Below, one piece after another: positions 1-32,151 of a DNA stretch of 32,151 nt. A program made the translations under genes and the position numbers. The stretch spans positions 1-32,151 of the forward strand of contig JAGBCL010000050.1 of assembly GCA_018110825.1 (NCBI GenBank). The letters are read 5' to 3'. The stretch's first letter is position 1; every line of letters starts with the position of its first letter. Origin of the DNA: Oscillospiraceae bacterium. GTDB lineage: Bacteria > Bacillota > Clostridia > Oscillospirales > Ruminococcaceae. The notes under the pieces were generated by a model. The model searched no databases, was not told where the DNA came from, and worked only from the letters and a program-made list of their open reading frames with translations.

Positions 1-142
1 ATGTGAAAAGTGGAATGTGAAATGAGGAATTAATGTTGTCGGCTTTGCCGACAATTTAAAAATCGTCCGCCAAAGGCGGGCACAATAATTTCACTTTCCT
101 CATTCCTAATTCCACATTTGCTAAGATAAATTATAATTTATC
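1..142. repeat. Dispersed MITE-like repeat, copy 1 (left end cut by window)
   Basis: First of six related copies. It carries the blocks AATGTGAAAAGTGG and GTGAAATGAGGAATTA, a hairpin with arms TTGTCGGC and GCCGACAA, a second hairpin with arms GTCCGCC and GGCGGGC, then CTCATTCCTAATTCCACATT and a terminal AAATTATAATTT palindrome. Its right end runs into the stop codon of the L9 gene (138-140). It is nearly identical to the copy at 4903-5062, with only a few changes, mostly in the hairpins. There is no coding capacity. Confidence 0.85.
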
Positions 143-584
143 CCTCAATTACCTCAACTGTAATCTTTTCGGACACGCCTGCGAGGAACTTAACCTCGGC
201 AGTGTATGTACCGAAAGCCTTGATTTCAGTGGAGAGGGAAACCTTCTTCTTGTCAACCTTTACGCCAAGCTGTTCGGAGATGAGGTCTGCAACGTTACCT
301 GCTGTCACAGCACCGAAAAGCTTGCCGCCCTGACCTGCCTTGGACTTGCAGATAACTTTCTTGTCCTTGATTTTAGCGGCATTTTCGAGAGCCTCCTGCT
401 TTGCAACGTCAGCCTTATGCTGTTCGGAGGATTTCTTTCCTGCAAGGTCGGAGAGATTCTTTGCTGTTGCTTCAACTGCGAGACCCTTACCGAGAAGGAA
501 GTTTCTTGCGTAGCCGTCGGATACTTCCTTTACCTCGCCCTGCTTTGCTGTACCTTTTACGTCTTTTAAGAAAATTACTTTCAT
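138..584 (-). CDS. rplI: 50S ribosomal protein L9
   Basis: A 148-residue protein with the bacterial L9 layout. The N-terminal rRNA-binding domain starts [21 protein letters not shown] and contains the family hallmark [17 protein letters not shown] at about residues 24-40. A charged central helix follows, then a C-terminal domain with GKLFGAVT. L9 binds 23S rRNA at the base of the L1 stalk and helps maintain reading-frame fidelity. The start is supported by AAGGAG about 8 bases upstream. It is the last gene of the RNase J-gdpP-rplI minus-strand set; gdpP-rplI adjacency is common in Firmicutes. The stop codon TAA lies inside the end of the dispersed repeat. Confidence 0.97.
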
Positions 585-607
585 TTTTATTACTCCTTTA
601 TATTTTA

Positions 608-704
608 AAATGTGGAATTTGGAATGAGAAATGAGAAATTAAAGTGTCCGCTTACAGTGGACGGATTTTTAATTTCACTTTCCACTTTTCAAATTCCTAA
701 TTTA
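608..704. repeat. Dispersed repeat, shortened variant between gdpP and rplI
   Basis: This copy has the outer arms of the family (ATGTGGAATTTGGAATGAG and TTTCACTTTCCACTTTTC) but a different, single internal hairpin with arms GTCCGC and GTGGAC in place of the two GC-rich hairpins. It fills almost the whole gap between the gdpP stop (706) and the rplI ribosome binding site. It is a diverged or internally deleted member. Confidence 0.7.
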
Positions 705-705
705 A

Positions 706-2700
706 TCAGCTTATGCTTGCGATATGTTCGTCGATTGCTCCGATGAGTTTGGCTTTTGCTTCGGAGACGGTTATGCCTGTGAACTGGGCTGCTGCCATTG
801 TCTGGTGACCGCCGCCGCCAAGCTTTTCCATTATAATCTGCACGTTCATAAGTCCCAGCGAACGTGCGGAAATATTTACGCCGCCGTCGGGTGTGCTGAA
901 GATTACGAAGCTTGCGTCAACGCCGTCAATTCCAAGCATTTCGTCCGCCGCTTGTGCGGAGCTGATTCTTGCATTCGGCACGCTTGTATCGTCGGAAGCG
1001 ATTGCACATCGGTTATAGATTTCCGTGGAGGCGATAAGCTCGCTTCTGTGTTTGATACAATCAAAATCGTTGTCGAAAAGTCCCTTTACCGCAACCATAT
1101 CTGCACCAAGCTTTCTGAGGAAAGCTGCTGCTTCAAAGGTTCTCACGCCTGTACGCATGACAAAATTCTTTGTATCAAGGGAAATACCCGCAAGCATTGC
1201 GTCGGCATAGTAGCTTGGAAGCTTGTCAATTCCGGTGAAATACTGGATAAGCTCTGCGGTCATTTCACTTGCGGAAGAAGAATAAGGCTCATGATGGAAA
1301 ATTACTGCGTTGTCGATGTAATTTACGGTCTGACGGTGGTGGTCGATAACCGCAATCTGTTTTGCACGCTCATAAAGCTCCTGACTTTCGATGATTTCCT
1401 TGTTGTGGGTGTCAACAACGATAAGAAGCGTGTTATCGTTCATTCTTTCCAGTGCTTCCTCGACGGAAACAAAAATCGGAGGCTCATCGGTAAGGTTGTC
1501 GTGGAGTCTGTTTATGATAGGTTTTGCAAGATTCTTTTCAAGGTCAACCGCCATAAACACGTCCATTTCGGGGTTTATGCGGCGGATTGCTCCGACCATA
1601 CCTGCGCCTGCACCTATGGAGTCCATATCGCCGAAGCGGTGACCCATAAGGATAACGTTTGAAGAAGAATTGATAAGCTCGGCAAGGGCGGTTGCAACGT
1701 AACGGGTTTTTACCTTTGTGGATTTTTCGATACCCTTTGTAATTCCTCCGAAGAATTCAAAGCCGTTTTCCGTTTTTACTGCAGCCTGGTCGCCGCCTCG
1801 TCCCTGGGACATTTCCAGCGCCTGTTTTGCTTCGAATTCGGTTTCGGTAATGTTTGCGTAACCCATACCGATACCGATTGAAAGGGTTACATGTGATTTT
1901 TCGGAGATATTGATGTTACGTACGTTGTCAAGGATTTTGAACTTGTCGGCAATCATTTCCCTTACGTCACGCTCTTCCGCAACAACGATGAACTTGTCGT
2001 TGCTGAGCTTACGGAGCACGCCGTTGTGGTCGTCGAAATATTCCTCGAGAAGCTTGTCAATCTGAATCATGATGTGAGCCTTTTCGCTGTCCTTTTCGCC
2101 CGAGAGGATATCCTCGTAGTTGTCGATGGAAATAAGGAGCACCGACGGACGGATATCATTGAAGCGGCTTTCAAGGGTGATATAGTCGCTGATATCGTCG
2201 AAATAGAGCAGAGTAAGGTCGGAAATAAGCTCCGAGTCGGAGTCGCGCTTTTCGGTTGTTACGGCGGAAATGCGGAAGTGACCCGTTTCGTAGTTGACGG
2301 TTGTGTTTTTGTTTTCGAGGGTTTTCTGCAAATCGATGTCGATGATGCTGTTGATGTGCACGCCGAAAGCGTCATTGCCGTAGACCTGTTCGGTAAAGGC
2401 AATATTGTACCATATTATAATTCCCTCGCTGTCGATGATTATAGCAGGTGCAGGGAATTTATACAGCGAGTCCCTTTCGGTAAGGTTAAGCTGTGATTCC
2501 ATTTCGGTAACGAAGCGGTGGAGATTTTTCTGTGCCGCCGCAAACAGTGTAAGGAATGCAATTGCGGTAAGGCAGGTAATGCAAAGCAGAGTCCAGAATC
2601 GGAACTCGTTTACCTCATAAACCGAAAATGCACATGCAAGGGATATCACCACCAGAAGCAGTGAAATCATTTTAAAGGCAGTCCAGCGTTTTCCTGTCAT
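706..2700 (-). CDS. gdpP: GdpP-type cyclic-di-AMP phosphodiesterase (PAS-GGDEF-DHH-DHHA1)
   Basis: About 664 residues starting MTGKRWTAFKMISLLLVV. Two N-terminal membrane segments (about residues 8-30 and 36-55) precede a PAS-like region, a degenerate GGDEF region that lacks the GGDEF signature, and C-terminal DHH/DHHA1 domains. These domains show GHRFGDMDSIGAG, VVDTH, the IDHHR motif and the closing GGGGHQTMAAAQ. The family cleaves c-di-AMP to pApA and so affects potassium, cell wall and beta-lactam responses. The ATG at 2700 has AAAGGA eight bases upstream. A longer in-frame start at 2754 would translate the dispersed repeat and is rejected. The gene lies between RNase J and rplI on the same strand. 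Confidence 0.95.
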   Translation of the reverse strand: MTGKRWTAFKMISLLLVVISLACAFSVYEVNEFRFWTLLCITCLTAIAFLTLFAAAQKNLHRFVTEMESQLNLTERDSLYKFPAPAIIIDSEGIIIWYNIAFTEQVYGNDAFGVHINSIIDIDLQKTLENKNTTVNYETGHFRISAVTTEKRDSDSELISDLTLLYFDDISDYITLESRFNDIRPSVLLISIDNYEDILSGEKDSEKAHIMIQIDKLLEEYFDDHNGVLRKLSNDKFIVVAEERDVREMIADKFKILDNVRNINISEKSHVTLSIGIGMGYANITETEFEAKQALEMSQGRGGDQAAVKTENGFEFFGGITKGIEKSTKVKTRYVATALAELINSSSNVILMGHRFGDMDSIGAGAGMVGAIRRINPEMDVFMAVDLEKNLAKPIINRLHDNLTDEPPIFVSVEEALERMNDNTLLIVVDTHNKEIIESQELYERAKQIAVIDHHRQTVNYIDNAVIFHHEPYSSSASEMTAELIQYFTGIDKLPSYYADAMLAGISLDTKNFVMRTGVRTFEAAAFLRKLGADMVAVKGLFDNDFDCIKHRSELIASTEIYNRCAIASDDTSVPNARISSAQAADEMLGIDGVDASFVIFSTPDGGVNISARSLGLMNVQIIMEKLGGGGHQTMAAAQFTGITVSEAKAKLIGAIDEHIASIS

Positions 2701-2712
2701 AAAAATATCCTT

Positions 2713-2780
2713 TCGTTGAATGTGAAAAGTGGAATTAGGAATGTGGAATTTCACTTTTCACTTTCCAAATTCCTAATTTA
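2713..2780. repeat. Dispersed repeat, core-less short variant between rnj and gdpP
   Basis: This copy has only the arm blocks (AATGTGAAAAGTGGAATTAGG joined to AATTTCACTTTTCACTTTCC and ATTCCTAATTTA), with no internal GC-rich hairpin. Its end provides the TAA stop (2778-2780) of the RNase J gene, and the other side abuts the gdpP ribosome binding site. It looks like the remnant left when the core of a full copy is lost. Confidence 0.65.
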
Positions 2781-4691
2781 TATCTCCATAATGATTGGGA
2801 GAATCATTGGTTTACGTTTTGTTTTCATATAGATATAGTCGCTCAGTGCGTCTTTCATTTTGCCCTTGATACTGTTCCAGTCACGCATATTGCTGTCCAG
2901 ACAGCCCTGCAGGGTTTTCATAAGAAGTGCCTTTGAGGACTCGATAAGCTCCTCGGACTCTCTTACATAGACGAAACCACGGGAAACAATATCGGGACCT
3001 GCGAGGATTGCTCCGCTTTCTGCTTCGATTGTTGCAACAGCAATGATAAGACCGTCCTCGGACAAATGCTTTCTGTCACGGAGCACGATTGAGCCGACGT
3101 CACCGACGCCGAGACCGTCAACAAATACACGTCCTGCGGGAACCTGACCTGTGATAGCCATTTTTGTTCCGTCGGTTTCGATAACGTTGCCGATGTTGCC
3201 GATGATAACGCTGTCCTGCTCGAAGCCGAGGCTGTAGGCAAGACCTGCGTGCTTTTTCAGATGCTTGTACTCTCCGTGCACGGGGATAAAGAAGCGTGGC
3301 TTTGTAAGGGAGAGCATGAGTTTGAGTTCTTCCTGACAAGCGTGGCCCGAAACGTGTACGTCATACATTGACTCGTAGATAACTTCAGCACCCGACTTCA
3401 TAAGCTCGTTGACAACCTTTGTAACAAGCTTTTCGTTGCCCGGGATTGGAGTTGCACTGATGATGATGAAGTCCATCGGGGTGATTGTAACGCTTCTGTG
3501 CTCGTTCATTGCCATTCTTGACAGTGCAGACATAGGCTCGCCCTGACTTCCTGTTGTGATGAGCACGATTTTCTCCGCAGGGAAGCGGTTTATCTCGTTC
3601 ATGTCGATGAAAAGTCCCTCAGGAACTTTAAGGTAACCCAGTTCCATAGCGGTGCTGATTACGTTCAGCATACTTCTGCCGAAAACGGCGATTTTACGTC
3701 CGCAGCGTACAGCGTTGTTGACAATCTGCTGAACACGGTGGATATTTGAGGAGAAGGTTGCGATTATAATACGCTTGCCCTCTGCGGTGTCGAAAAGGCG
3801 CTCGAAGCTTTGTCCGACGGTACGCTCGCTTGCGGTATGGCCACGGCGCTCAGCGTTTGTTGAGTCAGCCATAAGGGCAAGTACGCCACGGTTGCCAAGC
3901 TCGCCGAAACGTGCCAAATCGATGATTTCGCTTTCGATTGGTGTATAGTCAACCTTGAAGTCGCCCGTGTGGACAACGATACCTGCGGGTGTGTGGATAG
4001 CAAGTGCCACAGCGTCGGGGATAGAGTGGTTTACACGAATGAATTCAACCGCCATACAGCCCATTTTTACGGTCTGACGTGGGGTAACAACATTAAGCTT
4101 TGCGGAATTGAGTATGCCGTGCTCCTTGAGCTTGCCCTCAATAAGACCGATGGTAAGGCGAGTTGCGTAAACTGGCACGTTTACCTTTTTCAGCAGGTAC
4201 GCAAGACCGCCGATGTGGTCCTCGTGGCCGTGGGTGATGACGATGCCTCGGATTTTGTCAGCATTCTGCTCTACATAAGTAAAATCGGGGAGCACGATGT
4301 CAACGCCGGGCATATCGCTGTCGGGGAAGGCAAGTCCGCAGTCCACGATGAACATATCGTTTGCACATTCGAAAAGGGTCATATTCTTGCCGATTTCGTT
4401 AAGACCGCCGAGGGGAATAATGCGGAGCGGGGTTTTCTTCACGGACTTGTGATTGGTAGCGTGAAGCGGCAGACCTGTTTCAGGGTGGATTTCTGGAGCA
4501 TTGTTCTGTTTTTTATTCTGTTTGGTCTGAACTTTTTTCTGAGCAGGTTTCTTGAAGAAGCCTTTGGTTTCGGTTTTCTGTTCATTCTTTTTGGGAGCAG
4601 GTTTTTTCGCAGCCTGCTTTGTGTTTTTCTTAGGAGCAATTTTCTCGCCGTAGGAGTTAAGCTCGATATTGTTTCTTTCGTTTTTAGCCAA
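2778..4691 (-). CDS. rnj: Ribonuclease J (metallo-beta-lactamase/beta-CASP)
   Basis: 637 residues. A basic, low-complexity N-terminal extension of about 85 residues (Lys/Gln/Asn/Pro-rich) precedes the core, which begins LRIIPLGGLNEIGKNM. The metal site HGHEDHIGGL, the later HTGDFKVDYTP and the beta-CASP motifs ATFSSNIHR, TTGSQGEPM and HVSGHA are all present, and PVHGEY follows. RNase J is a 5'-3' exo- and endoribonuclease central to mRNA decay and rRNA maturation in Firmicutes. The start is TTG, with AAAGG upstream and no nearby ATG in frame. The long basic tail is beyond the usual ~555-residue family length and could bind RNA or partners (inference). Transcription probably begins at the promoter at 4834-4862. 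Confidence 0.95.
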   Translation of the reverse strand: MAKNERNNIELNSYGEKIAPKKNTKQAAKKPAPKKNEQKTETKGFFKKPAQKKVQTKQNKKQNNAPEIHPETGLPLHATNHKSVKKTPLRIIPLGGLNEIGKNMTLFECANDMFIVDCGLAFPDSDMPGVDIVLPDFTYVEQNADKIRGIVITHGHEDHIGGLAYLLKKVNVPVYATRLTIGLIEGKLKEHGILNSAKLNVVTPRQTVKMGCMAVEFIRVNHSIPDAVALAIHTPAGIVVHTGDFKVDYTPIESEIIDLARFGELGNRGVLALMADSTNAERRGHTASERTVGQSFERLFDTAEGKRIIIATFSSNIHRVQQIVNNAVRCGRKIAVFGRSMLNVISTAMELGYLKVPEGLFIDMNEINRFPAEKIVLITTGSQGEPMSALSRMAMNEHRSVTITPMDFIIISATPIPGNEKLVTKVVNELMKSGAEVIYESMYDVHVSGHACQEELKLMLSLTKPRFFIPVHGEYKHLKKHAGLAYSLGFEQDSVIIGNIGNVIETDGTKMAITGQVPAGRVFVDGLGVGDVGSIVLRDRKHLSEDGLIIAVATIEAESGAILAGPDIVSRGFVYVRESEELIESSKALLMKTLQGCLDSNMRDWNSIKGKMKDALSDYIYMKTKRKPMILPIIMEI

Positions 4692-5050
4692 TTTGATACC
4701 AACCTTTCGAGAGTAAATATGTAACGATTTTACGGTTTCGGGCAGAGCATTGGAAAGTAAAAGTGATGAGGTACTCTGTCTTATGATTTTGCAGGATAAA
4801 TTATCCAGTTCCGAACATAATAAATCACATTATAGTATACAACATTTTTGATGGTTTGTCAATTGCTTCAAGGAAATAATTTACAATTTATGGCAATTAA
4901 CAAAATTATAATTTGTCTGAATGTGAAAAGTGGAATGTGAAATGAGGAATTAATGTTGTCGGCTTTTCCGACAATTTAAAAATCGTCAGCCAAAGGCGGA
5001 CACAATAATTTCACTTTCCTCATTCCTAATTCCACATTTGCTAAGATAAA
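4692..5050. other. Intergenic region: RNase J leader and promoter plus repeat copy
   Basis: This 359-base gap holds a ~140-base RNase J leader (4692-4833), the RNase J promoter, and a full dispersed-repeat copy from 4903. The leader contains the small dyad GGATAAATTATCC near 4795. I see no recognised riboswitch and no ORF. Confidence 0.6.
4834..4862 (-). promoter_or_regulatory. Sigma-A-type promoter for rnj-gdpP-rplI
   Basis: On the minus strand TTGACA (4857-4862) and TATACT (4834-4839) are separated by exactly 17 bases. A second TATAAT-like hexamer lies just downstream. This leaves a leader of about 140 bases before the TTG start of RNase J. Confidence 0.8.
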
Positions 5051-5062
5051 TTATAATTTATC
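4903..5062. repeat. Dispersed MITE-like repeat, full copy
   Basis: A complete member bounded on both sides by an AAATTATAATTT palindrome, followed inward by GTCTGAATGTG on one side and ATCTTAGCAAATGTGG on the other, which gives short terminal inverted repeats. The hairpin arms are TTGTCGG and CCGACAA, and GTCAGCC and GGCGGAC. The right end codes for the last two residues (Lys-Leu) and stop of the minus-strand gene at 5051. Confidence 0.88.
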
Positions 5063-7261
5063 TTCCCTTGAAACTAGGTCCTGATAAAAGTCGCACAGCT
5101 CCGATGCCGCTTCCATGCTGAAGCTTTCCGCTTGCATCAGTATCCCCTTTTCCGTTTTTACGGGACGGATATACACCTGTCCCTTTTCGTCGGAAATTGT
5201 TATGCCGTCCCCTGAAATTTTCTTGTCCGCTGTTACGCTTTTCATCAGCTTCAACGGGTGCTTTCCGATTGGCACAAACCTTGTGCATACTGCACTTTCA
5301 GGCAGTTCCGCAACTGCTTCTGCGAGGCTTATTCCCCTTCTTTCAAGTACCGACAAAACCGTGAACATAAGCATTGCTCCGTCACTTGCAAAGCTCATTT
5401 CGGCGGCAAGCTTTCTTGCGTAAAAATCACTGCTGTCAGAGGGGCAAAGGCTGTAGCGGTGCACCGTTCTGCCGTGCGTTTCGGCAAGCTTTTCCACAGC
5501 TTTCGGGAAATTATGTGGAACTGCTGCGTCCCTGCCCTGCTCAAAAAGATTTTTGCAGCAAATCATTATCAGCTTTTCCTCAAAAACATACCCCGTTTCT
5601 TCGGTGTATGCTGAAACTCCTCTGCCGTCTGAACCTATGTGGAAAACTACGGGAGAACCGTCCTTGCAGTTGATTCTGCCGAGGATTTTTTCGCAGGTTT
5701 CCGACACGGTTTTTCCCGATGTGTTCAGCACGGCACGGGTTGCCGACAGCTTTTTCGGTGCGGCATTTTCCAGCGAATTTCCGTACATTTCCGTCATTGC
5801 AGAAACGTTCCTGATTTTGCCGAAACGGTTGAAGGCGGCGGTTCGGTAACTGCCCTTCAGGCCTTGCTCCACAAGCTTTTCTTCACGGCGGGACAGGGGC
5901 AGACCGTCACCCGAAAAAAGACGGATTTTCGTTGTTACCCCGCTGTCGATGTAACAGCACCCCGAAAGCCCCGATTTTTCGGTGCAGTAACAGAGTGCAG
6001 GTTCGCTTGCGGCACCGAAAAACCATGCCTCTGCACCTGCGGAGGAAATGCCCGTGCAGAGGGCAAGGGCAAGGCTTTCGGCGGCATTTCCGTCACGGTT
6101 TCCATCACGGAATGCGACACCGATTTTTCCGCCGAGAGCGGCGGCGGCACTTCCCGCAATTGCGGCAAGCTGAGGGGTGATGACGCTTCCCGTTTCGCCG
6201 CAGATTCCGTCATCGGTGATTTTCATGGGCAGTGCTGCTCCGCCTGTGTCGGATTTTGCGGTTGAGTAAGCTTCGAGACGTGCTCCGCTTCTGATTTTTA
6301 CGCCGCTGCAAACAACGGCTTGTTCCCCGATAATTGAATTGTCGCCTACGATTGCTCCGCTTTCGACTACTGCACCCGAAAGCAGTTTTGCACCCTTGCC
6401 TATAAAGCCGTTTACCTTTACACGTTCCCCAATATATGCACCGTCGGAGATGATTGCTCCGTTCAATTCCGCACCACGGCAAATGGTTGCGTTTTCACCG
6501 ATTACCGTGTCCGAGGAGAGCTTTACGCCGCCTGAAATCTGTGCAGAGGGGGCAATGCGTTTTGCGGGGTCAAGGGTTGCGGAAATGGCTTCTGATGCGG
6601 AAAAAAGGTCGTCGGGAGTTGTTACAGAGAGAAATTTCCCGTTAGCTGTAAAGTTCATAACCTTGCCACGTTCGGCAATTTTCGGCAGAAAATCTGTCAG
6701 CAGGTGGTTGTAATTTTCCGCATCTTCGGCAACGGCCTTGTCGATGATGAAAATTCCCGTCAGTGCAAGGTCGGAGCAGCAGTTTTCACGGGCAGGGTCA
6801 GGAATCAGGGCGGTGATGCGGTTGTTTTCGTCAGCTGTTGCAAGGGCGTGGTCTGATGGCGAGTCAACAATGCGGGTGACGATTGTTACGTCTGCACCGG
6901 TTGCGGCATGGAATTTCTCAGCGGCGGACAGGTCAGAATCGAAAAGGATGTTGCCGAAAATCACGGTGAGAAAGCTTTCGCAATCTTTTGCTGCACGGGC
7001 AACGGGCAGACAGCTTCCGCAAGGGAGAGGACTGAAAATCAGGTCGGTGTCTGGGCAGTCGGCAAGGTGCTCCGCAACGAGGTCAGCACGTCGGTCTGCG
7101 GCAACGGAAATTGTTTCGTAGCCTTGTTTTCGGAGGGTGTCAAGAGTGTAGTCAATGAGGGGGCGGTTGCAGATTTTCAGCAATGCGGCAGGGGTGTTGT
7201 CAGTAATGGGACGAAGGCGGCTTCCCTCGCCGCCCGTAAGTATCAGTGCAGATTTTTCCAT
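5051..7261 (-). CDS. Nucleotidyltransferase / left-handed helix / phosphohexomutase fusion, probably catalytically degenerate
   Basis: 736 residues. Residues 1-230 are a sugar-nucleotidyltransferase fold (LTGGEGSRLRPITDNTPA). Residues about 235-335 are hexapeptide repeats of a left-handed beta-helix (ISGGVKLSSDTVIGENATIC and following), and residues about 345-730 match phosphomannomutase/phosphoglucomutase domains in layout. Fusions of this type are known as mannose-1-phosphate guanylyltransferase/phosphomannomutase-like proteins. Key residues look lost. The family GD metal motif reads GN (FGNILFDSD), the later DIG motif reads SVT (LSVTTPDD), the PK after the signature is PA, the mutase ASHNP loop reads IDSGVTT, and the DGDxDR metal loop reads GSDGRG. 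A regulatory or scaffold role is therefore plausible. The start at 7261 has AAAGGTTG upstream. The C-terminal Lys-Leu and stop come from the adjacent repeat. Confidence 0.8.
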   Translation of the reverse strand: MEKSALILTGGEGSRLRPITDNTPAALLKICNRPLIDYTLDTLRKQGYETISVAADRRADLVAEHLADCPDTDLIFSPLPCGSCLPVARAAKDCESFLTVIFGNILFDSDLSAAEKFHAATGADVTIVTRIVDSPSDHALATADENNRITALIPDPARENCCSDLALTGIFIIDKAVAEDAENYNHLLTDFLPKIAERGKVMNFTANGKFLSVTTPDDLFSASEAISATLDPAKRIAPSAQISGGVKLSSDTVIGENATICRGAELNGAIISDGAYIGERVKVNGFIGKGAKLLSGAVVESGAIVGDNSIIGEQAVVCSGVKIRSGARLEAYSTAKSDTGGAALPMKITDDGICGETGSVITPQLAAIAGSAAAALGGKIGVAFRDGNRDGNAAESLALALCTGISSAGAEAWFFGAASEPALCYCTEKSGLSGCCYIDSGVTTKIRLFSGDGLPLSRREEKLVEQGLKGSYRTAAFNRFGKIRNVSAMTEMYGNSLENAAPKKLSATRAVLNTSGKTVSETCEKILGRINCKDGSPVVFHIGSDGRGVSAYTEETGYVFEEKLIMICCKNLFEQGRDAAVPHNFPKAVEKLAETHGRTVHRYSLCPSDSSDFYARKLAAEMSFASDGAMLMFTVLSVLERRGISLAEAVAELPESAVCTRFVPIGKHPLKLMKSVTADKKISGDGITISDEKGQVYIRPVKTEKGILMQAESFSMEAASELCDFYQDLVSREDKL

Positions 7262-7317
7262 AGAATCAACCTTTCTGTTTTTTCAGAGTATTGACGGAAA
7301 AAGCAGAAAAAATTCAG

Positions 7318-7480
7318 GGATAAATTATAATTTATCTTAGCAAATGTGGAATTAGGAATGAGGAAAGTGAAATTATTGTGTCCGCCTTTGGCGGACGATT
7401 TTTAAATTGTCGGAAAAGCCGACAACATTAATTCCTCATTTCACATTCCACTTTTCACATTCAGACAAATTACAATTTGT
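7318..7480. repeat. Dispersed MITE-like repeat, full copy in inverted orientation
   Basis: Reverse complement of the 4903-5062 copy. It has a perfect hairpin with arms GTCCGCC and GGCGGAC and a second with arms TTGTCGG and CCGACAA. It is flanked by AAATTATAATTT on the left and a one-base variant, AAATTACAATTT, on the right. With the 4903-5062 copy it brackets the nucleotidyltransferase gene as an inverted pair. Confidence 0.88.
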
Positions 7481-7635
7481 AAATACTCCACTCCCTATGC
7501 CACTGCTTCAAATTATTACAATCCGTTTACATTTTGCAGAAATTACGGTTACAAATACCGCCAAATGTCGCAGATAAACCAAAAATCAAAGGTTGATGCT
7601 GCAATTTTTCATAATATTTGGTATCCCGCTTTTCC

Positions 7636-7664
7636 TTGACTTTTTTGTGAATATGTTGTATAAT
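7636..7664 (+). promoter_or_regulatory. Promoter for the CNNM-transglutaminase operon
   Basis: TTGACT (7636-7641) and TATAAT (7659-7664) are 17 bases apart, about 75 bases upstream of the ATG at 7741. Confidence 0.8.
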
Positions 7665-7740
7665 TTTTAATATGTCAGCTTATGCGGTTTTTTAGGTTGA
7701 CATTTACATTGACATTACTATTTTCGGAAGGAAGTTGATT

Positions 7741-9138
7741 ATGGACTCTGACGGGTTTACCGGAATTATTCTTATTCTGGTGCTTATTCTTTACAAGGCT
7801 TTCTGCACGGTCTGCGAAACTGCTGTGACGGAAATCGATGACAGAAAAGTTAAAAATTCGCAGGAAAAAATCAAGGGCAAGGCTACGCTTCTCAAGCTGC
7901 TGGAAAAGCCTTCAAGGCTGGTTACTGCTTTTGCGGTTAACAGGGTTATGTCGGCGATTGGTATTTCGTGGCTGGCGATGATTTGCTTTATTGACCCCCT
8001 TGCAAATGCGGTATATGAGCTTTGCGGCGGTCGTATGGCTTCGGAGGATTACATTGAAGCTGTTTACCTGATACCTGCGGCGGTTGTCATTCTGCTGGCG
8101 ACGGTTCTTGTGATAACGGTTTTCTGTGAGGGCATACCCAAGAAAATTGCGGTAAAGGGCGGCGACAGGCTTGCTTACTTCTGCAGCGGCTTTGTAAAAT
8201 ATCTGGTTATTATTCTTACGCCGATGACTGCGCTTTCGTCGCTGCTTATCAGGGTGTTCTCCCCCGTTTTCGGTGTGGGCGGAATTCCTGAGCGTGATGT
8301 TGTTACCGAGGAGGAAATTCTCCTGATGGTTGACGCGGGCAACGAAACGGGCGTTATTGAGGAATCACAGCGTGAGATGATTAACAACGTATTCGAGTTT
8401 GATGACCTTATTCTTTCGGATGTTATGACTCACCGCACGGATATTGTTGCGGTTGAGAATACGGAAGGGGTTTCCGAGGTTGTCAATGCTTCAATCGGCA
8501 GCGGCTTTTCACGTATTCCTGTGTATGAGGACACGGTTGACCACATCATCGGAATCATTTGCGTGAAGGACCTGCTTTGTCTGGTGGGTTCAGAGGCTGC
8601 GGAAAGTGCCGATATCAAAAGCTTTGTCAGGGATATAATCTATCTTCCCGAATCTGTCCCCTGCGGTGAGGCGTTCAAGCGGCTTACGGCGGAGAAAATG
8701 CAGATGGCTGTTGTTATTGATGAGTACGGCGGCACTGCGGGACTGGTGACAATGGAGGATATTGTCGAGACTATTGTGGGCAATATTCAGGACGAATACG
8801 ATGACGAGGCGGAGGAAATCATTCAGATTTCCGAAAGCGTATACACAATTGACGGCACGGCTGACCCGGAGGAGATTATGGGTAAGCTGGGTGCTGTACT
8901 TCCCGAGGAGGATAAGTTTGACACGATGAGCGGCTTTATTGTGGAGCTGCTGGGACGTATCCCCGAGGAGGACGAAAATCCGTCGGTTGAGTACGGGAAC
9001 ATTCTGTTTACTGTGCTGCTGACTGAGGATAAGTGCATTACAAAAATCAAGGCGCAGATACTTGAAAGCGATGTGCATTCGGAAAACAATAATGATAAAT
9101 CAAAAAAGGAGAGCTTGAAAAATGAAGAAGAAAATTAG
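7741..9138 (+). CDS. CNNM/HlyC-CorC family membrane protein with CBS pair
   Basis: 465 residues. An N-terminal DUF21/CNNM transmembrane domain (about residues 1-180, several hydrophobic segments, and a conserved-looking basic-region EGIPKKIAVK) is followed by a linker EEEILLMVDAGNETGVIEESQREMI and a CBS-domain pair (VMTHRTDIVAVE to VVIDEYGGTAGLVTMEDIVE). A small C-terminal CorC_HlyC domain is last. Family members are linked to magnesium or other cation transport and are often misnamed hemolysins. The ATG at 7741 has GGAAGGAAG upstream; a TTG two codons earlier is less likely. The 3' end overlaps the next lipoprotein gene by 17 bases, implying translational coupling. Confidence 0.9.
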   Translation: MDSDGFTGIILILVLILYKAFCTVCETAVTEIDDRKVKNSQEKIKGKATLLKLLEKPSRLVTAFAVNRVMSAIGISWLAMICFIDPLANAVYELCGGRMASEDYIEAVYLIPAAVVILLATVLVITVFCEGIPKKIAVKGGDRLAYFCSGFVKYLVIILTPMTALSSLLIRVFSPVFGVGGIPERDVVTEEEILLMVDAGNETGVIEESQREMINNVFEFDDLILSDVMTHRTDIVAVENTEGVSEVVNASIGSGFSRIPVYEDTVDHIIGIICVKDLLCLVGSEAAESADIKSFVRDIIYLPESVPCGEAFKRLTAEKMQMAVVIDEYGGTAGLVTMEDIVETIVGNIQDEYDDEAEEIIQISESVYTIDGTADPEEIMGKLGAVLPEEDKFDTMSGFIVELLGRIPEEDENPSVEYGNILFTVLLTEDKCITKIKAQILESDVHSENNNDKSKKESLKNEEEN

Positions 9139-10801
9139 TCTTATTCTTGCGTTTGCTATGGCGGCAACTATGCTTGCAGGCTGTAAGAAAACAGATGAGG
9201 ATTCCGCGGGACTTCCTGAGACAGCTACCACTACAGCGATGGCTGAGCTTACTCAGATGACTGTTGCTGAAACAGAGGCTACAACAGTTCCTGAGGTTAC
9301 AATGCCTGAGGAAACTACAACAACCGCTGAGGAAACTACTGTTGCTGAAAGCGAAACAGAGGCTGAAACCACTACTGTTTCCGAAACTGAAACAGAGGCT
9401 GAAACTACTACGGTATCCGCTTCCGAAACTGCTGAAACAACAACTGCTGCAGAGTGGAACGAAACAGAAATCAGCGAAACTTATTACATAGCTTCAAACT
9501 GTTACTCAAGAAAGAAGGCTATTGTTGGTTCAGAGTCCGTAAAGCAGTACAAGGCAGGCACTGAAATCAACATCGTTGCTGCAACAGATACAGGCTACTA
9601 CAAGCTTGCTGACGGCACATTCATTCACTCCGATTATGTAACTGATGAAAAGCCTGCTGCTGTTACTACAGCACCGAAGAAGGAAGAAGATACAGAGGCT
9701 ACTACTACAAAGAAGAAGGATAATTCCTCTTCCAAGAAGCCTGTAAGCACTTCCTACAAGGTAAGCTATGAGGACAGATATCCTTATCAGCAGCTTTCCT
9801 CCGAGGAAAAGGAACTTTATAGAAACATGGTTGAATCCGCTGAAAACTTTGAAACAACAGTTGTTGTTCCAAGCGGCGTTCGCGGCGACACTATCGACAA
9901 GGTTTACACAATCCTCTTCAACAACGAGCCACAGCTCTTCTGGCTCTCCACTTCCTACCCAAGCTTCAGCTTTGCAACAGGCAACCTTGAACTTGAATTC
10001 GTTATCGACCGTGACGAGGCAGAGGCTGTTCAGAAGGAAATCGACGCTACTGTTGCAGACGTTATGGCTGTAGTAGGCGGTTATTCCCAGACTGTAAGCC
10101 GTCTCAAGGCTATCTACGACTGGGTTATCACAAACAATGACTTCTCACTCCAGGGCAACTTCGAAACCTGCGGCGTTTACGACAGCCTTACAGGCGGCGG
10201 CTCCCTCCAGTGTCAGGGCTACGCTAAGACATTCCAGTACCTCTGCGATGTTGCAGGTATTGAGTGTATGGTTGTAAACGGCAACAACACCGAGGGCAGC
10301 ACTCACGCATGGAACGTTGTTTACTGCGAAAACGGCTATTACATTGTTGATACAACATGGGGCGACCCAATCCTCAGCTATGCTAAGAGCAACTATGTAA
10401 AGTACAACTTCTTCCTTGCAAACGATGAAATGATCAAGGATACTCACCTTAATCAGGGTGCTCCTGTAAGAAACAGCGGTTCTGCTCTTTACCTCTATGA
10501 TGCTCCTGCTTGTACAAAGACAGCTTGCTACTACTTCAAGGCTTACAACAAGGAATATGACGACCTCGATTCCGCTGTAAAGGGTATGTATGCTGAAATC
10601 GACGCAGCTCTTGAATCCGGAAAGAACGTTGCTCACATCAGAGTTACTGACTATGACCTCTGGGAAACACTTACTTCCAAGGAATACTGGTCCAAGTTCC
10701 AGAACTACGCTAAGTCCAAGAGCAGCAAGGTTACAGCAACCACACGTCAGACAATAAATGCAGAAGGCTGTCTTGTTGTTCACTATGACCTTAAATATTA
10801 A
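9122..10801 (+). CDS. Transglutaminase-like lipoprotein 1, with Thr/Glu linker and SH3-like domain
   Basis: 559 residues. A lipoprotein signal ends in LAGC with the lipidated Cys at 21. A Thr/Glu-rich linker (about 30-115) includes two copies of SETEAETTTV. An SH3b-like segment (about 122-178, from YYIASNCYSRKKAIVG) is followed by a second short linker, then the catalytic domain with C364 (LQCQGYA), H395 (THAWN) and D410 (IVDTTW), and a ~110-residue C-terminal domain. It probably sits on the outer membrane face, reaching into the wall through the linker. Family members include transglutaminases and proteases, so the reaction is unknown. AAAAGGAG supports the start, which lies inside the end of the CNNM gene. 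Codon use (many CTC, AAC, GGC) suggests high expression. Confidence 0.88.
   Translation: MKKKISLILAFAMAATMLAGCKKTDEDSAGLPETATTTAMAELTQMTVAETEATTVPEVTMPEETTTTAEETTVAESETEAETTTVSETETEAETTTVSASETAETTTAAEWNETEISETYYIASNCYSRKKAIVGSESVKQYKAGTEINIVAATDTGYYKLADGTFIHSDYVTDEKPAAVTTAPKKEEDTEATTTKKKDNSSSKKPVSTSYKVSYEDRYPYQQLSSEEKELYRNMVESAENFETTVVVPSGVRGDTIDKVYTILFNNEPQLFWLSTSYPSFSFATGNLELEFVIDRDEAEAVQKEIDATVADVMAVVGGYSQTVSRLKAIYDWVITNNDFSLQGNFETCGVYDSLTGGGSLQCQGYAKTFQYLCDVAGIECMVVNGNNTEGSTHAWNVVYCENGYYIVDTTWGDPILSYAKSNYVKYNFFLANDEMIKDTHLNQGAPVRNSGSALYLYDAPACTKTACYYFKAYNKEYDDLDSAVKGMYAEIDAALESGKNVAHIRVTDYDLWETLTSKEYWSKFQNYAKSKSSKVTATTRQTINAEGCLVVHYDLKY
9353..9424 (+). repeat. Tandem 36-base coding repeat in lipoprotein 1
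   Basis: Two consecutive copies of a ~36-base unit encode SETEAETTTV. Wobble positions differ between the copies (ACCACTACTGTT versus ACTACTACGGTA), so the peptide is conserved better than the DNA. The repeat lengthens the Thr/Glu linker. Confidence 0.6.
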
Positions 10802-10895
10802 TTAAAATCTATTCGGGGGCGGGGAGATTATATTTCACTCTGCCCCTGTGCGTATTTGTAAATATGCATGAAATTACCGTGAAAGGAAGATTACT
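10802..10895 (+). other. Gap between lipoproteins 1 and 2 with a GC-rich imperfect stem
   Basis: A G-rich run near 10815 can pair imperfectly with CTCTGCCCC near 10841, but no U-run follows. It is at most a weak attenuator or mRNA-stabilising stem. The ribosome binding site AAAGGAAG of the next gene follows. Confidence 0.35.
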
Positions 10896-12269
10896 ATGAA
10901 GAATACAAGAAAAAAATATGCGGTTCTTGCTGTGCTTATGGCGGCTTCAATGCTCGCTTCAGGCTGCGGAAAAGACGGCGGCAATGCTGAGGAAACATCA
11001 ATATCGGTAAATGTCATCGGCGGCGACAGCGCTGATGCAGGCGAGTCAATGGAAACTGCTGTTGTTACCGATGCAAACGGCGAGGCTGTTACCGGCTTTG
11101 ACGGAAATGTCCTTACAGAAGTTGTTACTGAACCGGGTGCAGCTGAAACTGCTCCTACTGAAACTCTCAGCGAGGAAGATATTCTTGCTGCCATGACTAC
11201 AACCGAGCAGGCTGAAAAGCCTTCTGTAAACGTAAGTCAGAACGCAGGCGTTCGCTATGCGTATGAGACTCTTACAGACCGCGAAAAGGAACTCTATGAT
11301 ATGATTTATCAGGGCGTTTGCGACCTGCGTTACAAAATCTGCGCTGAGGACGCTTATACCCTTGAAGAATGGGTTAAGGTGTACGGTCTTGTTTACAATC
11401 AGGAGCCTGAGCTTTTCTACATGGGTTCAAAAATCAAGGTCGGCAAGCTTTTCTACCTGACCAAGGATTCAGAAACAATCAATCAGATGCAGAAGGATAT
11501 CGATGCGGTTGCTGATAAGCTTGTTACAGAAGCAAACGGCAAGTCCTCAACATTCGAAAAGCTCAAGGTTTTCCACGATTTCCTCGTGCTCAACTCTTCA
11601 TTTGAGCTTATTGAAGGCGACGATTTCGATTATAACGCTTCCATCTACAACGCTTTTGGCAGCGGTGAGCCTCAGGGCAATATCCAGTGTGCAGGCTATG
11701 CAAAGGCTATGCAGTACCTCTGCGACAAGGCAGGTATCTCCTGCATGGTTGTAACAGGTGAAACTGCTGAAGGTCAGACACACGCATGGAACGTTGTTGA
11801 CGTTGACGGAGTATGGTACAACCTTGACGCTACATGGGATGACCCTCTCCTCAGCACACCTAACTATGCTCAGCTCCGTTACAACTACTTCCTTGTTCCT
11901 GACAAGTTCATGCACGACATTACCCACTTCCATGTAAGCCAGAAGAAAATGTCCAACGGCGATTATGTTACATACTTCGAACCGCCTGCATGTACAGAAA
12001 CAGCTGAGAACTACTTTGTAAAGAGCGGTATTGTATACAGCGATTTCGATGCTGCGGAAGCTGCTATCAAGGCTGAAATCGAAAGTGCTGCAAAGGACGG
12101 CTCCAGAACAGCTCAGATTATGGTTGCTTCAAAGGAACTCTATGACCAGATTTACGCAAACAGACTTGAATACAACAAGTTCGCAAAGACATTCGACGGC
12201 GTAAAGGGTGTAAACGATGAATGCAGCGAAGTAATGCTCCTGCTTGAATTTGATGTAATTTACAACTAA
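10896..12269 (+). CDS. Transglutaminase-like lipoprotein 2
   Basis: 457 residues with a lipoprotein signal (MAASMLASGC, Cys 24) and an acidic Ala/Glu/Thr linker to about residue 115. The shared paralogue body starts at YAYETLTDREKELYDMIYQG. The catalytic triad is C265 (NIQCAGYA), H296 (QTHAWN) and D311 (NLDATWDD), and a C-terminal domain begins near the ENYF motif. The spacing C-31-H-15-D is identical to lipoprotein 1, and codon use is also of the highly biased type. It lacks the SH3-like insert. AAAGGAAG lies eight bases before the ATG. It is the closest relative of lipoprotein 1 in the cluster by shared motifs. Confidence 0.88.
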   Translation: MKNTRKKYAVLAVLMAASMLASGCGKDGGNAEETSISVNVIGGDSADAGESMETAVVTDANGEAVTGFDGNVLTEVVTEPGAAETAPTETLSEEDILAAMTTTEQAEKPSVNVSQNAGVRYAYETLTDREKELYDMIYQGVCDLRYKICAEDAYTLEEWVKVYGLVYNQEPELFYMGSKIKVGKLFYLTKDSETINQMQKDIDAVADKLVTEANGKSSTFEKLKVFHDFLVLNSSFELIEGDDFDYNASIYNAFGSGEPQGNIQCAGYAKAMQYLCDKAGISCMVVTGETAEGQTHAWNVVDVDGVWYNLDATWDDPLLSTPNYAQLRYNYFLVPDKFMHDITHFHVSQKKMSNGDYVTYFEPPACTETAENYFVKSGIVYSDFDAAEAAIKAEIESAAKDGSRTAQIMVASKELYDQIYANRLEYNKFAKTFDGVKGVNDECSEVMLLLEFDVIYN

Positions 12270-12279
12270 GAACTAAGAG

Positions 12280-13431
12280 ATGATTAAAAGAATAATGTGT
12301 GCGGTCCTTGCGGCATCGGCTGCGGTGCTTGCAGGCTGTGCAAAGATAGATGAAAGCCCCCGTGCGGCAGAGGCGGAGATTTCTCCGTCGGCGTCTGCGG
12401 AAAATCAGGTTTTTGTTTCGCCTGTCTATGAGTCCCTCAGCAATGAGGAAAAGGTGCTTTATGACACGGTGAAGAATGCGGTGATAAATTTCGAGGAATT
12501 TGCGGAATTTGAACAGCCCGCTGACAGAGAAACCGTGCGGAAGGTTTACCGTCTGGTTTACTCCCAGGAAAGAATCTATTTCTGGCTGAGCAGCATTTTC
12601 TATGCTCCTGACAGCGAGGTTTCGGCACTGAGGCTCAATTATCTTTACGAAAAAGAGGACGCGGAGCTGAAACGTGCGGAGCTGGATTTTGCGGCGTCAA
12701 CCATTATCGGTGAGCTTCCCAAGGGTGCTTCCGATTTTGAAAAGGTCGTTTATTTCCACGATAAAATCGTAAAGGACTGTGCTTTTTCTTCCGATGAGCA
12801 GCATGTCAACTCCGCTTACGGTGTTCTCGTGACAGGCTACGGTCAGTGCGAGGGCTACGCGGCGGCAATGGCACTTCTTTGCGACAAGGCGGGGATTCCT
12901 AACTTTATTGTCTGCGGAACAAATTCCGAGGGAACAAGTCATGCGTGGAATAAAATCCGTCTTGACGGCGAATGGTATAATGTGGACTGCACATGGGACG
13001 ACCCGATTCTGAAAAGAAATAATCCTGATTTCGTGCGTCACGATTATCTGCTTGTCAAGGACAGCGAAATCGAAGGTCTGACTCATTTTACAGATAACCT
13101 TTACGGCGGTCTTGTTTCCTGCACGGCTGATAAGCTCAACTATTTCAGCGGAGCAGGCAAAATGTTCAGGACAGCTGACGAAGGCATCGAGGAGCTGACA
13201 AGACAGCTGAAGGAAAAGGGTGTTGCGGGAGAGCGTGAGGTTGAGGTAAGATTTTCCGACGTGAACGCTTTTTACTCCGCAATGGGAATTCTTTTCGACA
13301 ACGGCGGAATGAAGGATATTATTGAGGATACCAACGAGCGTTACGGTACAAAAATCCGTTCCGCTTACAAGCATAACAACGAAGATTTGAGCATAATACA
13401 TATTTCGCTGATTTATGAAGGCGATGAATGA
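12280..13431 (+). CDS. Transglutaminase-like lipoprotein 3, short linker
   Basis: 383 residues with lipobox VLAGC (Cys 20) and almost no linker, so the catalytic body starts near residue 45 (SPVYESLSNEEKVLYDTV). The triad is C190 (GQCEGYA), H221 (TSHAWN) and D236 (NVDCTWDD). It starts only 10 bases after lipoprotein 2 and has no clear ribosome binding site, so it probably depends on coupled translation. Codon use shifts toward GCG, CTG and GTG compared with genes 1 and 2. The enzymatic reaction is not evident from sequence. Confidence 0.86.
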   Translation: MIKRIMCAVLAASAAVLAGCAKIDESPRAAEAEISPSASAENQVFVSPVYESLSNEEKVLYDTVKNAVINFEEFAEFEQPADRETVRKVYRLVYSQERIYFWLSSIFYAPDSEVSALRLNYLYEKEDAELKRAELDFAASTIIGELPKGASDFEKVVYFHDKIVKDCAFSSDEQHVNSAYGVLVTGYGQCEGYAAAMALLCDKAGIPNFIVCGTNSEGTSHAWNKIRLDGEWYNVDCTWDDPILKRNNPDFVRHDYLLVKDSEIEGLTHFTDNLYGGLVSCTADKLNYFSGAGKMFRTADEGIEELTRQLKEKGVAGEREVEVRFSDVNAFYSAMGILFDNGGMKDIIEDTNERYGTKIRSAYKHNNEDLSIIHISLIYEGDE

Positions 13432-13449
13432 TTACTCAGGCAGGTTTTT

Positions 13450-13480
13450 CAATCAGTGACAGTAAGCTGCTGATTGAGCC
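13450..13480 (+). promoter_or_regulatory. Intercistronic hairpin before lipoprotein 4
   Basis: The arms CAATCAG and CTGATTG, extended by an imperfect CAGG/CCTG pairing, form a stem between genes 3 and 4. There is no U-tract, so it is more likely an mRNA stability or partial attenuation element than a full terminator. Confidence 0.4.
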
Positions 13481-13518
13481 TGAACCCTATTTACTGAACT
13501 GCGGAAAGGAGCCGTTTG

Positions 13519-15030
13519 ATGAAAATAAGAAAAGGATATGCATTGATATTTGCGGCAATTCTTTCTGCTTTGCTTATGTGCGGCTGCAATGAGGAAAAGG
13601 AGCCTGAATGGGAGGAAACCCTGCCTCTTACCGTTTCGGAAAGCTCTGTCCCGACGGTTGTTTGCGAGACGGAGGAAACGGTAACCACTACCCCTGAGCC
13701 GACTATTGTTACTACGGAAAAAACCAAGCGTACAGCTGCTACGGAAACAACTCCCGAGCTTGCAACGACCACCACGCCTGCTCCTACGGAGTCAACTATT
13801 CCGACGGACATTTCCAATGTTCCGATTTCCGAATTCACAAGCACGACAGCTGTTGACCCGACGACGGAAATGAAGCCGTCAACTACCCCTTCGGAAACTA
13901 CACCGGAGAACCCTCCCCTTTCCGAAATCGAAAGCACGACAACTGCTGCAGGTACGGAAGTCGATACAATCGGGAAAACCTATTCCGCTGACGAAATTCA
14001 GCGTCCGTACAGCTATAATCAGCTTAACGAAAAACAGCAGTATATCTATGATGCGGTGGTTTCTGCGGCTGAAAGGCTCAAAACCGATGTAAGCCTTTCT
14101 ACGGTTATGGAAATTACTGCGGAGGAATACTGCGAGGTTTATCAGCAGATTTACAACGATGAACATGCTTTGTTCTATATCGACACGAAAATGCAGTACG
14201 CAATGAATACAAATACCAAGAAGCTTGCTTCGGCAATTATCTTCTATAAGTACAGCGATGAGAAGATTATCGAAATGCAGAAGGCTATCGAGGAAGAGGC
14301 TAAAAAAATTCTTGACGGGGTTACTCCCGATATGACGGAGTATGATATCGTCAAGTATTTCCACGATTATATTGCGTCAACGGTTGTGTACGACGATACT
14401 GCGGAAAACTGCCGTGACATATACGGCGTTTTCGTTGACAAAAAGGCAATCTGCGGCGGCTATTCCAAGGCATTTTCCTATCTTTGCGACAAGGTGGGAA
14501 TTGAGACGGTTACGGTAACAGGCGATGCTGACGGCGAAGCACATATGTGGAACATGGTTAAAATTGACGGTCAGTGGTATAATATTGACGTAACCTATGC
14601 GGTAACCGAGTCCGAGGCAGGCAGCTATGTAAGATATGACTATTTCTGCGTAACTGACGAGATGCTCAAGGATACACGAACAATTTACGAGCAGATTTAC
14701 ACCTACCCCGAGGCAACTGCTGAGGACTGCAACTACTATGTGAAAAACGGTCTTATTGCAGACAGCTGGGACGATGCAAGGGCTATGCTTATAAACAGAA
14801 TTGCCGAAATCTCAAAGACGGACAGCTTTGTTGTTCAGATTAAATGTTCTTCCCGTGAGGTTTACGATGATGTTGTGTTCAAGCTTTTTGATGCAAGCGA
14901 AAAGCAGGCTATCAAGATTCTTGAAGAAGCACTTCCGAATGCGGAAAAGAAATACAACTGCAATGCTGTAAACTACAGTCAGGACAAAACTTCCTGCGTG
15001 GTAAAGCTGTTTTTGGAATACACAGAATAA
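13519..15030 (+). CDS. Transglutaminase-like lipoprotein 4 with long Thr/Pro linker
   Basis: 503 residues. The lipobox is LMCGC (Cys 23). A ~125-residue Thr/Ser/Pro/Glu-rich linker with many TTT and TPE runs precedes the paralogue body (RPYSYNQLNEKQQYIYDAV). The triad is C312 (AICGGYS), H342 (AHMWN) and D357 (NIDVTYA). The Trp after the Asp found in the other paralogues (D-x-T-W) is Tyr here. The ATG has AAAGGAG seven bases upstream, and a TTG one codon earlier is disfavoured. The linker resembles the wall-spanning linkers of Ruminococcus surface proteins. Confidence 0.87.
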   Translation: MKIRKGYALIFAAILSALLMCGCNEEKEPEWEETLPLTVSESSVPTVVCETEETVTTTPEPTIVTTEKTKRTAATETTPELATTTTPAPTESTIPTDISNVPISEFTSTTAVDPTTEMKPSTTPSETTPENPPLSEIESTTTAAGTEVDTIGKTYSADEIQRPYSYNQLNEKQQYIYDAVVSAAERLKTDVSLSTVMEITAEEYCEVYQQIYNDEHALFYIDTKMQYAMNTNTKKLASAIIFYKYSDEKIIEMQKAIEEEAKKILDGVTPDMTEYDIVKYFHDYIASTVVYDDTAENCRDIYGVFVDKKAICGGYSKAFSYLCDKVGIETVTVTGDADGEAHMWNMVKIDGQWYNIDVTYAVTESEAGSYVRYDYFCVTDEMLKDTRTIYEQIYTYPEATAEDCNYYVKNGLIADSWDDARAMLINRIAEISKTDSFVVQIKCSSREVYDDVVFKLFDASEKQAIKILEEALPNAEKKYNCNAVNYSQDKTSCVVKLFLEYTE

Positions 15031-15037
15031 CACTATG

Positions 15038-15059
15038 ATAAGGGGCAGATGCCCCTTAT
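15038..15059. promoter_or_regulatory. Perfect inverted repeat between lipoproteins 4 and 5
   Basis: Ten-base arms (ATAAGGGGCA and its complement) are separated by two bases, eight bases after the stop of gene 4. No U-run follows. It could be a protein-binding dyad or a hairpin tuning expression of gene 5. Confidence 0.5.
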
Positions 15060-15091
15060 TGAATTTACTTCGCCGAAAGGGGTGATGGAAT

Positions 15092-16282
15092 TTGCATAAG
15101 CGGATATATGCGGCTGTAATCGCCTCAGCCTTGCTGCTGACGGGCTGCTCGGAAAACGAAACTTCCGAGGAAGGCTACAAGATTTTTTCCAATGGCACAT
15201 ATATTGTTCAGCAGGAAGAGCCTGTTGACGGCGGCGAAGAGTATGATTATGCGGATTTCTACATCCCAAATGGCATGGTCAACGATTATTACAGCAGCAG
15301 CTTTTCAGATGAAGAAAAGGAACTTTACAACAGTATACTTGAAGTGTTGGGAGGACTTGAGGACAAGACTCCGCTGAAAACAGACGCGGCGGTTTACGAA
15401 AAGATGCTGAAAACGATAAGAGTTGAAAATCTGGCATTCCCCCATATTACGAAATACTGGACGGAATATAACGGCGGCGAGTTTGAGGTTGCGATAACCT
15501 ACCGAATGACAGCGGACGAGATAAGCAGCATGAATATGGCTGCCGAAAAGGCGGCAAAGAAAATCATTGACAGCCTTGACCCCGATATGGACGATTATGA
15601 AAAGCTGAAATATTTCCATGACTATCTGATACTGAACTGCGAAACGGATAAAAGCTATGCCTTTTCCGATACGGTGTATGGTGCACTGGTTGAAAACAAG
15701 GCACTTTGTGAGGGTTACTCAAAAGCTTTTGCGTATCTGTGCAACCTGGCGGGAATTGAAAATACGATTGTAACGGGAGAAACCTACGTGCCGCACATGT
15801 GGAACATGGTCAAGCTTGACGGCAACTGGTATCACGTTGATGTAACATGGGATAAGCCTGACGACCAGCTGCACAAAATGTTTCCCGATATAATACTTTA
15901 CCAGTATTTTATGGTTACGGACGCAGTAATAGAAAACACCCACATCATTGACGGAGCACCGTATATTCCGCCGCAGGCATTCGGTACAGCGGAGAATTAC
16001 TTTGAAAGAGAGGGTGCAGATATTTCCTCGAAGGAGGAACTGCTGACAGTTTCGGAGAACGCAATTCTCAGTGCGGTAAAGACGGGCAAGCCGAGTGCGA
16101 TGGTAAAGTTTGAAACAACGGACGTGTTTATTTCCTGCAAGAACGACCTGTCCAATGAGGAACTGTTCGATTCAATAATCGAGAAAGCAAATCTTGAGTA
16201 CGGCAAGAACATAAAACTCAGCTGGACGGATTTTTACGGGCAGTACAGAATCCTGACATTTGTAATTGAATATATAGAATAA
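15092..16282 (+). CDS. Transglutaminase-like lipoprotein 5
   Basis: 396 residues from a TTG start, preceded by AAAGGGGTG. A nearby ATG (15085) is out of frame and hits a stop after four codons, so TTG is the only good start. The lipobox is LLTGC (Cys 19), with a short acidic linker and then a body starting SDEEKELYNSILEVL. The triad is C206 (ALCEGYS), H235 (PHMWN) and D250 (HVDVTW). The loop between Cys and His is two residues shorter than in genes 1-3. It is the last gene of the array and is followed directly by a strong terminator. Confidence 0.87.
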   Translation: MHKRIYAAVIASALLLTGCSENETSEEGYKIFSNGTYIVQQEEPVDGGEEYDYADFYIPNGMVNDYYSSSFSDEEKELYNSILEVLGGLEDKTPLKTDAAVYEKMLKTIRVENLAFPHITKYWTEYNGGEFEVAITYRMTADEISSMNMAAEKAAKKIIDSLDPDMDDYEKLKYFHDYLILNCETDKSYAFSDTVYGALVENKALCEGYSKAFAYLCNLAGIENTIVTGETYVPHMWNMVKLDGNWYHVDVTWDKPDDQLHKMFPDIILYQYFMVTDAVIENTHIIDGAPYIPPQAFGTAENYFEREGADISSKEELLTVSENAILSAVKTGKPSAMVKFETTDVFISCKNDLSNEELFDSIIEKANLEYGKNIKLSWTDFYGQYRILTFVIEYIE

Positions 16283-16322
16283 AAAAACAGATTGAGAATA
16301 AGATTCCCAATCTGTTTTTTGT
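16283..16322 (+). terminator. Rho-independent terminator of the lipoprotein operon
   Basis: The arms AAAAACAGATTG and CAATCTGTTTTT are followed by a T-run, starting one base after the stop of lipoprotein 5. The A-rich left side makes it potentially bidirectional, also serving the minus-strand rubredoxin gene. Confidence 0.88.
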
Positions 16323-16331
16323 TTGGTGAGG

Positions 16332-16490
16332 AAAATTATAATTTATCTTAGCAAATGTGGAATTAGGAATGAGGAAAGTGAAATTATTGTGCCCGCCTTT
16401 GGCGGACGATTTTTAAATTGTCGGAAAAGCCGACAACATTAATTCCTCATTTCACATTCCACTTTTCACATTCAGACAAATTATAATTTA
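16332..16490. repeat. Dispersed MITE-like repeat, full copy between convergent genes
   Basis: Same orientation as the 7318-7480 copy, with nearly identical sequence. The hairpin arms are GCCCGCC and GGCGGAC, and TTGTCGG and CCGACAA. The right-hand AAATTATAATTTA end supplies the stop codon (16488-16490) of rubredoxin, here at the opposite end of the element from the copies at 1 and 4903. Confidence 0.88.
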
Positions 16491-16646
16491 TTCTTCGCTG
16501 AACATATCCTTGCCTACTCCGCAGAGTGGGCACTCGAAATCATCAGGCAAATCCTCAAATTTTGTTCCAGGTGCAATACCAAGCTCAGGTGCTCCTGCTT
16601 CTTCGTCATATACCCAGCCACATGCGTCACATACATACTTTTTCAT
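16488..16646 (-). CDS. Rubredoxin
   Basis: A 52-residue protein, [18 protein letters not shown]... ending GKDMFSEE. Both iron-binding CxxCG pairs are present (CDACG and CPLCG), as is the usual [11 protein letters not shown] segment. Rubredoxin carries single electrons and is a standard donor to flavodiiron proteins. AGGAGG lies a few bases before the start. It is 34 bases downstream of the flavodiiron gene on the same strand, so the pair likely forms one transcript. Confidence 0.96.
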
Positions 16647-16680
16647 AATAGTTTCCTCCTAAAATTTGATTTGGTTTTAT

Positions 16681-18471
16681 TTATTGTATTGGCTCAAAAT
16701 CTGCCGCACCGTGTTTGCAGAGCGGGCAGATGTAGTCCTCGGGAAGTGTGTCGCCCTCATAGATGAAGCCGCAGATTGTGCAGACAAAGCCTTTCTTGCC
16801 TTCGGTCTGTGGTTTCGGCTTTACGTTTTCGTGGTAGTAAGCGTAAGTCATTGACGGGTCGTCGTTGATTACTCTTGCTTCGGTAATTTCACAGATGAAC
16901 ATTCCGTGGGTGTCCAAATCAACGTACTGTACAACCTCAAGGGACATAAAGGAATTGATATGTCTTGGCAGGAACACCAGTCCGTTGTCGGAGCGAAGCG
17001 GTTCACAGCCCTCAAACTTGTCGGTGTTGCGTCCGCTCTTGAAGCCGAATTTCTCAAACACGCTGAACGGTGCACTTGTTGAGAGGCAGTTCACGTTCAT
17101 CTTCTTTGTCTGATTGATAACGTGGTAGGAATAGTTCGCTTTGTTAATTGTCACGGCAACTCTGTTCGGTGAGTCGGTAAGCTGTGTAACTGTATTTACG
17201 ATAAGACCGTTGTCCTTTTCACCGTCATTTGAAGTTACAACATAAAGTCCGTAGCCGATGTTTGTCAGTGCGGAAAGATTATTCTTGTCAGCGGTAGCGT
17301 CCTGCTGAGCAAGATATTCCACGCAGAGCTCATCTGCAAGTGCTTCAAGCTGTGCTGAGCTTTCCTCGTTGAGAGCGGAAAGAATTCTTACTGTGTTTTC
17401 GCAGAATTTCAGGTTCTTGCTCTTTTCGAACATACCCTTCATAACCTTTGCTGCAAGGGGTGCCCAGCTTCCGTTTTCGATGAATGCAACTGTTCTGTTC
17501 TGGAAGTTGCGTTCGGTAAGGTGAGTAATAAACTGGTGCATGAACGGGAAAATTTCAGCGTTGTAGGTTGTTGTTGCGAGAACAAGCTTGCCGTAACGGA
17601 AAGCGTCCTCAACAGCCTCAGCCATATCGCAGCGTGCAAGGTCGTTTACAACAACATTCGGGCAGCCCTTTGCCTTCAGCTTTTCTGCAAGCTGCATAAC
17701 GGCTTTCTTTGTGTTTCCGTAAACAGAGGTGTACGCAATCACAATTCCCTCAGACTCAACGCTGTAGCTTGACCATGTATCGTAAAGATTGATGTAGTAA
17801 CCCAAGTTTTCTTTCAGGACAGGACCGTGAAGCGGACAGATAATCTGAATGTCAAGTCCAGCCGCCTTTTTCAGCAGAGCCTGCACCTGTGCACCGTATT
17901 TGCCGACAATGCCGATGTAGTAGCGTCTTGCCTCGCAAGCCCAGTCCTCCTCAACGTCGAGCGCACCGAATTTTCCGAAGCCGTCAGCGGAGAAAAGCAC
18001 CTTGTCCTTGCTGTCATAGGTAACGATAACCTCAGGCCAGTGCACCATTGGTGCTGTTACAAAGGTGAGAGTATGCTCACCAAGATTAAGTGTGTCCCCT
18101 TCTCCTACAACTATTCTTCCGTCGGTAAAATCAGTGCCGAAAAACTGCTTCATCATTGCGAAAGCTTTTGCGGAGGAAACAATTTTTGCGGAAGGATAGG
18201 TTTTGATGAAATTCATGATATTTGCAGAGTGGTCAGGCTCCATGTGCTGTACAACAAGGTAATCAGGCTGACGGCCTGCAAGAGCCTTTCTGATATTGTC
18301 AAGCCACTGATGGGTGAAATTCACGTCCACAGTGTCCATAACCGCAACCTTGTCATCAAGGATTACGTAGGAATTGTATGCCATACCATTCGGCACAACG
18401 TACTGACCTTCGAAAAGGTCTATGTTATGGTCATTCACGCCAACGTAGATTATGTCTTTTGTAATGTTCAT
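16681..18471 (-). CDS. Four-module flavodiiron protein (diiron beta-lactamase - flavodoxin - flavin reductase - rubredoxin)
   Basis: 596 residues. The N-terminal metallo-beta-lactamase domain (1-245) shows the diiron ligands in HMEPDH, MVHWPE, SADGFG and PLHGP. A flavodoxin domain (about 250-395) carries the FMN loop YTSVYGNTKKA. A flavin reductase-like domain (about 405-555) follows, and a C-terminal rubredoxin (about 560-596) has CTICG and CPLCK. Flavodiiron proteins reduce oxygen to water and/or NO to nitrous oxide in anaerobes, and the fused reductase and rubredoxin suggest a self-contained electron chain. AGGAGG supports the start. A free rubredoxin follows as a second donor, and a GGDEF gene is divergent. 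Confidence 0.94.
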   Translation of the reverse strand: MNITKDIIYVGVNDHNIDLFEGQYVVPNGMAYNSYVILDDKVAVMDTVDVNFTHQWLDNIRKALAGRQPDYLVVQHMEPDHSANIMNFIKTYPSAKIVSSAKAFAMMKQFFGTDFTDGRIVVGEGDTLNLGEHTLTFVTAPMVHWPEVIVTYDSKDKVLFSADGFGKFGALDVEEDWACEARRYYIGIVGKYGAQVQALLKKAAGLDIQIICPLHGPVLKENLGYYINLYDTWSSYSVESEGIVIAYTSVYGNTKKAVMQLAEKLKAKGCPNVVVNDLARCDMAEAVEDAFRYGKLVLATTTYNAEIFPFMHQFITHLTERNFQNRTVAFIENGSWAPLAAKVMKGMFEKSKNLKFCENTVRILSALNEESSAQLEALADELCVEYLAQQDATADKNNLSALTNIGYGLYVVTSNDGEKDNGLIVNTVTQLTDSPNRVAVTINKANYSYHVINQTKKMNVNCLSTSAPFSVFEKFGFKSGRNTDKFEGCEPLRSDNGLVFLPRHINSFMSLEVVQYVDLDTHGMFICEITEARVINDDPSMTYAYYHENVKPKPQTEGKKGFVCTICGFIYEGDTLPEDYICPLCKHGAADFEPIQ

Positions 18472-18504
18472 TTGTATTCCTCCTTAAAAAGCTGGTTTAA
18501 ATAA

Positions 18505-18533
18505 ATTATATACTATTATTACAAAAAAGTAAA
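18505..18533 (-). promoter_or_regulatory. Promoter of the flavodiiron-rubredoxin operon
   Basis: Minus strand TTTACT (18528-18533) and TATAAT (18505-18510), 17-base spacer, about 35 bases before the start codon. Confidence 0.7.
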
Positions 18534-18626
18534 GTGTAAATATGTTCCTAATGTGAGATTTTGACAAGCTTTAGCTGTATATTTAACCTTATATGCTTAT
18601 TATAACCGTTTTTCGCAGGAATTTCC

Positions 18627-18639
18627 GTGACCTGGTCAC
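18627..18639. promoter_or_regulatory. Candidate operator, 13-bp inverted repeat
   Basis: GTGACC, one central base, GGTCAC. It lies about 95 bases upstream of the flavodiiron -35 and about 65 upstream of the GGDEF -35. It has some likeness to CRP/FNR-type half sites (GTGA/TCAC), but the spacing is one base short; the regulator is unknown. Confidence 0.4.
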
Positions 18640-18654
18640 AAAAGACACTTGTTT

Positions 18655-18685
18655 GGTATACATTACCTGAAAAAATATGTATACC
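18655..18685. promoter_or_regulatory. Candidate operator, 9-bp arms GGTATACAT/ATGTATACC
   Basis: Perfect nine-base arms have centres 22 bases apart, two turns of helix, ending 20 bases before the -35 of the GGDEF promoter. This is a typical geometry for a dimeric activator or repressor site. Confidence 0.45.
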
Positions 18686-18705
18686 GCAGAGTGTGCTTGT
18701 TGCAA

Positions 18706-18734
18706 TTGACATTTCAGGCGTGCTGGTGTATAAT
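18706..18734 (+). promoter_or_regulatory. Promoter of the GGDEF gene
   Basis: Consensus TTGACA (18706-18711) and TATAAT (18729-18734), 17-base spacer. It places the mRNA start near 18741 and rules out the longer open frame that begins at 18649. Confidence 0.88.
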
Positions 18735-18771
18735 TATTTGTAATATAATCCTATTGACGGAGGAATTGTTT

Positions 18772-19866
18772 TTGTTTGATTATACATACATATACATTCT
18801 GACTTCCATAGCACTGGTTGCGCTTATGACAATCGTAAGGCGAAGCAGCCATCTGGAAAAACGAAAAAACCTGTTTTTTATACTTGCGGCATATACGGAT
18901 ATGCTGGTGCTGCTTGGGTATGTCGGCAGGGATCTGTCCGAGCAGTATAAGATTATGGCACTTGCGCAGGGGTCAAACCTTCTCATTTATCTGTGTGCAC
19001 CGTTAACTATGTTTATGCTTATGCTTGCCAGCACGAAAAAAACGGATAAGCTGCTGTGCTTCTGCGGAGTGCTGGAAGCGATAAGCATAGTCATAGCGGT
19101 TTCGTCGCCTTTTACGCACCTGTTTTTCACTATATCCGACGATGTGGTGTATTCAAGAGGTCCGTTGTATCTGTACAACGAAATCCTCGGAATCCTGTTT
19201 GTAATCGTGTGGGCGTGGTACTCCTACAACGAATTCAGGTATATTGAGTTTATCGATAAGGTTTATCTGTCGGAGGTGTTTATTTTTCAGCTTGCGGCAA
19301 TTATCCTGCAGGGTCTGAATTCAACTTACAAGGTAATTTATATCGGTGGTGCATTTGACCTGGCGCTTTATTACGCATTTATCATTGAGGTGTACGGAAA
19401 ATATGACAAGATGACGGGTCTGCGAAACAGACTGTATTACAACAACGTCATCAACGGCATAAAGCCTGCCGAAAAGTATTCCGTTATCCTTTTTGACAGC
19501 AACGGTCTGAAAAATATCAATGATACCTACGGGCACGAAACAGGCGATAAATTCATCTGCACCATTGCCTCGGCAATTGCTTCGGCTGTCGGCAAGAAAG
19601 GCTCGTCATATCGTGTAGGCGGCGATGAGTTTGTTTCGATAATCAGAAGCGACGATTCGGAAATGCTTGAAAGGATAATTGCGGACGTGCGGAAAAACCT
19701 TGAAGCGTGTTCTGAGAAGCTTGAATTTGAATGTACGGTTTCGTCAGGTGTTGCGGTGCATGTGTCAGGCGAGGATTTTGCCGAAACATTCAACAGGGCG
19801 GATATGAAGATGTACGAGGACAAAGACAATTATTATGCCCGCACAGGCAAGGAAAAAAGACAATAA
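18772..19866 (+). CDS. Membrane-anchored GGDEF diguanylate cyclase
   Basis: About 364 residues from TTG at 18772, eight bases after GGAGG. The N-terminal ~215 residues hold several hydrophobic helices (membrane sensor domain of unrecognised type). A C-terminal GGDEF domain follows with DKMTGLRNRLYY, FDSNGLKNINDTYGHETGD and the signature RVGGDEF at about 281-287. It would make cyclic di-GMP from two GTP. The active-site motif is intact, and I do not see the RxxD inhibitory site (SVILFDSNG region). An upstream in-frame extension overlaps the promoter and is rejected. The gene is convergent with the ABC permease, sharing a terminator. Confidence 0.88.
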   Translation: MFDYTYIYILTSIALVALMTIVRRSSHLEKRKNLFFILAAYTDMLVLLGYVGRDLSEQYKIMALAQGSNLLIYLCAPLTMFMLMLASTKKTDKLLCFCGVLEAISIVIAVSSPFTHLFFTISDDVVYSRGPLYLYNEILGILFVIVWAWYSYNEFRYIEFIDKVYLSEVFIFQLAAIILQGLNSTYKVIYIGGAFDLALYYAFIIEVYGKYDKMTGLRNRLYYNNVINGIKPAEKYSVILFDSNGLKNINDTYGHETGDKFICTIASAIASAVGKKGSSYRVGGDEFVSIIRSDDSEMLERIIADVRKNLEACSEKLEFECTVSSGVAVHVSGEDFAETFNRADMKMYEDKDNYYARTGKEKRQ

Positions 19867-19867
19867 G

Positions 19868-19901
19868 AAAACGCACAGCGAAATTCGTTGTGCGTTTTTT
19901 G
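19868..19901. terminator. Bidirectional terminator between GGDEF and ABC permease genes
   Basis: A stem with arms AAAACGCACA and TGTGCGTTTT and inner CGAA/TTCG pairing, with A-rich left and T-rich right flanks, between convergent genes. Confidence 0.88.
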
Positions 19902-19902
19902 T

Positions 19903-22239
19903 TTATTCGGAAATAAGCTCCCTTACTTCAACGGTGTTGATTTTTCTTGCGGCAAGATATGCGAAAAGGAAGAAGCTTACGCATACTGCAAGTGCAGGTG
20001 AAAGGAATGTAAACAGCGTAATGTCTGCGTCAATTCGTGTGAGTCCCACCATTCTCATTATCACTTCAAGAAGCGGTGTTGTCAGGAACAGCGAAGCAAT
20101 TCCGCCCATTATTGAGCCGATTGCGGCGATGATTGTGAAGCGTGACGCAAACTGTGTGCGCAGACCGTTTGCCGTAAAGCCGAGAGATTTCAGTATGCCT
20201 ATGTCAGTGCGTTCCTTGATGAAGGCTTTGGAACAAATCATACTGATTACAACCGCTGAAAAGATGATTGAAATGCCGTACACAACCGCAACAATAACCA
20301 CACAGATAGTGTCAATCAGCTCAAAAATTCCGTCAGCGGAGGTGTTTCTCTCCTCCTCAACATACTTGCGGAGAATGTTCTCGCTGTACTTTTCATCAAG
20401 CGCGTCAGCAACCTTGTTTGTAAGACTTAAATCTGCCATTTCAACGTAGAACATCGGGACTGTTTTGTTGATACGGTACAAACCGTCACTTGTGATGCAG
20501 ATATTCTTGCCTGCATTATTCACGTTCTGATAAATACCTGTAACGATGAATTCCTTTGCATCATCATTGCTGCCGATTACAACAGTGTCACCGATACCCT
20601 TGCCAAGCAATTCAGAGGCAATGTCTGTCACAGCAACCTCGTTGTCGTAGGCAGGCATACGTCCGTCGTAAACCTTGTTAAGCATATCAGGCTTGTTGTA
20701 GGAATTGCAGTAAAGCTGAATTCCGTCAATCATTATGTAGTCGGAAAAGTTGAAAAGTGTTCTCGCATCAGGGTCAATTTCCGCAACAGTCTGTTCGAAA
20801 TCTTCCATTTTGTCAAGGTCAAAATCCTCATTAAGAATCAGGGTGATGTTCTGGAAGAACTGTGTTTCGCCGAAGTATTCCCTTGAAAGGGTGTCGGAAA
20901 GAATTGTTACCGTCATCATAAAATAAACAAGAAGCGCAACAATAAATACCGAGCCGCCGTAGCTTTTGAAGCGTGATGTAAACTGGCGCAGACCCATAAA
21001 GAATGAAAGGGGCTTTGCTTTGATTGGAAGGTTAAGTCTGCTGTCAAAGTAAACCTCTGCCTTGCCGCCTGAGATTGCACGGACAGGGGAAATCCTGCCG
21101 ACCTTGTTTGTTGCAATTACCACAAATACAATGCAGAGCACCGCAAGTGCAAGCGCCATTGCACCGCATTTTACGAAAGAAATGTCGGTAGCTGTGAGGA
21201 GTCCCGTCATCGGCTGGAAAAGCATACCGAGAAGCCTGAGTGCAGGAACGGAAATGATAAGTCCGATTACTGAGCCGATAATCTCAGCGATGAAATACTG
21301 GAGTACATACACAATTCTGATTTGCCACGAGGTAAAGCCCTGTGATTTGAGTATACCGAGGTTTGTGTACTCCATATCAATTGATGTGGAAATGCTATGC
21401 CACATTGAGATGATTACGATTGCGATAAGAAGTATGAGAAAGGCAAGAAGAATTCCCGAGCCTGTTCTGGAGTAAAGCTCCGTGTAGGTGATTGTTTCTT
21501 CCTTTGAGATAACAATACCCGCACTTGCCGCAAGTCCGCAGGAGTCGTCAAGCTCCTTTTTGACTTTGGTGTAGTCAGCACCGTCAGCAAGAGTAATACC
21601 AACGTCAAGTATTTTGTGAGTGCCAACGTCGTTTGCTTCATCATACATTTTCTTGAAGTCATTTTCGTGTACAAACACTCGCTTTGTACCCATAAGCGAA
21701 GCGCCGAACTGCGGTTCTTCGATAAATCCCTTGACAGTATAATCGTACACGTAATCCTCTGTGCCCATAGTCAGCGTTGAGCCGATTTCAAGCTTTGTAA
21801 CAGCTGTCATGCCGTAAGGAACATAAACCTCGCCCTCTTTGAGAGGCTCAGGATTTTCAACATAATCTGTGAAGGTGTCATTCATAACACGGTAAATGTC
21901 GTGCCCCTGCTCGTACACAAATAAATTCTGGAACACCTCGTTTCCGTCAGCCTTTGTGCCGCCAGAAAGAACGCAGTCAGTTGCGGTAACGCTTACCACG
22001 TCAGGGTGTGCGGAAACGGTTTCCACAAGGTCTTCCTGCATAAGCGTAACACGCTCCATAGCGTTGAATGTGGGAGTGCCAGCATAAGCGTGTGCACGGT
22101 CAATCGAACGGGCAAGGTTGTCGTTGTTGCTCACCGTGCCGCTGAAGGAAAACACGATAATTGCCATAAGCGCGGCAATGCTCTTGAATGCGCCTTTTTT
22201 GTGCCTGATGTTGGCTTTGAGAAGCTTGAAAATTTCCAT
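19903..22239 (-). CDS. FtsX-family ABC transporter permease
   Basis: 778 residues. One N-terminal membrane helix (AALMAIIVFSFSGTV) is followed by a large extracellular region and a three-helix FtsX block (about 250-390). A further membrane helix (VFIVALLVYFMMTVTIL), a second extracellular region and a final FtsX block with ILKSLGFTANGLR follow. Two FtsX blocks in one chain match the putative permease class of MacB/Bce/Lol-like exporters that move peptides or lipids or sense antibiotics. The ATG at 22239 follows GAGGTG; an ATG five codons earlier overlaps the ATPase end and lacks a good site. It forms a unit with the ATPase (gap of 8 bases) downstream of a two-component pair. Confidence 0.92.
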   Translation of the reverse strand: MEIFKLLKANIRHKKGAFKSIAALMAIIVFSFSGTVSNNDNLARSIDRAHAYAGTPTFNAMERVTLMQEDLVETVSAHPDVVSVTATDCVLSGGTKADGNEVFQNLFVYEQGHDIYRVMNDTFTDYVENPEPLKEGEVYVPYGMTAVTKLEIGSTLTMGTEDYVYDYTVKGFIEEPQFGASLMGTKRVFVHENDFKKMYDEANDVGTHKILDVGITLADGADYTKVKKELDDSCGLAASAGIVISKEETITYTELYSRTGSGILLAFLILLIAIVIISMWHSISTSIDMEYTNLGILKSQGFTSWQIRIVYVLQYFIAEIIGSVIGLIISVPALRLLGMLFQPMTGLLTATDISFVKCGAMALALAVLCIVFVVIATNKVGRISPVRAISGGKAEVYFDSRLNLPIKAKPLSFFMGLRQFTSRFKSYGGSVFIVALLVYFMMTVTILSDTLSREYFGETQFFQNITLILNEDFDLDKMEDFEQTVAEIDPDARTLFNFSDYIMIDGIQLYCNSYNKPDMLNKVYDGRMPAYDNEVAVTDIASELLGKGIGDTVVIGSNDDAKEFIVTGIYQNVNNAGKNICITSDGLYRINKTVPMFYVEMADLSLTNKVADALDEKYSENILRKYVEEERNTSADGIFELIDTICVVIVAVVYGISIIFSAVVISMICSKAFIKERTDIGILKSLGFTANGLRTQFASRFTIIAAIGSIMGGIASLFLTTPLLEVIMRMVGLTRIDADITLFTFLSPALAVCVSFFLFAYLAARKINTVEVRELISE

Positions 22240-22247
22240 ACCGCACC

Positions 22248-23009
22248 TCACCATTCCATCGAAGCAAGCCAGGAGTTCACCTGTGCTTCACGGCTCTTTT
22301 CAGCTTCGGCTGTGTAAGGCGGCAGGTCGAGGTCACCGATTACCGTACCGTCGGCAATGTAGATAATTCTTGTTGCACGGAGCGCCGCACGGCTGTCATG
22401 TGTAACCATAAGGATACTCTGTCCGTTGTTGTTCAAATCAGTGAGCAGGTTAAGCACCTCGGTTGTGTTCTTCCTGTTCAGTGCACCTGTAGGCTCGTCG
22501 GCAAAAAGAAGCTTAGGGTTGTTGATTACCGCACGGGCAATTGCACATCTCTGTTGTTCACCGCCTGAGCACTGTGAGGGAAGCTGTGTCTTGATTGCGG
22601 AAATACCCATCTTTTCAAGCAGCTCCTCAGCACGCTTGTTGACCTCATCGGCGGGAACGGATTTGTTAAGGTATCCGGGAACAGCAACATTCTCAAAAAG
22701 GGAAAGGTTGCTTACAAGGTGCATCTGCTGGAAAATGAAACCGAAGTCGCCGTGGCGAAGTTCGGCAAGATTTTTTTCGGGAAGCTTGACGATATCCTTT
22801 CCGTCATAAGTAACCGAACCGCCTGTTGCCCTGTCCATACCGCTCAAAGCATAGAGAAGCGTGGACTTACCCGAGCCTGACGCACCCATTACAACGGTGA
22901 AGTCACCCTCGTAGATTTCGATATCAAGGTTGCTGAGAATATGATTCTGCACGCCGTTGTGTGCAAAGCTTTTGCAAAGTCCCTTTGCGGATAAAATTGT
23001 ATTTTTCAT
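22248..23009 (-). CDS. ABC transporter ATP-binding protein
   Basis: 253 residues with Walker A GASGSGKST, Q-loop FQQMH, signature CSGGEQQR, Walker B LLFADEP and H-loop VTHD. It is of the MacB/LolD/BceA type, which energises FtsX-like permeases without a separate substrate-translocating pore. AAAGGAAAT precedes the start. The position after the histidine kinase and before the permease is the usual order of antimicrobial-peptide detoxification modules, but the substrate is not known. Confidence 0.95.
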   Translation of the reverse strand: MKNTILSAKGLCKSFAHNGVQNHILSNLDIEIYEGDFTVVMGASGSGKSTLLYALSGMDRATGGSVTYDGKDIVKLPEKNLAELRHGDFGFIFQQMHLVSNLSLFENVAVPGYLNKSVPADEVNKRAEELLEKMGISAIKTQLPSQCSGGEQQRCAIARAVINNPKLLFADEPTGALNRKNTTEVLNLLTDLNNNGQSILMVTHDSRAALRATRIIYIADGTVIGDLDLPPYTAEAEKSREAQVNSWLASMEW

Positions 23010-23063
23010 AGGTTGCCATTTCCTTTCATTTACTTTGTTGGTTTAATTTTACCGCAAAAGTTA

Positions 23064-23082
23064 TTAAGAAGTCCTTAAGAAG
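23064..23082 (-). promoter_or_regulatory. Direct-repeat operator candidate for the response regulator
   Basis: On the minus strand CTTCTTAA occurs twice with an 11-base period, the typical layout of OmpR-family binding sites. It lies just upstream of a possible -10 (TAAAAT) and the ABC ATPase start. The distal copy includes the stop codon of the histidine kinase gene. Confidence 0.55.
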
Positions 23083-24211
23083 TTTTCAGAGGAAGTATTA
23101 TTCTTATCTGAAACCCATCAGCAAGATTTTCAGCGTAAACCTCGCCGCCTGACTGGGTTACAACATATTTTACAATGTACAGACCAAGCCCCGCACCGTT
23201 TTCCTTTTCGATACGGCTGCCGCGGTAGAATTTGTCGAAGATGAACGGGATTTCCTCATCGGGAATACCCTTGCCGAAGTCACGGAAAGTAATTTCCGCA
23301 CCCTTTCCCGTCTTAGCGGCGGAAATTTCCACATCGGTTTTTGCATACTTTGCCGCGTTGCTGACGATGTTTTCAAATACCTGAGTAAGTCTGTTCCTGT
23401 CGGCATTTATTTCAATGAAGTATGCGGGCAGATTAAGACGGATATTGTTCCGTGCTGAAATTTCCGACACGGTTTCCTTGATGAAGCCGCAAAGTTCAAA
23501 TTCCGTGGGGTTCATTTTCAGCTTGTCAAGGTCGGAAATGGAGTGGAGAAGCATATCGTTTGTAAGCGCCGCAACCTCGTCGCATTTACGCATTATTACC
23601 GACAGATATTTCGCACGCTTTTCAGGGGTAGCGTCCATTCCCGCTTCAAGCCCCTCAGCGTAGGCACGGATTGACGCAATGGGAGTTTTTATGTCGTGGG
23701 AAAGTGAGGCGATAACGGTTTTGTTGTTTTCGATTGCTTCCTTTTCGCAGGCACGTGCCGAGGAAATCTCACGGCGCATACAGTCGAATGCCCATGTGAA
23801 CTTACCGAAATAGTTGGTGCGTTCATAGTTAAGCGGCAGGTCAAAATCGCCGTTTGCAATACGCTCAGCAAAGCTTGTCAGCTTCTCAAAGGGACGGAGA
23901 ATTGCAAACCAAATATAGAGAAAAACGGCGATAATCAGTGCCGAACAAGCACCGAAAATTCCCCACAGATAAGCGGTGTTGTTACTGCTTTCGGGAGTGT
24001 ATTCCGACAATGCGGTTTTAAGTTCAGCGGCACGGATTTGTGCTTCTTCCGTGTCGCCGCTTGCGATAAGCTGTTCAATTTCGTTTGCCGCAACGGTGTA
24101 GCTGCCAAAATAAACCTCGGGCGGCTTTTCCGATATGCTGCAAAGCAAAGCCGTTGCAACGGCAAGCAAGGCTATGAAAGCAATTGCGGCGGTTATTAAA
24201 TATTTCTTCAT
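23075..24211 (-). CDS. Sensor histidine kinase
   Basis: 378 residues. Two membrane helices (about 5-25 and 80-105) enclose a ~55-residue extracytoplasmic loop. A HAMP region (RPFEKLTSFAERIANGDF) precedes the HisKA domain with phospho-acceptor His in SLSHDIKTPIASIRAYAEGL, then the HATPase domain with N box ENIVSNAAKYA, G1 DFGKGIPDEEI and G2 GAGLGLYIV. It overlaps the response regulator by the four bases ATGA. The sensor loop is small but larger than in typical Bce-type kinases, so the signal might be read directly or through the ABC permease. Confidence 0.95.
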   Translation of the reverse strand: MKKYLITAAIAFIALLAVATALLCSISEKPPEVYFGSYTVAANEIEQLIASGDTEEAQIRAAELKTALSEYTPESSNNTAYLWGIFGACSALIIAVFLYIWFAILRPFEKLTSFAERIANGDFDLPLNYERTNYFGKFTWAFDCMRREISSARACEKEAIENNKTVIASLSHDIKTPIASIRAYAEGLEAGMDATPEKRAKYLSVIMRKCDEVAALTNDMLLHSISDLDKLKMNPTEFELCGFIKETVSEISARNNIRLNLPAYFIEINADRNRLTQVFENIVSNAAKYAKTDVEISAAKTGKGAEITFRDFGKGIPDEEIPFIFDKFYRGSRIEKENGAGLGLYIVKYVVTQSGGEVYAENLADGFQIRIILPLKTS

Positions 24212-24891
24212 TCCTTAACCTCCAGTATATAGCCAACCTTGTAGACGGTTTTGATAAACTGTGGATTTGCAGGGTCAGCTTCAAGCTTTTCACGAAGCCA
24301 GCGTATGTGCACCGTAAGCGTTGACGGCTCAACCTCGGAAAATGCACCCCATACTTCCGCTAAAAGCTTTTCCTTTGCAACAGCATTGTTCTTGTGCTCG
24401 CAAAGGTACGCAAGCAAATCAAATTCACGGAGAGAAAGGGAAACGGGTGCACCGTCCCTTGTAACTGAGCGTGCGGTAATGTTTACGCTGATATTGCCAA
24501 AGGAAACAACCTTTTCCTGCTCCGAAAATCCGTAGGTGCGGCGTATCAGAGCGTTGACCCTTGACAGCAATTCCTTCATAGAATACGGTTTCGGCAGGTA
24601 GTCGTCACCGCCGATGTCAAAGCCGGTAATGCGGTCGCTTTCGCTTGTGCGTGCGCTTGCAAAAATAACAGGTACATGAGACACCTTGCGAAGCTCACTG
24701 CAAAGCTCCAGTCCCGTGGTGTCGGGCAGGTTTATGTCAAGGAGAATAAGATGAAACGTATGCTGTGAAAGCAGGTCAAAGGCTTCCTCGCCGCTTTCGG
24801 CAGCCGTTACCGAATAGCCGTAGCTTTCCAGCATTTCCGATATTATAAAGGATAAATCCGTATCGTCATCAACAATGAGAATTTCTTTCAT
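24208..24891 (-). CDS. OmpR-family response regulator
   Basis: 227 residues beginning MKEILIVDDDTDLSF. The receiver domain has acidic DDD, phospho-acceptor Asp in ILLDINLPDTTGLEL, the SAR switch region and Lys in LPKPYSMKELL. A winged-helix DNA-binding domain follows (LSLREFDLLAYLCEHKNNAV ... TVHIRWLREKL ... TVYKVGYIL). GGAGGG supports the start at 24891; an in-frame ATG ten codons earlier would include the ribosome binding site. It probably controls its own operon and the ABC genes through the direct repeats at 23064-23082. Confidence 0.95.
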   Translation of the reverse strand: MKEILIVDDDTDLSFIISEMLESYGYSVTAAESGEEAFDLLSQHTFHLILLDINLPDTTGLELCSELRKVSHVPVIFASARTSESDRITGFDIGGDDYLPKPYSMKELLSRVNALIRRTYGFSEQEKVVSFGNISVNITARSVTRDGAPVSLSLREFDLLAYLCEHKNNAVAKEKLLAEVWGAFSEVEPSTLTVHIRWLREKLEADPANPQFIKTVYKVGYILEVKE

Positions 24892-24920
24892 AGCTCTTCC
24901 CTCCTGCAATTGTTGATTCA

Positions 24921-24949
24921 ATTATAGCATAAGCAATGCTTTATTTCAA
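24921..24949 (-). promoter_or_regulatory. Promoter of the response regulator operon
   Basis: Minus strand TTGAAA (24944-24949) and TATAAT (24921-24926) with a 17-base spacer. Confidence 0.75.
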
Positions 24950-24961
24950 TATAACAGGAAA

Positions 24962-24989
24962 CCTCCCCATTCCTTTCGGAGCAGGGAGG
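24962..24989. terminator. Terminator hairpin after the SLOG gene (third member of a repeated terminator)
   Basis: Arms CCTCCC and GGGAGG around an inner TCC/GGA stem. It shares the block AACCTCCCCATTCCTTTCGG with the terminators at 25654 and 26625, but its right arm differs. Confidence 0.7.
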
Positions 24990-24993
24990 CTAT

Positions 24994-25329
24994 TTATCCG
25001 CGCATCTCAACAACTCTTACCTTAACACCAAGTCTTGCGCAGTTATCAATCACGAACTTTGTGCCTTTGGATTTCCCGTCCCAGAACGCAAGCACAAGGT
25101 CGGCGTTTTGAATTATGGTTATGTTTCGTTTCAGCGGAGCAGCTTTGCCGTGTTTCTCGTATTCGGGCAGGTACTCCCTTATTTTTATGCCGTGGGAAAA
25201 AGCATATTCTTTTGCACAAGTGTCAACACCTTTCGCACCGCCTGAAATTATTTCGGTAGTGTCTTGTGGGAGATAGTCTCCCAGATTTGAAATAGTTAAG
25301 CTTCTTGAACCAATTACTGCTACTTTCAT
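24994..25329 (-). CDS. SLOG-domain protein (YspA/DUF2493-like)
   Basis: 111 residues. It begins MKVAVIGSRSL, then has IISGGAKGVDTCAKEYA, the YEKHGKAAPLKRNITIIQNAD segment and LAFWDGKSKGTKFVIDNC. This is the Rossmann-like nucleotide-binding fold of the SLOG superfamily, with the GSR and GGAKGVD motifs. These proteins are proposed to bind nucleotides or derivatives, often in mobile or defence contexts; no reaction is established here. The start at 25329 has AAGGAG upstream, so a 15-residue upstream extension is rejected. It is divergent from the ribbon-helix-helix gene across a 15-bp palindrome. Confidence 0.85.
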   Translation of the reverse strand: MKVAVIGSRSLTISNLGDYLPQDTTEIISGGAKGVDTCAKEYAFSHGIKIREYLPEYEKHGKAAPLKRNITIIQNADLVLAFWDGKSKGTKFVIDNCARLGVKVRVVEMRG

Positions 25330-25354
25330 AAAATTCTCCTTTGAATACATAATG

Positions 25355-25369
25355 AACATACTGTATGTT
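25355..25369. promoter_or_regulatory. 15-bp perfect palindrome, candidate operator
   Basis: AACATAC, one base, GTATGTT, between the divergent SLOG and ribbon-helix-helix genes. The small DNA-binding protein encoded next to it is the obvious candidate ligand (inference). Confidence 0.5.
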
Positions 25370-25438
25370 TTCAAAATTAATTATAACACATATTAATGCT
25401 AAAATAAAGTCATAATAGATACATAAAGGAGCATTTAT

Positions 25439-25636
25439 ATGGCTATTAAAAGCTTGTCTATAAGAATTGATGAAGATATGCTTGATAAGCTGCATTATGT
25501 AGCTGATTATGAGGGCCGTTCTGCAAACAGTCAGATACTTGTGCTTATCCGTAACTGTATACAGAGATTTGAAGAAAAGCACGGTGAGATTGAGTTCGGC
25601 AGCACCCCATCGGTAATTGCTAAACGCAGAAACTAA
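25439..25636 (+). CDS. Small ribbon-helix-helix (Arc/CopG-like) DNA-binding protein
   Basis: 65 residues. The N-terminal strand IKSLSIRIDEDMLDKLHYVA is followed by EGRSANSQILVLIRNCIQRFEEKHG, which is the ribbon-helix-helix pattern (beta strand, helix, SxNSQI turn, helix). AAAGGAG lies eight bases upstream of the ATG. It is likely a repressor or the antitoxin-like partner of a neighbouring gene, but no toxin is seen. A hairpin terminator follows 17 bases after the stop. Confidence 0.85.
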   Translation: MAIKSLSIRIDEDMLDKLHYVADYEGRSANSQILVLIRNCIQRFEEKHGEIEFGSTPSVIAKRRN

Positions 25637-25639
25637 ACT

Positions 25640-25685
25640 TCATACAAACACAAAACCTCCCCATTCCTTTCGGAATGAGGAGGTT
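25640..25685. repeat. 46-bp direct repeat, left copy, containing a bidirectional terminator
   Basis: Identical to 26611-26656 except for one base. It contains the hairpin AACCTCC-CC-ATTCC-TTTC-GGAAT-GA-GGAGGTT (25654-25685), followed by a T-rich tract on the plus strand, and ends the ribbon-helix-helix transcript. Confidence 0.85.
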
Positions 25686-25709
25686 ATTTTCATATAGCTT
25701 TTCGTAAAG

Positions 25710-25746
25710 CGACTATATTACTTGAGTGCAGCCTGAGCAACAGCGG
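25710..25746 (-). pseudogene. Possible remnant of a gene 3' end
   Basis: Read on the minus strand this stretch ends with codons for AQAALK and a stop, followed by the repeated terminator. A similar string (PAQAAINNK and stop, in a frame different from the recombinase) occurs at about 26703-26740, also before the same terminator. The match is short (about 20 of 24 bases), so this is a tentative fossil of a duplicated 3' end. Confidence 0.3.
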
Positions 25747-25751
25747 GTTGC

Positions 25752-25780
25752 TTGATTGAAATAAGCAAGTGTGATATACT
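25752..25780 (+). promoter_or_regulatory. Promoter of the XRE regulator
   Basis: TTGATT (25752-25757) and TATACT (25775-25780), 17-base spacer. The predicted leader is very short (about 12 bases). Confidence 0.55.
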
Positions 25781-25798
25781 GTTACTGAGGTGAGAATA

Positions 25799-26563
25799 AT
25801 GGAAACAAAGGGAATTATACACGAACTTCGCACAAAAAACGGAATGTCGCAGGACGAGCTTGCAGAAAAGGTTTTTGTAACACGTCAGGCTGTTTCACGC
25901 TGGGAAAACGGCGAAACTGTACCCAACACGGAAACGCTGAAGCTGCTGTCAAAGCTGTTTGACGTTTCAATCAACACGCTTCTTGGCTCTCCGAGAGAGC
26001 TTATCTGTCAGTGCTGCGGAATGCCCCTTGAGGACGCTCTTATCAGCAAGGAGAAAGACGGTGCACTCAACGAACATTACTGTAAGTGGTGCTATGCCGA
26101 CGGTGAGTATATGTACAGCGATATGGACGACCTGATTGATGTGTGTGTAAAAAATATGGTAAGCGAGGAGCATACGGAGGACGAGGTGCGTGCGTATCTG
26201 AAGGAAGTCCTGCCGAAGCTTGATTACTGGAAGCGTTACGACGAACTTGGCGGGAACGGTGCTTTTGAGGAGTTCAAGAAAAAGCTGATTGAGGAAATCA
26301 ATGCCCTGAATATCGAGGGTATGCCGAAGCTTGAGAAGCTTAACGCGCTTGTGGGCAGCTACATCAATCTTGAATACAGACTTCCAAACGGAAGAACCGT
26401 GAAATATCTAGACGATAACGCTACATATCTCGGCAATCAGCTTGAATGTGAATTCGGCGGGAGCAGATGCTTTGGTATTGCCGCAAATATGGAGTTTATT
26501 CTTATCTGCACCTATGAAGAAAACGGCGAAAATCCTGAGATTGTTATTTACAAGAAAAGATAA
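25799..26563 (+). CDS. XRE-family regulator with zinc-ribbon and C-terminal sensor-like domain
   Basis: 254 residues. An N-terminal helix-turn-helix (about 5-60: NGMSQDELAEKVFVTRQAVSRWENGETVPN) is followed by a putative zinc ribbon of the CQCCGMPLED...YCKWCYADG type (about 67-105). A helical segment and a C-terminal ~75-residue beta-rich region (LVGSYINLEYRLPNGRTVKY ...) follow, which I do not recognise. The ATG has GAGGTG upstream; a GTG three codons earlier is possible. The gene stands alone, bracketed by 46-bp direct repeats, as if inserted or exchanged as a unit. Confidence 0.85.
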   Translation: METKGIIHELRTKNGMSQDELAEKVFVTRQAVSRWENGETVPNTETLKLLSKLFDVSINTLLGSPRELICQCCGMPLEDALISKEKDGALNEHYCKWCYADGEYMYSDMDDLIDVCVKNMVSEEHTEDEVRAYLKEVLPKLDYWKRYDELGGNGAFEEFKKKLIEEINALNIEGMPKLEKLNALVGSYINLEYRLPNGRTVKYLDDNATYLGNQLECEFGGSRCFGIAANMEFILICTYEENGENPEIVIYKKR

Positions 26564-26610
26564 GCGTAAAGCAAAACGCTTTACACAGTTGCTATGTTTT
26601 ATAAGGGATT

Positions 26611-26656
26611 TCATACATACACAAAACCTCCCCATTCCTTTCGGAATGAGGAGGTT
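26611..26656. repeat. 46-bp direct repeat, right copy, containing a bidirectional terminator
   Basis: Same hairpin as at 25654, here followed by GTTTTTT on the plus strand (ends the XRE transcript) and by a T-rich tract on the minus strand (ends the recombinase transcript). Confidence 0.87.
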
Positions 26657-26666
26657 GTTTTTTGCG

Positions 26667-28448
26667 TTATGCAATCTGCATTTCAGACAGTTTGTCCGAA
26701 TTACTTGTTGTTGATTGCAGCCTGTGCGGGTGACTCAATATGGACGCACTTTCACCCAACCGTATCACAGCGCAGTCCTCATCAGGCTCGGCGGTGCTGT
26801 ATTTGTTATCTTCGCTGGGGTTAATCGTAACATTCCAAGTATACTTCCGATTATCAGCAACAACGGAACGGATATGCTCATTAAGTCTGCCCCTCTGGAA
26901 AACAGGGGAGGAGCTTTCAAGCATTCTGCCAAGCTGTTTTGCTACCGCAGATATTTCCGAAATACAGCTATTCATAACACTCTCTTGCTCGCTCTGACGT
27001 TCTCTCTGTTCGCTGAGCTTTTTTATTTCCTCGTTATATTCCGTTTTCATTACCACAAACTCATCTCTTGTGATATTCCCGTCAGCAAACATTGTAATCA
27101 GACTTTTTTTGCGTTCTTCGACTTTATCAATCTGACTTTCAATGAAAATAACGCTTTCGGAACAGCTCTGCTTTGATGCAGCCTTGTAATAATCACAGAT
27201 GCTGTCAAGAGTTTCGAGAAGCTCTTTTCTTTTGCTTTGCCATACCGACTGTAACAAAAGCTCTGCCATCATATCCATTTTCCATTGAGTGATAGAAGCC
27301 TCATTGCAAAATCCGTCGCCGTCTTTATGCTCCGCTGCCTTGCCGTTGTTCACCTGATTGTAGCAGACATAATTGTAGGTGATATTGCCGTCCTTATCCT
27401 TGTGATAACGATTTTTGCGGAAAGAAGAACCACATACACAGCGCAGTTTATGCACCCATAAATCTGTTGAAATGCGGTTGCTTTTCTTTACAGTTTCGCC
27501 GTTCTGAACAAGAGTACTTTTGCGTTTGGAATTTAATATCTTGTTGCACTTTTCCCATTGCTCCTCGGAAATAATCGGTTCAAAATCGCCCTTGACATAT
27601 ACATAACTGCTCCTGTCAAGATTGTGAATACGTTTCTGCTCCAGATAATTGTTGACGTGAGATTTGTTATAACAGATACAGCCCTTGTATGTAGCATTTG
27701 CAATAACACGGGTGATATAGGATACATCCCAGCGGACGAGTCCTGATGAATTTTTACGTCCACGCTCAGTCAGCACCTTTGCAATTTTAGCACCGCCCAA
27801 GCCCTGCTCGTAGAGGTCAAATATCATTCTGACAGTTTCAGCCTGTTCAGGATTGATAGTATAACTCTCACCGGCCTTGCGGTCGTATCCGAGAATGTTT
27901 CCGCTTCCATACAGCATTTTGTTTTCACGGCTTATTTTCTGTCCCGCTTTTACTCTTTCAGAAACCTTTCGGCTTTCTTCCTGAGCGAGAGTCGCCATAA
28001 GAGAAAGTCTGAGTTCACCGTCTCCGTCCATTGTCCAGATGTTGTCCTCAACGAAATACACCTCAACGCCGATATTTTTAAGTTCACGGGTAAAGTTTAG
28101 AGTATCAACAGTATTACGAGCAAATCTGCACACCTCACGGGTTACAATCAAATCGAATTTTCCAGACTTAGCGTCCTCAATCATTCTGAGGAAAGAAGGT
28201 CTTTTCTTCGCCTGAGTTCCTGTGATGCCTTCGTCAATGTACTTGTCGATTACATTCCAGTTCGGATGATATTTCGCTTGGTCACTGTACCACTGCATCT
28301 GATTTTCAAGAGCAGAGAGCTGAGCCTCGTGTTCCGTTGAAACTCGTCCGTAGAAGACAACTGTGCGTTCACGATTACGGTCAAGCTTTGTGTAGTCCAT
28401 AAAGCTGTTGAATGGTTTTACCCCTGACATGGTTGTTGTGTTACTCAT
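26667..28448 (-). CDS. Large serine recombinase (site-specific integrase/resolvase family)
   Basis: 593 residues. The catalytic domain begins VVFYGRVSTEHEAQ with nucleophile Ser37, and contains the conserved SLMATLAQEESRKVSERVKAG helix with its arginines. A recombinase domain (about 190-300: YGSGNILGYDRKAGESYTINPEQAETVRMIFDLY) is followed by a zinc ribbon (RCVCGSSFRKN ... YNYVCYNQ ... FCNEA) and a coiled coil of about 80 residues. Such enzymes integrate and excise phages and conjugative or mobilizable elements through attP/attB crossover. AAAGGA precedes the ATG. I cannot identify its att sites with certainty. The last ~25 residues overlap a sequence resembling another 3' end in a different frame, so the C-terminus may have been altered. 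Confidence 0.93.
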   Translation of the reverse strand: MSNTTTMSGVKPFNSFMDYTKLDRNRERTVVFYGRVSTEHEAQLSALENQMQWYSDQAKYHPNWNVIDKYIDEGITGTQAKKRPSFLRMIEDAKSGKFDLIVTREVCRFARNTVDTLNFTRELKNIGVEVYFVEDNIWTMDGDGELRLSLMATLAQEESRKVSERVKAGQKISRENKMLYGSGNILGYDRKAGESYTINPEQAETVRMIFDLYEQGLGGAKIAKVLTERGRKNSSGLVRWDVSYITRVIANATYKGCICYNKSHVNNYLEQKRIHNLDRSSYVYVKGDFEPIISEEQWEKCNKILNSKRKSTLVQNGETVKKSNRISTDLWVHKLRCVCGSSFRKNRYHKDKDGNITYNYVCYNQVNNGKAAEHKDGDGFCNEASITQWKMDMMAELLLQSVWQSKRKELLETLDSICDYYKAASKQSCSESVIFIESQIDKVEERKKSLITMFADGNITRDEFVVMKTEYNEEIKKLSEQRERQSEQESVMNSCISEISAVAKQLGRMLESSSPVFQRGRLNEHIRSVVADNRKYTWNVTINPSEDNKYSTAEPDEDCAVIRLGESASILSHPHRLQSTTSNSDKLSEMQIA

Positions 28449-28548
28449 AGTTTTTAATTCCTTTCATATTGTGATTTTTCGCAGAAACGTGAACTTCTGC
28501 TATGTAAATGAAAGTCAATATTTTTATATCGCTTTTACGCTTTAAAGT
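28449..28548 (-). other. Recombinase leader
   Basis: About 100 bases between the recombinase promoter and its ATG. They include a small hairpin with arms GCAGAA and TTCTGC (about 28481-28500) and the AAAGGA ribosome binding site. No ORF. Confidence 0.5.
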
Positions 28549-28577
28549 ATAATATCACAATAAGAAATATTTGTCAA
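28549..28577 (-). promoter_or_regulatory. Promoter of the serine recombinase
   Basis: Minus strand TTGACA (28572-28577) and TATTAT (28549-28554), 17-base spacer. A copy of the GTTACGCACCT motif lies 23 bases upstream, between this and the divergent GNAT promoter. Confidence 0.78.
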
Positions 28578-28600
28578 GGGCAAGTATAGGTGACCGTTTT

Positions 28601-28611
28601 GTTACGCACCT
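28601..28611. repeat. GTTACGCACCT boundary motif, copy 1
   Basis: One of five copies (others at 29254, 30072, 30104 and, with one change, 30782). It lies between the divergent recombinase and GNAT promoters, preceded by TTTT. No known site family recognised. Confidence 0.7.
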
Positions 28612-28622
28612 TCTTTCGGGTA

Positions 28623-28651
28623 TTGAGTTTTCGGGGTTGATGTGGTATAAT
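28623..28651 (+). promoter_or_regulatory. Promoter of the GNAT gene, twin of the 30126 promoter
   Basis: TTGAGT (28623-28628) and TATAAT (28646-28651), 17-base spacer. Spacer blocks TTTCG and GATGTGG match the promoter at 30126-30154, and both lie a similar distance after a GTTACGCACCT copy. Confidence 0.8.
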
Positions 28652-28710
28652 AAACCTATAATTTGAAATTTATCTGAGCAACTATAGCGATAAAAGGAGT
28701 ATTATTATTT

Positions 28711-29184
28711 ATGAAAATACAGTAACTTAAAGCAGATAACATAGAGAATATTGTTATTTGGTGTGAGAATAAAGATGCTGATTTTCTCAATCAGTGGGCA
28801 GGAATAGGATACGAATATCCATTAACCAGACAACAAATTGAAAAAAGATTATTTGATGGTGCAGAAATCTATGAAATAGATTCAGATGAGCAAATGATTG
28901 GTACAATAGAAATTATCACAAGAGAAGAGGAATCAGAAGTTGCTTTAATCGGTAGATTCTTATTAAATCCTGAACTTACAGGAAAAGGGTTAGGCACAAA
29001 AGCCTTAAACGCCTTTATCAATTTTTGCAAAACTGAATACAGCATTAGAAAAATCAGATTATTTGTATTTGATTATAATATTTCGGCATTTAAATGTTAC
29101 AAAAAATGCGGATTTTCTGAAATAGAAACAGTTATGCGACCAAATGGCTGGAAGGCTATTTGTATGGAAAAGGAAGTAGAATAA
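28711..29184 (+). pseudogene. GNAT acetyltransferase with in-frame stop at codon 5
   Basis: A ribosome binding site AAAAGGAG leads to ATG at 28711, whose frame reads MKIQ, then TAA (28723-28725), then continues open for about 150 codons as LKADNIENIVIWCENKDADFL and so on. It closes in a full GNAT fold with acetyl-CoA-binding GRFLLNPELTGKGLGTKALNAF and the C-terminal FKCYKKCGFSE. Frame and homology-like signals continue on both sides of the stop, so a single nonsense change (for example from AAA or CAA) is the simplest reading. No ATG, GTG or TTG restart exists before 28894, which would give a 96-residue protein lacking the first strands and helices. Sequencing error is possible. Confidence 0.8.
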
Positions 29185-29202
29185 TTTAGCCAATAAATAT
29201 CA

Positions 29203-29228
29203 GCCGTACCCGTACCCACGAGTACGGC
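29203..29228 (+). terminator. Hairpin after the GNAT gene
   Basis: Arms GCCGTAC and GTACGGC with an inner CGT/ACG pairing, followed by an AT-rich but not strongly T-rich tract. It is a probable weak terminator. Confidence 0.6.
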
Positions 29229-29253
29229 ATTACTATTTCTATTGTCTCAATTC

Positions 29254-29264
29254 GTTACGCACCT
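29254..29264. repeat. GTTACGCACCT boundary motif, copy 2
   Basis: It lies one base beyond the stop codon of the Bro-N gene (minus strand reading AGGTGCGTAAC) and downstream of the GNAT gene. Confidence 0.7.
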
Positions 29265-29265
29265 C

Positions 29266-29784
29266 TTATGACGCTTCGGAAAACTCCACATCAATAACAT
29301 TTTCATCGCAGAGCCGCTTGCAGGCTTCGGGATTTTCTGTCAGGAACTCTACCACACGACTCTGCTTCATCTCCCTCAGACGGCGCTGTATCGTGTAAGG
29401 ATTATGGTCGCACTCATCGAGAAATTCCTGAGTACAGTAACAGCCATATTTCCTGATGCACGGCAGAACTTCCCTTGTAACCCAACGCTTGAATGCCTTC
29501 GCCGCAGGAAGCCGTGAGCCGACGATAAGACTGTACAAATCTGCTTCCTTGATGTAGTTCATCACAATGGTCTTGTCCTTGTTCTGAGGGTGAGGGACGC
29601 TTAGCTTCACTGGAGCGTCGCAGTGGTCGATAATCGCCTTTCTCGGATTGTGATAGCCGAGAATTTTTGCACTTGCTGACGCCGGAAAGAAAAGCTCGCC
29701 CTGCACCTCAACGCTCTCCAGCATACCGAACTCTGTGTACTGGAATGGGCTTGCTTCTGTTGAAATCATTTCGCTAAAATTCAT
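29266..29784 (-). CDS. Bro-N domain antirepressor-like protein
   Basis: 172 residues. The Bro-N domain (about 15-118) shows VEVQGELFFPASASAKILGYHNPRKAIIDHCD, then YIKEADLYSLIVGSRLPAAKAFKRWVTREVLPCIRKYG. This is the classic phage antirepressor (BRO family) DNA-binding pattern. The C-terminal ~50 residues are charged and helical, with no recognised antirepressor domain. GGAGGT lies seven bases before the ATG. It is typical of prophages and integrative elements and supports a mobile origin of this region. Expression is probably driven by two tandem promoters with AACGTT dyads (29820-29977). Confidence 0.92.
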   Translation of the reverse strand: MNFSEMISTEASPFQYTEFGMLESVEVQGELFFPASASAKILGYHNPRKAIIDHCDAPVKLSVPHPQNKDKTIVMNYIKEADLYSLIVGSRLPAAKAFKRWVTREVLPCIRKYGCYCTQEFLDECDHNPYTIQRRLREMKQSRVVEFLTENPEACKRLCDENVIDVEFSEAS

Positions 29785-29819
29785 TTTTAACCTCCGTTCA
29801 TTTACGATTATTGCTTATT

Positions 29820-29884
29820 CAGAACGTTCCGATGATTTAATTGTAGCACAGGAATGAGCAGAAGTCACTACCAAAAGACTCCCA
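29820..29884 (-). promoter_or_regulatory. Bro-N promoter/operator unit A
   Basis: Minus strand GTGACT (29863-29868) and TACAAT (29840-29845), 17-base spacer. The dyad CAGAACGTTCCG (29820-29831) lies eight bases beyond the -10, a usual repressor position. It aligns over about 65 bases with unit B. Confidence 0.7.
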
Positions 29885-29928
29885 AATAACTCCCACTTTT
29901 CATCGGCTTTGTTCTGATTTTTCATTTT

Positions 29929-29993
29929 CAAAACGTTTTGATGTTTTCATTATAGCATATGGATTTTCAAAAGTCAGTACCAAAAGTGTTCCA
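29929..29993 (-). promoter_or_regulatory. Bro-N promoter/operator unit B (duplicate of A)
   Basis: Minus strand CTGACT (29972-29977) and TATAAT (29949-29954), 17-base spacer. The perfect dyad CAAAACGTTTTG (29929-29940) lies at the same eight-base distance. The upstream flank AGTACCAAAAG also matches unit A (ACTACCAAAAG). Confidence 0.7.
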
Positions 29994-30007
29994 TTTTTGT
30001 CCCAATT

Positions 30008-30050
30008 TTTTCTCAAAAAAGTCTCAGAAAAATCTCAAAAAAGTCTCACG
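30008..30050. repeat. Short tandem repeats of an 11-base TCTCA-A(n) unit
   Basis: Three to four tandem units of about 11 bases (TCTCAAAAAAG, TCTCAGAAAAA, TCTCAAAAAAG, TCTCACGG). They are phased near one helical turn, so the A-runs would bend DNA on one face, upstream of Bro-N promoter unit B. Confidence 0.6.
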
Positions 30051-30071
30051 GTAAAAACGCCTGCCCGATTT

Positions 30072-30114
30072 GTTACGCACCTCGGAATATAACGACGCAG
30101 TTTGTTACGCACCT
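30072..30114. repeat. GTTACGCACCT boundary motif, copies 3 and 4
   Basis: Two direct copies (30072-30082 and 30104-30114), 32 bases apart, each preceded by TTT. The second stands before the flavin reductase promoter exactly as copy 1 stands before the GNAT promoter. Confidence 0.75.
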
Positions 30115-30125
30115 GTTGATTACGA

Positions 30126-30154
30126 TTGAGTTTTCGAGCGAGATGTGGTATAAT
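30126..30154 (+). promoter_or_regulatory. Promoter of the flavin reductase-like gene
   Basis: TTGAGT (30126-30131) and TATAAT (30149-30154), 17-base spacer, nearly the same as the GNAT promoter at 28623. Confidence 0.82.
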
Positions 30155-30191
30155 GTAATTGATTAAATATGATTTTAAGGAGGAACGACGA

Positions 30192-30755
30192 ATGGACAAG
30201 ATTAGCATTTCGCCTGAATGGGTATTTAGCCCACAGCCTATGTATATCATAGGAACTAAGAATGAAGATGGTTCTCCGAACTTCTGTATTATCACTTGGC
30301 TCGGTTTTTCATTTGACGGTGGTCCGAATATTATGATGACGATCGGCGGAACAAAGCTGACAAAGACAAATATACTCCGCGAAAAGAAATTTTCTGCAAA
30401 TATGATAACAGAAGATAATCTGTGGTTGGCGGATTATTTCGGCAACACCAACGGCGAAGACGGAGAGAAAAACGCTCTTCCATATGGTTATGAGAAAGGC
30501 AAAACTGTCGATGTTCCCATACTTAATGAATGTCATTGGTCGTATGAGTGTGAGGTTACAAAAGTAGTCGAGCTTGACGGAGCACACTTATTCTTGGCAG
30601 CAGTCAAGAACATACAGATTGATAAAGACTATTCAGGTATGGATATGAAAAAGATTGATTTGACGAAAATTAGACCTGCTGTTTATGCACCGTATAATTA
30701 TTTTTCCATTGGAGAAAAGTTAGGCGAAATGGGAGAATGGAAATCTCATTTATAA
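30192..30755 (+). CDS. Flavin reductase-like / FMN-binding split-barrel protein
   Basis: 187 residues starting MDKISISPEWVFSPQPMYIIGTKNEDGSPNFCIITW. The pattern of a Pro/Tyr-rich start, a short-chain GTKNEDGSPN turn and later KTNILREKKFSANMITED is that of flavin reductase-domain proteins that bind FMN in a split barrel. They reduce flavins or act as small-molecule reductases; the partner here is unknown. GGAGG lies eight bases before the ATG, and an in-frame TTG eleven codons earlier overlaps that site and is rejected. It has its own promoter and terminator and no functional link to its neighbours, which fits a cassette-like acquisition. Confidence 0.82.
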   Translation: MDKISISPEWVFSPQPMYIIGTKNEDGSPNFCIITWLGFSFDGGPNIMMTIGGTKLTKTNILREKKFSANMITEDNLWLADYFGNTNGEDGEKNALPYGYEKGKTVDVPILNECHWSYECEVTKVVELDGAHLFLAAVKNIQIDKDYSGMDMKKIDLTKIRPAVYAPYNYFSIGEKLGEMGEWKSHL

Positions 30756-30781
30756 ATGCATTTCTTCTAAAGCTCTGTTTC

Positions 30782-30792
30782 GTTACGTACCT
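30782..30792. repeat. Boundary motif, copy 5 (GTTACGTACCT)
   Basis: One base differs from the other four. Read on the minus strand it follows ATAATAGGT, much as copy 2 follows the Bro-N stop (ATAAGAGGT), with the same trailing CGTAACGAA (one base differs inside the motif). Confidence 0.6.
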
Positions 30793-30803
30793 ATTATCGC
30801 AAA

Positions 30804-30850
30804 CCTCCTTACTGAAAAATATTATAAAACGTTCTGTAATTATAATTGTA
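30804..30850 (-). promoter_or_regulatory. Orphan copy of the Bro-N operator/-10 module with a ribosome binding site but no gene
   Basis: Minus strand TACAAT (30845-30850), the dyad TAAAACGTTCTG (30825-30836) at the same eight-base spacing as units A and B, and then AAGGAGG (30804-30810). No start codon with an open frame follows. Instead, a Bro-N-like 3' boundary (ATAATAGGTACGTAACGAA) comes almost at once. It looks like a deleted antirepressor gene. Confidence 0.5.
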
Positions 30851-30852
30851 TC

Positions 30853-30891
30853 ATAGTCGTTGTTTCGCTTTCGGGACAACGACTATTTTTC
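30853..30891 (+). terminator. Rho-independent terminator downstream of the flavin reductase gene
   Basis: Perfect 11-base arms ATAGTCGTTGT and ACAACGACTAT around a 12-base loop, followed by TTTTT. Confidence 0.88.
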
Positions 30892-31016
30892 TGAAAAAAT
30901 ATTTTTTCATCTGACTTTCAATCGAGCGTAAACGAGATTTCGGTCAAGGGGTTTGGGTTCTCCCAACAAGTTTTTTGTATTTGTCTGCGCTGACGATTTT
31001 CGGAGAAAAGAGGGCA

Positions 31017-31279
31017 GTGTATAGACAAATGCTATGCTTGCTGTCAACGAAGTTGCAGAAAGCATAGTCGCAAAAAAATGACGGTGTAGCTACAACGGCG
31101 ATGCTTGCTCTCAACAGAATAAGGTTGAGGGCGAGCATTTATTCTTTCAGATTTCTCTGAAAAACGCCGAGTGTGGCCACAAGTCATATGCTTGCTCTCA
31201 ATGATAATAACAGAGAGCAGGCATACGGTTTTTGCAAAAACATGTCTGTGTCTATACACAGGCGATGCTTGCTGTCAAC
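31017..31279. repeat. Four-unit structured array, candidate structured RNA or DNA-hairpin element
   Basis: Four units share TGT-N4-ACA, exactly six variable bases, then ATGCTTGCT[G/C]TCAA, with motif starts at 31034, 31101, 31188 and 31265. Units 1-3 fold into hairpins: 31032-31067 (eight outer pairs plus inner CTG/CAG and CAAC/GTTG), 31101-31138 (15 pairs, two G-U) and 31188-31224 (12 pairs, one G-U). Unit 4 lacks its right arm. The TGT-N4-ACA boxes of units 2 and 3 are perfect palindromes. Unit 1 GTGTATAGACA is the exact complement of unit 4 TGTCTATACAC (31249-31259), so an 11-bp helix could close the whole domain. Function unknown. Confidence 0.75.
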
Positions 31280-31332
31280 GGGAACTTAAAATAAAGTTTG
31301 ATGACTTTTTCAAGAATGCTTTGTTAGAAATG

Positions 31333-31361
31333 TTGTGTTTCAGGCACGACTGTGATATAAT
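31333..31361 (+). promoter_or_regulatory. Promoter of the methyltransferase gene
   Basis: TTGTGT (31333-31338) and TATAAT (31356-31361), 17-base spacer, with TGTGA before the -10. Confidence 0.7.
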
Positions 31362-31394
31362 GAAATCAAAGAAATTATTCCCGAGGTTACAGCA

Positions 31395-32009
31395 ATGAAT
31401 AATACAATCGCAAGCCACTATGATATTCTGATAGATGAAAACAACGACCCTGTCCACGACCCTGAGCCGTTGAAAGAGTATATGGACAAGTGGGATGGAC
31501 AGGGTTTTATAAACAAAATGGAACTTAATGCCGAAAAATCTGTTCTTGAAATTGGAGTTGGAACAGGCAGGCTTGCTGTCAGAACTGCACCTCTGTGCAA
31601 GGAATTCTATGGCATTGATATTTCTACGAAAACAATCGAACGTGCAAAAGAAAATCTCAGCAGTTTTGAAAACGTAGAGCTGATATGTAGTGATTTTCTT
31701 GAGTATAACTTTACCCGACTGTTTGATGTAGTTTATTCCTCGCTGACCTTTATGCATATTTCAGAAAAGCAAAAGGCGTTTAATCTAATTGGAAAACTGC
31801 TTGCACCAAACGGAAAATTTGTATTGTCAATTGATAAAAATCAAGATGAGTTTATTGATACTAATACAAGTAAAATTAAAGTTTATCCTGATAAGCCCAG
31901 TGACATTGAAGAATATATTTCTAATATAAATCTGAAATTGTCAGAGCATTACGAAACGGAGTTTGCGCATATTTTTGTATGCGAATATACTCCAAATATT
32001 AAAAGCTGA
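31395..32009 (+). CDS. Class I SAM-dependent methyltransferase
   Basis: 204 residues. Motif I is VLEIGVGTGRLAV (about residues 50-62), the acidic ribose-binding residue lies in YGIDIS, motif II-like CSDFLEYNF is next, and motif IV-like FDVVYSSLTFMHI and LLAPNGKFVLSID complete a methyltransferase_11/25-type fold. The substrate is unknown. GAGGT upstream supports the ATG. It is followed after 12 bases by an AraC-like gene on the same strand, probably in one operon, which suggests the regulator controls or senses the methylated substrate pathway (inference). Confidence 0.9.
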   Translation: MNNTIASHYDILIDENNDPVHDPEPLKEYMDKWDGQGFINKMELNAEKSVLEIGVGTGRLAVRTAPLCKEFYGIDISTKTIERAKENLSSFENVELICSDFLEYNFTRLFDVVYSSLTFMHISEKQKAFNLIGKLLAPNGKFVLSIDKNQDEFIDTNTSKIKVYPDKPSDIEEYISNINLKLSEHYETEFAHIFVCEYTPNIKS

Positions 32010-32021
32010 CGAGGTGGTAAA

Positions 32022-32151
32022 ATGCACAGAATTATCAATATGTACCATCCGATAACAGCCACACCTTTTACTGATAATGACACCTATTGCGAAATTCTGC
32101 CTTGTGAAGCTTTACGGCCATATGTAAGGTGTTTCTGGGGTACGAAAAATC
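32022..32151 (+). CDS. AraC-family-like transcriptional regulator, 5' end only
   Basis: 43 codons are visible, MHRIINMYHPITATPFTDND and on to a segment reading YCEILPCEALRPYVRCFWGT. The pattern E-x-x-P...L-x-x-Y-V-x-C-F-W is typical of the N-terminal domain of a group of AraC-type regulators (DUF6597-like). GAGGTGG lies a few bases before the ATG. The DNA-binding domain, if present, is beyond the window. Confidence 0.7.
   Translation, partial: MHRIINMYHPITATPFTDNDTYCEILPCEALRPYVRCFWGTKN

Follow-up and report, generated by a model that had tools for sequence, protein, structure and literature searches.

Organization of the Locus

The DNA analyzed in this work, referred to below as the window, is a stretch of 32,151 nucleotides that represents contig C37 of an Oscillospiraceae genome (G000). 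An array of four units of the form TGT-N4-ACA-N6-ATGCTTGCTSTCAA is present close to its right side, with the contig ending 0.9 kb right of the array. The units start at positions 31018, 31085, 31172, and 31249 of the plus strand and their spacings of 67, 87, and 77 bases are those reported in a first-pass annotation of this DNA. A 30-letter pattern of the unit, with up to 3 mismatches allowed, has exactly four matches in the window, compared with a mean of 0.01 and a maximum of 1 in 100 dinucleotide shuffles, and in the whole genome ATGCTTGCTSTCAA is found without mismatches only at these four sites (2 further sites have 1 mismatch). The units do lie within the interval 31017..31279 assigned to them earlier, but the conserved sequence is broader, extending from about 30944 to 31315. 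The features of this region are as follows, the nic positions in all four cores being predicted by analogy with the sequence RYGCTTG|C discussed below.

26667..28448, minus strand: large serine recombinase (PF00239, PF07508), with relatives beside arrays in L059, L070, L072, and L074
29266..29784, minus strand: gene for a BRO-N protein, common to the array loci L060, L065, and L068
30192..30755, plus strand: flavin reductase-like gene, cargo, left of the array and within the L068 alignment
30948..30970, plus strand: IR2 hairpin GGGGTTTGGGTTCTCCCAACAAG, which adjoins mobC in relatives, where the motif precedes the cores
31018..31047, plus strand: putative oriT core 1, IR1 centre ATAG, class I, with box ATGCTTGCT at 31034-31042 and predicted nic at 31040/31041
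31032..31067, plus strand: mask 1, a predicted hairpin joining nic box 1 to a downstream arm
31085..31114, plus strand: putative oriT core 2, AGCT, class II, with box at 31101-31109 and predicted nic at 31107/31108
31101..31138, plus strand: mask 2, a predicted hairpin over nic box 2
31172..31201, plus strand: putative oriT core 3, GGCC, class II, with box at 31188-31196 and predicted nic at 31194/31195
31188..31224, plus strand: mask 3, a predicted hairpin over nic box 3
31249..31278, plus strand: putative oriT core 4, CTAT, class I, terminal and unmasked, with box at 31265-31273 and predicted nic at 31271/31272
31280..31315, plus strand: conserved tail with TTTGATGACTTTTTCAA, shared with relatives
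31395..32009, plus strand: methyltransferase gene, cargo, right of the array

Elsewhere in the window, five consecutive ORFs with transglutaminase-like domains are found at 9122-16282, an 11-base step (TCTCAAAAAAG) is present in three tandem copies at 30011-30048, and a motif TTTGTTACGCACCT is repeated at 30069-30082, 30101-30114, and 30779-30792. L045 and L067 have look-alikes of the latter motif (GGTGCGTAACGAA) downstream of their arrays.

Relatives of the Array and Probable Identity of Its Units

An exact pattern scan identified 42 stretches in the genome contigs and one in the viral contigs, from which four (L047, L052, L055, and L071) were removed as chance hits, as judged by eye from their flanks. 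The 39 stretches that were kept are arrays of one to four units from records titled Ruminococcus, Ruminiclostridium, Oscillospiraceae, or Clostridia and from one untitled viral record; most of the genomes compared are metagenome assemblies. The 42 stretches in the genome contigs, counted before the chance hits were dropped, come close to the dispersed repeat of gut Clostridia that had been among the candidates put forward earlier. DNA similarity searches with the window array gave no match in plasmids or phages, and those with a single-core relative and with the oriT of L091 gave none in plasmids. Most of the relatives share a conserved block, in which a hairpin resembling GGGTTTGGG..CCCAACAAG is followed by the units and then by a tail containing TTGA..CTTTTTCAA. 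Chimeric units are also present (e.g., L060 and L051), which suggests that exchange between cores happens, with break points that fit relaxase action and other recombination alike. In L065 and L069, from the same assembled genome, a unit has apparently been split by an insertion that lies within its nic box, has the ends ATATTTTCCCATTGTGCAC, and is accompanied by a duplication of CATATG.

The mobC-mobA pair is absent from the window, but in seven single-unit relatives divergent mobC and mobA genes are found to the left of the unit. In L048, the mobC product is a NikA-like/MobC protein (PF21983, PF05713) and that of mobA a MOBP relaxase (PF03432), as determined by Pfam. In MobA loci from the entire order, a GGGTTTGGG hairpin, an inverted repeat, and the sequence RTGCTTGCT occur in this sequence before mobC in many but not all cases (the pattern search found no core in L114-L116), and the inverted repeats show compensatory changes (GCAAGTGTGGCCACACTTGC, GGAAGTGGGTACCCACTTCC, GCCAGTGGGTACTCGCTGGC, and GCAAACGGGTACTCGTTTGC). 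The Tn1549-type enterococcal element in pMG2200 reads GGGAGTGGCTACACTCCC-T-ATGCTTGCT. The nic of Tn1549 is listed as RYGCTTG|C (tables A3/A4 of PMC7755788), and this is fitted by the box ATGCTTGCT in 4/4 units of the window. Core, spacing, and IR2 of the window type adjoin mobC-mobA in the seven single-core relatives, in the order-wide MobA loci and in the pMG2200 element. IR1 is weak in the array family to which the window belongs; of the 52 distinct units in that family, 51-52 retain the inner TGT/ACA pairs and only 13-32 the outer five. In their box, spacing, and neighborhood and in the position of IR1, the putative cores clearly agree with a known type of oriT. Because their box, 6-base gap, and dyad position are those of a Tn1549-type oriT, the window units are very probably Tn1549-type MOBP oriT cores, with their function deduced from these resemblances.

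Two Classes of IR1 and Their Relationship to MobA

The four central bases of IR1 fall into two classes, one consisting of ATAG, CTAT, AAAG, CTTT, and CTAG (class I) and the other of GGCC, AGCC, GGCT, AGCT, GACC, and GACT (class II). No class I/class II hybrid was observed in 83 units, with one unit of L061 at 7925 (CTGCTTGCT) left out of the class counts. Every one of the 19 multi-unit arrays in the window family contains both classes (12 of 12 distinct strings; permutation P 0.014, ancestry ignored). The 10-bp palindromes described earlier for units 2 and 3 are present. It had also been proposed that units 1 and 4 could close the domain by a long-range pair; however, of the five four-unit arrays of this family (the window, L046, L050, L062, and L078) only the window shows this exact complementarity, over 10 bases, so that the pair is not conserved, and it arises because the two 10-base boxes are one dyad in opposite orders.

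The two classes are also reflected in the relaxases. At the MobA loci of the window family, the centre ATAG goes with the MobA proteins of L048, L058, and L077, which are 83-99% identical, and AGCC goes with those of L042, L044, L049, and L111 (92-100% identical), while identity between the two groups is 79-84%. On a tree of 32 MobA proteins the IR1 centre requires 10 changes, the least possible being 9 and the shuffled mean 19.9, and none of the 200 shuffles was as low (ancestry ignored). As a strict filter for MobA-side cores missed G-T pairs, it was not used, and the tree is based upon another core list with four added labels. Exceptions to the correspondence are L053, where AGCC occurs with a distant MobA, L090, and the three GGCT rows. 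The array in the window thus mixes two classes of candidate cores whose mobA-side relatives go with two sister MobA clades, as is evident from the sequences compared. Since IR1 centres and relaxase clades largely correspond, the centre could serve to predict which helpers an element can use.

Opposite-strand arrangements were observed in the genome G370 (Lapin-023 bin56), where five loci (L037, L040, L061, L063, and L075) contain two opposite-strand cores 244-245 bases apart, with the classes mixed in 4/5 of them; no match to PF03432 was found in this genome. An exact AAGTGCGCCCT box, which we take to be of the MOBQ nic type, follows the last core in L059, L072, and L079, at 105-106 bases from that core's start, and it is also found in L074 (one mismatch) and, on the other strand, in L061 and L075.

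Predicted Pairing of the Internal Nic Boxes with Downstream Arms

In the predicted folds, the hairpins of the window join each internal nic box to a downstream arm and the last box stays open. Three hairpins of 12-15 pairs had been noted previously and the folds agree with this, giving 15, 15, and 12-13 pairs for the three internal units; the swap of G-C for C-G at the S position was likewise recovered, one hairpin type having G-C there and the others C-G. For the family as a whole, using DNA parameters, the nic-box pairing of internal units averaged 0.88 compared to 0.62 with shuffled downstream sequence (30 distinct units, 21 of them above 0.8). The corresponding values were 0.52 and 0.49 for terminal units (17 distinct) and 0.51 and 0.49 for single units (25 distinct, with only L041 above 0.8). 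The only terminal unit paired above 0.8 is that of L065, which is probably in reality internal because the next unit has been split by the insertion described above, its other side apparently being L069 of the same assembled genome. Counts of the predicted mask pairs for 43 distinct internal boxes, which are taken from predicted folds and hence lean to pairs, and in which related arrays are not independent, show variation in both partners and were as follows: at position 1, A-T 25, T-A 4, G-C 1, and none 13; at position 10, C-G 20, G-C 11, A-T 4, and none 8; at position 12, C-G 25, T-A 6, A-T 2, G-C 2, and none 8. The spacings (67-69, 77, and 87-88) were also considered with regard to helical phasing, but differences in loop length fit equally well and no claim is made for it.

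Independent Arrays in Other Families of the Order

A two-box pattern had matches in 41/394 genomes of the order, of which 27 were set aside either as microsatellites or because no IR1 preceded the box. True arrays, recognized by IR1 and by eye since the automatic core finder missed cores with weaker IR1, are present in 13 genomes besides the window's own, from 8 families (14/394 with the window's own, the order being evenly sampled). The locus L014 (G099, from another family) contains four cores about 70 bases apart whose inverted repeats differ, and its boxes 1-3 have complementary arms and box 4 has none. The masked design is seen in ten arrays from 9 genomes and 7 families, the window's own family included. 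Pairing of their internal boxes was 0.87 compared to 0.54 for shuffled sequences (15 boxes, 12 at p<=0.05) and that of their terminal boxes 0.52 compared to 0.35 (10 boxes, 4 at p<=0.05); in L122, L139, and L269 the last box also pairs, with a distant arm. For cores beside MobA the values were 0.29 and 0.27 (19 boxes, one of which is a false overlapping box in L095). For the window, the predicted folds establish that each internal nic box is able to pair with a downstream arm while the last stays open, and the comparison shows that this design recurs in other families.

Compact arrays of a different kind, with 4-7 cores and differing inverted repeats, are located near large serine recombinases in L126, L128, L129, and L268 (families f21 and f22), and no masks were found among their 17 internal boxes (0.51 compared to 0.46). 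In a loose two-box scan of viral contigs, which matched at least 120 stretches, the core finder detected no array among the matches listed, where one hit of an inverted repeat plus box was seen in each of L147, L159, and L191. Type I restriction HsdR genes end directly beside the arrays in L276 (5891-8944) and L285 (5720-8833). TGCT microsatellites longer than 60 bases were encountered in G738:C9, G713:C101, G740:C1, G248:C28, and G061:C2.

Probable Absence of a Relaxase Gene from the Element

No relaxase was found among the 25 window proteins scanned, on a contig that stops 0.9 kb right of the array, and searches of the window with the MobA HMM and for MobC gave no trace of either. The same holds for the 33 multi-core arrays examined, none of which has MobA (PF03432) in the DNA covered (0/33). 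Within the window family, where up to 8 kb was available per locus, MobA is present at 7/27 single-unit compared to 0/19 multi-unit arrays (Fisher p 0.031, ancestry ignored), and it was found at 0/14 of the order-wide array loci, with about 0.1-10 kb covered on each side. A weak MobA hit (E 8.6e-05) was obtained on a short ORF of L040, and MobC without MobA occurs at L046, L078, L073, L283, and L284. The automatic core finder detected no tandem arrays at order-wide MobA loci; at one of these (L088) a second core lies 2.8 kb off on the opposite strand. Nine of the 21 genomes or records searched had no match to PF03432, one of this set being an 8.7-kb viral record. The genome G000 itself has 10 such matches, one below the cut-off and none on C37; an exact cognate MobA was not found in this genome, and the nearest, on contig C119, has another IR1 centre. 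Large serine recombinases were identified at 9/14 order-wide array loci, among 19 ORFs tested. It is thus likely that the element in the window lacks a relaxase gene, and its most plausible description is an integrative mobilizable element, which would keep only an oriT and borrow relaxases from other elements.

Interpretation and Alternative Explanations

Based upon these results, we consider, with a probability of about 0.7, that the array consists of four tandem same-strand Tn1549-type oriT cores and that its element has a serine recombinase, lacks a MOBP relaxase gene on the contig, and borrows relaxases from elsewhere. Several observations count against this reading: IR1 is weak in the family, the four compact arrays have no masks, the last box also pairs in L122, L139, and L269, no exact cognate MobA was found in G000, and the Tn1549 relaxase is reported to be cis-acting. 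The most serious alternative, although an unlikely one, is that only one of the cores is active and that the rest are relics of unequal recombination, with the hairpins as by-products of the way the copies arose. Arrays whose flanks are similar do differ in their number of units, from 1 to 4, chimeric units occur as noted above, and the outer arms of IR1 are degraded. However, a complementary arm has been kept by internal boxes in 30 distinct units, among which several loops are unrelated, as well as at 15 internal boxes of other arrays; the arms covary with the bases adjoining the box, and both classes are retained in 19/19 arrays. It is quite improbable that the units only bind MobC or another regulator and are not nicked. 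TGT-N4-ACA is a dyad that occurs in either orientation, and MobC alone accompanies the five loci listed above, but the box of nic consensus does not vary among the matches and keeps a constant distance, and it is this box, not the dyad, with which the arms pair.

Use of the units as single-strand promoters or priming sites of a leading region (Frpo-like), upon entry into the recipient, would accord with their location on the far side of oriT from mobC-mobA and with the minus strand, which reads TTGASA and in class I units has a TATACA-like end. Against this, which we regard as very improbable, the -35-like part is missing in many relatives with the same core, a promoter scan of 30740-31420 gave 1 site, outside the units, compared to 1.9 in shuffles, and the genes found to the right of arrays can be on either strand. 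Hardly any credence can be given to a structured non-coding RNA or a hairpin leader/attenuator, the first of which had been one of the candidates of the first-pass annotation. The hairpins are stable, their changes include neutral G-T ones and one terminator-like site is found at 31100-31139; but the Rfam scan of the window gave no family at the gathering score, the genes right of the arrays differ in kind and strand, and box, spacing, and neighborhood fit an oriT. The 3 hits at E<=1 over 30900-31400 were two microRNAs and one sRNA, all far below their cut-offs, and a tRNA/tmRNA scan found none. The conservation of the array is accounted for by a DNA transfer origin that adjoins mobC-mobA in the relatives. 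Of the three candidates proposed earlier, two were near, the hairpin recombination substrate because relaxases use an oriT as their substrate for strand transfer, and the dispersed repeat as indicated above, and the structured RNA finds no support.

In duplex DNA, each core of the window would be nicked by a helper relaxase whose IR1 it fits, and the presence of two core classes in one array would widen the range of helpers; the odds that the array in this way serves several helper relaxases (oriT mimicry) appear to us evenly balanced. The transferred single strand is taken to be the plus strand, leading rightward. In this strand the internal boxes would fold away and become poor sites for termination or recombination, so that internal cores would not end transfer early, and the masks would reduce the deletions that relaxases are expected to cause between oriTs of the same strand. 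Circle closure would take place mainly at the open last box. A control of termination or deletion at internal cores by the masks is suggested somewhat tentatively, and more tentative still is the generalization that relaxase-less gut elements widely carry arrays of same-strand origins, differing in relaxase specificity, in which a single-strand switch makes the internal origins start-only.

If this interpretation is correct, oriT arrays would constitute a new architecture for a broader helper range in conjugation, and the single-strand switch would solve the known instability of same-strand oriTs, the masks providing an idea of how several of these can coexist. Part of the answer to which helpers move relaxase-less elements may be in the DNA. 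The arrays, found in 14/394 genomes and in two cases beside type I restriction genes, may represent a genuine path by which genes move among gut Clostridia.

Comparison with Known Systems

In the literature on multiple or tandem oriTs, on oriT hairpins and termination, and on oriT-only gut elements, a coverage from which subscription papers were mostly left out, no description of a masked tandem oriT array was found. The oriT of Tn1549/pMG2200 resembles that of the window in having an IR2 hairpin, an IR1, a 6-base gap, and a ATGCTTGCT box, with mobC-mobA adjoining in the window's relatives. It differs in that it has one core, an IR1 with perfect 9-bp arms and a relaxase in cis, whereas the window has four cores, a weak IR1, and no relaxase gene. 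The Tn1549 relaxase is reported to be cis-acting (PMC6856555), which argues against a simple borrowing of relaxases. Class IV of PMC5704250 and the iOriT of PMC11389934, as described in the portions available, are probably similar to the window element in combining an integrase and an oriT without relaxase, but these portions do not describe a masked tandem array such as that of the window.

Start-capable but masked internal cores are suggested by precedents. In R64 and R1162 the inner arm is required for initiation, whereas the whole repeat is required for termination, and the oriT of pMV158 has been modelled as a hairpin switch able to occlude the nick (both in PMC5863519). As proposed for the window, an alternative hairpin can remove the nick site from the single-stranded form of the pMV158 oriT (MOBV1), although its relaxase family is unrelated and the oriT single. 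A parallel for multiple origins comes from relaxase-less staphylococcal plasmids, for which PMC4652767 reports that pWBG749-type oriTs of different subfamilies are kept together in 58/67 plasmids, and that same-strand oriT pairs are absent, probably because relaxases delete between them. These plasmids are like the window, as it is interpreted here, in that no relaxase is needed in cis and oriT subfamilies are kept together; but their oriT copies are scattered and never two on the same strand, whereas the window contains four same-strand candidate cores within 261 bases, together with predicted masks.
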